In this document: one piece after another, positions 1 to 64,000 of the stretch
Layout: each line of letters starts with the position of its first letter
How positions within the stretch are numbered: the first letter of the stretch is position 1
The notes under the pieces: model-generated
Databases searched by the model: none
What the model saw: only the letters and a program-made list of their open reading frames with translations
What the model was told of the DNA's origin: nothing
Translations under genes and position numbers: made by a program
Origin: Adineta ricciae
Taxonomy: Eukaryota; Rotifera; Eurotatoria; Adinetida; Adinetidae
Assembly (NCBI GenBank): GCA_905250025.1
Contig: CAJNOJ010000035.1
Span: forward strand, 496,001-560,000
Direction of reading: 5' to 3'
DNA length: 64,000 nucleotides

Positions 1-1084
1 GTAACTTGAAAGAAAAGAATATTTTCATAGAAATTTGAGCTACTCAGAAGGACAAGATGTACTCTTTACTTAGAAATCTGGGTGTTTTGTTTCTTGTCAT
101 TGCATAAAGCTTAGCGATTTCGTTGAATTTAATCAACGATTGTCAATATTACTTCGGTTCCATCTATTGCTCAAATCAATTCAGATACAACTGAGTCGAA
201 AACTTCGTGCATTATTGTTAATTCAATATCAATAGTGGTATTTACTAAAATTGATCGGTCAGAGAAGATATTTCTAATTTTCTTTGCACGCTTCTCTACA
301 AATTCTACACTTTTAGCGAAGAATCACTTTCGTCGGGACTGGAATTTCTCTGATCGCCGACAGTCATGTTTTACATTTATAGTAGCATTATTTCCCGTAC
401 AGATTCGATCGTAGGTATTCTTTGCACTGTAGGATTCGCTTACTGTTGATTAAGTGTACTCGGTAATCGCAAACTGGCCTGTACTATTCAAAGTCTTCCC
501 CTAGAAAAGGTATGCAACTGCCGCCACATGAGTCATCATTATGTAAGGTTTTTGACAAACATATTTTTGATTGACAGAGACATAATTTTGTATGTAAAAT
601 GTAATGCTATGGATCATTTTACTTTTTATGATTCACTCCAACCATATTTGATAGTCGAAGAGAGCGACGAAAAGTCAATAAACGTCAACCATTCGAGTCT
701 TTTTTCAAAGGTCTTCCACCCACGTATGCGCTTCAATTTTTTCCCACTTTTTTTCTCCTCGATGACATGTAATCTCATATTTTTCTTTCTGACTTGAACT
801 GTGGAGCTTGTATGGATCATCGATGAATCATCTATCGGCAATTTTAACATAAAAACAGGGAATAAGGAAATTGCACTGAATCGATACAAAAGAAAAAGAA
901 ACAGTAGTCCTTAAAAAAGAAAAGAAACGCTTTTTACTTTCTCCTATTCACGTTATATTTTACACACAGCATCATAATTGTCCTTCGATAAGTAATGCAT
1001 GCGCACATCGATGTTTATTCTTTTATTATTATAAAAAGTGTCTTATTCTAATATTGATGTATCCATAGGTATTTTGATGCGAAC
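1..1084. other. gene-poor upstream stretch
   Basis: I see no convincing exon here. Open frames near 528-889 occur on both strands, are short, low in complexity and have no recognisable domain or splice structure. The stretch probably holds the 5' flank of the receptor gene that starts at 1085. Confidence 0.5.
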
Positions 1085-2507
1085 ATGTTGCATTTACTTT
1101 TGGTATTCGTCATTATCACGGGTGCGTCATGTGCTAAAATTGAACAAATCGTCGCATCTGCTGGAGAAGCGTTTTCATTCGACTGTCAACTCGATGAATC
1201 AGTATTCTTCGCTAAACAACTCGACAATTGGTCTGAAATACAAGAGAATGATAATAAATATACGTCGTTGAATCTAAATTTTAACTATTTGACAAAAGAA
1301 AATGTTTTACGTGTAACATCCAATTCCGCTGATTCAAAAAATCTAGGCTATTATGGCTGTCGAAAAGCTACATGGGCCACGCCAAACATGAATCGTATCT
1401 ACAAATTAGTCATAGCTGGTAACTCACGTTTACCTTTTTCTATCCGATCACGATATGCATATTTGTTTTCAGATGTGCAGTTATTCTACTGGAGTTACAC
1501 GTGTCATGCTCCGGTCGGTTCATGTGTACGTACTGATGATTCCAACGATGACACATCGAGCACATTCGAAGTCGCTGATCAAACGACTGTCAATTTATAT
1601 TGCTGTGCTTCTGTGAATGGTTTTAAAGATATCAACGTGAAAATGAATCGAGTTGGCGAAACCCGAGGTGATATCCACATAAAACGAAAACAAGAATTGG
1701 ACGGTTCATGGGTTGTCTGTGCTAACCAACATACGCTTATCAAGCGAACATCATCGAGAAATCCACAGACGCTGACATGTGAATTAGTGACTGATAACGA
1801 GCCATACTCTACATTGTCGAGTTCGATTGTAGTAAAAAGTTTGTTGGCTTTATTTGAAATACGACGGTGAAAGTGAAAGATTCTGTTTTTAGATGCTCTG
1901 CCAACTGATCCAGATATTGATTCAGATGACCGTTACCAGCCACCCATGAAAGGCGCTGACGATGGTTACTTCTCAGGAACAGCATCAGACCGTCGTCGAG
2001 GAAAAGTAACGACTGGTGTGACTTTGATATTCTTCTGCTTTGAAAAGATCAGATATAGTAAATATTTGGATTTACTTTCCTTTTAGGAAAACGCATTGCT
2101 ATTATTCTTGGGTCTGTTCTCGGTGGTCTTATTCTTGTTGGACTACTGGCAATTTTAGCATTGTTTCTTTGTTCTAAACGTAGAGGTATGATGTGATGAA
2201 AGGAAAACTCGACCATGAAAATAATTATATTGTACCTTTTTTCTGTTTAGCTTCACAAAAAAAGTAAGTGAAAAGATCTACAGTTGTCCATTTTGTTCTA
2301 CGATATACGGTCTAGTGACTTCTCATCCATTCCAACCAATGAAAAAAACAGCTTACCCGCGAAACAAAATCTCAAAGGTACGTTGTTCACTTTGTCATAG
2401 CTCGAACATATGAATGTTCTCGATAATTATCTTTATTTTCAGACGATTCTGATTATCTACAACCAACACCGCTATATGAAAATTCTTCCGTATTCCTTCG
2501 AGTTTAA
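1085..2507 (+). CDS. Ig-like single-pass membrane receptor, 7 exons
   Basis: Seven exons can be joined in phase: 1085-1418, 1473-1838, 1893-2015, 2087-2185, 2251-2263, 2352-2377 and 2443-2507, giving 1026 nt and 341 aa. The N-terminus is a signal peptide (MLHLLLVFVIITGASC). It is followed by an Ig-like half with a first Cys in FDCQL and a typical LGYYGC second Cys, then a Cys-rich second extracellular region. A linker leads to a transmembrane helix (IAIILGSVLGGLILVG...) with a basic stop-transfer SKRR. The short cytoplasmic tail ends with DYLQPTPLYENSSVFLRV, in which LYENS is a Y-x-N site of the kind bound by Grb2-type SH2 domains. Intron 1 (1419-1472, 54 bp) has no stop and is in frame, so it is easily missed. 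I do not recognise an orthologue. Cell-adhesion or receptor function is inferred from architecture. Confidence 0.75.
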
Positions 2508-2954
2508 CAACTAACTATTTGAACTGTTTTGCACGTACTAATAATGTTTTGTTTTCACATAAAATATGTTCTCTCTTTTTGACATACCCATGAATTTCTG
2601 TTGATCTTCAGCATTCAGAATAATCTACCAGTTTGAAAGTTCGGTGCATTTCATTTATGTCATTCTATCTATTAGCAAGCCAAGAGCATTTTAATGAATA
2701 CTTTCTTACCTTTATTAAATAACAAAGAGTAGTTACAGACGACTAAGAACAATTAAAATTGTTTGACTGATGTTAAAACTTCGACATAAGCCGTATGATC
2801 TCAGTTTGATATCGATTATTTGTAGTGTATTTATTTTATGTTAATAAATAAGTGAGATGTGCAAAGAAGACAAGGATAAGTATTTACGTTCTTATAAGGG
2901 AAAAGAAAGGGTTTAATATGACTGCAATATGAACAGTGATTCATTTTATCCAAA

Positions 2955-3582
2955 TCATGCGAATTTGGCTTTGAAACGGTCAATAAACTCAAGAAACTTC
3001 TTGCGAATATGACCGCCAATTCGCATAAGTTCGTCGCGTAGGTTTTCGAAGAAGTTCTTACTAATAGCGACCGTGGTTGTTTCAACAGTCTCTTCGTGAT
3101 ATGTTGATGCCGTGGGTTTTGTGACTAGTCATAAAATGTATTATAAACATAGAACAATTCGATCGATATTCACTTACGAAGACTTTCACAGACACCACAT
3201 GTTACTGGTTCGAATTTATCACTACGAAGGACATAGCACCAGGGCCCATCACCCTTATTATCTGGATTTCGACAGTAGTTTTCTGCCTCTTTTACCGACG
3301 CGTCATTGAAGAAGTTTGGATCAGTGACAACAGAGGGAAAAATCGTTTGCAAATGACTCCACAGTTCACATTCTTCGCCAAATTTGCTCAATGCCTGTTG
3401 GCCAGAGTAATGGATAATACCATCTTTGGTAATACTACAATCTGTCGACGAAAGTCGAGCCAATCTTAAACAATATGAATTCTTTCGACAACAAAGACTT
3501 TACCTGCTATACTTCTCGCAGTTGTCGGTGTACTGGTTACACAAGCAACAATAGTGCAGACAATAAGTACATGTAGAAACAT
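2955..3582 (-). CDS. small secreted kringle-domain protein
   Basis: Three exons: 3582-3504 encodes a signal peptide (MFLHVLIVCTIVACVTS); 3441-3178 encodes one kringle; the last exon, starting near 3130, ends at TGA 2957-2955. The 3503-3442 intron (62 bp) restores frame by joining G to AT (Asp before CSITKDG). The kringle shows the conserved ECELW, NYCRNPD, GPWCYV and TCGVC elements with six cysteines in order. The C-terminal ~50 residues are basic and helical (FFENLRDELMRIGGHIRKKF), possibly amphipathic. Kringles normally mediate protein or lipid binding in secreted proteins, and no protease domain is attached here. The gene is divergent from GOSR1. Confidence 0.75.
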
Positions 3583-4036
3583 ATTCGCGTGCAAGGACAA
3601 AGATTAACGATGGCTGATATGATATGTTTATGTGCGTAATAATGAGATAGAAACAGAAGAGAAAGAGACGTATGCGACAAAGAAGAAGAAACTAGTTAAC
3701 TGATGTTTTATCCATATAGATACATCGATATTCGCTTCCCACATATATCAGACAGATGTCGCTAATGGCCAATCAAATCTTTTTTAAAATAAAAATGTGG
3801 ACAAATAAATTTTTTGCACTTGATTCCATCTGTTTATCATTTGAAAATTGACCCGATCATCTTTTCTCCAAACAGGGATACCATAGGTCAGTTAACTCAT
3901 TCTATATCAAGTGATTCATACTCGTCTTATCCCATCATATGCGACGTGCATGCGTGACGTTTACACTGAAATATAAATTGCTAGTTTTCATTGGAAATTA
4001 AACTATGTCTGCCTTTGTCAAATACATTTTTCAATT
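3583..4036. promoter_or_regulatory. divergent intergenic region, kringle gene / GOSR1
   Basis: A 454-bp spacer lies between two divergently transcribed genes. It is AT-rich with no ORF worth calling and presumably contains both promoters. No specific element is identified. Confidence 0.35.
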
Positions 4037-4792
4037 ATGAATCGAACATTTGGTAATAATTCCTATTCTTCTACGAACTCTCGAATGGCATCAGCACCAG
4101 GCACGGACTGGGAAGATTTACGTAAACAAGCTCGTCAACTTGAAAATGAAATTGACGCTAAATTAATGTCATTTTCAAAATTATGTTCAAATTATGTCGC
4201 ACGTGATCACTCATCTCTTTTACCCTCCTCGCCATCGGCATCGTCCTTTGAAACCATGTCGATGGAAATCGAAAAACTTCTCGAACATTTAGCGGACGTC
4301 AACAAACGCATGACCGATGCCGTACCTGCACTGCTCGGTCCAAATACAGCTGCAACACATACATTGCAACGACATCACGAGATTTGTCAAGACTATCGAC
4401 GTGAATTCGAACGAACGAAAGCAAACATACGAACATTTCAAACACGTGAAGATCTCCTGATCAATAACAACACTGTCACTTCTGACATCAGTTCTCAAGG
4501 ACTGAACAGTCGCCGACAGGAGCACTACCTACGAGAAATGGAACACTTGAGTAACTCACATAACCTAATCGATAAACAGTTGGAAAGTATGGTCATGTTA
4601 AAAGACAATCTATTCGGTCAACGGAAGCATTTCATGAATATTACACATAAAGTCAAAGCCATAGCTAATCGGTCTCCTTTGATGAATAATATTTTGCATA
4701 AGATCAAGTTGAAAAAGCGTAAAGATTCTCTTGTACTCGGTTTTGTCATTGCATGTTGTGTTATTTTTCTTTTTTGTTATATGTTTCGATAA
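4037..4792 (+). CDS. GOSR1: Golgi SNAP receptor complex member 1 (GS28)
   Basis: Intronless, 251 aa, essentially the length of animal GS28 (~250). The N-terminal block DWEDLRKQARQLENEID followed by KLMSFSKL is diagnostic of GOSR1. The central part is coiled coil, and the C-terminus has the Qb-SNARE motif ending RSPLMNNILHKIKLKKRKD, then a single tail anchor (LVLGFVIACCVIFLFCYMF). It acts in intra-Golgi and ER-Golgi membrane fusion on the cis-Golgi. A (TC)n/poly-T tract and an AATAAA-like site follow within 130 bp of the stop. The next gene on the same strand begins 166 bp downstream. Confidence 0.95.
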   Translation: MNRTFGNNSYSSTNSRMASAPGTDWEDLRKQARQLENEIDAKLMSFSKLCSNYVARDHSSLLPSSPSASSFETMSMEIEKLLEHLADVNKRMTDAVPALLGPNTAATHTLQRHHEICQDYRREFERTKANIRTFQTREDLLINNNTVTSDISSQGLNSRRQEHYLREMEHLSNSHNLIDKQLESMVMLKDNLFGQRKHFMNITHKVKAIANRSPLMNNILHKIKLKKRKDSLVLGFVIACCVIFLFCYMFR

Positions 4793-4840
4793 ATCAAGAA
4801 AAAGTAAATAAGAGCAACTTCTCTCTTTTCTGTCCTTTCG

Positions 4841-4842
<2 letters not shown>

Positions 4843-4874
<32 letters not shown>

Positions 4875-4875
4875 T
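4843..4875. repeat. (TC)n microsatellite plus poly-T
   Basis: An uninterrupted run of CT dinucleotides passes into a T tract just 3' of GOSR1. It lies in the probable 3' UTR/intercistronic region, so it could also act as a pyrimidine tract for a downstream acceptor. Confidence 0.8.
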
Positions 4876-4958
4876 CTTCTTCATTCATTTATTCATTTGT
4901 TCTCAATAAAAAAATAAGCACTCGAATAACACCTTCTTCTATTTCCACTGTTTTAGAT

Positions 4959-6468
4959 ATGGATAATGAATGTCATCGTCTACTATATAGAAATTCTTCG
5001 ATTAGTTTATTTGAGAGTTACATCATCATAGAAAAATTCATCATCGACACACGATTATCATTCGTTGATCAGTACAAGCTATTTGACTTATTAAAAAAGT
5101 TACTACCAAATGAAGACAATCAGCTAACTTGTCAAGGCTTTCTTTCGTGGCTCGTCTGGCGTGTAGATCAATACAAAGATCAACAAGATGATGAAAGAGA
5201 CATTCACACAAACAAAAGATTGTTCGATCAAACAATCAGAGACCAGAATGATGATTCGTTTCATAAACGATTGAGAATGAGTAAGACATCTATTTTGATT
5301 ATCAACACCGAAACTTATTCATGAAACCATGTTAGTCGTCCTTTTTGCCATTTGAACCTTGTTTACTTATCCTATTTCTTAGTTTTGTGTTGAGATAACC
5401 TGAAATTATTGTCAGACACGAGCGAACCTATTTCGTGCTCAACCATTCGAAACTTTTCTATTGTCTCGATTGCTTTTCAATATATTATTTAGGTCGGACG
5501 CATTCCGTATCCGAATCATGCAATGACACGTCTTTAACTCACTACACTCAACAGCAACTGGGGCACGATATGAACATGTCTTCAGGTAAAATAAACATAT
5601 TTTCTTCGTTTTATTTCATCGTATTCAGTTGAACATCTAGGTATTTATCAACAGATCGACCGTTTGCAATCGATCGTCCTTCGTCTTGCATCGAACATTG
5701 ATGTTCTCAACCAAAAGTCAAGCATTCGAGATAGACCACCGTCTTTTTTCGAAACACATATCAAACACGAACATATCGAAGATGTAGAAGAACGCTTTCC
5801 TTTGAAAAATACTTCAGAAACTAATACATTCGATTCTAGAATGAACCCTCAGAGTTGGAGATGGACGATGAACATGACGATGAAGTGTTAGACACAAACC
5901 AACATTCGGATGATCCTGCTAGTACATCGACAAATTTGCCATATGCCATTCATCCAATGTCTACGAAAACAATTGTAAGTCATTTTTTCGACGAATTAAT
6001 AGTATTTCATCTGCGTAATAGATGTACAATGGACGAAATATGATGAAACATCTTCGACCACGGACAACATTGACTAGTTTTGCTCGACATGTTGCTAGCG
6101 ATCTGTTTTCACGCGAAGAAATCATGGCTAAACTACATGTGGATCACAATAACGAACGAGATGCCCTTCTTCGACGTAGGTTATTTACGATTAACATTTG
6201 ATTTTCAGTAAAATGTAATTTTTATGCAGACTGCATATGTACAGCTTGGAACTTAAGCGAACAGGAACTGTATTTGATGTGGCCCAAAATTCGGAATGCT
6301 TTGTTACAGTTGCGTCGCGATGCGATCGCTGGTAAATGTATTCGTATGGATGGCAAAAGAAGGTCACACGAGCATCAACATCAACAACATAAATCCGACA
6401 ATTTTCATCATTGCCATAGCGATGACGATGATGATGACACTCCTATCAAGTCTGACCCTTGTACATAG
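4959..6468 (+). CDS. multi-exon protein with a BEN-like C-terminal region
   Basis: The start ATG at 4959 lies 2 nt after a strong acceptor (ctgttttag). The first exon encodes a Leu-rich segment (FVDQYKLFDLLKKLLPNE) and an Asp/Arg-rich tail. Later exons include a coiled segment (QIDRLQSIVLRLASNIDVL near 5660), an acidic linker (~5850), then TSFARHVASDLFSREEIM (~6070-6110). Joining 6174 to 6231 across a ~55-bp intron gives LLRHCICTAWNLSEQELYLMW, and the His/Asp-rich tail ends at 6468. The SFARHVASDLFSREEI block resembles BEN domains (DNA or chromatin binding), but the match is weak. I could not resolve all joins between 5280 and 5660. Confidence 0.5.
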
Positions 6469-6564
6469 ATTTTAGCAGAAGAAATAAACGAAAACTTGAC
6501 AGCAATCTCGAGTTTTATGCAAATTGTTTCTTACGGTTTCGATTTTAGATAGAAAGTGTTCATC

Positions 6565-6801
6565 ATGCGTTTGTCTTGGATATTGAATGCAGCGAAAGGT
6601 GGTCGACAATTATTGGTCAATTGTGAATCACAAGCAACAGGCCATCGGGTGATGCGCATACGTGAGAAAACCCAAGATAAATTAGAGTTTCTACACGTCG
6701 ATCCATGGATTGATCAAGAAGTTTTGTACAAAGAAACCAGAAAGATCAAAACATTAGAAAAACAAAAAGTCCGCGAACTACACCTTGGCCGAGTAGCATA
6801 A
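6565..6801 (+). CDS. MRPL33: mitochondrial large ribosomal subunit protein bL33
   Basis: 78 aa, single exon. The run IREKTQDKLEFLHVDPWIDQ followed by EVLYKETRKIKTL is the typical mitochondrial L33 pattern (R-E-K-L...L-x-H-x-D-P...Q-x-V-L-F-x-E-x-K-K-I). The ATG at 6565 is preferred over an in-frame GTG at 6556. An acceptor-like TTTTAG lies 16 nt before the ATG, and the preceding gene stops only ~95 nt upstream. This fits a downstream cistron matured by trans-splicing. AATAAA-like sequence follows at ~6827. Confidence 0.85.
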   Translation: MRLSWILNAAKGGRQLLVNCESQATGHRVMRIREKTQDKLEFLHVDPWIDQEVLYKETRKIKTLEKQKVRELHLGRVA

Positions 6802-7127
6802 TGTTCTGTTTTTTGTATTTCATACAAAATAAATAGCATAGGTATATACGCATCACGTTCCTTTTCATCCGCTGCACGTATTGACGAGTAATTCAGTAGA
6901 AACTTCCTTCTAGCAATATGATTAAAGTTATTCAACAGACTTTTATATTTATTCAATAATCATCAATAATATACATAGAGATTAATCTTATATTTACTAA
7001 AAATAATAGTAATTCTGCTTTCTACAGAGTATTTCGGTTACAAAAGCTAGAAAATACACAATTTATAATATTTTTCTGTTGCATCTACTATTTTTATAGA
7101 GATTCTGTACGATAAGCTGATGCGAAA

Positions 7128-10100
7128 TTACGGGTAATTCGCGGCGAGTTGAACAGTAGGGCCCATTTCGGATGGAGGATAGAGATTCGGTCGAGCTTTG
7201 AATCGCTTTGTTGCTATATCGATTTCGTACGTGGCACCACGAATGTAATCAGGAGTGATTTTCTCCGACCGAGGAGCATGAACAAATCCCAAACAGATCT
7301 AAACAGCACATTGAAGAATTTTCAAGAACGAAATAGGTTCATAGGACATACTTGTTTGCCGATTGTAAACCCATATGCTGCCGATGTAACAAATCCGCAG
7401 AATTCACCGTTGCGATAGATTGGTTCTTCACTCCATGGCCTAAAATGACGAGGATTTTGCTAAGAAAAATATCGAAGGAAGATTAAGTTAGTACCATGGA
7501 TCTGAATTAAGATTATGACCTTCAAGTTGAAATTGAACGAAGCGTTTGTGAATGCCTTCAGCTCGTTGTTTAAGTAGGGCTTCTTTACCAATGAAATTTT
7601 TCTAAACAAACGAATCACATATTCCAAATTAGTACGGAGAAATTTGTATATTTAGTTACATCGAACGAAACATGGTATTCTCGGTTTAAATGGAGCGGTG
7701 TTGTTTTCTTGTCGATATCATGCCCCCATGATGGATACATTCGTTCGATTCGAAGAGTGCGTTGTGCGAAATAACTAGATTCTTAGAATATAACTCGATG
7801 TTGATTCATAATCGACAATCTTACCCAGCATTTATCATTCCATAGTCTTTACCCTGCTCCATTAACATGTCGTACACGCATAATGCATACTAAAAAATCA
7901 ACAATAGATAATTTTGAGGGTCAAATCAAACCTTACCTCAGATGGGATATATAACATGAAACCATCTTCGCCTGTATGTGTTAGTCGCATAGCATAGATA
8001 TGACTGACAAAACCAACATCGATCTCCTAGAATGAAATGTACAGTAACAATCTTTGACGATCAAATGTGGTTCATTTACTTGACAAGTCATTCGTCCAAA
8101 ATCACTGAAATTCTCATCACTTAGTTCACTTAGTAAAAATTTGGCTTTCGGACCGATTACGTTCAAAGCTGTGTAGAGTGAGGTAACATCCGAAAGAAAT
8201 ATTGATCCATTCCGAGGAACGTGTGCTTTCAGCCACTTCATATTCCGAGTTGATTGCGATGTTGGACTTACCAAAAGAAAACTAAGAGAAAAACAACACT
8301 TTCAACGAGATCAATCTGCTAATTTACTGATTATCATCGAGACGTATAACTGAACAATCATTTTCGTAACCACCTTGCTCATTCAACATTCCTGTATGTA
8401 CAATGGTACCGATTGGTTTATCGATATTATCGGCGCACAGTACTTGAAGAAAATCGACCACACTTCGATCAGCTGATTTGAGTTCGTATTTTGTAAATGA
8501 CGTCATATCGATAACAGCTACACCTCGTCGACAAGCATTATACTCTTTAATGACCGTGTTAAACCATCGAGGTTTACCAAAAGAACCTTGTTTGCTGAGA
8601 TCGACGAAGTCGACTGGAAAAGAAAACAAAGAAACGCACGTTTAAGTTAAATTGAAAAAACACTGATTTGATGGAATTTGTACGTACTTTTTCCCAGTTC
8701 ATCAGGTTTGAAGAACAACGGCCGCTCATAGCCGAGCACTTCGCCGTAAGCAGCACCTGCCGCTTGCAATTTCGGATGCAATGCTGAAACACGCAGTTTT
8801 CGTCCTGTTCGATACAATGACATACCATAAGTTGGATATTTCAATGAATATTGCTTTCCTATAAGTAAATTATGACCTATACAGAAATGTATAGAGCAAT
8901 TATGAGAACTTTACCTGGTATTTCTCGAAGACGATCCTCAAGAAATCGTTTATTCGTATGTAAACGCATAAACCGTCGTATATCCACTGGCCAAGTGCTT
9001 AAATTTGTATTTCCATGATAGATCAGTTCAGCAATATATTTGCCCACTCCGCCTGCGAGTGCGATTCCATTACCGTTTGCTCCTGATGCAACAAAATAAT
9101 TATCAATCTAAACACCTTCGTTAAAGTGAATAGTCTTCATTTGGCTCTTATTACTTACCTCAGCGGATTCGTTCATAATTAATCGACCGTCGGGTGTATA
9201 ACTCTCCGCACCGGTTATTAGTGTTTCACACTGGCTCTCTTCTAGAATAGGAAATCGTTTGATTGCATTGCTCAATATCCAGTCTAGAAGGAATTGATTT
9301 CTGCATGAAATCATGATCGGTCAACAAATGAACTTACGGAAATCATCCCAATTCTCGGGTAGTAATGAAAAATGAAATGTATCCGGGACGCCATTTGAGA
9401 AAATAGGTTTCGACTGTCTTAGAAAGCCGCCGATTAGAACACTACGGTCGGCTAATGGTTGAATATAGAAACGTTCTTCAGGATTATGTATTGTAGGAAC
9501 ATCATCAGGAAGTTTTCCAATCGGTTTTGTTTTCATACAGATGTATTCTAAATTATATTCATTAGATAGAAACAATGCATTCGATGTGTATTTCAATCGT
9601 ATGATTACCACAAGCTTGAGTAGGAATTCGTACACTTGGTGATGCTTGAAATCCAAGTTCACGTGCCCACTAAATTGTACAATTAGGATTTACTTATGCA
9701 AAAGAGAACAGTAAACTTACTATTCCAGTACAATTAATAAATATATCACATTTTATGTTGCCTTTGGATGTAATCGCACCTGAGACACGGTCCGACTGAC
9801 TACTACTTTGTTTTTCAGTAAGAATCTCTTCCACCGTGCAATCTTCGATGATCTTAACTCCTAGAGAAGAAAACTATGTAAAAGAAAAATTTGTTTAACA
9901 CTTGCTTTACCTTTGACTATTGCCAATTGAGCAAGTGTTAAAGTTAACGAAACAGGATCAACCATAAAATCGTTGGGCATCCACAGGCCACCCTTTATTT
10001 AGATTTCATATGTGATTTAGAACGAGTTACATTGATTTTTACTATACCCAAATTTCATGTGAATTGATAATGGGCACTTTAGCTTGTAGCTTTTCATGAT

Positions 10101-10717
10101 TCAATATCTCGCAATTTAATCCCAATGCATTCGTAACACTATATTGTCGTTTTAATGTATGAAGACGATCAGCTGTTTGCGCAACCCATAAACTTCCCTT
10201 TTCGTCGAAACCTATGTACAGTACACATAGTACAACGATTGCAAGCAAATAAATATACCTATAGTATGCCCCTCTCTATGCAACTGTTCATATAGTTCTC
10301 TTGAGCATTTTGTGAAATGTGTTTCCACTACTGTTTTCTGTAAATGCGTCACTTGACCAGAACTCTGCCATGTTGAACCGGATGCTAATCTGTATTTCAA
10401 AAGAGAATTTCAGTCGACTGTTTCCTTTCTCCAATGGTGTTTTACTTTGCTTTTTCAACGAGCACAATATCTTTCACGCCGATGTGACTGAGATGATATG
10501 CAACTGATTGGCCGATGATACCGCCACCGGCGATGAGTATATTACATGAAGATGGAGGTTGTTCAGTTAATATTAAATGCGGAGTCGGATGAACATGATG
10601 AGGAACTGTCGGAGATTCATGTGAAACTAAACGATGTGGAATGAAGCTCAAACATGAAAGAAAAGTTCTGTTTTTCAAACAAATATTGCGGCAAGTAGAT
10701 AGCTTATGCTGCAGCAT
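7128..10717 (-). CDS. PDPR: pyruvate dehydrogenase phosphatase regulatory subunit (PDPR-like)
   Basis: About 15 short exons. The N-terminus is a mitochondrial-type leader followed by the FAD-binding Rossmann motif ILIAGGGIIGQSVAYHLS, with DIVLVEKAK ending the second strand. Later exons encode the DAO-type oxidoreductase fold (e.g. FYIQPLADRSVLIGGFLRQS) and the GcvT-like C-terminal half. In that half VIDMTSFTKYEL, GTIVHTGMLNEQGGYENDCS and LYTALNVIGPKAKFLLSELS match PDPR more closely than DMGDH or SARDH. The last exon ends LGFVHAPR...YEIDIATKRFKA, stop 7130-7128. Start chosen at the first in-frame ATG (10717), 33-34 nt after an acceptor-like TTTAG. The product regulates mitochondrial PDH phosphatase. 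Confidence 0.88.
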
Positions 10718-10913
10718 GTAAGCCTGCAAGCATCTGAAAATGCAACTATCTAAATACAAAAAGAAAGTATTTGTATTATTAATTGATAAAAACTAATTGT
10801 TCTTATGGATACAGGAAGGAACGAGAGAAAAAGAAAAGGACAAAATAAAACGGTAGAGGACTAGGATATATTCATGATTTTGAGTCTATTGGATGTTAAG
10901 ATAAAGAGGAAAT

Positions 10914-11246
10914 TTAATGATCAGCTTTTTTGCCCGATTGTTTTTTGTCCGCTTTGGCTTTTTTCGGTTTTGATGATGTACGATTTGAACCATTGTATTT
11001 TTGTAAATTGGACATGATGTAGATTGGATAAATCATTGGTACAGCCAGAAACAAACCTAATGCGATTAATTTCTCCTGAAAGAATAAAACAGAGAGTATA
11101 GAGAACAAAGAAGAAGATAATTCGAAGTTTACTGAATTTGTCACTTTATTAAGTGGTGGACCAGCAATTAAAAGTGCGCTTCCGTTACGACGTGGCATCA
11201 TCATTAGAGCTTGACGTCGAACGACTTGAGTCAAAAGACCAGACAT
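10914..11246 (-). CDS. small mitochondrial single-span protein, COX VIIc/VIII-like
   Basis: Two exons around an in-frame, stop-free 69-bp intron (11144-11076). Spliced length is 87 aa. The N-terminus is basic and Met-rich (VVRRQALMMMPRR), then AGPPLNK, one transmembrane helix (LIALGLFLAVPMIYPIYIM), SNLQKY, and a strongly basic tail (KPKKAKADKK). The presequence, G-P-P element and single helix ending in a polar aromatic segment resemble small cytochrome c oxidase subunits (VIIc or VIII). The lysine tail is not typical of either. It lies 197 bp upstream of PDPR on the same strand. Confidence 0.6.
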   Translation of the reverse strand: MSGLLTQVVRRQALMMMPRRNGSALLIAGPPLNKVTNSVNFELSSSLFSILSVLFFQEKLIALGLFLAVPMIYPIYIMSNLQKYNGSNRTSSKPKKAKADKKQSGKKADH

Positions 11247-11719
11247 TGTGTTGAAAATTTGTTCAAAGTGCAATTATCTGAAATCACTCGAGTTACTGTT
11301 GCAAACAAAATAACGTCTAAGAATTTCCTGGAATCTATGCTAGAAGAGAATGATCCCAACCTTGAGGTTGAGAAAATCATCATAATTAGTTCTATTTTAT
11401 ATTTAGAATGCGTCCTTTTATCGAACACATCGCCTGCATTCGATATAAAACATCACTCGTGCGATGGATTTTATCAGTGTTCTCAAAATCTCTATACAAT
11501 GGTTATTTATAGTCTTGTTGATGCTGCCAAAACCGAAGAATGCTTATGATTGTAAACAATACTTTATGGTTGGTGATTGGTTAGAATTTTTTCTTGATAT
11601 TCAGCTCAAATTATAACTTTAGTTTTTGAAAACCAGTTAAATATGTAAACCGAAATACATTTTTATCGAAACGACTGGCGCCATCTTCTGATTGGAAATT
11701 GCAATTCTAACCAATCGCA
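11247..11719. promoter_or_regulatory. divergent promoter region
   Basis: A 473-bp spacer between the COX-like gene (-) and the RNF25-like gene (+). Overlapping ORFs on both strands at 11211-11549 extend out of the COX-like exon and show no domain. It is likely a shared regulatory region. Confidence 0.35.
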
Positions 11720-12592
11720 ATGTCGCGAACGACGTGTGTGTGTGTGCATGTAGGACAGATACACACATCGTATAACATTTACGACACAGTAAATCTTGCG
11801 CAAGTAGATTTCCTTTCTAAGGGTTGGATGGATGAAGAACTAAGTGTGTTAAAATCCATTTACTTGGACGATCTAGAAATCGATTCAGGTGACCCAACCA
11901 CGGTCACGATTACAATCTTTTCCAACGGTGATGAAAACGATCTTGATCAAGATAAACGACTTCTACGTATAACATTCGTTGCTGAACTCCCGTCAACATA
12001 TCCTGACACTGATTCGCCTAAAATAACACTTTGTCGCTCGCGTGGTTTGACCGATGAACAACTAGATGAATTGAATTCATCCATTGCAACTTGCCTTCAG
12101 TCGAATCTTGGCTCATGCGTACTCTACGAATGTATTGAATTAATTCGCTCAAAATTATCTTCATATGATCTTCCATTTGAATCATGCGCCATATGTTTAA
12201 CTCTGATGACAGATCGGAATGAAATCATTAAAACGAACTGCCATCATTTTTATCATAAAACTTGTCTTAAACCTTATGTTGATATGCGGAAGACAGAATT
12301 GGAAGAAAAGTATCGTGAATTGAAGAAAAATGGTTTCTACATTGAACGAGATTTCCGTCAAGATATCGAAGATCCTGTATGTCGACAAATTCTTTCCAGT
12401 CACGTTATCGAACAGCTACCAGATACTTCGACTATCGAAACAGTGTCAAATGAAGAACATCAAGAACTAATTCATCAACTTTCACCACATGTTCGACAAT
12501 GGCAAGAACGTACACAAGCACTTTTCCAACAACAAAAAGAGAAAGGAGGCATCATCGATCTTGATAAGAACCAAGAAATGATATTCACTTGA
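11720..12592 (+). CDS. RNF25: RWD-RING E3 ubiquitin ligase, RNF25-like
   Basis: The RWD domain spans roughly residues 35-135 (WMDEELSVLKSIYLDDLEID; ELPSTYPDTDSPKI; GLTDEQLDEL). The RING follows (CAICLTLMTD...TNCHHFYHKTC), and the C-terminus EKGGIIDLDKNQEMIF matches the conserved end of RNF25/AO7. In the RING, the usual C-P-x-C pair reads DPVC, so the seventh zinc ligand is Asp. The first ~34 residues look non-coding, with a GT repeat and a TTTCTAAG acceptor just before GWMDEE, so an early intron with a very short first exon is likely. Role: E2-dependent ubiquitin transfer. Confidence 0.88.
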   Translation: MSRTTCVCVHVGQIHTSYNIYDTVNLAQVDFLSKGWMDEELSVLKSIYLDDLEIDSGDPTTVTITIFSNGDENDLDQDKRLLRITFVAELPSTYPDTDSPKITLCRSRGLTDEQLDELNSSIATCLQSNLGSCVLYECIELIRSKLSSYDLPFESCAICLTLMTDRNEIIKTNCHHFYHKTCLKPYVDMRKTELEEKYRELKKNGFYIERDFRQDIEDPVCRQILSSHVIEQLPDTSTIETVSNEEHQELIHQLSPHVRQWQERTQALFQQQKEKGGIIDLDKNQEMIFT

Positions 12593-12793
12593 AATAATTT
12601 TCTATTTTTTTATGTTATTTATTTGTTTTTCTTCAATATTTTTCGCATTGAAGTCGATCTATATATACATTAAAAAGAAAAAGGTTAAATATGTTCTGTT
12701 TTTTTTTCCTGTTGAACATCAATGCGGCGATCAAGAAACATTTCGCTTTTATTTTCTTTATTAATTCTTTGTGAGAACACCACATTCAAATGG

Positions 12794-14298
12794 TTAATTT
12801 AAAATGTCCCATAGACTACTCAAAGTATATCCCTGTGGTAGTTTTTCTATAGCCAAGCCAAGTTCTTCCGAATAGACAGGCTCACGATCACGTTTACCCG
12901 TATCCGTCAAATAGGTCTGCATAAAAGAAGTCAATAAATATAGAAATGGAAAGTATTAATGACTACTTACAGCGTATGAATCTGTATGTTCTCGACTTTG
13001 TAAGATTTCGATATCATCAACTAGACTTTCCAGACGCGTGGCTGGCTGATCTGGTTGTTGTTCTTCGATTGAATACTCAACACCAAATTCCGGATTGGCG
13101 AAATAGCTAAGAAAAAAGAAATATATCGATGATGGTCAGCAGAATTCTCCTTCTTCAATCTACCTTTTGTGAAGGGTAAGAATTTCTTTGTGGACTTCTC
13201 GAAGTTTTTCCTCAGGTGCTATTTGAAAACCGAGCAAGTAGTTTCCACTCTGATAATATCGAAAAATCATCGTACTTCCTGTAATAGATTACAATGCTCT
13301 TACGTATGGCGTTGTTTCAACAACGAGTGCAACACCGAATTTCGAATCGCGAATTTTGATACTTTTAGTTTGATAATACGGTACACTAACATTAAAGTTT
13401 TCATTCAGTTCTGCATGCCATATGAGACGAATGTCCGTGATATGAAAGATACCCAGATTACCCTTGAGAAATAGAATAAACCATCATGATTTTTCTTACT
13501 TTTCGAAAAGAAATGCTAGAATTATACTTGATCAGAAGATAGGTTCCATACTCCATTGTATCGACTATGCAGACGTTCTTTTGGTAGAATACGTAGTTGA
13601 CCTTTGTTAAGTAATGACGATCGAAGGCGAATTTCACGATAGAGACGACTTGAATCATAAGCTTTATGAACAGCGACGATTGAATTGAGCATTGCACTTG
13701 AACCAGTAATCAAATTTGTAAAAATGAATTCATAACGTGATGAACCTGATTTCGTTAAGAGATAGACTGATTCTGTGCTTCCACGAAGTTTCTTCGAAGA
13801 GAAAAACATGAGAAGTGAGAAAGTTGTCTGAAACTATTCATACCGATTTGGCATTTCGAGCGGTGATAGTAACGAGTGCATGTAAACCAATAGCTTATAA
13901 AGAATTCTTAAACTAGAATCAAGTATTTCATTCAGAATAGTAAGCTTACAAAGATTGGTACGCGTAGAGGAATGACTATGCCAAATGAGACGAATATTAG
14001 TTATGATAAGTTTTCCTAGACGATAAAAAAGCCGCGATTTTCTAGTATTTGCTAAATGTATTTCCTATAGTCATGAAATTTACCCTTATCGCCATTGTTT
14101 CCTTTGGTATCCTCGACTGAACTAAGTGTGTCGATAATAAATTCACCAGATCGGCACTTGATGTCACTGAAAATAAATCAACATAGATGTATGCATTGCA
14201 AATACGTACAAGCAATGCAGTTACTTTGGTGGCACATCGAAGCGAATCTCTCGATCGTACCACACAGCCATGTTTGCTTCTTGGGTTGCAGATGCCAT
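12794..14298 (-). CDS. BBS5: Bardet-Biedl syndrome 5 protein
   Basis: Multi-exon. The first exon starts [20 protein letters not shown] (ATG 14298) and splices at GTAACTGC into [20 protein letters not shown]. The middle exon contains [40 protein letters not shown] and [11 protein letters not shown], diagnostic of BBS5. The last exon ends [19 protein letters not shown], stop 12796-12794. The family has two PH-like domains that bind phosphoinositides within the BBSome coat, so the protein acts at cilia. It is convergent with RNF25 (200 bp between stops) and divergent from the gene at 14457. Confidence 0.95.
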
Positions 14299-14456
14299 GA
14301 CGTCTTTTGGAACTTCTGAACTTTCGATCGTATGTTTTACTCTGATGAAATGCGATGATATTCTGACTTGTCAATCAGCCATGATGTTCAAGAAATTCAG
14401 AGAGGTTTCTTCTCTCCCATGATACTCTGTTCTTTTTCTTCTTATTCACATTACAG

Positions 14457-14967
14457 ATGTCACTTTGTTCTTGTTCGTCATGTTTGACAATTCCATCGTT
14501 GTCATCGTCGTCGTCGTCCAAATGGAGTGAATCTAGCGATTCTTATCGGTTAACGTCGTCATCTTCGATCACAACTGTTTCGACTTTGTCGAATAATTTT
14601 CCTCAGGTGAACTTTTTGAATTCGATACTATTTTGTCCACTCATTCAGAGATAATCTTTTAGGAAGAAAATTGTACAAATGAGGATAATGACGATAATAA
14701 CGGCCAACAATGGGTGTTTGCAACAGCAAAAACAGCTCAAAATTGTCATATTGAAAAGAATGTAGGTCTTTCTGAACAAATACAACTCGTATTTCACGAG
14801 AACTCTTGCTTTAGGTATCTCTACAAGATCAACCAGATAAGAAAAACAGCTGTATACTCAAAGCAATTATGACACAAAAGCAAATTGTTATTTCTGATTC
14901 ATCTACAACTCGATCGACAATCATTCCAAATAAACATCTCTCCATGAAAGTAGTATTCCATGTTTAA
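14457..14967 (+). CDS. uncharacterised Ser-rich small protein, 3 exons
   Basis: Exons 14457-14606, 14663-14761 and 14815-14967 join in phase 0 to give 133 aa. Introns are 56 and 53 bp. The N-terminus is Cys/Ser-rich (MSLCSCSSCLTIPSLSSSSS), the middle is Asn/Asp-rich with GQQWVFATAKTAQN, and the rest is polar. An acceptor-like TTACAG lies immediately before the ATG, so a leader exon or trans-spliced leader is likely. No family is recognised. The gene is divergent from BBS5 across only 158 bp. Confidence 0.55.
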
Positions 14968-15256
14968 TCATTTAAATTTTCGCTTTTTAAATCAAGATGT
15001 AGATTTTGTTTTCGTATGTGAACTTTAATAAATCGTGTAATCTCTTTTCTCTCTTACTGATGAACATATTCTATATAATATCTTTTTCTGAAGATGAATT
15101 GAGTTGCGAAGCTTCTGAAATACCTGATGACTTCAGATGTGTCAGAATCCAGTGCAAAACAGGTTGACACAGAAGAAGAGTAAGATATGCATGTTATCCT
15201 GTTATCAGCGTGTTTTTTTAAATAAATATACGACAGTCGACAGCACGGCGCTGACA

Positions 15257-17103
15257 ATGGCGATCTTTCGATGTTTTTACATCAGTATCTGTCTGCTTTT
15301 TACTTTCAATCAGTGGCATTCGCTTCCAATTGTTCCATCGAATATACAAACTAACCCATTGACACCGTGTGAATTGTGTAACATTCTACTACCTATTGCC
15401 AAAGGTCTCATTGCAATTAATGAATCATCACTGATCGAAAAACTGGGTATAACATTATGTCAATATTTACATCTTGCCGATGATGCAGTCTGTGCTGGTA
15501 TGATTGATGAATACAATCCTGTGCTGATCGAAGTACTTCGCCATAGTCCGTTGGCGACACATGAGATTTGTGGCGTTGCTTTTGGATGTATGCGGCAAGC
15601 AGATATTCCTGCTCTTCAATGGAATGTCACTTTTCCTCCATCGACTGTGCAAATCTCTTCCCCGGACATGCGGTCACATGCTCAAGCAACCATTTCGATT
15701 CTTCATCTGGCTGATCTGCATATTGATACAAAATATACACCTGGTTCAAATGCGAATTGTGGTCGACCGCTCTGTTGTCGCGATGGCACACCAAAAGCAG
15801 GTGAAATTGGCGCCCAGTTTTGGGGTGACTATCGCACATGTGATCTGCCGGCATGGACAGCAGAAAACATGTTAAAGTATATTGGTCAAGTAGAAGAGCG
15901 TATTGATTTCATTTATTTCACTGGCGATATTGCACCACATGACGTTTGGCAACAAACGCAAGCGAAAGATCTCGAAGAAATATCTTTTACTACTCGTCTA
16001 TTGAAACAAACATTCCCGAACAAGAAAATCTATCCGTGTGTAGGAAATCATGAAGCGGCACCACCGGATCTGTTCTCAACTATCGATATGTCTTGGCTGT
16101 ATACAAATTTAGTTAATCAATGGATCGGTCAATTTGGCTTAGATGAACGTACACGTGATACAATACTCAAAGGAGGTTATTATACTACAATGATTGCAGC
16201 AAATCTTCGGTTGATATCTTTGAATATGAATTATTGTACAGAGAATAATTATTGGCTTTTTATCAATTCAACAGATCCTCTCGGACAGTTGAAATGGGTA
16301 TGTCACCTTCGTTGTCGAATCTTCTATAGTAATGAAAACGTTCTCATGGATCTTGTAGATGATTCAATGGCTGCAGTATGCTGAAGATCATCAAGAAAAA
16401 GTTCATATTATCGGACATCATCCGCCACGAATGTGTATGGTATCATTCAGTTGGGCATACTACAGTATTGTTAATCGATATCAAAACACAATAACTGGCC
16501 AATTCTTCGCTCATACTCACAACGATGAATTCATGCTCTTCTATGATGAAAAAGATTCTAAGCGACCAGTAAGTTCAGTTCGAACGGTCAAATTTCAAGA
16601 ATAGCTTATATTTTCTTCGAAGATTTCTGTTGCTTATATTTCACCGTCATTCACAACCTATCCCAATCTTAACCCAGGGTATCGAGTGTATACAGTCGAT
16701 GTAAGTGTCACATTAGCTCTAGATACAAAAAACCATCATTCAACGCATTTCTTAGGCTACTAATACAACGTATGTATTAGATCACCGTACTGTGATTCTT
16801 AATCTGACAGCTACAAATCTTTACAATACTACGAAATTTACAACGGAATACTCAGCCAAATCAGCGTATGGAATGAAAGATCTTTCGCCTCAAGAATGGA
16901 ATCAATTGATCATACGTGTGGAGAATGACATTGAAGGTGAAACTATGGATTTAGTTTATCAGTTCTTTATGAAATCATCCACGGCAAGCAGTCCCTGCGA
17001 TCGAACATGCCGAATGAACTTAGTTAATTGTAATTTCAAAACGGCTCGAGCACAAGATACGACCTTTTGTACAAATAATATTTCGATATATTCTCCTACT
17101 TGA
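15257..17103 (+). CDS. SMPD1: acid sphingomyelinase-like phosphodiesterase
   Basis: Signal peptide ([17 protein letters not shown]), then a saposin-B domain ([20 protein letters not shown]...EICGVAFGC), then the calcineurin-type metallophosphatase: D-x-H in [20 protein letters not shown] in [14 protein letters not shown] in IIGHHPPRM and H-x-H in [10 protein letters not shown]. These supply the expected two-zinc ligands. Short introns follow the codons for LKWV and SKRP and again after YTVD. The Cys-containing C-terminus ends at 17101-17103. Architecture (SapB + metallophosphatase) identifies lysosomal/secreted acid sphingomyelinase rather than the SapB-lacking SMPDL3. It is convergent with the next gene (stops 83 bp apart). 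Confidence 0.93.
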
Positions 17104-17186
17104 ATTTATTTCAATAAGAAATGAAAATAAAACAGACAATCTTAAATACACATTCTTCCTTGTTTTCAGTGCACATCTGACCAGAT

Positions 17187-20100
17187 CTATTTCGTTCCAT
17201 TATGCACTTCGTCTTCTACCCAAGTTTTGATCCATTCATACATACTTCTCAGTTCATCCTTATCGCAACGAAAAGAAGTCAATCAATGCAAATCTATCGA
17301 TTTATACTTACTTCTGTTCGAAATGTAGGACAAGCAAATGCAATTTTCCTTGCTTGATGAGATATATCAGCAGTATTATCAATACTCATTTCTTCCATTA
17401 AATTTGCTAATAAACATGCAATAGCACCATCACGTACATCACTAGAAATCAAGTTCACATCTATAGATTGACTCAAATCTTTCAATCACATACTCAACAC
17501 GTATGAGAACAGGTAGATCATTGTCCATATCCAGATTAACTAAAAGCTGAGCTAACCGGTGTAGTGGAATACTTCGAATTGAAGTAATTGGTTGATAAAA
17601 GAAAGTTGTCGACTATGCAGATGATGAATCCATATTTTACACAGACAGCTCGAAATTTCAGCTTACTTGTTCATTATAATACCGACGAAAATCAGTCGAC
17701 ACAAAATCACTATCCAATGATAATCGTTGTTGTTCAATGAAACCCGCATCCTTTCATTCCAAATGAATATGCTAGCGCAAATGTTCAAAATGAACTTACG
17801 ACATGACTGCTATGTTGAAATAGAAAACAGTGTCGAATTTCACATTGTAATATGATTTTTATGAGACTTTGACGATCTTGAACAATGGTTAAAACAAAGA
17901 CTCTCGAGTGTAAATAGCTCTATTACAATTGCAATAACTTCAGAAACCAAAATTTACAATGAAGGACAAACTTACATCGATAAAATACACCGGACAACGA
18001 TTGATGACTATCGATCGGCAAGATTCATTTATATTCAATGGAATGATTGCTTCTAGTTCTTTCAAACTATTCGTAGTAAAGGACTACAAACAATCTTGAA
18101 CATGTTTAACAAAAACATATCAGCCAAGAAGACTTACTTGCAACATTTCGACAAATGAATTTTGATAATATGAACCAACTCTAGTTTGAAGCAGTCGACT
18201 AATCTCTTCATTTAATCCTTGAAATGTTACCACATCTGGAGAGTAAGTCCAAGCAGATAAATGAAGTATTGCCATGTATACTATTTTCAGCACTTCCTAA
18301 ATATTTACGTATATGAAAATCTAAATGTAATTGTAACCCATCTATCCTACTGAAGTCATAGTGCATGTCGGCAACTGTTTATCCAGTTGGGTAATCGTAT
18401 TCGGTACATTAATAAAGCCATATCTGTGTAGCAAACGTCGGTTAATATCAATCGCCATATACGCTATCGCAGGCGTGTCGATTCCGCTAAGGAAGAAGGT
18501 AGTTTTATAGATCGAGTAAAAGAAGATTGCATTACCGACTATGAATAGCGATTATATTTGGACTCCCGTCATGAAGTCTTTCTTTTTTCTCTTTCTCGTT
18601 CACTTGATACTGTAAACGCAAGAGAGAAACAGGATCTAATCCAAAAGTAGCTTCTGACCAGTTTTTCACTTGAAATAGTTCAATATCACGAGTTTCTGTT
18701 GCACCAATCTAATCAGATTCAACGCATAGTTTTCATCAATTAATTCAATGGTCCTACCTTTTGTAATTGAAATTGAATAGTCTCAGTATCCAAGCGCTGC
18801 AATCGTTGAACTAGGTTAATCTGATACTTTCCCTCAATAGTTAGTGACGACCTAGTTTCATCGGGCCAATATCTTATAAGAGCATCCTATTCCACATAAA
18901 CATGTTTCAATCCGTTAAAGATTACAGACAGTTTCCATACCTTATCCTTGATTTTGTAGAGCATTATAATCGATGATATATGGTAATTCCATATAGTATT
19001 CCAAAAGATTGAAAGATTTGATTGTTGCACAACTAAACAGAAATAATAGGACGTTTTTCTTTCGCTCGAAGAATCCTACCGTCAATTAACAAATAGTGAG
19101 CATCCATTTGATTATTTTCAACAGTATTAATTTCAATCGTGTAAGTTTGAAGATGATGAAATGCACTAATTGTTGGTACGATTGATTGTTGATCTGAACG
19201 AATGGGCAACTAGATTATAGTAAAAACAATGTCGTCATTTCTACCTAAAGATACTGGAGTTGCCTGACGATATGCTGTGACTTGCTGATCAATACCACGA
19301 TAGTTATTTGCTGCTAAATGATAGACATGCTCTCGAATTTTCTGTGCTGGTACAATCAGTGTATTGCTCAACAAAGTTGGACGTATCTTTTTATAGATCT
19401 GCTCCTGCTTTTCATAATGATCGGCTTCGTACAATTCGCTCCAATTGACTCTAATATTATCATCAATAAACAAATAATTATTGAATGTAAAAGAAAGATT
19501 AGTTACGGTGGTCTTAAAGGGCCGCACCATGATTCCATTAGATTTTGGCATCGTGAGCCATGCGGAAGTTCATTTCTTTCCAAATGTTTTCGATACCGCA
19601 TCTAAGAACACAAGAACGTGACTTGATACTCGAAGTATATATCGGAGAACTCACATCATCTCTCGTTGTTATTCCATTCATTGCTAAACCACAATGGTAG
19701 CACCAGAACGAAGCAAGTGTAAACATCAGGAAAAAGGCAACCACAGCAATGAAAAAACTCGGAATATTGTACGCAACGTAAACTCCTGGGTTATCTTTAT
19801 ACAAATCCCATCGAAGATACGCTGCTACACCACTATCAATTAATCCGAACAAACACAAAATTGAACAGGATAGAACGAAATTACAAAAATAACGGTAATT
19901 CAGTAAACCAACGCAATTATTAACTAAATGACAGAACTGAACCATCACTTGCTGATTAATATGGAAATCTTACTCCAAGGACAATGATGATCAAAGTTTT
20001 GCACGCAAACATTGCAAACTGAACAATGGGAAACACGAGGCAATCGATAAGTTCGACATGTATAACAATAAGAAGATGAATAGGGAAAATTCCGCACAAG

Positions 20101-20730
20101 AACAGTTGTTGGCGGTGGTACCGATGGAAAGTACTTCCCATTTCTAAGAACAGAAAATTTGATTATAAATGTCATTAAAAATTCAATAAACAATTTACAA
20201 ATCAGTTTGAATATTATGCTCTTTTTCTATGCGAAGGACTTCATCCGCATCTGGTCGTGGTATTACACCAGGATCATGTAAGGCAGCGAACAAATAATTT
20301 ACTACGGTGTAAAAAAGTGCCAGAGAAAGTAGAATTGGAAAGTAATAATGACGATTTCTAATCAGTATTGGGAAGCTAATATGTAAAAAAAAGAGCACAA
20401 ACATTTTCTCTTGCTTTATCGAAGAAAATATCCTCACTCCCAACCAATGTGTAGTCCAGCTAGAACTACAATCAGACTGAGAACACCGGCAACTACACCC
20501 CAGGATCTGTACGTCCAACAGGTACAACAACATGAAATTGCTTTACTCGGATAGATCTGAATTTTGATGTGAAACGTTGTTTTCTTCGAAATCAAGCGAC
20601 TGAAACTTACTTTTCCTCGACGCATGCTCAAAATGTTAGTCTTTGAAATTAATCTGCAATCACCAATCAATGTATATACGCTGTACTTCCTTGCTGTCAA
20701 CAAACACCATTGTGTTGGCAGGCGCTGTAA
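17187..20730 (-). CDS. DHHC palmitoyltransferase fused to tandem pseudo-PTP domains
   Basis: The first half is a DHHC9/14/18-type palmitoyltransferase: [19 protein letters not shown], two helices ([40 protein letters not shown]), [10 protein letters not shown], Cys-rich [19 protein letters not shown] with FDHHCPW intact, two more helices, then [11 protein letters not shown] 56-bp intron (19506-19451) joins CC|A in frame to [15 protein letters not shown], opening a PTP-like domain ([26 protein letters not shown]). Its active-site loop reads [17 protein letters not shown], with Cys and Arg lost. A second PTP-like domain follows ([16 protein letters not shown] ... [19 protein letters not shown] ... 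[11 protein letters not shown]), also lacking the Cys. Stop 17189-17187. The first exon/initiator is unresolved: an acceptor-like site lies near 20727. Confidence 0.72.
19451..19506 (-). other. 56-bp intron at the DHHC/pseudo-PTP junction
   Basis: The donor GTAACT and acceptor ATATTAG flank an AT-rich 56-bp insert of the size typical of this locus. If retained, the donor itself creates an in-frame TAA straight after CGPLRPP, giving a DHHC-only protein. If removed, frame continues into the PTP-like half. A separate ATG (19551) in another frame could start the PTP half by reading through this intron. Confidence 0.65.
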
Positions 20731-20859
20731 GAATTAGTAACAAAATTGTTTTTTTTAATATTCTTTCTATTTACTTCATTTGACAACTAGCGTATGAAAA
20801 ATTTTGTCTGTTCTTTTTCTTTGCACGTTGTTCCTCGGCTTCTACTCATAAAAAAATCG

Positions 20860-23800
20860 CATTCTTATGTAATAACAAGGTTATTTTTTAAATGCACGGA
20901 AAGAATTCCAAAAAAAAACAAGTTCCATGAGTAACACTTTAAGCTCTACATGATTTCTTACTCAGTCGACTAAGTTATACAAATAGTCAACAGATTACAA
21001 TTTGCTTTTTATAATTCATAATCATTACTACAAATGTGTGTTGGTACGATTTTGAACATGATATCGATTCATTCAGACAAAACTTTCTACTAATGAAATA
21101 ACATAGAATATGACGTCATTTCATTTTTCATTCACATCTGACAGTTCACTGGATAAGTATGACCAATTGCGTACATGCAATTCAAACTGTATGTAAACCA
21201 ATGTATCATCTTCTTCACCGTCTACATTCAAATTTATCTTTTTACTGAGTAAAATCACGTGCTGCAATTAATATAATCCTCAGCTGACTACATTTTCACG
21301 CAGATGTTCTCGTTCATGTCTATTTTCATACAACTTCAAAATTTCATAAACATCCCGTGATTCTTTCTCTTCAAGTTATTGTTATAAAAAACCAGATGGT
21401 CACGTACATTAACGTTCTGTTCAACCACTTCAGAATTTCTTCGAAATGCACTTTAATTAATCCAAAAATAAGTAGACATGACTAAGAATGCCTTTAAATA
21501 GTTTACTAACACGACTATTACTACAAGTAGTTAATTTTTCGACCTTGGCGTCTTGAACATTCGTGTGGAAAATATTGTTTATCCCGCAACTATATTTAAC
21601 TCAATGTACTCGTGACACATTCAGATCGATTGGTGGCACACAGCTAAACACGGAGTTTACAATGTCAACCGTCTTCAAATTATGTGCCATTAACCGAAAC
21701 TGCAAACGTTGTGATCTTCTGAAAACGTATTAGAAAAGAAAAATGTCGTCGAGAAGTTGTCTTTCAATGCATGACAAGGTAACACACGACAAGCATTTGT
21801 ATTCGGAGCCGTGAATTAAAGTGCCATAAATCAAAGAGACAAGTGAAGACCTACCTTTGTCGAATGGAGTTTAGCTTGTGCAGATTTTATAATTTGACTA
21901 TGATTCTTTAGTGGAAAACATGCCTATTTATACTCTGAATTATGCATAACACTTAACTTTCATAAGCCAATGAGAAAAAGAGGAAGAGAAATTATTATCT
22001 CTCTCTCTCGTCTTCTCTGTTCAGAGAGAAAGGGAAGAGAAAAAGTGATCATTTCACACTTATCCAATTGGTTATAGATGACAGATGCATTAATTGGATA
22101 GATCCCCATGACGCAATAAACAGCTTGTACAAATGCGATCGAAACAAATTGGTAACATCGAACAAAACAGTTCTCACTTCTCTGAAAGTTGTTTATGTTT
22201 TTTGAACATCGTTTCACACAACAACTACACAAAACCTAGTGCATCATGACAGATATGCTGTCTAAAATCTCATATACAAAAGTTTTTCAATACGAATTCT
22301 GTCTAGATTGAAAACTCTTGCGTCACTCATTTCGGAGGATCTCAATGTTCGTCATCAAGAATGACATAAGCCAATTTCTATTTAGATAAGCAATTCGTTT
22401 CAACCTGCTGCTTTGAGATAATTCAATTACTTCAGACCGATTGCACACATACATGCATATGACATTGCACTTGTCAGTTGAATGATAATATCATATGATA
22501 CGCTGGGAAAAGAAGAAGACATCATGTGTAATCTATCATCACCTATTCACATCTATTTGCTAGATCAACAATTTCAAATCGATGTAGAATACATGTTGTG
22601 CTCTCTTTTTCAATTTCATGTATGAAGAGTCAAAAGATCAAAACAAAATTGATATTGATCAGTGATCATACTTCTTAGAGATCTCGAATTTTTCAAGATA
22701 TGTCTTTACATCTTGTTGATCAATTTAGAGAAGATGTGTGATCAATTAGGCGCAACGTAGCCGCCGAGTAAACTAGTCATTTGAGATGAAAATCGTAGCG
22801 TCCTTTTTGTTTTCGTTTGACATGCCATGAAGCAAGCTGTTACTTTTAAGACAATTTGTATCGGTATAGAACTGTTTACAGATAAATCATCACCGTGATG
22901 AATTCTGTTTCTTCAATTTGAAACAGCTTGTTTGTAGCGGCTTCACTTTATCACACCTTCATTTTCCGATATTGGATTTCAAGGTGTACACCAGCGTTTT
23001 CTCACGAGGCAGAGACACCCATTTGGGAATCACTTCTGAAGTAAAGTGCAATTAGTCAGCTGAGGCGTTTTCGAATATCGGATTCTCTTTAACTATTGAA
23101 TTTTCATACGGAAAACTGTTTTTAATTTGAAAGGAATTTGTGACATTATTAAATGATAGAGCATCTTGAAGTCATATCTAAGAACTTGAGGATGGGTGAA
23201 ACTATGAGCAATGGAGTAATCTTGGTGTGAATCCATCGATCGCTTTCGTTATCAAGAGACCTGTCTCGATGAACGGTGCGTCTGCGTAGGCAAGCAGAAA
23301 CAATATTCTCTACATACTAATCTTTGTTCTGTATTACAAAACTCACCAAAATGAATCTGTCGGTATACATATAGGTTGACAATATGTTTGCATATATAAA
23401 CATGAAAAAAAGAAACTAAATTTATTGACACACATGATCTCGCATGTTTTACAGTACTTGAGTAGTTGATAGTGGTGATAAAAAAGTTTGTCGTAGACAA
23501 TTTGATCTGCTCGATTATTTGAAGACATCAAAAATTTCTTTTAGAAACAAACGTTTCTGCTCTGAACATCCGATCTCGTAGAAAATGAAAATCGCAGGAA
23601 GAATCTACGTAGTATTCGCATTCCGTATGATCGACTATGCTTTAATTCGAAAGCAATTTTCAACTGGCTTTTTCATCTAAAACGGAGCTGATCTTTGTAA
23701 AACTCAACAGCATCGATTGTTTTTACAGTTATTTTTATTCAAGTGCCAAATACACATCTATTACAATTTTAAATATGACATAAAATCAGTCACATGAAAA

Positions 23801-24050
23801 ACAAGAATGGCCTTGAACAACTGCTCAGTCTATTCTCGTCTAACGATGAAAGATGGCTTATCCACGATTGAATACGTTACAAAGCAACCGTAGCAAAATA
23901 AGGAATACGATTGGTGAAGATTGATACTGTTTATCCAGTTCAGTATGAATTCGTCTAATTTTTCACTGTATTCAGAGTCATTGGTATATCGTTGATAAGA
24001 AGAATGTATCGAACAGATACGGGAAATTAACGATGAGTAAAAGCACATTT
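20860..24050. other. long gene-poor stretch
   Basis: About 3.2 kb with no exon series I can support. Short ORFs at 21960-22232 and 23252-24048 are low in complexity and lack splice-consistent continuation. A short (CT)n/GA tract sits at ~22000-22040. It could hold regulatory DNA of the DHHC-pseudoPTP gene or degraded sequence. Confidence 0.45.
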
Positions 24051-24059
24051 AAAACATTA

Positions 24060-25300
24060 CTAAACGAACTTTTACTGATAATATTTACTTGTTTATCATC
24101 AGTTGATCTCTGTCAAGCTTTTATTTACATAAACAATCCTCACATTAGTCATTCACTTAAACGTTACTTTAATGCATCATGATCAACTGCATCTATGGCT
24201 TAATAGTAATCCGAATCATCGAAATCTTTCTACTAATTTAATAGATACTTTTATATTCGATTACTCAAGTGCTTGTGGGTTGCTACTTGAATATTGGAGA
24301 AAGAGTTTCAAGCAAAATGGTCACTCTAATTTACTCTTCCCATCGATAAAACGTATTTTTTGCACTAGAAGTGTAATGCGCTTCATATAGTCTGTTTGGA
24401 TCAATATTAAAGCCTTTGGTCTTTGTTAGAGTAATCGGCTTGAGACGATTCGATCACGGCAAACATATTTTAAAAAGCATGTTGATTGTTCCTTTTACGT
24501 TAGGAGCAAGTGAATCATTGTTATTGATGTTTCGGTTGATAATGCAACAGTACTGTTCGAAATTGCAAAAATTTTATCGAGAAAATTAAAGATCTTTACA
24601 AAACAGCAAGCACGATTATTAGCTAATAGTCAAGATAGATCTCAGATAAAATTTTTTTCATGTTTCATTAAAAATGCAATATCATTATTTCTTCATACTT
24701 TCCTATGATTACTCATCTATCAACAGAACAAACAGTTTTAATCCCCTGTGCACTGAGTGTCTTGTATACTATTTCAACTGAAGGAAAGATTTGTCGTAGT
24801 TGATTTTGTTGATAATTTCTGTTTGTATTTGTATAAAAGACACACGTTATGAATTAATGAAATCAATGAATGACCGTCGATTAACAAATGGCTTGTCGAT
24901 CCAATAAGATACTGACTAACTTAAACCTTTCTACTATACATACGCGTCGACCTATCATCATGTAACTATTATCTAATGTTAATTTGTAGGATGATGATGA
25001 CGACGACGAACAGGTTCTTTCGCTGCTGAACAAGACGTGGCGTCTCAAGGATGACAAAACAGTCGTAAATCGAATTCGTCATTTACATTCATTCACAAGG
25101 TCATGTTCTTGCTAAACGACACATTTGTTCAGGTGAAGAGGGGCAATGGTTTTCACGTGCCAATTCTTGTCATGTTTTATCAAATTTATCAAAAGAAACT
25201 TGTTCTGATCGAAATATCATAAATTATCCCTGCTATGGGCTAGTACACACTTCCACATACAAGCAGAATTTATCTTAGTGGATAAACGATTCAGATAATC
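24060..25300 (+). pseudogene. decayed coding-like segment
   Basis: Several consecutive peptide-like stretches occur on the plus strand but are broken by stops and frame changes: SVDLCQAFIYINNPHISHSL (~24100), LHLWLNSNPNHRNLSTNLID (~24180), MLIVPFTLGASESLLLMF (~24480), ITHLSTEQTVLIPCALSVLY (~24710) and HICSGEEGQWFSRANSCHV (~25125). The composition looks like former exons rather than spacer, but no family is recognised and no intact model can be built. Confidence 0.35.
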
Positions 25301-25515
25301 CATGTTGTTAGCGTTCCACGGCGAGTCGGAGAAGATTTTATGAACGGACGGAATATTATATATTTATATATGTACACGAAGGCAAGGATCACACAGCTAA
25401 AATAAATTTGACATATACGAATAATGTAAAAAAAACTGCAAAGAACACATGTTAAAGGTATCATGGAATGTTCAGGCCACTGTTATAAATGCTTTGATTT
25501 GTCGATGTGGAAAGA

Positions 25516-28500
25516 CTATCGTTTTGAGTTACTGTTAGTGCTTCCATTTGTTGAAGAATTGGACGGATCAGAAGGTAACTGTTTACGTGTCGAGGGAAGT
25601 GTACGTTGCTTAGAAAGGAATGATTGATTTTCATGAGACTTCAGACGTTCTTCAAATTCACGTCGTTGCACTGTACTTCCCTTTAAAAATAAAGCATGAT
25701 GAATATGTGTTTTCAGCACGTTAGTTACTTACCATAGAGTACCAAGCACTGATTAAAAGTTTCTCCTGGTCTTCTCTGATTGTTTTCATTTTTTCAAAGT
25801 CTATCTAAAAAGAAAAGGGAAAACGGATGATCTTCGTGTGAAATCATATGCAAAGAACTTACTTCGAGATCGTTGATTCGTCGTTCTTTCTCTTCGAGTT
25901 GTTTTCGTAACATTTGAATTTCCTGATGACTGATCGAATTGCTATTACGCGGATCCATTTGGCGTAAGACCATTTTAGCTTTTTCTAAATATTGAACGTA
26001 ACGTTCTTCCATCGCATTGATTTCAGCGGTTTTTGTTGCGATAACCGTGTCTTTTTCTGCTAGTTTGTTTTCTGAACACGACGAACGATAGAAATGTATT
26101 TGAATAAGCCGATTTCTCTTACCGGAATGTTCTAATTGTTTTTGTAATTCTTCAATTTGATTCTTTGCTCGGCTCGATTCTTCTTCGTGTCGAGTCATTG
26201 CTCGATTCAAAGACTTTTTCAAATCTGTTACTTCGCTACTATTCTCGGTTATAGATGTTGTATCTTTGAGTGTGGATTCTAATTCTAAAATCTTTCTATT
26301 CGCCATCCTACGATTAGAATATTATAAAATGAAAAGAATGATCAAGAAAGAAACGACTGGTTCACCATAAATCATTCGTTAATTGATTATTTTGATCTTT
26401 TAATTGTTCACAACTTGCTTGAAGAATTAAAACCGGTTCGTTGTTTGTCTCTTCTACTTGACGTAATTTGAGCATTTTGTTCTCGTGTTGAAGATGAATG
26501 AAACGTTCCCTGATCAAACAGAGACTTGCCAGTACTCTCAATATGACATTTTCTTACCTGACATCTGCAGGCAAATTCAGAAAATTCAAATCTTCCAGTG
26601 ATCCAGTCAGTTGAACTTTCGTAGTTGATGTTCCATTCGCTACGCACACACACAAGTAATTCGAAAATGTTATGGTACTCATTACCTTCATCCAGGTTAA
26701 CTCCGCGCAGTCGTTCATTTGTTTCCCTGAGCAATTCAATTTCATTTGTTAAATTCTGTTCAAAGGAAAGCAATGGCAATGGATTTCGTTAGAAATCTTC
26801 GCTCACAATCTTTTCTGCATTAGCTGCATTCAAACGTTCTTCGGCTCGATTTCTTTCAAATTCAGCCTTATCAGCTGTACGTTGCAATTCGCTGATCTTC
26901 TGATATAATTCTTGATTTGTTCGTTTCTGGAATTCCACTTGTGTCTGCAATAACTTCGCTTGTTTACATTCTTGTTCGATATTGGACTTTTCATCGAATA
27001 GACGAAGGTTTGTTTCTTCTAAGAATTTGATTTGTTGTCGTAGATCGGACATTTCTTCTAATTTGAGCTTGTAAGCTTCGATCATTGATTCCAATTTAGT
27101 CTTAAAGCGAACAATCAATGAGAAAATCCATCGAAACAGACGAACAAACAAACCATTTTTTCACATTTATTTCGAAGTATATCTAATTCGTCTTTGAAAT
27201 TCCGCGCATCACCTGCAAGCACCATGAGATCATCATTCTGAGAAGGAAACGATTTTTGATTCGAAAATTCACTCGACCATCAAGATAGAATTTACTCGTT
27301 TCAGAAGATTTTCATTCTCTTCACTTAACACATTGAGTTTTGCTCGATAATCTTGTAAAGCTAAAATCGAGAATGTTAATCATATCGAACTAATCTGATT
27401 GATCATTACTCGTTTCAAGTTTGAAGAGTTCTTCTTGTTGAGAGTGAATTTTGTCTTGTAATGATTTATACCGACTTCTTGGAATTGATCTAAAATGATT
27501 GCTTATCATTCTGTTCCGGCTCAATTCGTTTTTGTCGATTTACTCGGCATCTTCGACATTTTCATATTGTTGAATACGTTCGTTCAAACGTGCGGTTTCT
27601 TGCATTAAACCGAGTTTGTCGTCTTGAAGTGCTGTGATTTGTAAATCAAGTTCACGGCAACGATGTTCGATTTCTTCTTTAGTTTCGACAACTCGGTTCA
27701 ATTCTTCGAGCGCATGTTTTAACTGTGAATACCACCGAGAGAAAGATTAAACCAAATCGATTTCTTTCGGTCAATCCAACTTACCTGATCTCCTAATTCA
27801 GCATATTCTTCATTGATTTTCCGATTTTCTTTTACCATTATCTAAAACAATACACATTCAGATAGTCGATTCGATTTTGAGAATTTTCGGCACCAACTTC
27901 TTGAATCGCATTCATCAGCACGTGTTGAACGGATTGTTCGAGTAACATTATATGTTCAATATAAAACTGTTTACGATCACAGCTAACAGCACAACCGAGA
28001 ACAAGTTGTAAGAGTCGACTAAGTTCAGTTTCATCTGTACTCTCCGCTAGAAACGAATTAACTTTATGATTCGATCGGAGATATTTTCTATACAGTTACC
28101 AATCATATTCAAATCGGGCATCTGAAAATCAGTTAAAGATTGACCAATAACCTATGAAGAAGAATCGTTTGAAATCTACATTTTCATTTTCTATCAGAAA
28201 AACATACTTCGGAATAATAATCCGTGACATTCTTCAGAATCTTTTTCAGATTATTCGCCTAAATATACAAAACTTCAGAGTATAGCGTTCGGTTCAATGT
28301 TCAAAGGCGAACTTTGATGCGATAATTATCTGCGGCATCTGTTCGAATCTTTTTTAGCCAAGCGTCATTGAAATGATTGGTATCACTACATAAAATAGAT
28401 CGACAATTTTGAGAGATGGTAGAGAAATATGAACGGACATGTTTTTCAAACATTGAGCTATTAGAACACCATCAGAAAGATCGCTCGCGCCAGTTATGGT

Positions 28501-28614
28501 TCGATGCAGATCAAACGTTTTCATCTATCGACGAACAACAAATCTTCTATTGTCATTCGAAAACACCTCACATACCCATTTGATCAAGCTATCACAAAGC
28601 GCACGGCGATCCAT
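25516..28614 (-). CDS. HOOK: Hook-family microtubule/dynein adaptor
   Basis: The first exon is MDRRALCDSLIKW (ATG 28614). A 50-bp intron joins it to MKTFDLHRT and DLSDGVLIAQCL, the N-terminal Hook (CH-like) domain that binds dynein light intermediate chain. Exons to ~27.9 kb complete it (e.g. LGCAVSCDRKQF and VQHVLMNAIQE). The rest is long coiled coil over about 15 small exons (LEETNLRLFDEKSN, KLTEEIELL-like heptads). The C-terminal exon (STVQRREFEERLKSHENQSF, then SKQRTLPSTRKQ) corresponds to the Hook C-terminal cargo (FTS/FHIP) region. Stop at 25516-25518. It links endosomal cargo to dynein. Confidence 0.88.
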
Positions 28615-29415
28615 AAGTATCTGAAATGAAAAAGTCACATAGATGCCTTCGGCATTCTTTCAAAATCATTAAAAGTGCGTTCTTTTTTAGAAGCATACTT
28701 AACAAAAGCGGATATCCGGATGTAGGCTGGAAAGGACACAAAACTTCCTGTGTAGAGATAGATTATTTCTACTATTCGAAAATGAAAGAGGAAGATACAG
28801 AGACCTGTCTTAATATTTGTTCAATTCAAGTTCAGATAGTGTGATGCTGTCTCTCTCTCTCTCCGTTTATACCAAACGGACGTTAGAACAAGAGAATTTT
28901 ACAATCTTAATCGTACTTCTTTCAAATTTTATTGCTTCTTTATCCAGCCAAGATAAGAATAACTGAGCTGATGTGTAATCCTGACGACAGAAAGAGTTCG
29001 AGATCATGTAATGATTCATGCTGTTTATCTTCTATGACTAATATAATTCGACACCAACTCCTTTCCTTCCGCTACAATAAATCATATTCTTCTACGAACA
29101 AAAACTTAGCTCAGTACAAAAAAAATCAATCATAGCGACGACGATTCCAGGAGTAGTTCTCGTTCAGCGCAGTGATTGGTTACAAATCTCCATTGAACTC
29201 GTAAAATCTTTCTTGTTAAGTAAATTGTTCTGTTTGTCGCTAGTATCTCTAAGCCATAAAAAAAAAAGTCGCCTCTCTTGCAGAAAAACATGACAACAAT
29301 GCCAAGATGGCGACATTTCTATTTAGAAATTCTCGCAAAGTTTCTATTCAGTATATTTATTATTGTTTTTTGCAGATCGATATTTTACTGTGATCAAGAG
29401 GAAATTAATTAAACT
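28615..29415. other. intergenic region between HOOK and VAMP genes
   Basis: An 800-bp spacer between divergently oriented genes. It contains a (TC)n run at ~28850-28863 and an A9-10 tract at ~29257. The ORFs at 28626-29135 carry no domain. It is expected to contain both promoters and the 5' UTR exon of the first VAMP gene. Confidence 0.4.
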
Positions 29416-30155
29416 ATGTAAACACTTTTTGTTCGAATATTGTAATTGAATCAACATTGATGATCGTTTAGGGCATCACCATCGACATATGAAAATCCAC
29501 CCCGTTCAACACAATACCAATCGACAAAGCGATTTGACAATCTTCAAGCCGATGTGAATCAAGTACGAAAAAAGAAGATAGGTCAATTTTTGTCAAAATT
29601 GTTCGTTTCGCACAGGTTGTCGATGTTATGAAAGACAATTTGGAAAAAGTTTTGGAACGTGATGCCAAACTAACGACACTTGAAAATCGCGCCGGTGAGT
29701 AGTCAATAAGGTCATCCGGTTAGTAGAATGCAGATGTATTTCTTTGAAGATATTTTGCAAACTGGTGCATCGCAGTTCACCACCAATGCTAATAAATTAA
29801 AACGCAAGTATTGGTGGAAAAATATTAAAGTAAACTATGACGTTCTTGTCCCTTTTCCCCGAAAAAAAAATTGCTTGTTTTAGATGTGGGCTATTTTAAT
29901 CATTTTAATTGTAAGTCATATTCGATTACATCGTTTGCACCAAATCATATTCTCTTTTTTCTTCTAGATTGTTTTGATCATTATCATTGTCGGTAAGAAT
30001 TTCAATGATTAAAACTTAAAAAAAACGCGTATCTTATATGTACTAATCTAGTCGCTGTCACTCAATCAGTAAAAGGCGGTGATAGCAGTGGCAGTAATAA
30101 TAGTAACAATGGCAATAATAATAATAATAATACTACTCGTACGCCTGGAAATTAA
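29416..30155 (+). CDS. synaptobrevin/VAMP, copy 1
   Basis: The start codon appears to be split: AT at 29416-29417, a 54-bp intron (29418-29471), then G GCA TCA ([11 protein letters not shown]). Exons encode the R-SNARE motif ([30 protein letters not shown] with the zero-layer Arg, TLENRA, then [20 protein letters not shown]). A transmembrane helix follows ([17 protein letters not shown]) and a short Ser/Asn/Gly-rich lumenal tail ending RTPGN. R-SNARE of secretory/synaptic vesicles. Tandem with copy 2, which begins 380 bp downstream on the same strand. Confidence 0.88.
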
Positions 30156-30535
30156 GACAAATACGAGTTCGAAGGATCGTAAGTTAATGATGATTCTTTC
30201 TAATTTATGTAATTAACTCTTGATTTTCTCTGTAGAATACTCTTCAATGAAGACATTATCCGCGTGATTTTTCATATGCTTACGCTTCTTTACATTCCTT
30301 CAGTGGTCATATCTGTCCATGTATCTTTTATGATCTTTGTTTTTATAACTTCTTCTTCTATTTGCATACTCTCTTTCAAAAGATCTTATTTTGGCTTCTT
30401 TTATTCGTCCATATTTATACTTCAGTTGTGCACGAGACTTATCTAAGCATCGAATGATGGGATTTTACATATTTAAATGCGAATATTTTTTTTTCTAGAT
30501 TTTTTTTCAATTGTAAAAGTCAGTTTACTCAGAAC

Positions 30536-31448
30536 ATGTAAGTGTACATGGGAGAGATCGATTTGGTGGATTTTGTTATTATTGACTAGGTCTACTAATG
30601 GTGGTGGTGGTGCCGCAGCACCAGCTGCGGGCGGTGGCGGATCGAAACGTTTAGCGCAACAACAGGCCCAAGTCGATGAAGTTGTTGATATTATGCGACA
30701 AAATGTAGATAAGGTGTTAGAACGTGATAAAAATCTATCACTTCTTGATGATCGAGCTGGTAAGAACATCATTGCATGTGAAGATGTTTCTATGTGCTGA
30801 TTTTGCTGTTCAGATAAATTACAACATAATGCAGCTCAATTTGAGCAACATGCGGGCAAATTAAAACGGAAATACTGGTGGAAAAATATGAAGGTAAGAA
30901 ACCGAGTGATTGCTTTTTAAGTTTTACTTATTATTTTTTAATAAAATTAATCGACATTTTTCTAATGGGGATTATTAGATGATGATTATCATGGGAGTAG
31001 TGGGTACTATTTTTGCGATAGTGGTGATAGGTAAAAGTCGATGTTGTCTCTTTGTTCTTTCGGTCTTCATTCGCACGTATTGTCATGTGCTTCGATTTCA
31101 ATAATCATTCGAAATCTAAACTATCTTGATCTTTGTTTAGGATGGATCGCTTCAAAAGTTAAAGAAGTTGCACCTGCACCTCCAGCTGCTGAAGCAACAA
31201 CGCCCATCGCCGTGGTAAACAATGCTGAAGCCAATTCAGCTGCTGGTTCTGCCAGTGGTAATGCGGGAAGAAAAGTAACCAAAGCTCATAAGAAGAAGAA
31301 GAAAACCAAAACAACCAAAGCGGTTAGTACAACAACACCGACGAACAACGACGGTGGACGTTCTCCCGATGGAGATGAGAATGAGGAAGAAGAAGAAGAT
31401 GCTAAACCGTCTGGTAGACGAAACCGACGTGCACTTTTACATTTCTAA
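30536..31448 (+). CDS. synaptobrevin/VAMP, copy 2, with long lumenal tail
   Basis: The start codon is again split: AT 30536-30537, 52-bp intron 30538-30589, then G TCT ACT ([18 protein letters not shown]). The R-SNARE motif is close to neuronal VAMP2 ([44 protein letters not shown]) and is followed by the helix [20 protein letters not shown]. The protein then continues ~100 residues beyond the membrane: a Pro/Ala/Asn-rich part, a basic block ([13 protein letters not shown]), an acidic block ([10 protein letters not shown]) and a basic end ([10 protein letters not shown]). Ordinary VAMP1/2 have only a few residues there. No frameshift is needed: the last intron joins ATA G to GA TGG. Confidence 0.88.
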
Positions 31449-31783
31449 ACTAACGTCATCAAACAATAGACAACATCTTTCTTCATTCCATCACCATGCA
31501 CATTCATCACGATGACCCACTCTGCATACTTTCTTTGCTTATTTTTCTTTCTTTCTCTCTCTCTTTCTCCTCCTTTCATGTTGTTTGTTATCATGTTTCT
31601 TGTTGTTCGTAAACCAAATTAATACGTATATTTATATCCACAAAGAAAAGCATATTTATTTTTAGTGCGCATCATCCTTTCACTGAGTATTTAACTTTCA
31701 TTCTTTAATAGTCTTCTATACATACATAAATAAAAGTCGTTTTGTTCCCTTTACTTTTAAATTAGTAAAAAAAGACCATTCTT

Positions 31784-33073
31784 TTATATATGAACATCGG
31801 CAACGGGATGAAATTTTTCTTGAAAAGTCCTCAGTTGAGCTTTAAAGTTATCTAAATCAGTGTAGCATCCTTTGAGCCATCGACTACCGCTCGATGCATC
31901 GAATTCTCGTCGTGCATGAAGAATTCGTCGATTATGAAATATAACACATTGGTCTTTCTTTAACATGAGCTCGTATGAATTGCTCGGCTCTTCTAATAAA
32001 TCACGGAATTGTTGAAATGCTTGAATAAATTGTCGAAACTCGTCTTTTGATGTATCACTCTCAAACGGTGCTTGAAATGGTGGTGAATAATTAATATGAT
32101 CGATACGTTGATCGGATGAAAACGGATTTAGGACAATAGTCGGTCGAGTGAAATGATAATGCCGACCGGCATTTCGATAATGAAAAGTAACGGGATATGA
32201 ACAGAGTAGGCGAAATGCTTGAGGGTTTTGTCGACGAAGTGTTTCAGCTGCTCGAAATGCGTCAACATAATACGATGCTCCGCCTTGAACATCATTCGTC
32301 AATGAATGTAGAAATTGCAAACCGGGTGGTGCTTCAAAGTATAATAAATCCATATGCAAGCCGAGTGCTTGCGATGTGTAAGCAACATTGATCGCTTTTT
32401 CAGTACTTTTCACATCCCAAGATTTGCCGTAGAATGTGTGACGAATTTCTCCAATTCTTTCAGTTAGTTGTTCAACAGCCAGTTCTCCTTGAACGTTATC
32501 AATGAAGATTAAACCATAATCATTTAGGAGTTTTAATGCATGATAAAGTCCTCGATCGGAATGAAGATAATCGTTACATTGAACACGAAGATTGACACTT
32601 TCGATAACCTTTCGATTCCAGTAGACCGAGGGACGATCATGATATCTTGCTCGCGCAATATTACTCGATGATGAATAAGTTCGTAACCAAACATTTGAAT
32701 ATGAACTACGATGTTCAGTTATATCTTGATGGTTTAGTAATGGTTTATTCCACAGTATTTCAAGATTATTGTCATTCGAAATCTGTGCTCCTCTGTTTTG
32801 CGGAGCAATCGTTAGGGGAACATCAGTTGTATTGTGCAGTTTTTGCCGAGTTGATGGATCGGTACATCGTGCACATTGACACGAATCTCGTAAAAATATC
32901 CAATCAAATTTAGCTTCTTTGCCATCAATAAGTAATGTTGCATGTGTATCGTTGATTGATTTCAATTCTAATGATAGTTGATTAGTTCGATTGGCTGGAT
33001 TAGTAATGAATCTGGATGAAGAAGACGAGCAAGGACGGGTGGCCACCAGTCGAAGCAGTCGAGAAACGAGCAT
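31784..33073 (-). CDS. gamma-butyrobetaine hydroxylase-like 2OG/Fe(II) dioxygenase
   Basis: Intronless, 429 aa. The N-terminus looks mitochondrial (Ser/Arg-rich). The N-terminal Zn domain has IFLRDSCQCARCTDPSTRQK. In the catalytic domain, LGLHMDLLYFEAPPG supplies the H-x-D iron ligands and FHNRRILHARREF the distal His and the 2OG-binding Arg. NVAYTSQAL and TFYGKSWDVK match BBOX1/TMLHE. The segment INYSPPFQAPFES and the CQCxxCxDPSTRQKL signature look to me more like fungal GBBH-type proteins than like animal BBOX1. Final step of carnitine synthesis or a related trimethyl-amino-acid hydroxylation. Confidence 0.85.
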   Translation of the reverse strand: MLVSRLLRLVATRPCSSSSSRFITNPANRTNQLSLELKSINDTHATLLIDGKEAKFDWIFLRDSCQCARCTDPSTRQKLHNTTDVPLTIAPQNRGAQISNDNNLEILWNKPLLNHQDITEHRSSYSNVWLRTYSSSSNIARARYHDRPSVYWNRKVIESVNLRVQCNDYLHSDRGLYHALKLLNDYGLIFIDNVQGELAVEQLTERIGEIRHTFYGKSWDVKSTEKAINVAYTSQALGLHMDLLYFEAPPGLQFLHSLTNDVQGGASYYVDAFRAAETLRRQNPQAFRLLCSYPVTFHYRNAGRHYHFTRPTIVLNPFSSDQRIDHINYSPPFQAPFESDTSKDEFRQFIQAFQQFRDLLEEPSNSYELMLKKDQCVIFHNRRILHARREFDASSGSRWLKGCYTDLDNFKAQLRTFQEKFHPVADVHI

Positions 33074-33569
33074 TATATTTCACAAAAAAGTAGGTTCTTC
33101 TGAAGAACGAGCGTAAAATAGTTGACTTATGATCTTTAGTAGAGTGGATATCCAAAGTGCAGCTATGTGTAAGAGATAAGAATGAAATACTTTAGTACAA
33201 AACAAATGTTATGATAACAGAATGTAATGATGAAATCGAACGAAACAGACTGTCTACTGATTAGGCGTCCGCTTACACCAATCGGACCGGTACGCACTTA
33301 CTCCAGTTGACATTCACGGTATCTGGTGCGGTACGGCAGCAGATATGTTGTCATACTTCAAAGCAAGGTAGCTCTTTTAATATACGTTCAAGTATTTTTA
33401 ATTAAAAAATAGTTAAAAAAAAAGACAGAAATTCACTCATATCACACCACACACCACGCGCACACTGGGCATTGTCGTCAATAATAGTCACCGATATCGA
33501 GAACACGTAAAATCTATGAGATGACTAGTGGAATGAGACGATATTATTTCTTTGGTTGAGGCAATGTCA

Positions 33570-35914
33570 CTACGTAGGTGTTGATGATTCACTGAATAGG
33601 CCCTCTTGATCTTGAATAAGGGAACTCATTCGAACGATGGATGCACGACCCAGCAAACGATTCGGTACCAAATGTTCCAGTTCATGAAAGGCTTCGATTG
33701 TTTGACGTTGATGTGTAATCTCTTGTATCTCTATTCCATCGATCGGATCGTTTATGGGAACAACGGCAGTTTTCTTTGGAATCGACGTACACAAGGAGGA
33801 CGAAGTACACGATAGATGACCATTACGTTGAAAAGAATTCGAATGTGGTGTTACACTTGTTTGTCGAGAATGATTCGGTGGTGTACTGCTTCTCATATTC
33901 ATTGAATGAGTCGATTTACTTATAGATGTATGAATACTACTTAAGCACGGAAAACAACCGCAATTGTGATAATTGAGAATTTCAACGAAAGCATGACGAA
34001 ATTCTCTAGAAAGAAGACAAATATTTCACCAATATGTCCAGGGTTCGTATTGATGAATGAATGCATGGATTTTCTTCATGTAGCTTAACAAGATTTAGGA
34101 CTAACGAATACTAAAGTAAAATGTTTATTCTATAGACCAAATATGTCTGTTCTCCAAGATTCTCTTTTCTGGTCGGATAAGAAAAACAACTTTATTATTA
34201 TTAAGATCGACATATCTACTGAGGAGAATCTCTAGAGTATTTAATGCGAAACAGACAAATTTTCATTACCAATTGTCATCTGTATCGAAGCAAACGATGG
34301 CTGAAAGCCAATTCAAATACTCTCGTCTTTTCCGAACAGTAACACTTGTCCTTGACGGTCTTAAATAAGGTGTTTTTTGTCATATTAAAATGTGAAACGC
34401 TTAACTGTCAAAGCAGGTTAATATTTTAGACAGATACATTCGTTACTCGTCTGGAACGTACGAGATCTTCTTCTTTCTAGCTTACGGGATAAGTACCTAA
34501 GCGGCAGCTATTCCTCCGTCATAAATAAAAAATAGTATCTTTTGTTGTATAAGCTCATAATACTCTTTCCTCTTCCAAAACAATTGTTATTGAATATGAA
34601 AACATAGTACATGTAAGAGAAAAGGGAAAAGAGTTGCTTTCTTTGCTCATGATTTATAATTAATGTTGTCCAACGACGAGATTTCTCAGTAAATTATAGA
34701 GTAGCAGAGAAAGAAATTCATTTCCACATACCGATTTGAAAATGCATAAATCATTGGGTTACAAAATGAGTTTACATAACCTACATGAAAGCAGACGTTT
34801 TGTATGAGTGAAAAGAACATCAACTTGACTTTACCGATCCAAGTTATATAGCGTTCGACAAGTGCTGGAACACATTTATAATCACAATATGCTAATAGAA
34901 GGTACATAATAAAGAAGGGTAACCAGCACGCAACAAAAACGCCGACGACAATACCTAGGAGAAACAGACGCGAATTCGAACATCTTGACTTGACAATTCG
35001 ATGTCATGAGAATTGTTTACCTAACGTTCGTATTGCCTTCATGTTTTTTTTCCATTTCGCTCTTTCGATCACAAATTTCTGATCACTATGCAAACGCTTG
35101 ATGATATTCTCAAGTTTTTGCAGTTCCATTGAATGTTGCCGTGCAGTGATGAATATCCGTCCATAAAGGCAGAGAATAATAATTAATGGGACATAGAACG
35201 ACGTCGACGCCGAAATGATCGAATAGATTAAATTTGGTCTCATATCGCATTCATCAGGATTCGATAAACCTCCGTCGGTTCGAGATTTGCTATAAAGACC
35301 TAATAGAACGGGCGCGTAAGAAAGTAATACGCTTATCAACCATATAAAGCCGATAATGATAAATATCGTTCGTTTAGTCATTTTTTGTTTGTACTTAAGC
35401 GGGTTTTCAACGGCGACATAACGGTCGAAACTAACAGCAACTAAGGTAGATGAAAAGCTTAAATCAGAAAACATGTGATGATCTTTTTTTCTCGATTACC
35501 AAGATGTAGAATTGAAGCTGTACAAAAGGTAATGTCATTCGCCAGCCAAATCTTACAAATCACTCGGCCAAAGATCCACTTTTTCTTAATTTCATAGAGA
35601 AAGCCTGGCAACATGACTGTCGTGGTCACTAATAAATCAGCTATCGCGAGCGACATAAGTATGAAGTTAGGTGGATTACGCAATCGTTGAACTCGAAGAA
35701 TGGCAATGACAACAATGACATTTCCGATAATGCTCAAGATGATGATGATCGAATAAACCTGTTGGTATTCGAAAACAAAACGAAGCAGATGAGACTTCTA
35801 TTCGAATCAACTTACAATAACCCCAATGATAAGTTCTCCAGTTCGCGAACCAACGACCTCAGTTGAAAGTGTTGTTAATGTGTCATTAAGCTTCGTTTGG
35901 TTAGAATTCATCAT
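33570..35914 (-). CDS. biogenic-amine-type rhodopsin-family GPCR
   Basis: The N-terminus MMNSNQTKLNDTL carries N-glycosylation sequons. TM1 has GNVIVV, TM2 SLAIADLLV, TM3 IWLANDITFCTASI with the amine-binding Asp3.32, then SFDRY. TM5 ends IILCLYGRIF, ICL3 is short and basic, TM6 contains CWLPFF and TM7 NPMIYAFSNR. The C-tail is long and Ser/Thr-rich, to stop 33572-33570. These fit serotonin/octopamine/dopamine-like receptors. The exact ligand cannot be assigned. The intron before the tail exon (about 34730 to 34000) is ~0.7 kb, far longer than most here. The tail exon begins EFRHAFVEIL with palmitoylatable CGCFPC. Confidence 0.9.
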
Positions 35915-38900
35915 AAACTGATGATGAACTTGTTCCTGTGTTAAACTAGAAGAAAGGAATTCCATGAATTTGTTTGATTCGTAGGCAAATCAGATGTGTA
36001 TGACAATAAGTGAACGAGATCATTGAATAAGAAAAGATCTCTCGACTTTCATACAAAAGAATACTAATCTCCTTTGTCTGTTTCAAGAAACAAAACATAT
36101 ACTGGCTTTTGTATTAAATTCAATTGAAATATTCTTATCGAGATTATTTACTTACTGTCATGACTTTACCGACACTTAATAGTAGCGAAAAAAAGCAATA
36201 TAAAGATAATTACACTAGCCGATTCTTTTTTCTTTGATTTGAAAATTGGAAGAAAGAAAAATATTGAAGTATCTAGCTTGTTAATAAAAAAGAAATTATC
36301 GAGATCGGAGTGTGTGTCTGCGTGCGTGTGTTTCATTCACCAATAATCCTTTGAAGACCAGGCAAAAGGTTTGTCGACAAACAGATCAAAAAAGAAACAT
36401 GTCTATCCATATCTAATGATCGATCATTCGCTGACAGCTAACATTATGCTAATACACCAGGAAAACTGTTTTTATCTGTTCATTTTTTTTCAAAAATGCT
36501 GCGCTACAACTTTGGTTTCCCCTTTCATTTTTTGTTGCTTATAAATTATATATTAGAATATGAAAATTGCATTGAAAAAAAGAAAGAAAGAAACAGTCAT
36601 CTGCTTGATTGTTAATTACACAGCTTAAAGCAATTAATGTGTTGACTGAAGTATTCGGAATCACACTTGACTTTCATGTTGAATAGAATAATGAATTTGA
36701 GAATAGATAGGTGAACTCCGATATAAATAGAAAAGAAACTAGTAATTAGCAATGTTCGACTGTCAACTGATATTATATACCCGAAGCTAGAAAATAGATT
36801 TCAAACAGCTGATAATGAGTATGTTAACTGTTTTCCTTGATCGCACTTACCGAAACTTTGATATCACCTGTCAATATGATCTCGTAACATGATTAGTTTG
36901 TCGAATGTTTGTAAATATGGTAATAGGTCGATTGTATTTGATCTTTGGAGTAAATTTCAGCGACTAATTCATTTGATTTTTTTGTGTCACTGGAATCTTG
37001 TTAAAATAGATGGTCTGTTGGGAAACAGAATGTTGTCTTTAGTCTTGAATAAGGAATGACAGACACAGAAGGAGAGAAGAAAGAAAAGAGGAGAGAGAGA
37101 GAGAGACAAAGGGAAAGAGAATAGGAGGAATGTTCTGAATAAGGCAACAAGTAAGTAAAGCTTGATTCAGGCGAAAATTGTCAACCAAACAACAAAGAAA
37201 AAAGAAGAAAGTGTTGATGCGAGAAAGACCGAGCAGCAATGAAAAAAAGAAATCATCCAAAGTATAGAATTCATAATTATAATATTCTTTCTATTCATCC
37301 ATAGATGTATATTTATTAAAATCATATGTGAAGCCTTGCTTAGAAGTGTGTATATACACATATAAATCAAGGATTGTCTTGATACGATGATAATCCCGCC
37401 ATTGAATTCAAGAAAGCATCAGTGATGGAGAAATTTGTCCTGTTTGACAAAATGTTATAATACTTAACACGAACGTGCCTGGAATAATGAGTCGAGATGT
37501 TAACTGGTTGAAAGTAAAAATATTCTGAGTCTATTTATAGACATAGTTTTACATTTCGATGAGTAAATTTTCTTTTTATAGTCTTTTATTTATTTATTGA
37601 CATGTATGAACTTGGACAAGAACAACAAATCAGATCAATCATTATTAAATATGATTCTCCGAGGCGTCAATCGATTGTGAATTTCATTTGAATCAAATGT
37701 TCAGTAACTGTTTTTCTCTCCACGTTGTTCTCTTGATGAGTTTCTAATACGATGAAGATTAAGTTTCAAGTTATTAGATTCTAATTCAATTATTTGACAG
37801 AAACTAAATAAGGATTATTGTCACCGAAGTCGTGTAGAATATCATCTATTTTTTCTTTGGGTAAACTAGTGTTTGATTAAATACAGATATTTATTTTCTG
37901 TCGTGACGATCAAGAAAATGACATCAGATAAAAGAGTGGACCGAAATAATCTTTTTTGTTCACTAGAAACGAGCGGAAATTAGATTTATTAGAATAAAAT
38001 ACTTGAACAAAGACGAATGATATTTTTAGAATTCCTGACAATTGTTTGTACCCTGTCTAGTTTTTAGTGTAACATCTATTTATGAACGCTAAAAGATAAA
38101 TATAAATGCCTTCTGCTTTCCGATCCATCAAGTGCTCAATGTTTGACACTTGTTGTTTGTCTAGAAAACAACCACAACAGGTATGATGACGGGTGACCTT
38201 AATGAGAATTTGTCTATCTGTAAATCACCTAGGGACATTTTCTACTTACATGAATCGAAAACAGTTCAATGGTTTCATTTCTTTAGCGCACAATTCATCA
38301 CGCGAGTTTTTTTTCATTAACAATTTTCACAATTGTGTCACTGCCACACATATGGGCTACTGTCGACGTTTACCATGTATACATACATATATATATATGT
38401 ATACAATTGCTCGCCGATCGTCTAACATCTGTATAAACATTATGATTTGTTCCAGAACAACATCCACAGTCATCTCTCTTGTGCATTAGTTTTCCTATTC
38501 TTTTAAATAGAATTAATCCGAAGCGACGAGGTGCTAGATGTGTGTGGACACTATATCATCAAATCTGGTATAACGGCTACCAGGGTCTTCGAGTCGATGA
38601 CAAAATAATATTTAGGAAGATTGTCATCTTCACACAGAAATGACAGCAGAATAGCGCCTCATTGAATTACTCATCTCAAAAGAATATCTCTCTGACGAAC
38701 AACCTTCCTTGTTCATCTGACTAAATGTCGAAAACATTGCATGACACAGACACAATTGATCGAGAATCTAAGCTGGTAGAGATAGTTTTAAAACTAAATC
38801 TAAGTAAACGAATGAGGCATATGCTGTGCACCTCATGCATCCGTTCTCATTTGTCCAAACTATTAGTTTTGAGTCGTATAACAATTTCAATGTATTGAAA

Positions 38901-40074
38901 TTTGTAGAAACTCAGGCACAGGAACTCGATATAATTTAGTTCCGACTTTACGGCTAATCCGGACCGGATTATAATGACAGTGTTTGTGAATCATGTAGCA
39001 TTATTAGTAAGTATTTACAGGAAATCATGAACAATGAAAGAAGATTAACTAGAACAGCTATCATTGTGTCAAGGCATGATTTTTCTGCAACGTGTTAGTA
39101 GTCTGAGGATTAGCACTGCTTTTTCGGAAAAAGTCAGTTTGACACAGATTAGAGTTGCTTTTAGAAGAAAATAAAAGATTAATAATTATTCATGGCTCTG
39201 CTCATCGACATATGCAATTCTTATGGTTAGACTTCAGTTACATATTGAATTGAGCTGAACATTGACGTCACTGGCAGTATCAGTCGTTGCGCAGTCGCTA
39301 GATGTTATTCAATGTTTGAAAAACTACTTTTTCTTGCTCTTTCAACTATCAATTATCTAAAAATATATAATATAACGCAAACGTAATTCAAATTAAAGTA
39401 AAGATCTTTTTGTCACGATAAAAGTGTGCCAAAGTACGTTCAATAATAGCGATTACAGTAAACGACGAACTCATATTTCTTCATAGTCTTTTGAACGACA
39501 ACCTTTGCCACGATTACGTTGCCGGAGTGAATGAGTAGAATATTAGATTTCTATTTAAAAAAATGCTATTCTTGCTCAAGGTAGATTAAACAATTAAAAA
39601 TCTTCGAATGAATCCAATTCCAAAACCTAGTTAACACGTGCTTTGAACATGCTGCGACATGTTGACACACTAAAGTGTAATGATGCATACATGAATTTCG
39701 ATCAAAAATGCATTCATATTTGGTGAAAATGCTTTTCTTCAATAATAACCATGGGCACACTTCCGTCTACTATGGAAACTTTCTCATGACGTTAATCAAG
39801 GATGTGAATTTCACACGTCATTTATCGAGAGTTCTTACTTTCATGAATCAAAAGAGCAATCATGTATGAACTAATATCTTAATTAAGACTCACCGCCTAG
39901 TCAGAGGTCACAGAGTAACATCGAAAAGTACTCTATCCGACGCTGCTTGTTTTTCATGCTAACGGGCACCGTAGAAAAAGTTCAGAGTAGAACACTCATC
40001 TATGTAGCAACAACCGGACTCTAAATTAACGTAATTGTCTCGTGCAAATATCTTTTCGATAACATTTGAGTACT
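35915..40074. other. 4.2-kb gene-free region
   Basis: No supported coding exon lies on either strand. Contents include a (GA)n run near 37090-37106, several A/T tracts, and a perfect inverted repeat at 38376-38405. It is the 5' side of the amine receptor gene and may contain its distal regulatory DNA or non-coding first exons. Confidence 0.5.
38376..38405. repeat. 30-bp inverted repeat, AT-rich
   Basis: TGTATACATA and its exact reverse complement TATGTATACA flank a 10-nt (CA/TA) core. The whole is an AT-rich cruciform-capable element with no coding context. Confidence 0.7.
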
Positions 40075-41625
40075 TTATAAATTATGTAAAATGTGTTTTT
40101 GATATTCTTCTAAAGTATACATTCTCATTGGATCACAGCATTCCATTTTGATTTGTCCATAGTCATGGTTTTTAATTAAATGTAACCAAAAGTCTTGGAA
40201 GTTGTAATTAATCCGTTGTAATTGACACTGTTGATAAGGACAATGATTTGTCGTATCATTGATAACAGGAATTTGCTTTCGAGTAGATTCTAATATCATG
40301 TAAACTAATGTTGAAGATATTGCTTTGGAACATTTCATGACACTGGGATCCAGAAAAAACTCACCTAGAGTTTTATAGGATAAAATGACTTTTGAATGTT
40401 TAATTTGAAAATGTTCGAGATGATCATCAGCACGTGGAAATCGCTGCTGACATTTTTCACAAAAATACGAGATTTTCTCAAAGAAATCTTGTGATTCTTC
40501 TTGATTAATCTGTACATGTTGTGCTTCTACCATAGTTGAAATCGTAATGGATTTGTTATGTTCAATGGTAAAATGTCTACAACGATCATTCATTGTTTGA
40601 AAACTTTTTGAGCATCGAGAACATTTCAATGGCGATTTACTTTTCATCAGTTCTCGTACTTTTTCCATTTGACTCTTTAAAACACTTGATGGATCATTGT
40701 CCATAGATAAAATCAGTTGGCAATGTTGTTTAATAAAATGATGCACTTGTCCGTCATACGAGCTGAATTTCTTTGCACATTGCCAACAAAACTTTCCCGA
40801 AATATTGTCATTTTCAATCTGTTCACTGTTTAACTCGTCGATGTGATGATTATTCGGAATAGGTAAATAAACTTCCGAATGGTTCATTATAAAGTGTTTT
40901 AACCGATAAAAGGCCGATTTAAACTCGTTGGAACAAATCCAACAGATAAATTGCTGATTGAAATTATCGAGTCGATGTTTCTGATCATGTGAATTGTTTG
41001 TGGAAGTTAGGTGAAAGTGTTTAGCATTGAAATGCTTTGTGAAAAGACTTGTCGATCGAAATTTTTTATCACATTGTGAACAAATCATCGTTTTTCCATG
41101 ACGAGTAGCTGCATCTTTTCGTGGATTTTCGTCCGTTGAAAGTACCGAATCAATCGAATTCTTGTCCATTGTTTGATCTTGTAACATTTCAATTTGTTCT
41201 TTTAAATAATCTGATGGATCATCATTCATTGCCAAAACATTTCGAAAGTGTTTTTGCACTAAATGATTCAACTGACCAGTTGTAGATTGAAATTCCTCTT
41301 TACAAATCCAACATTTGAACGGTTTTCGTGCATCATCGATTTGAAAATGATACATAAGAAAATGACGTATACGATCTTCATCAAAATCAAATACTTTTCT
41401 ACATTGCCAACAAGATCGTTTCGTTTCGGGCACTGGATCAACATAACTTAATAGATCCATGCGCAAGTGAATTCTATCATGTATTCGATTAATATGATTC
41501 CTTCTGCTTTGGGAGCTAAAGAATATTCTTGAACACCAAGAACATTGAAATCTTCTTTTTGGAAATCTTCCGACATAGTCCTGATGTCGAAAGTGATTCT
41601 GTATGGGAAACATTTTACTTTCCAT
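40075..41625 (-). CDS. intronless C2H2 zinc-finger protein, nine fingers
   Basis: 516 aa in one exon. Eight classical C-x2-C...H-x3-4-H fingers can be read (CSWC, CWQC, CWIC, CSQC, CWIC, CWQC, CSRC, CEKC), plus a C-terminal C-x4-C variant (HCPYQQCQ). Linkers are long and irregular rather than TGEKP. Paired segments repeat: one finger plus linker (NHLVQKH...LAMNDDPSDYLKEQIEML) resembles a later one (HHFIKQH...LSMDNDPSSVLKSQMEKV), pointing to internal duplication. Likely nucleic-acid binding; target unknown. Confidence 0.85.
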   Translation of the reverse strand: MESKMFPIQNHFRHQDYVGRFPKRRFQCSWCSRIFFSSQSRRNHINRIHDRIHLRMDLLSYVDPVPETKRSCWQCRKVFDFDEDRIRHFLMYHFQIDDARKPFKCWICKEEFQSTTGQLNHLVQKHFRNVLAMNDDPSDYLKEQIEMLQDQTMDKNSIDSVLSTDENPRKDAATRHGKTMICSQCDKKFRSTSLFTKHFNAKHFHLTSTNNSHDQKHRLDNFNQQFICWICSNEFKSAFYRLKHFIMNHSEVYLPIPNNHHIDELNSEQIENDNISGKFCWQCAKKFSSYDGQVHHFIKQHCQLILSMDNDPSSVLKSQMEKVRELMKSKSPLKCSRCSKSFQTMNDRCRHFTIEHNKSITISTMVEAQHVQINQEESQDFFEKISYFCEKCQQRFPRADDHLEHFQIKHSKVILSYKTLGEFFLDPSVMKCSKAISSTLVYMILESTRKQIPVINDTTNHCPYQQCQLQRINYNFQDFWLHLIKNHDYGQIKMECCDPMRMYTLEEYQKHILHNL

Positions 41626-41960
41626 CTGACTGGAGAGCGATTTTATCGGTACTAAAGTGACAGCTTTGATCTCATAAACTTAAAAACACATGTACCAACT
41701 GTGATATGCTCGAAAAGATTCTTTCTTTTATCCAGTGATAAGAAAAAATACAAAGCAAACAACATGACTCCATTTTATCAACTGTTGTGACTACCAAAAA
41801 TACGAAAAGAACTCTTTCTTTTCTTCAGTGACGAAGAGGCAGGATGTGAGTGAAGAGAAGTACTTTCATTTAACACCTGTTTAGACTGTCTGTTTTATTT
41901 TAAATAAAATCAGGAGGAAACCGTTAATATGCTAAGAAAATTTTGATGAGAATAGTCGGT

Positions 41961-43803
41961 CTATTTATTTAGTTCTTCTCGAAGAACTTTACCAAAACGA
42001 GCCATACCCTATTCAAAAGTATATACAAATAAGAAAAAGAAATAATCAAACAAACATACTGTTTCAATTTGCTCAGGTGTAGAAATTGAATAAGACACGC
42101 GAACATAGGGATAAGTCTTAGATTGGTCGTAAAAAAATGCGCTACCGGGTAAGAGCAAGACTTCTTGTGCAAGTGCTTTTTCGTAAATTAATTTTCTTGT
42201 GTCTTCAACGCCATTTACTTTCAACCATACAAACATTCCTGCTTTCGGTTCATTGAATGTCACCATACCTAAATTCTCGAATTATTGTTACTGACAAAAC
42301 CAGAATGAATCCGAGGAATACCTTTCAAGTGTTTTCGAATTGCATTAACCATCAATGTCTTTTGTTTACCGTAAAACTCCGCAATACTTTAGTACATCGA
42401 AACAATTAGAACAGTAAAAACTCGTATATTGAAACCATACCGTTCAGTATGTTGATGAAATCCGGACAAGTCCCATTTTTCAAATAACTTCAATGCTACC
42501 ATCTATTGAAAGAGTGTAAATTTCCACGATTGCTTTTATTACTATACAATCTTACCTGCGAAAGAGCACTTGCATGCATACTAGTCACTTGCTGATGACA
42601 AACCAACTTATGGCAAAGGGGAACGGGTGCTGTAACAAACCCAAGACGCATACTAAAGAAACAGTGTCTTTTTAATGTTTGTTCGTTTGATAAAGCAATT
42701 TTACCCAGCTGATAGAACTTTAGACATTGAATCGAGTCGAATAACACGACCGTCGGTATCCATTGAGAGGAATGAAGGGTCAGGTTTCTAGAACACCTTT
42801 TTATGGAATTTCTCGGGAGTAGTGACTGAACTTACCTGAAATTGAAGGAAATAATACGGATCATCTTCAATAATTATGAGGTTATATTTTTGAGCAATCT
42901 AAACATGTCAAGAAAAGTTTATTTAGGCATTCATCACAGAGATTAATCATTCTTACGGCATAAATCTCCTTTTTCCGTTCGAGATTCATTGATGCACCAG
43001 TCGGATTCGAACCATTTGGAATTGTATAGAGCACTCGAGGCAAAGTATTTGGATCAGACCAATTAGATAGAATCTCATGTAAGCTTTGGGCACTCATTCC
43101 ATTGGCGTCTGTATTGATACTAATAACATCAGCACCGAAACCACGTAACTAAACATAAAAATGATGATGAGACGAACGACGTTTGGAGATCATACGCAAT
43201 CTAAAGAGCCGGAATAGCACGGTGAATCGACAAGAATTGGTTCTGCATAGTTCAGAATAAGTTCAAAAACTTTGCTTAATCCTTCCATTGAACCATTAGT
43301 GATACAGAGTTCATATCGTTTGAAATCAATCGGAGAATGATAGCGATTTTGTAGTTTTTTCAACCATTGTAACAAATCCTCTTGACTATTTATTAATCGA
43401 TGAGGAAAAAAACAGTTTATAACATTTGAAAGTTTATTCTAATGCATACCCAGGTGTAGGTAAGTACTGTAGTGCTTTAGCCATTGCAGATGAGTCCAAA
43501 TGAATAGTTGTATCGTCTCTATTCAAAATAGAATATGAATCTCTTGATGAGGGGTAAAGGATCAACCATTTACGTTAAAGTTATCGTTGCATCTTTGAAT
43601 GGAAACAATGATGTGTTTGGACTTCCTGATGCAAAGCTGATTGTTGACGGTGGAGATCGTGCAAATAACTGAGCTAAAAAGATCGTCCGTGGTATGTACT
43701 CTGTTAATTCAAAGGAGCACTTACTTGCTTCACGAACAGCACTTGGTTGTCGACGCAAAGCTGCGCGACTTAAGAACCGTGCATAATCAATGCAGCCTGG
43801 CAT
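41961..43803 (-). CDS. AADAT: kynurenine/alpha-aminoadipate aminotransferase
   Basis: Multi-exon PLP class-I/II aminotransferase. The N-terminus CIDYARFLSRAA resembles AADAT, then SFASGSPNTSLFPF, LCITNGSMEGLSKVFELI, SPCYSGSL, YTIPNGSNPTGASM, the PLP-lysine segment VIRLDSMSKVLSAG, LGFVTAPVPL and GMFVWLKVNGVEDT. Stop 41963-41961. The ATG at 43803 follows directly after TATATTTCAG, an acceptor, and only 22 nt after the stop of the upstream gene. Transaminates kynurenine and 2-aminoadipate (Trp and Lys catabolism, mitochondrial). Confidence 0.92.
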
Positions 43804-43825
43804 CTGAAATATACAATGGACTGAT

Positions 43826-44410
43826 TCATTGCTCTTTGGTTTTCTTTTTGAATATCTTGATTAAACTCTTAACGTTGGTACAAAACTCCTGTTGTGTTTT
43901 GTCAAGTGCTAAAACCAAAAAGTAAATTCTTGAACACAGAGACATGATCAAAATATTATAATGAACATAGTTTCCTCGGCTGCATTCGAGTCGAAGTCTA
44001 TCCACAGTTGTTTTCGATAAACGTTCCGCTTTCGACAGTAACATTGAAGATTCTTGCAGATTGCTTATTAATTGATTCAGCGTTCCACGTGATGGTAATG
44101 AAATGTGCACGGCATCTGGCTTGAATTCGCTAAGAATTTGTTCCAGCTGACGTTCACGTTTTGCAAGAAATCGTTCTAAGAAACGAACAACTCGTCGACT
44201 AGCTTGAATGCCAAGTTCAGCATGACGTGCATTCCAATTTTTATACACACAACGACTTAGTAGACGCATTTCAAGTTCTAATAAATCGACTGATTTATAT
44301 TTTTCAATGAAGTTGCTCAGTTGAACGCGGCATTGATCAACAGATGCTCGAATAGGACGCAATTCTTCCAAAGTATAGGATATGCTCTGAATTTTATTGG
44401 ATTTTACCAT
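43826..44410 (-). CDS. NEPRO-like (DUF4477-type) protein, tentative
   Basis: 194 aa as a single exon. Helical, basic protein. The segment ELEMRLLSRCVYKNWNARHA, then ASRRVVRFLERFLAKRERQ resembles the conserved N-terminal block of nucleolus/neural-progenitor (NEPRO) proteins, where L-Y-K-N-x-N-Q precedes a helix. The match is by eye. A 58-nt interval at ~43912-43970 ends in TTTTAG but removing it breaks the frame, so I keep it unspliced. An acceptor-like TTCTAG lies 7 nt before the ATG. The stop is 22 nt from the AADAT start. Confidence 0.55.
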   Translation of the reverse strand: MVKSNKIQSISYTLEELRPIRASVDQCRVQLSNFIEKYKSVDLLELEMRLLSRCVYKNWNARHAELGIQASRRVVRFLERFLAKRERQLEQILSEFKPDAVHISLPSRGTLNQLISNLQESSMLLSKAERLSKTTVDRLRLECSRGNYVHYNILIMSLCSRIYFLVLALDKTQQEFCTNVKSLIKIFKKKTKEQ

Positions 44411-44622
44411 CGTTGATCTAGAATCAGCAATTGTGAAAGAATAGTGATGACCTATATAGCATACATCTTATCGAAAATATACTAATCTCATTAGATTCTG
44501 CCGTGAATTGAGAGAAAGAACCTGCGAAGCTAATGTAGCTGGTGTATTTTATAGTAAATACAAAAATAAGTTACAACTTTAAGTAATTCAGTACAGAAAA
44601 AGAACACAAAAAAAAAAACAAC

Positions 44623-45513
44623 CTAAGATTTAGTTGACGGTTCTTCATGCGGTTTTCTTCTTTTTGGTTTTGAAATAATATAGAAATTCGAACGAAGTTC
44701 TTCTGTCGGCTTCTGAAATTGCATTTCATGTAGAACACTAATTATAAATAAAATAACAAGTCCGCCGCTAATCCAAAGAGCTGTTGTGGAAACCTTCGAT
44801 GTCCAACTACGACTCGCTCTTTCTTGACGTTTTGCCTTCTGTTCTTCCTGTTCACGTCGCACCTTTTCCTGAGCTTCCTTTCGTATCGCGTTCCAATTTG
44901 TGAATTCCGAGTAGTGTGACCGATAGAATTCATCGAAATCATAGACATTCGACCGGCCTTTCGGCAATGGGCCGCGATACCGACCAAATGCTGAATCATA
45001 AAAATTCTTATCAAACGTTCCATAACTTGAACTTCGACTGTTTCCAAATGCGTTGTCTGTGCCTTGGAAACCTCCAGATGAACTTTTCGACGATGGAGGT
45101 GGCTTCCATGCCGACGGTCGATGTGCACGAGCTCGCTGAGCATATGCACTTGATCTATCGTACATCACCGATGAGTAGGAAGACGAATCTCGAGACGTTA
45201 ATTCTGCATCATATTCGCGTCGTTTAACAGCATCACCCAAGACATCATAAGCATTCGATATTATACTAAATTTGTGTGCAGCATTGGCATCATCTGGATT
45301 GACGTCTGGATGATGTTTTTTAGATAATTTATAGAACGCCGTCTTGATTTCTTTTACTGATGCATTCGAATTTACTCCTAATGCATCATAATGATTGATC
45401 GATGGTTTCTTCTCTGAGTAATATCGTCGATGACGGACACAATGGCAAGAAAATGATCCACCGGATGACTTTATCGAACCGGTAAGAGATCTTGTGAGAT
45501 AATTCATGTACAT
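44623..45513 (-). CDS. DNAJC30: mitochondrial J-domain membrane protein, DNAJC30-like
   Basis: Single exon. I take ATG 45513; the frame is open upstream only from a TTG. A basic, Ser-rich presequence ending RRYYSEKK is followed by a J domain (NHYDALGVNSNASVKEIKTA, HHPDVNPDD with the HPD triad, AYDVLGDAVKRREYD). Next come a Ser/Tyr-rich middle, FDEFYRSHYSEF, a coiled basic segment and one transmembrane helix (LWISGGLVILFIISVL). J domain + C-terminal span fits DNAJC30, a mitochondrial inner-membrane co-chaperone. It is the first gene of a tight minus-strand trio. Confidence 0.8.
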   Translation of the reverse strand: MYMNYLTRSLTGSIKSSGGSFSCHCVRHRRYYSEKKPSINHYDALGVNSNASVKEIKTAFYKLSKKHHPDVNPDDANAAHKFSIISNAYDVLGDAVKRREYDAELTSRDSSSYSSVMYDRSSAYAQRARAHRPSAWKPPPSSKSSSGGFQGTDNAFGNSRSSSYGTFDKNFYDSAFGRYRGPLPKGRSNVYDFDEFYRSHYSEFTNWNAIRKEAQEKVRREQEEQKAKRQERASRSWTSKVSTTALWISGGLVILFIISVLHEMQFQKPTEELRSNFYIISKPKRRKPHEEPSTKS

Positions 45514-45821
45514 AGGTGTAAAGTAGGACAAGTGAGCGAGATTTAACGCATGCTCACATCTAAAATAATCATTTCAACATGGATTTTCGTAATGTTCTCC
45601 TGATTGACGTTATGAAACAAAATCATTATTCTATCTTATCAATTTAAAAAAGCGAACATATATAATTGAATTACAAAAAAAAGAGCGTAAAAAAAAAACA
45701 AGAAGACACTATTCAATCATCGATTTATGAACATTTCTTTGAGCGTAGGTGAACACGTATTGAATGATTGACGAATGAAGTCTATCTGACGAAAATGTAT
45801 GTGCGGAAAATAGTCGAGTGA

Positions 45822-48800
45822 TTAATTGCTGTTGATTTCAATCAAGCCGTGATCATAAGCGTAAAGAATAGCTTCGCACGCGAATTGGTATTGACTCTAA
45901 AAATGGTAAGTCGACGAGCGTCTTGGAATGAAAAAGAAAATAAAACCTCTTACAGCTGTTTGTATCATTCCTAAACGTTGTTCGCGCGTTTGTCGAACGA
46001 TGTTTAATGGAAAAACAGGTTGATTATTCTCCATAAGACATAGAGCTGTCTCCACCAAGATGAGGACACCTGTTCGACCGATTCCCGCACTAAAGAAACG
46101 TCAAATTCGTAGCAGATGTTTCTGTTAGGAAGAAAGTTTCTTCTACCTGCAATGCACGAGAATTGGTAAATGTTTATTTGCTTTTCGCAATTCACGTATT
46201 TCTAGGACAAAATCAACGAAAGATGCATAATCGGTAGGAACACCATGATCAGGCCAAATTTCGTTCTGAATTTGATAGATTATTCGTTCTTCATGACTTT
46301 CCTTGTTCGAACAGATCAGTTCACGATACATAAGATTATTCTCATTTCGTTCACGATTACAACGGATTCGAAATAGTCCATAATCACTCGTCTCCAAAAC
46401 ATTCGGCCAGTATTGATGACATTTAACTCGTCCACTTCGAAAGTCAAGAGGCGAACGATTGAAAAACGTCAAACGAAAGAAAGTCTACTTACTTTTCGAA
46501 CAATGTCGTCAGCATGATGATTAATGTACATTGTTGTTCCCAAACCATTCGCCAAAAGGCTTCACAGGTTGTGGGCAATGGTCCTTGAGTAGCAATATAA
46601 CGATTGACAGTATCAGTCGAAATAATTGGCATCTACGTTTTCAACAAACATCTTTCTGACTATAGCAGATGAATCATTCTTACATTGATGTAACTAGCAT
46701 TGATATAGTCATTTTCAAGGCTTGTTTTGAGAATAACACGTGTTTGATCGTAAGGTAGCACATCTTTGTAACGATTGCGGTAAAAGTTTATTTGATTGGT
46801 ACTTATTTCGAATGTAAAGCCATCCTTTCGCCGTTGAAGTGCCTAGAGTGAAGGTATTCTTAAATATTCGAACGTCTATTCCCAAGCTCATCAAACTTAC
46901 CTCGTACTGTTCAACTAAGTGTTCAGATTTCAAATCACTACGTAAGACTTTTACTGATTTTTCTAATGAATTTTGTTCTTCTCGCGGCTTCATCAATAAT
47001 TCTAATTCCGCTGAGGGTCGTTCACGTGAATGCCGAACCATCTCGGTGATCTAGATAACGATTTGACAATTAACACAAAAAACGACACAGTTCATCAGTC
47101 AGTCATTGAATTTACTTGATCATGTGAATGATTTCGAATGTCAATATTATTAATTGCCAATATGATATCACCTTCATGAATCAAAGCTCGACTCGCTGGT
47201 GTATTGTGTGCCACTTTCGAAATAACAGTTGGTGTTTGTTCATTTTCTCCTCCCTGAAAAATAATCTTGGCATATGTTGCAATTTAAGGTAAGTAAGAAA
47301 CCGAATACTTTAATATTAAAACCATATCGACCATCAGCATCTGGCGTTAGTTTGATTTGCGTAGCATCAGTCGTCATACACGACATCGAACAGTTCGTTG
47401 CGGGAAGATTTTGAAGACTAAATAACCATCGAATTGATTAGTAAAGTTCTTGTTTTACAAATGTCCTTTTTCTTCTCAAGGGAAATTAAGGTTGCATGTA
47501 TTCTGTTAATTTATTCTATTGACATTATCACATTGTTAACCATCGAAGGAAAATTTTAACCGGCTGCGAACTATTTTTCTTTCTCATAATGGGCGTGGCA
47601 CAATTTCACCATTCACTCTCTCTCTCTCATACACACACTCGTCTGCGTACGACGACAGTTTCCTGCTTACCTTTCACGAGATTGCGTCGCATTTTTCGGC
47701 TTATATTCATTTGCTTCCAGAATCACACTAGTCGTTAGCGATTGTTTAGAGATTAACCGAGGAGGTTTTGGCGGAGCTATTGACGATGTATTATTCGCAA
47801 GATAAACAAGTTTTGGCGTGGGTTCATCGGAGCTTTCTGTCGAAGGAAGATTCTCGTTGATTGCACCTTTATTTCGTTGACTTGATACTCTAGATTGATA
47901 AGAATTAGATTACCCATTGGAGCTTTTTATGAGCCTACCTTTCGAATACTTTTGGTTTCTTCTCGATTGTTTCCATGAGTGAAGAACTTGATGGCAGGTT
48001 GGAACTCTCGTTCTTTTGACGAAGTTTATTCGAAAATGAAAATAATCTTTTGGGTGATGAGGACGCACCAGCAGCCGTCGCCGTTGTTGTTAAACGGAAG
48101 AATGTATGATGATCGACGCATGATTTCCATAGATATTTACAACAACGATAATTACGTAGTGTGAATACGATTGAATTATCATCTGATAACTCCTGTAAGA
48201 ATGTTGTTTAGAATGAGTGACTTGACGTCATGTAAACATAATTTCATATTGATAAATACTTACCATACTTTTCACAAGTTGAACGTAGAATGTCCGACGC
48301 TTAAACGATATTTTGGTTATTTGGTCCCTGTTATATCAAAAGAGAAGAAAAACAGTTTTCGTCTCTTTGCCATCGTTTATCTGACGATCTCCTACCATAC
48401 AAATGTATTGATTTTTGTCGAATTCTGAAAGACAGATATTCCCATAGCCGATACACCCACATATAACTCCACAGTAGAATTATAATTTCCTCCATTTGTA
48501 TGAGATACCTAATCGTATTCATCGATACATTGGAACTCATTCAATATTCGATTCATTACTTTCACAGATGATTTATGCAACTCAACGCCGTACATATCCA
48601 ACGAACTTGCAATACGAAGATAATTACTTTCAGCATCCGCTGGCAATTGACCCCTACATAAAAAAAGAAATAAATGTTATTCATCGAGGCGTAAATTAGA
48701 TCATTCGCATGTTACTGATGTTGTTTATGATAAAGTTCAACTTCATCTTCGAAATCTTTGTTTTGAAATGGCACAAAACGAAAGTCTTTCAAATAACCAT

Positions 48801-49418
48801 GGTGATGTGCATTAACATCGTAATCACCCAGTTCACCTAACGCGAAACAGTTCGTGAAGATACATTTTCCCTATGTTTATTTTACTTTGCACAATGTAAC
48901 TTGCTAATCTGATTGCCACGACTCGCGGACACCAAATTTTTCCACTGAGAAGTTCTTTTTTGATTTGTAATACAAACAAATATTTCGTAAATTCATCATC
49001 GGTCTGTGTCGTGGGATCGATCAAGAAAAAGCGAACTTTGAAATACAGATGATGACTGGTTATATTTGGTGCGAATTGTTTTTTCAACGGTTTCGTCGCG
49101 TCTAGCCACCGATAAGCAAAATCTTGTGTTAAATCTTCAATCAGTAAGCCGAAGTACTTTCTTTCAGTAGTCAAATCCAGATAATCGAAAATTTCATTCA
49201 ATACATCGCTTCCTTTACATCGCCGCTAGAAAATCATCATCAAGTAGAAAAGAACGGCAATCACTTATAGTACTCACTTCAACATGAAAAGTTCGTTCGG
49301 TATCATCAAGAAAATGCACGGTGATTTCATAATGGTCGCGCGCGACGTCAAACGCACGCAAATTGTATGAATGGTAGATCGATGGTTTTGTACTTGATGA
49401 TCGTCTTATTGATAACAT
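45822..49418 (-). CDS. PTPN4: FERM-PDZ tyrosine phosphatase, PTPN3/PTPN4-like
   Basis: Start at ATG 49418 ([11 protein letters not shown]), just before the FERM domain; the open frame extends to an acceptor at ~49650 without another [78 protein letters not shown] (~47400-47100): [51 protein letters not shown] region, [23 protein letters not shown] (all catalytic residues present), then [18 protein letters not shown]. Stop 45824-45822. Submembrane phosphatase. It contrasts with the inactive PTP pair at 17-19.5 kb. Confidence 0.9.
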
Positions 49419-49650
49419 TCGACGGAACAATTGTAATGTATTTGCTGAACTGTCCGACTGATGTATTGCTGGTATCGATGATTCATCAGTTGATTGTGAC
49501 GACGATAGCGACGCATTAGGTAAGATGGTTATCAATGAATGAATTGGAGTTTTATGGTTCGCTCTTGTTGAATTTTGTCGAGATTGTTGAAGAAAGAAAG
49601 GAGTCGCCAGGTTTGAACGATTGACTATGTAAGAGTGATTCGTTCGGTTG

Positions 49651-50527
49651 CTGTTAGTTTTCTTTTATCTTAAACAAAATCAATCGACAGTGAATGTGAT
49701 TAGATAACGGATGATTCGACCAAACAAAATGTCTTGTTCAATCCAAATCAATATTTGGAATAAAGATGCGTGTGTGGTGAAATGCGAGAGAGGACGATTC
49801 GAAATCTGCTTGACCTTTTCTTCTATCCACAAGATAAGGAAGAGGACGCGCAGTGATCATATAATCAGCAAAATAGGAAAGCTCCAGATGCTCGACGCTA
49901 ATTAACAGAAAAACAGCTTATCTATCTCAAAGCAATCTGACCAACAGACCAGTTTCTATTTCTTCCACTACGCTTAATATCTTGTCAGCACTACCTTCTT
50001 ATCTTCTGCTCTAGTGTGAAAAAAAATATTCATGTATACATTTTCTTTCCTTCGTTCGCAAATAATCTTCTTGAGAACAAGTACAATTTACATACAAGTG
50101 AAATTTGACGAAGCAGTAGGACATCGATGAAATTGTTCGATGTAAAGAATCAATCTAGTACAAATTACATCATCGTTCAGTGAAGAAGAAGGAGAAGAAA
50201 TAAGAAAGCTGCCATTAAGAAGCAACATCGATTACTTTCGTCGTTCTTTCCTCTCCGCTCAGTTTACTCCGTGTTCATTAACTGGATATATATTCTACAT
50301 GAAGGCCACGGACATCAACAACAATCATCATTTTCTCCTCAAATACGTAATCAACGGATCTGTCTGACAAATTTTCTCGTAATTGAAACAAAAGAAATCA
50401 TGCGAAAGAGTTTTTATCAAAAATACATAGACAAATTCAGAGCAAGAGCAACAGAACAGAAAATACGCTAAGAAAAGAACTACAGAGATATTAGTAGCAT
50501 TTGAAATCTGACCCAGACAAGTTCATA
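49651..50527. other. intergenic region between SETDB1 and PTPN4-like genes
   Basis: An ~880-bp region downstream of SETDB1 and upstream of the phosphatase gene. Small ORFs at 49711-49905 and 50271-50471 have no domain or splice context. It probably contains the 5' exon and promoter of the phosphatase gene. Confidence 0.4.
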
Positions 50528-53500
50528 TTAGAACAGACGTCCACGACAATTTTTTGAGCCACAGAAGCACTTCACTTCGCGGTCGGGTAGCAATTCACAA
50601 TTGTAATGCCAAGTCAATTCTAGAAAACAAAACAAAACAGTACAGATCATTATGAACTTGTTCTCTCTCATTCGATGACATAAGCAAGAAGATTGGGTTA
50701 TTTAGACAAAATATTTGTATAATGTCAATGTTTTTATGTGTGTACAGATTAGCTTGATTGCCTAATATAAGTGATAGTGTTACGAAATAGTTGAACAAGT
50801 ACTCAACTAGTCGTCAGTTCGTTGCAGAACAGGAAAATTATTTTTTCATCATCAAACACTTGACTGAGGTCATCGAATCACGACTTCATTGAAAATTTTT
50901 AATGAGATTTCTTTTGTTAGAAAAAAAAAATCGATTTTGAAACTTACCTTGGCCAGCTTTGATGTGTGTGTGAGTAAACAGAGCAAGGTTTGGGAAATGC
51001 AAATCGTGTGATTCAATGAAAACATTCTGAATAAACATATTCGGATCACACGAATGATTGAAATACTTTCCCAAATTGCTGTATAGACTTCCATCAATCA
51101 CATACGGCTCTTCATCGTCGTCATCATTGTCATCGATGTCGTCTTCATTGCTAATTTCATATCGAACTTGTTTCACTATATCTAAACTCGTTTGATACTT
51201 ATCATCCATTGTCTGTGCACGTTCATGTCCTTGATCTGATGTCAATAATTCTCCAATATATTGGCATACGAACGTTCCACGAGGTAAATCATGCAACGCA
51301 CGTAAGCCCCAGCCTTTCAATTTGTCTTTGAATAGTTGTAAATGTACAAATACGCCTTGTTGGACAAGACGATTCGAACAATGTTCACGATGACATGAAC
51401 ACTTCGAGTTACATTCATAAATACCACTTGATATAGAATTCAGTAAACGTTTTCGTTGATAGCCTGTTGTTTTCAACATATGAGATTGTGTGTAGCGGTA
51501 TTTTTCCTTCTCCATGACTAACGGATCACGATTGACTTGAGCTTGAGTCAATGTTTTACGAAAACAAGCACATTTCATTCGATCACTACAACTGCAAAGA
51601 AACCAATCAATCATCTATGAACGTGTTATGCAACAAAACTTACTTATCAGTACAATCACAGCACGAAGTCATATTTGTGTCATTGATTGCTGCAGCAATT
51701 CGATTGTTAATCGGTTGAATTTTCGTAATATATACAAAACTATCTGGTTTCTCATTATCAACATCATTATATACAGAGACTTGAACATTTTCCTGACCGT
51801 TGGATAGATCATCTGATAGGATGTAGTTTTTGTCCTGATTATCGATTGGTGGCTTAAAACGGGTCAAAACGCCATCGATGAAGTACTTAATGGATAATTT
51901 CGACTGCGTTCGATAGAGATATTGTTCAATATCATCGAGAGAATAAAGTGTTCGACGACATGGTGTTCGATAGCCACGAGGTTTACTGTCAACGATTGAC
52001 CATTGACATTCGAATGGAAGTAGAAATGGATTAGATCGAATTTGGCTTGGACAGAAGTTCTCTTCTGCTGATTGAACACATTGCTGGCCGCATTTATGTA
52101 CTGCTGAAGGTAATGCATTGAGTGCACGAAATTTTGGAAGCAGTATATTTGTGTAATAGGTTGTTAGAATGTTTTGATGCGATGTCAATGCCATATCGTC
52201 GTTGGTAGACAAGAATACTTGTCGAGTATTCGATCGATCGCGAAGTTTTTTTCCACCTAGAACAATTTTATCGAATTATATCAAGATCTATCTAAAGTCT
52301 GTAAAAGCATTCTTTGCTTCAGGATTATTGTACGTCAAACATGCCAGTGAGATATTAGAGTAAAGCTTTGTGTCTCACCCATTCACGTATCGAATGGTTT
52401 TTTTTTCTCTATAAAATCGTATTCTCATTAGTAACAAGATCGAAATTCTACCGTCGTCATATACTACCTAGTGTAAGACACAATCGAAGATGATGAGGAA
52501 TTTAAGAAAATCGGATCTTTCCTTTGTATTCACTTTACCTTTTCTATTCTTATTGTTCTCATCAGTCTTTCGTTTGCGCAATCGTGGTAAATCGGAATCC
52601 AGACTGTCATCAGTGGGTGTTGGAGGATCAACAGGAATTAGTTCGATTGATGACTGAGTATTTGGCTGAGATTGCTCAATAATTAACGAATTGCAATGAA
52701 TCCACATTTCTTTCTTCGATTTTCGTTCGAAAAAACAGATTTTAATTAATAATTGATCGATATCGACGACTCGAACGTTATGATATTGTCCACCGAACTT
52801 TCGTACGCGAATAACACTATTCATTACGTGAACTGTTTTTGTGGCGTTCTGCGAATCGTTGAATACTTTCTGATAATGACTGCGCAACTCTTTAAAATCA
52901 ATATTTAACATGTGTCGACGAAAATCTTGACATAAGCATAGATGTAGATCCGAGGAGGAATGATAACAAGCAGTAAAATCATCATATAAAACAAGACAAC
53001 GATGGTTATTCGTTGTCGCACATGCAGCTTCTAAGACAAAACCAAGTAACGATGTTGCGCGATGAAAGACACGTGATCGACTAGGAATATCTGATAACAA
53101 GCATGGTTCGTTCATATACACTTGTCTTTTGGTCACATGTTCAGGTATTGCTGAGTGAGGACTATAAACCTGAAACAAACGAATTAATTTGAGTTATAAA
53201 TGGAGAGAGATCACGTTAGATTTACTGTAAGAATATGTATATCTTCAAGATCTGGATAAGGTATCGCTGTTTGACAGACTCGCACAGGTAAATTTGGTTT
53301 GACGATGATAATCTGCTCGTGTAGATTAAGTTTGTTCATTTTCTTCTTCACAGCATACTGTCGTTGTCTTTCATTCACATTCGTACTTGATATCTCATCA
53401 ATTTCTATGTCACTGTCATCGTCGTCGAGAACAATTATCGTATCTTGTTTATCCTAAGAACGTTAACAATGATTATCATTGTTGAAAATGTGCATGTTAA

Positions 53501-53812
53501 CACCTACAGATGCCACACTAGGACATGGGCTGTCAAAAACAGATGAAGATGTATTACCATGGAGAAAAGCTAATTCGAACAAAAGCGTAAATAATTTGAA
53601 AGAATAGTTTAAATGTTTAATGACAAACTTGGAATGTTTTCTAGATTTGTCGCCATTTGATTAGATTGATTACTATCTTTCTCACATCGCTGAGATGACA
53701 GAATGAAATTTTGTTCGTTCGATTGACGAGGACGTACTTCGTTGTGATTTACACAAGCATAAAATAAAATCTCTAGTTTTCTATCTAAAATACACAAAAG
53801 AAGATACATCAT
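50528..53812 (-). CDS. SETDB1: histone H3K9 methyltransferase, SETDB1/eggless-type
   Basis: Acidic N-terminus (TIIVLDDDDSDIEIDEI), tudor-like region (VIRVRKFGGQYHNVRVVDID), then an MBD (FECQWSIVDSKPRGYRTPCR, YSLDDIEQYL). Pre-SET cysteines follow (SCCDCTDKCSDRMKCAC, YECNSKCSCHREHC). The SET domain has KGWGLRALHDLPRGTFVCQY, an acidic insert of only ~20 residues (DDIDDNDDDDEE), YFNHSCDPNMFIQNVF, and after a ~320-bp intron ELTWHYNCELL with the post-SET CFCGSKNCRGRLF. Stop 50530-50528. The bifurcated SET insert is far shorter than in vertebrate SETDB1. Silences chromatin in the nucleus. Confidence 0.93.
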
Positions 53813-54444
53813 TGCTTGATAAATTCATCCGTCTGCTTTGTCTTCAAAACAGTGACGTGACTGAATGTATGAGCAGCACACTATCGCTTATAAATCAATT
53901 CTATCGCAGAGCAATAAATCTAGAAACGAGCGGTTGAAAAGAATGTGTTAACATTTCTTATTTTTCTTCCTTCGTTCTGTATTGTTTTGACGACGGATAC
54001 AAAGTTGCACACATCTTCAACTCAAGGTTTGCATCATGCGGTGAAAATTTTGGTGTGAAAACTAAACGTCACACATTCTCCATGCGCTATTGATCTACCG
54101 CTGAACATAATAAGGGAAAACGAGCGGTATTTTACCGTGACCTATCTGAAATAAACGGACGATTAAGAGTTGATTCATCATGCAAATGAATTTGTTAGAC
54201 ATCATTAGTTTAAAATAGCGTTTGTGCAATTTATTTTTAACATAAAATTATTGCAAGCGTTCAAAGCTATATTCTAAAATTTGCCCAATTACACCACGCG
54301 AATAAAAAAAACCGTTTGATTAAGCAAAACCATCACAACAGCAATGAGAAAAAAAAAACAGAAAAGCATTTATGAATTTAACATTGACCAGCGTAACACA
54401 CAAGCTAGTAGCGCAAGCATTGCTTTACGATATGGCATTCACTA
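53813..54444. other. intergenic region upstream of SETDB1
   Basis: A 630-bp AT-rich spacer with no supported exon. It presumably contains the SETDB1 promoter and the 3' UTR of the small gene at 54445-54630. Confidence 0.4.
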
Positions 54445-54630
54445 TTAGTCGAAATCGTTATACATGCGGTCTTTGCTATAAACACTAATCGATTGATATA
54501 AGACGTATAAAATCAATGCAGCGAATGCAATGCCTATGATCAATATATTCGAATTACTATTTGATTTGTTCTGAACACCAGTGGAATGTTTGGAATCAGC
54601 TCGACGTGCTTGTCGTTGGTGTAAGGCCAT
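54445..54630 (-). CDS. 61-aa single-span membrane protein
   Basis: MALHQRQARRADSKHSTGVQ is followed by an Asn/Ser linker, one helix (ILIIGIAFAALILYVLYQ) and a short tail ending MYNDFD. A strong acceptor-like TTTTTTTAG lies 15 nt before the ATG, supporting a real transcript. The QR...A..KHS start faintly recalls SERP1/RAMP4, but that family ends at its helix, so I do not assign it. Confidence 0.5.
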   Translation of the reverse strand: MALHQRQARRADSKHSTGVQNKSNSNSNILIIGIAFAALILYVLYQSISVYSKDRMYNDFD

Positions 54631-55071
54631 TTTCGAGTTTTAATCTAAAAAAATGTGATCATCGTTAAATGAGAGTTGTTCTCTGTTAAAAAGACACTCG
54701 TCCACTTTCTGTTGCTCGAGTCCTTATCTATAGCAAATGCCTATATAATTGAAAAAGATTGTTTTTAATTCGATCAAAACTCTAGCAATTTAAATTTTAT
54801 GAATATGCATTCGATGGTTGAAATGACATAAGTAGTTCACTAATGATCGAAATAGATGTGTTACGTGAATCAGACCAAACCGATTCAGGTAGTATGTGTT
54901 TAACGTTGAGTTTATTTGTTCAAACAGTTTTTCATTTCCCTGTTTGGCAAAAGCACGTCTTGGACTTGAATGAACCAATCAGTGTGCATCAATTTAGTAC
55001 GAAAGGAAAAACTATTTATTATAACGAGTTTTTGAAAGTAAAATTACTGATCAGTACAAGAGAATTGTCTA

Positions 55072-55481
55072 TTAAACTGATTTTGTCTTTCTCTTGATTA
55101 TTTGTATAGAGGTCGCTGATGGCATTGATCTGTAGAATTGTGATGAACGTTGAAAAATCGATTGTGATTTTGACGGAAGACTCGCGGTTATAGCACGAAG
55201 ACTTTTCAACATCGATTGTTCGAATTCTTCGCGTTTTGGATCGTTCGATCGAACATTCAATATATCGAACTGTCGCGATCGATATTCGTATACTAAACGA
55301 AGTAGCTGAAGGCGACGATCGCTGCTGGTTGTTTGTTTCAACAAAGTTTCAATCTGCTCTGATAGTGTCAACTCTACTTTCTAAGAAATAAAACGAAATT
55401 ATTCAGAAAAGATCGCACTTCATAACATACATTCGTCGGTTTCCGTCGGACACTTGCACGCAATTTATCGATTAGATGCAT
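55072..55481 (-). CDS. uncharacterised small helical protein, two exons
   Basis: Exon 1 from ATG 55481 (MHLIDKLRASVRRKPTN) joins across a ~50-bp intron to KVELTLSEQIETLLKQTTSS, then LQLLRLVYEYRSRQFDILN and a Ser/Arg-rich tail to 55072. It is basic and predominantly helical, with no recognised domain and no membrane segment. Confidence 0.5.
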
Positions 55482-55799
55482 GATGAGAAAAAAATGAGGA
55501 TAAGACTCTTAGCTATTCTCGTGATGTCGCAACTATATAAAGGTATTCGCTTTCTCTGACTAATTGATGAGAAGAATAAAACGCTTTGTTACTCAATTTC
55601 GTCGATATTGGCGGAACAGATTTGTTCATTTCTCTCAAGGACAGCGCCGCTCAATTCATTTCGTATGTGTGACAGCTCATACACAGTGAAAGTAGATGAA
55701 GAGAAGTGTATCTATGAGCAATCTTTTCTGCGATAAAAACATAATTGTAAATATCTGAAAAGTAAAAATAACAGTTTCTTTTGTACGTCAGATGGCCAA

Positions 55800-56504
55800 T
55801 TAATGTCGTTGGTCGGAAAAGGTTCGATCATCAAATGCTTCATTGACTTCGCCATATTTTGACAGAACAGGTTTTGTATCGAGGTTGTCGTGTCTCGCTG
55901 CATTTATCGGTTGCGTGATGGCAAGGGAAAATGCGAGAATTGCAAGAATCAATATATTGAAGAAGCCAATGATCGCTACGATGTATGCCCAACGAACTTG
56001 ACAAGTATCGATATAGAAATCATTCGCGTTAGGTCCACAAACAGATCGAATTGTGTCGTTATCAAAACCGGATGGGTAAATAATCAAAGCAATAAGAAAA
56101 CAAATAGCACAAACAATTTGTATCGACGCACAAATGAAATAGACAATTCGAGCTCGTATGAATAAGAATAGGATGAACGTTCCAAGACAGATAAGAATCA
56201 ATAACGCTGAAAAGCCAATAAAGAAGGTCGCGACAGCAAACGGTGAATTGAGAATTGTTGCGAAATTGGTCCACGTGCCTCGACAGTCAAATTCGTAATC
56301 ACTTGTTGTGCTTATACAGTGCGAATACAGACCGAAGTGTCCAGCACGAGGACTTTCTAGTGTATCGCCGATCCATTGCGGCTGGGCGAAAACATAGATG
56401 TTCAAAATTGCAAAGCAAGCGGTAAGAAATGCCCAGACAATACCAACAGTTCTTGATATCCATTTATAAGAAACAGCCCGAGTTCGTGTTATGTTTTTCA
56501 TCAT
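55800..56504 (-). CDS. LHFPL-family tetraspan protein (LHFPL3/4/5-like)
   Basis: Single exon, 234 aa, four transmembrane helices (IVWAFLTACFAILNIYVFA; FAVATFFIGFSALLILICLG; IVYFICASIQIVCAICFLI; WAYIVAIIGFFNILILAILA). The extracellular loop 1 has QPQWIGDTLESPRAGHFGLY, and loop 2 has IIYPSGFDNDTIRSVCG plus CQVRWAYI. These positions match LHFPL3/4/5, which are auxiliary subunits of GABA-A receptors and the hair-cell mechanotransduction complex in vertebrates. Role in this animal unknown. Confidence 0.92.
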   Translation of the reverse strand: MMKNITRTRAVSYKWISRTVGIVWAFLTACFAILNIYVFAQPQWIGDTLESPRAGHFGLYSHCISTTSDYEFDCRGTWTNFATILNSPFAVATFFIGFSALLILICLGTFILFLFIRARIVYFICASIQIVCAICFLIALIIYPSGFDNDTIRSVCGPNANDFYIDTCQVRWAYIVAIIGFFNILILAILAFSLAITQPINAARHDNLDTKPVLSKYGEVNEAFDDRTFSDQRH

Positions 56505-57214
56505 CTTCGGAATAAGTAGAAGGATGAATGATCGATTTTCTTTCTCTTTGCTTGTCGTTACCTTAGAATTTATCTTGCTTAATCCTCTGTCTTCGTCTTC
56601 TCTTCATCTGATTTCTTCTCCTTCACATATTACTTATGTAGGAGATCTACATTTAAAGTTTGTCGTACGACAGCGTTCGAATAGATATACAGACAGAGAG
56701 AATAACGGAAATCTCAATAGTTGTTTGCGCTATTATGACATTTGAATACATTCACTAGACGAAAAAGTTCAGGGATTCACTGTCAAATAAACAAAGAATT
56801 ATGAGAAACGGGTGGAATATTTGTTCAAGGAGTTTACAACAGTTTATTTTCCTACGTCTTCGAACAATAAATGAAACCTCAAGAAATATATTCTTGGAAC
56901 ACAAGTTTTCTTTATCAATGTTAAATGAGCACACATGTCAACATCAATTTGTCTCGAACAGATTGGATGTTTCGGTGCTGAGCAACGAGCGAGAACGCTG
57001 TTGATCAATATTTTGCAACAATCACCTTCTAGCAGTGTTCTCTTCTACTTCTTTTTCTCGCCTTCTCTCCCAAGCTAAAGAATAGAAAATAAATCGTGCC
57101 GACAAAGAACTCAATCAGAAGTGGCCAGATCTGATTCAACAACAAAATCACACACTTTTGTGCATTTAGAAAAATATTGAGACATTATCCGAGAAAGAAA
57201 CGATTCAGTGAACG
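56505..57214. promoter_or_regulatory. divergent spacer LHFPL / unknown gene
   Basis: 710 bp between divergent genes. The ORFs at 56491-57004 show no domain. It is likely promoter sequence for both. Confidence 0.35.
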
Positions 57215-57828
57215 ATGTCCGATTTGGATACACTAAGAAGTTTACTTTACTCGAGAAGTATCGATTCAAATAATGTCAAACCGTATACCGGTTTCCATTA
57301 TAATGCAGCCGGTAAATGAGCGTTTTCTTTGTCAGCAAATGAGACATTGATGTATTTATTTTCAGGTGACTTAGTCCTTTCAACTCCATCACTTGATTCG
57401 TATCGCGTTAATAAAGATCCAATGTATCCGTTCGAAGGCGGCCGTCCACAACATCCACCTAACGAACTCGACCAACGTGTTCTGAATTACAACACACTCG
57501 AAATGCGTCGTTATCAATTTCTTCGAATGAAACAACCAGCTTCCCGCTATGTTTCACGTATATTTGAAGAACGATGTAAGGTCAAACTGTTTTGCATTCT
57601 GATGAAACATTCACGTTCTCTCTAGTTGGCTCTGCCAGCTCGCCCCGTGCTGAGCCAAAACGAACCATTCGTATCGCCAAGGCGCCCGGCTATCGATTAC
57701 TTTTAGATCGAATTGCCAATCAAGATCAGACAATGGTCTCTCAACGTTTCAATAAAATTGCGCCGTTTGTTACCGAACATGGAACTAATGTCAATGCCGA
57801 TCCTGTTCTACGACAAATGATGGCTTGA
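57215..57828 (+). CDS. uncharacterised soluble protein, 3 exons
   Basis: Exon 1 (MSDLDTLRSLLYSRSIDSNN, then YTGFHYNAA) joins exon 2 (DLVLSTPSLDSYRVNKDPMY ... HPPNELDQRVLNYNTLEMRR) and exon 3 (SSPRAEPKRTIRIAKAPGYR ... VNADPVLRQMMA). Introns are ~54 and 50 bp and all joins keep frame (A-G and T|TT). No transmembrane helix or signal peptide. The polar, Pro-rich repetitive organisation recalls cytoskeletal/axonemal accessory proteins, but I do not recognise a family. Confidence 0.65.
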
Positions 57829-58199
57829 ACGTTTCTCGCACCTTTTCTCTTCTTTTTTAATTCAATTATTTCAATACAAATTGAATTGAAAGAATCAAAG
57901 CTTTCTCTTTCTTCGCCTCTACTTATTTCATCGCATGTCGATTAATCTGACTTGTACAACGAACGAAGACGAAAAGAAAACAACCTGTTATTGTTGTTTT
58001 TAGCCTCATTACTCAAAGAAAAAGATTCCATTAAACCGAACGATTTAAAGACAACATAGTTGTTTTTATTGCTATCTCTATAACAACTAAAACACTAAAA
58101 AATGTCAGAAAAGAGAATCAACGGTGTGTAAAAATCACATGATAGGATTGTTTGTTGACGAAGACTAATCTCAGGAATCAATCCGCGAATTAGTTCATT

Positions 58200-59286
58200 T
58201 TAATTCTTCTTTGATTCATAATTTTTACTGAAATATTTCAGTTTTTCTTCCGGATTTGGTATAATTGTGTCAGCACCTGGACGCCAACCGGCAGGACACA
58301 CTGGGAAAGAAGACATCATCAGTCAGAAATCTTAGTAAACATCTCTTTTTTTTACCTTCACCGTGCTTGTCAGTGTATTGAAATGCTTGAAGAAGTCGAA
58401 GCGTTTCATCTGTTGATCGGCCGACAGGAAGATCATTCATGGTTATTTGACGAAGGATACCACGGCTATCGATGATGAATAATCCTCTACGAAAAGAAAG
58501 TTTTGAATCAAATGTTCAAAGTATCGTTCGTACCGCAAGGCATGACCAACATCTTGAAGGTAAACACCGTAATCTTTGGAGATTTGATGAGTCAAATCGG
58601 ATAGGAGTGGGATTTGGATCTTTCCTAGACCACCTTGTTCACGAGGAGTGTTGATCCAGGCTAAAGGAACAAATAACAATCGCGCGTTTCGTAGGAATTC
58701 TTTTCATACCTAAATGTGTGAATTGCGAATCGACCGAAATTGCTACCACTAAACATTGCACTGTTTAAATCATGTTTCACGGCAAAAAAAGCTCAATACG
58801 CACCTTCAGTGTTAATACTCTTGAATTCTTGAATACGATCGGAGAAAGAAATGATCTCAGTTGGACATACGAATGTACTAAAATCATCACAACCAACCAA
58901 TATCGAATCTTATTTATAAACATAACTCGAAATCTTACAAATCCAATGGGTAAAAAAGAAGAACGAGATATTTGCCTTTGAAATCACTCAAACTAACTTC
59001 CTTAAATTCGCCGTTAATCACAGCTATGCTATCAAACAATGGAGCTGGTTTACTAACTAAATAAACATAGAATCAATTAACCGTTCATGACATTCCAGGA
59101 AGAAATTCAGGGCTCACTTTGCACTTTACTGTATTGTAAACTAAGTGGCTCTCGACTTGGACGACTTTCACATGGATATGCAGCCACACCATCCAATGGT
59201 TCAACACAGACAGGATCTTGTTTTTTACACGCAATGAACGGACTACTGAGACATAGGAAAAACACTACAACAGCAACAAGTGACAT
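58200..59286 (-). CDS. PRDX4: secretory 2-Cys peroxiredoxin, PRDX4-like
   Basis: ATG 59286 starts a signal peptide ([20 protein letters not shown]), absent from PRDX1/2, followed by a Cys-containing N-terminal extension ([16 protein letters not shown]). The catalytic exon has [15 protein letters not shown] (peroxidatic Cys), then [16 protein letters not shown], the GGLG loop in [18 protein letters not shown], and [11 protein letters not shown] (resolving Cys). The C-terminus is [16 protein letters not shown], without the usual YF-motif tail position being certain. Reduces peroxides, expected in ER/secretory space. Confidence 0.9.
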
Positions 59287-61664
59287 GTTCGAAGCACTTC
59301 AAAGACACCGTTTTAGAAACAAATTCAAAGGAAGGATATTTACACTCGACAAAATATTTTCGTTAATATCCCTTTGGCCTCCCTTTTTTTTGTCAGTGTC
59401 GCGACGTTATACATACCGACCGACCGGGTGACGTTTCATATTTGAAAAAACCAATCGATAGACGGCGCTACTGTTATTTTCACATCGAAATCTGATGCAG
59501 TAATAGAATGTAGAACAAACTGAATAAGATGATCATTATCGAAAGGGATATTGAGCAGCGTTTTTCAAACGAAATACACATAATGTATATAAATACGACA
59601 GATAGGTTATCATCAAGTCGCGGAAAATGTCAATACCTTATATCTGTTAAGTCTATTAGATTGAGTGAACATACACAAGTGTTTGACCCCATGTACATTT
59701 ATTCTTATCCTACTTTACGTCTCTCTCTCTAATTATACAAATCAGACGCGTACACGAAGTGCAGACGACAACATAGTGCGAGATCGATTAAGAAGACGTT
59801 AATTTTTTCTCTTGAAAGCGAAAAAGAGGTGGAGAAAGAGAATGTTTTAGAGTCTGTGAGTGTCTCTTATTCGTCAAAGCACAACCAGTAGGCGGACAAA
59901 CGGTCAGTTCTGGTAAAAGACGAAGATGATGAAAGTGCATCTATACAACAAGTAGGCCGGCATTGATATTCATTCGAACAAAAGATCATTCAAATTAGTA
60001 TTGGTTCAGAACACACACATTGAAGATGAAATCAATCACAACTAATAGGTAGCCTTGGAAATAAGGTGTTGACGAAAATTTCTCTCTTCGTTCGTTTCGT
60101 TTGATTAATATGACACCTACTTAACTCAAAGACGAAATAGCAAAAAAAAACGGAACTAGATACATTTAGACGGCCATCAATCCATATATTTATTATACCG
60201 ACTTAATTCACTATTCAACTTGCCTAAAATCGATGCCAACATAGTATGCACACAATTGAAGAGCGTTTATATGCACGAATAGAGAGAGAGAAACTCTTTT
60301 TGATAAGTGTATTGTGAAGAAATTAAAACAATTGAGAAATTGTGTTCCTCATGATCACCTTAACTTCTTTTTTTTTCTTGATTGTCAGAAAATTTTCTTT
60401 CAACGTCTTGCACTGCATTCAGTATTGATTATTGAACGAATGATCCGTTCTCTCCCTATTACTGTTCTTTTCTTCAGTCGAATGACTGGCTCGTTCATCA
60501 CAGTAAAATCTGAACCTTTGTATATGCATGAGTATTGAAGGAGAACAACGAAGAAGTCGCACTCCATTACAGTCTTGTAGTTCTTTTTCTCTTTCTCTCT
60601 CTCTCTCTTCCTCTCATTCAGCCCTTTTTAGTCAACTACTGATGTGCTTTACTTTTATTGATATTCGTAGGTTGGGTTCATTCATTCTCGTTAGATACGT
60701 GTTAAATTTTGCCATTGGTTCTGAGCAAATGATATATACTAACAGTACAACAATGTTAAAAAACGCAAGCTAGTCGAATGGTCTATGGCATATATGTTTA
60801 TCTCCTTTCGTTTGATTTCTTATCATTCTCAATGTACAATCGGGTAACACAATCAGTTCATGTGAGTAGCGTTTTTTAAATACAAAAAAAAAAGAAACTG
60901 AACACGAGAGATTTGTTTTATATAATAATGTATACGACAACAGACAGGAAGTATGTGGTTTTTTCTCCTTGACAATCTGTCATGAGGTTTACTTTCTGTA
61001 TACTCACGTCACTTCTGCTTAGGTCGGTATGTAAGAATAAAAGAAAAGAAAGTTGCGTAAAGAAAAAGGAAGAATGCTCGATTCTTTTTCATTTAACACA
61101 ACTTGAAAGATTTCTTCGTTTGTCTTCGATTTTATCACTGACGAAGACATAGAAAAATACGTATGCTCAGAGAGTACCGAAACAAGCACAGTTCTCATCG
61201 CACTTAATATCGTGAAAAATAACAATATACACGAGTGAATACCTGAAGAACGAACGCTTTGAGTAAGAGTAGTTGAAGTGATCGTAATCATGGATTAGGC
61301 ACGAATGAGATATCAGCAAGAAAAACAATTAGAACAAGATGTTTCTCTTTTCTTCTCTTCAAGTACAAATCGAAAACAGATCTTCATCGCATATTATTCT
61401 TTCTATTTCTCCTTTTCATCGAATCTCTCCTTGAACATACCCATTCATTTTCTCAATCGTATGAAAACATATCCTCCGAAAAGAATCTCTGCTAAAACGT
61501 GTTCAACTCACATTTACACGTCTATTTCGATTAGAGCCGAGAAATAAATTACATCAGTAATGACCTGTCGGTTCTTCTCAAACATGCATCTCTACACCTC
61601 AAATGAATACATCGATTTGTTATTTATTTTAGGGATTACTTATTATCCATCTCGTCGATAGACG
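59287..61664. other. 2.4-kb gene-poor stretch
   Basis: No supported gene. (CT)n runs at ~59720-59729 and 60590-60612 and several poly-A tracts occur. ORFs on both strands are short and of low complexity. A TTATTTTAG acceptor-like site at ~61624-61632 precedes the next gene and may end its leader. Confidence 0.45.
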
Positions 61665-62726
61665 ATGAATCAATTAGAAATAAATCTGGCTTTATGGGCA
61701 ATATGTTCCATATTACTCTTCGAGATTTTAATTATCATTTGTCTGTGTCGATGTTGTTTTAATCGTATTCGACCGAGGAAATTCTATGTCAAAGTAGGTG
61801 AAATCACTTGTCACAATGATTTCGTTCTATTTTGCTTCTAGCGAGAAGAATGTGAATACTTACACGATGTACAAACTGGTATTCAATCAAAATTTCAATC
61901 AACTATTCTTCGTCCGCCACATGCTGATGAATTGGCACTCGTTGGCACTATACGTGGAAGTAAACCAGCGATTAGTTTCAACGATGGCTTCCAGAATCCA
62001 GCGTTTTCTCCTGATGAGGAACAAGAACGTATTCGACGAGCACAATCACAAAATTGGATTGAACTTCAATCAAATATGATCCGAACTGCTCAACTGCCAC
62101 CAGCTGACTACGAAATTCGTACTCGTCCAATTGCCGATGATATACGTTACACACACGTTCGTCCGGCAACTATCCTTGACTTTCGCTCCTTACAAGAGGA
62201 CTTTTCCGATGAAAAGAGTGATTTTGAAAACTTTCGCTTTCAACCACTTCGTCGTCCTGCACTTATTCTTCCTCCGACACCGAGAGTCGACACATCTACT
62301 GAATGTCATGGTGTTCAATACTCTAATACAGTACCGAAATCAATCCTTAAGACACCAACAAATCCTTCACCTTCACGCAGTCGAACATCTTCGAAATATG
62401 AAGATTTTCCCTATGTCTCTACTGGAACAAATACCGATCGCTCGACAAATATGGCCGAGAAACGATTTCCGTCTCAACCTAATCTCTCTCTTGCCCTTCC
62501 ATCACCACCAGCATATCGAATGAGATTTGCTAGCGTCAGTGAGTTGAACGACATTGAATGGGAAGTTCCACGAGAGTTTCACACTACTATTCGTGATCGT
62601 CAGAAAAGTCCAACTGGGCACATCGATTCGAGATCACGCATTTCGTGGCAACGTGAAACAAACCCATCGCAGCCATATTCTCTATTACGAGATGACCCAA
62701 CACAACAACAAGCATTCGAATACTAA
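61665..62726 (+). CDS. single-pass membrane protein with long cytoplasmic tail
   Basis: Exons 61665-61793 and 61842-62726 join in phase 0 (48-bp intron) to give 337 aa. After a 9-residue N-terminus comes one helix (ALWAICSILLFEILIIICLC) followed by RCCFNRIRPRK, typical of a type III/signal-anchor protein with cytoplasmic tail. The tail is disordered and Pro/Ser/Arg-rich, with palmitoylatable cysteines at the membrane border and phospho-type motifs (PSPSRSRTSSKYED). No family recognised. Confidence 0.7.
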
Positions 62727-64000
62727 CACCACCTTTCTTCTTAGCTCAATTCACCTGCAGATGAATAAAGTGAACAAGATCAATCTATCAATGTTTGTCT
62801 CTTCTGTATGTAATGCAACATCGTATTCATTGTGCATCAAATATGAAATAAACACAGATTTAACATTGAATAATTATTGATTTTATTAGATTTCTATTTT
62901 TTTTAAATCGTCGTTTCTTTTCTTTCACTGTTTATATGCTTTCTTTTTTTGATATTTGATTTACAAACAACGATCAAGTAACAGTATATAAACATTTACA
63001 CAGTTCACATATGATTCTAGTGAAAAGATCGAAAAGTTTTGAAAGTATGTTCAAACAGAAGGCTCAGATTATCTGTTCGTTATATTGAATGAGTATTAGT
63101 AGGAACATCGACATTTATTCTACCCTTATACATGTATATGAGAAAAGAAAGAACTATCGACTAGTTTGGTGACCTTTGCGCAATCACTAACGTCGTCAGA
63201 AAAGAAACAACTTCTTCAGTCTTAGAACAGACTTTTACAGAAATGTAAATTTATCCTGCTACGTCTTCAACATGCGCTTCTGGTATATTCAGGTACGTAC
63301 GTACTACTGAACGATGTTTGGAGCGACTTCACTTTGAATTCGCAATATAAGACAACTATGAATATATTGTCGGAACTCGATGAATAATCACTGCATGATA
63401 CTGTTCATCGTTTTTATTTGCCTGAGATTTTTCTTCATATAGTTTTTCAATGATTCTTTTCAAGATCCATTGTGCAACATGCGCTTTAAAAAAAACAACG
63501 TGTAGTGTTAAGCACATGGATTGTCTACGCAGGCACGCACGATCTCTCTACATCCTTTCAATGTATGATGGTGGTCGAACTGCCTAGCGCGTCGACGCAC
63601 ATAAACCTCGCTGGTTGGTTCGATGTTTTCGCTTGTTCTCTTCTTTTCTTACTTGCTTCATTCTCTTTCCAACCGCTGTTCTTGTCCTTGCCTGCTCCGT
63701 GCGCTCACTGCTTTTTGGTAGCGCTCGGATAGCAACAACATGAAGGCATTGATAACAAAAAGCAGTAGCCATTATCGTCGACACTTTCAAAAAGCACAAA
63801 TTTCTTTCTCAACTGATTTTATACGAAGACAATTTTCAAAGAAATCAAACTACACACAGAAGTCTTTTGTTAATAGGAGATTCTTTCTTCGTGATATGAT
63901 AGATGCAAAATGTGAGCCAAGAGAAAAGGTGCATTATCTGACTCGCACTGCCTCATGTGTTCGCCCTTCTCCTTTTTTTTCACCAGTCCTCTTTTCCTCT
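62727..64000. other. gene-poor right end
   Basis: No supported exon. ORFs at 63505-63799 overlap on opposite strands and look like shadows. Any gene here would have to continue beyond the window. Confidence 0.4.

Follow-up and report, generated by a model that had tools for sequence, protein, structure and literature searches.

The bdelloid rotifer Adineta ricciae carries a gene in which a DHHC palmitoyltransferase module is followed by a degenerate receptor-type PTP region. It lies on the minus strand at 20625-17187 of the 64,000-nucleotide stretch of DNA that we have analyzed (the window) and comprises 19 coding exons. As judged from the sequence, a DHHC enzyme and a receptor-PTP-derived region are joined in a single polypeptide, specified by one gene model that deposited proteins match. 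We read the product, with a probability of roughly 0.55, as a DHHC9-like, active membrane palmitoyltransferase whose pseudo-PTP tail would dock substrates or partners independent of phosphotyrosine. The parts of the gene are as follows, in window coordinates.

17187..20625, minus strand: whole fused coding region, from the ATG of MRRGK to the TAG stop, 19 coding exons (splice model, deposited protein P0001, paralog C35:436345-439816).
19507..20625, minus strand: DHHC half with four hydrophobic segments (Pfam DHHC E 3e-32; hydropathy of P0001; best PDB match ZDHHC9 8hf3).
20625-20611, 20556-20438, 20375-20199, 20143-19974, 19923-19655 and 19601-19507, minus strand: exons of the DHHC half (splice model).
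19975..19995, minus strand: FDHHCPW catalytic motif (sequence; DHHC kept in 14/14 rows, of 16, that hold the region).
19507..19526, minus strand: CGPLRPP block at the end of the module, its final codon finished by the following exon (of the DHHC9-subfamily CCXXXC, the third Cys is retained).
19451..19506, minus strand: junction intron, 56 bp, GT-AG, splitting a codon into CC and A (position and length shared by copy 2; C76 also has an intron here).
18138..19450, minus strand: linker, then a juxtamembrane segment resembling that of receptor PTPs, then PTP domain 1 (D1), a pseudophosphatase (Y_phosphatase E 9e-20; hhalign prob 97).
18465..18556, minus strand: D1 P-loop (approximate), IAIHSRGIDTP, interrupted by the intron 18535-18487 and lacking the HCX5R Cys and Arg.
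17187..18083, minus strand: C-terminal region, D2-like and strongly degenerate (at E<=10 the PDB gives just two matches; dN/dS 0.20).

The splice model, for which introns had to be GT-AG, the frame free of stops and seven stretches of the PTP half were fixed as anchors, gives a single open protein. Read from the ATG at 20625 it is 830 aa in length and agrees with P0001, a deposited A. ricciae protein of 828 aa, at 825 of the 828 positions aligned, the sole difference being the exon-7/8 splice choice. Pfam finds DHHC in the first half of the spliced product (E 3e-32) and Y_phosphatase in the second (E 9e-20), with hand-typed variants of the splice model serving as the queries both here and in the protein searches described below. 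An initial annotation of this DNA had placed the start of the gene at 20730. The start codon is most likely the ATG at 20625, since P0001 begins MRRGK and the second copy of the gene (see below) has an in-frame stop just upstream; a 5-base first exon of the splice model was dropped in view of the same two observations. The junction itself is as that annotation described, with FDHHCPW at 19995-19975, an exon ending in CGPLRPP at 19507 and a 56-bp intron at 19506-19451 (GTAACT...ATTAG) that splits a codon between CC and A, beyond which the PTP-like frame is open to the stop at 17187. A convergent neighbor on the plus strand (window 15131-17103), whose frames resemble an acid sphingomyelinase, ends close to the stop of the fused gene.

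A search of the whole assembly with P0001 reveals three copies, all with DHHC and PTP exons in line. These are the window gene (copy 1), a gene at C35:436345-439816 (copy 2), on the same strand of the same contig at a distance of 77 kb, and a C76 copy, an ohnolog, whose translation is P0006. Among the best candidates, which were those scored, there is no copy of the PTP half without DHHC exons at E<=1e-3, and beyond the three copies the search gave DHHC exons and a pair of ordinary PTP genes (23% identity). Copies 1 and 2 have equal lengths for 19/19 exons and GT-AG at 18/18 introns, six of which differ in length, and are 94.7% identical over exons and 90.7% over introns. The two may be paralogs or two haplotypes. 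They form part of a direct duplication on this contig, with a nearly constant offset of ∼76.8-76.9 kb and an identity of 92-94%, that also includes window 9001-15000 (matching C35:428116-434099) in the portions sampled along its extent; the duplication may be segmental and in tandem or may reflect two haplotypes joined in the assembly.

Selection on the two halves can be gauged from copies 1 and 2. With the NG86 method dN/dS values of 0.10, 0.23 and 0.20 are obtained for the DHHC half, D1 and D2, respectively, and 0.215 for the PTP half as a whole (bootstrap 0.13-0.37); the corresponding YN00 values are 0.10, 0.33, 0.19 and 0.27. These low ratios indicate that the PTP half is under purifying selection, although less tightly so than the DHHC half.

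The in-frame fusion claimed in the initial annotation is real, as established by the open splice model, the deposited P0001, fused relatives and the exon structure conserved in copy 2. The preservation of all 19 exon lengths and of 18/18 GT-AG introns in a second copy rules out chance. One might still imagine two adjacent genes wrongly joined, the first for a DHHC enzyme that terminates with CGPLRPP and the second for a pseudo-PTP, because translation that enters the junction intron meets an immediate stop in the window copy (CC, then G TAA) and because in copies 1 and 2 the PTP frame extends upstream through the intron for 40 open codons that include ATGs. However, the gap between the halves would be only 56 bp, and the C76 ohnolog lacks the immediate stop (as read by eye) and has an upstream open frame of just 7 codons with no Met. 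In addition, 14/15 family proteins have both domains, the remaining one, the incomplete P0013, begins within the DHHC module and continues as far as the PTP half, and P0012 is fused in one intron-free frame. A separate start for the PTP half in relatives, raised by the initial annotation as evidence that would speak against a fusion, is not what we find, with no Met conserved near the start of this half in the 13/13 rows examined and 14 relatives annotated as fused. A pair of misjoined genes is thus very unlikely, and was rejected in view of the 56-bp gap, the lack of a conserved Met and the fused relatives. No free-standing gene for the PTP half was found in the protein searches or the genome search, the partial model P0027 being uninformative on this point.

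Retention of the junction intron in the window copy would end the protein at CGPLRPP. An intron-retained isoform was considered as the main product and rejected; the immediate stop that it would use is found in copies 1 and 2 and is absent from the C76 ohnolog, in which read-through, followed by eye, stops after several codons. Such an isoform may exist as a minor form.

The search suggested by the initial annotation, for Pfam DHHC and Y_phosphatase in one protein, was carried out with the spliced product and scored only the 7992 candidates sharing most words with it. It returned 26 matches, 14 of which carry both domains, with a fifteenth family member provided by P0013, a partial model that starts within the DHHC module and passes through CGPTRPSVNW into the PTP half. 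In the other 11 matches DHHC is not accompanied by PTP; four of these 11 contain ankyrin domains. Fused proteins occur in 8 bdelloid species: A. ricciae, A. vaga, A. steineri, Rotaria sp. Silwood1, Rotaria sp. Silwood2, R. sordida, R. socialis and R. magnacalcarata. A profile made from five PTP halves finds 13 proteins, all belonging to the DHHC-PTP family (11 with both domains plus the partial models P0013 and P0027). No fused protein from an identified non-bdelloid emerged from these two protein searches, both of which required shared 5-residue words and had length limits. The annotated models are in part incomplete, with P0002 lacking the CGP exon, P0008 and P0011 missing part of the interval between D1 and D2, P0014 and P0015 ending before D2 and P0010 truncated at its end. 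P0012, in contrast to the two copies whose gene structure was read (18 and at least 17 introns), is an 824-aa protein whose frame takes up the greater part of a 2,899-bp contig, shows no insertions in the alignment and is thus intron-free; its contig is therefore probably an assembled spliced transcript, so that the fused frame of P0012 was probably read from spliced RNA. Database names, where given, are 'Palmitoyltransferase', 'hypothetical' or 'unnamed', with both Pfam domains precomputed, and the DHHC-PTP architecture is already visible in the databases in this way.

The description of the DHHC module in the initial annotation as apparently intact is supported, with a Pfam E of 3e-32, DHHC in 14/14 rows and ZDHHC9 as the closest solved structure (PDB entry 8hf3, E 3e-41). 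The 14 rows, from a total of 16, are those holding the region of the motif, and the DPG sequence and the zinc-ligand Cys/His residues of the domain are invariant (12/12). Non-rotifer proteins that bear names, among the 120 matches listed of 4690, are ZDHHC9/14/18 or app. A crude hydropathy scan gives four hydrophobic segments in P0001 and other numbers in P0006 and P0005. The Glu of TTxE is present in 11/15 rows and replaced in 4/15, with Asp in the window copy, and it is the loss of this Glu, in the window copy and three further rows, that would favor a dead or vestigial DHHC enzyme in a protein serving as a membrane-anchored pseudo-PTP scaffold. We consider a dead enzyme improbable given the retention of DHHC in every one of the 14 rows that hold it, the invariant DPG and zinc ligands, and a dN/dS of 0.10 that makes the DHHC half the more constrained of the two.

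One element of the enzyme is altered immediately beside the junction. The C-terminal CCXXXC motif of the DHHC9 subfamily (9/14/18/5/8) is reported to require its CC for stabilization by GCP16, with the third Cys described as the most critical (PMC10076531). The block is present in 14 rows (the exon is missing from P0002, and P0027 does not extend to it), with the third Cys kept in 14/14 of them and the first two in 0/14. With these two accessory-motif cysteines missing, activity or dependence on GCP16 may differ from that of the subfamily. The A. ricciae genome contains nine matches to the Erf4/GOLGA7 family at E<=1e-3, the best at 4.5e-15.

The second half was initially described as two consecutive PTP domains. 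D1 is clearly a PTP domain, its best PDB match being RPTP-alpha (profile E 8e-24), while D2 is only weakly recognizable, so that the description holds in full for the first domain and in a much weaker form for the second. Comparison by hhalign with three receptor PTPs from the A. ricciae genome, joined by hand, gives a probability of 97 (E 8e-11) over residues 31-315 of the PTP half. A match that starts at residue 31, in the juxtamembrane segment, and covers D1 suggests that the intracellular part of a receptor PTP may have been taken whole. For D2, Pfam reports no PTP family in 5/5 members and only two unrelated weak families in one member each; the only two PDB matches at E<=10 are both weak, CD45 D2 and RPTP-zeta D2 (E 0.17 and 0.35), and the hhalign match is likewise weak (prob 6.7) and is aligned against D1 columns. 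A receptor-PTP ectodomain and single TM are absent, and it is the DHHC module that precedes the PTP region instead. A further PTP gene is found in the window at 45954-46788 on the minus strand, with PF00102 exons (best E 1.1e-26) and similar matches on contig C24.

The tail of the window copy is without catalytic residues, as first annotated. Its D1 P-loop reads HSRGIDTP, in which both the catalytic Cys and the CX5R Arg are gone, and the WPD Asp is missing as well. An active phosphatase was rejected for this copy. Over 16 rows the catalytic position is Ser in 10, Thr in 3 and Cys in 3, leaving 13/16 without Cys, and the WPD loop has Pro in 0 and Asp in 2. The QTxxQ and KNRY motifs of D1 are found in 0/16 rows each and there is no canonical GxGR loop. 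The suggestion that palmitoylation could be targeted by phosphotyrosine does not extend to the window copy, given its P-loop without Cys and Arg and the loss of KNRY from every row, and the missing Cys and P-loop Arg make canonical phosphotyrosine binding unlikely there. Elsewhere in the family the CX5R Arg is kept in 13/16 rows, with Ser or Thr at the Cys position in 10 of those 13, and one row of the 16, P0004 (Rotaria sp. Silwood2; HCCGINTR, WTD), combines Cys, Arg and the WPD-loop Asp; P0004 is possibly the least degenerate D1. These residues are what would be expected if D1 of some members retained phosphotyrosine binding or residual phosphatase activity. Such retention is nevertheless very unlikely in light of the WPD Pro, QTxxQ and KNRY in 0/16 rows, the missing canonical GxGR loop and a window copy with neither Cys nor Arg.

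In the reading that we prefer, the protein would be an active membrane palmitoyltransferase, and its pseudo-PTP tail would serve for docking, delivering particular substrates or partners to the active site of the DHHC module in a phosphotyrosine-independent manner. The topology expected from the DHHC family places the tail on the cytosolic side. Protein binding by the tail that is independent of phosphotyrosine is plausible. The docking role is proposed by analogy with two precedents: PMC9640194 describes binding of Afadin by the PTPRK D2 pseudophosphatase independently of phosphorylation, and PMC5655499 describes recruitment of substrates by the ankyrin domain of ZDHHC17.

The main rival to docking is that the pseudo-PTP region mainly regulates the enzyme in cis, through autoinhibition, dimerization or stability, rather than recruiting substrates, and we regard this as possible, if clearly the less probable of the two. 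The juxtamembrane segment and D2 of receptor PTPs are known regulatory parts. The loss of two CCXXXC cysteines beside the graft makes cis regulation more attractive, since with the CC absent from 14/14 rows, right next to the fused tail, the tail may have taken over stabilization; against this, the third Cys, reported as the most critical, is kept in the same 14 rows, and the nine Erf4/GOLGA7-family matches persist in the genome. Rather unlikely, in our estimation, is a combined scheme in which the captured receptor-PTP scaffold sets specificity and stability in cis, replaces the role of GCP16/GOLGA7 and recruits former receptor-PTP partners. If true, a protein-palmitoylation step would have taken over a site once used for dephosphorylation.

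In a tree of the DHHC half (12 of the 15 fused proteins and 13 others) the fused proteins fall into a single clade, which divides into sub-clades A and B, each containing Adineta and Rotaria (support 98/94 and 96/92), with P0012 outside both. The tree of 13 PTP halves shows the same A/B split at 100/100, and there P0012 falls within group B, weakly supported (81/83). Because both versions are present in Adineta and in Rotaria, the fusion is older than the A/B duplication and than the split between the genera, and is old within bdelloids. Bdelloids are ancient tetraploids, and the age of the duplication is consistent with this. The stem of the fused clade is long in the DHHC-half tree (2.29 changes per column). 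P0037, a 223-aa protein of Brachionus plicatilis ('ZDHHC18-like isoform X2'), joins the fused DHHC clade (97/93) in a placement flagged for long branches. It shows 41% identity across 70% of the DHHC half and has a similar EKENNI...DLSGSYYP segment, and this monogonont protein is probably a relative of the DHHC half. The B. plicatilis isoform X1 is absent among the 120 matches listed of 4690 and may exceed the length allowed in the search. As for how the fusion arose, a ZDHHC9/14/18-type gene likely captured the intracellular part of a receptor PTP, such that juxtamembrane segment, D1 and D2 would have been joined after the CGPxxP block, replacing the tail.

The initial annotation knew of no described DHHC-PTP fusion, and among the matches listed in the open-licence PMC literature there is likewise no DHHC enzyme with a pseudophosphatase tail; in the single passage located in a survey of multidomain proteins DHHC is mentioned only with ankyrin repeats (PMC3499355). 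This old domain fusion, of which bdelloids have kept several copies, provides a natural test of three questions: how DHHC enzymes find their substrates, which partners a pseudophosphatase domain binds after leaving its receptor, and whether the part of an accessory protein can be taken by a fused domain.

The closest known systems each share some of these features. ZDHHC9/14/18 (with ZDHHC5/8) have in common with the fused protein the DHHC core, DPG, four hydrophobic segments (by the scan of P0001), the terminal CGPxxPS block and, in ZDHHC9, the best PDB match. Their usual C-terminal tail after the CGP block is disordered, whereas the fused protein has a pseudo-PTP region in its place, a CCXXXC motif cut to the last Cys and a long tree stem. 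Receptor-type PTPs (LAR, RPTP-alpha, RPTP-zeta/gamma, CD45) present the same succession of a juxtamembrane-like segment, D1 and then a D2-like region, but the window copy is without an ectodomain, a single TM or catalytic motifs in either domain, and its D2 is barely recognizable. Relative to the ankyrin-DHHC enzymes, ZDHHC17/13 and yeast AKR1, the bdelloid module is PTP-derived, C-terminal (a contrast that follows from the domain positions in ZDHHC17) and attached to another DHHC subfamily. The likeness lies in the attachment of a soluble domain for protein binding to a DHHC enzyme; the domain of the ankyrin enzymes is described as recruiting substrates (PMC5655499). Finally, PTPRU (PMC7320164) and the D2 of PTPRK (PMC9640194) also employ an inactive PTP domain as a protein-binding surface, while in bdelloids the pseudo-PTP region is attached to an S-acyltransferase.
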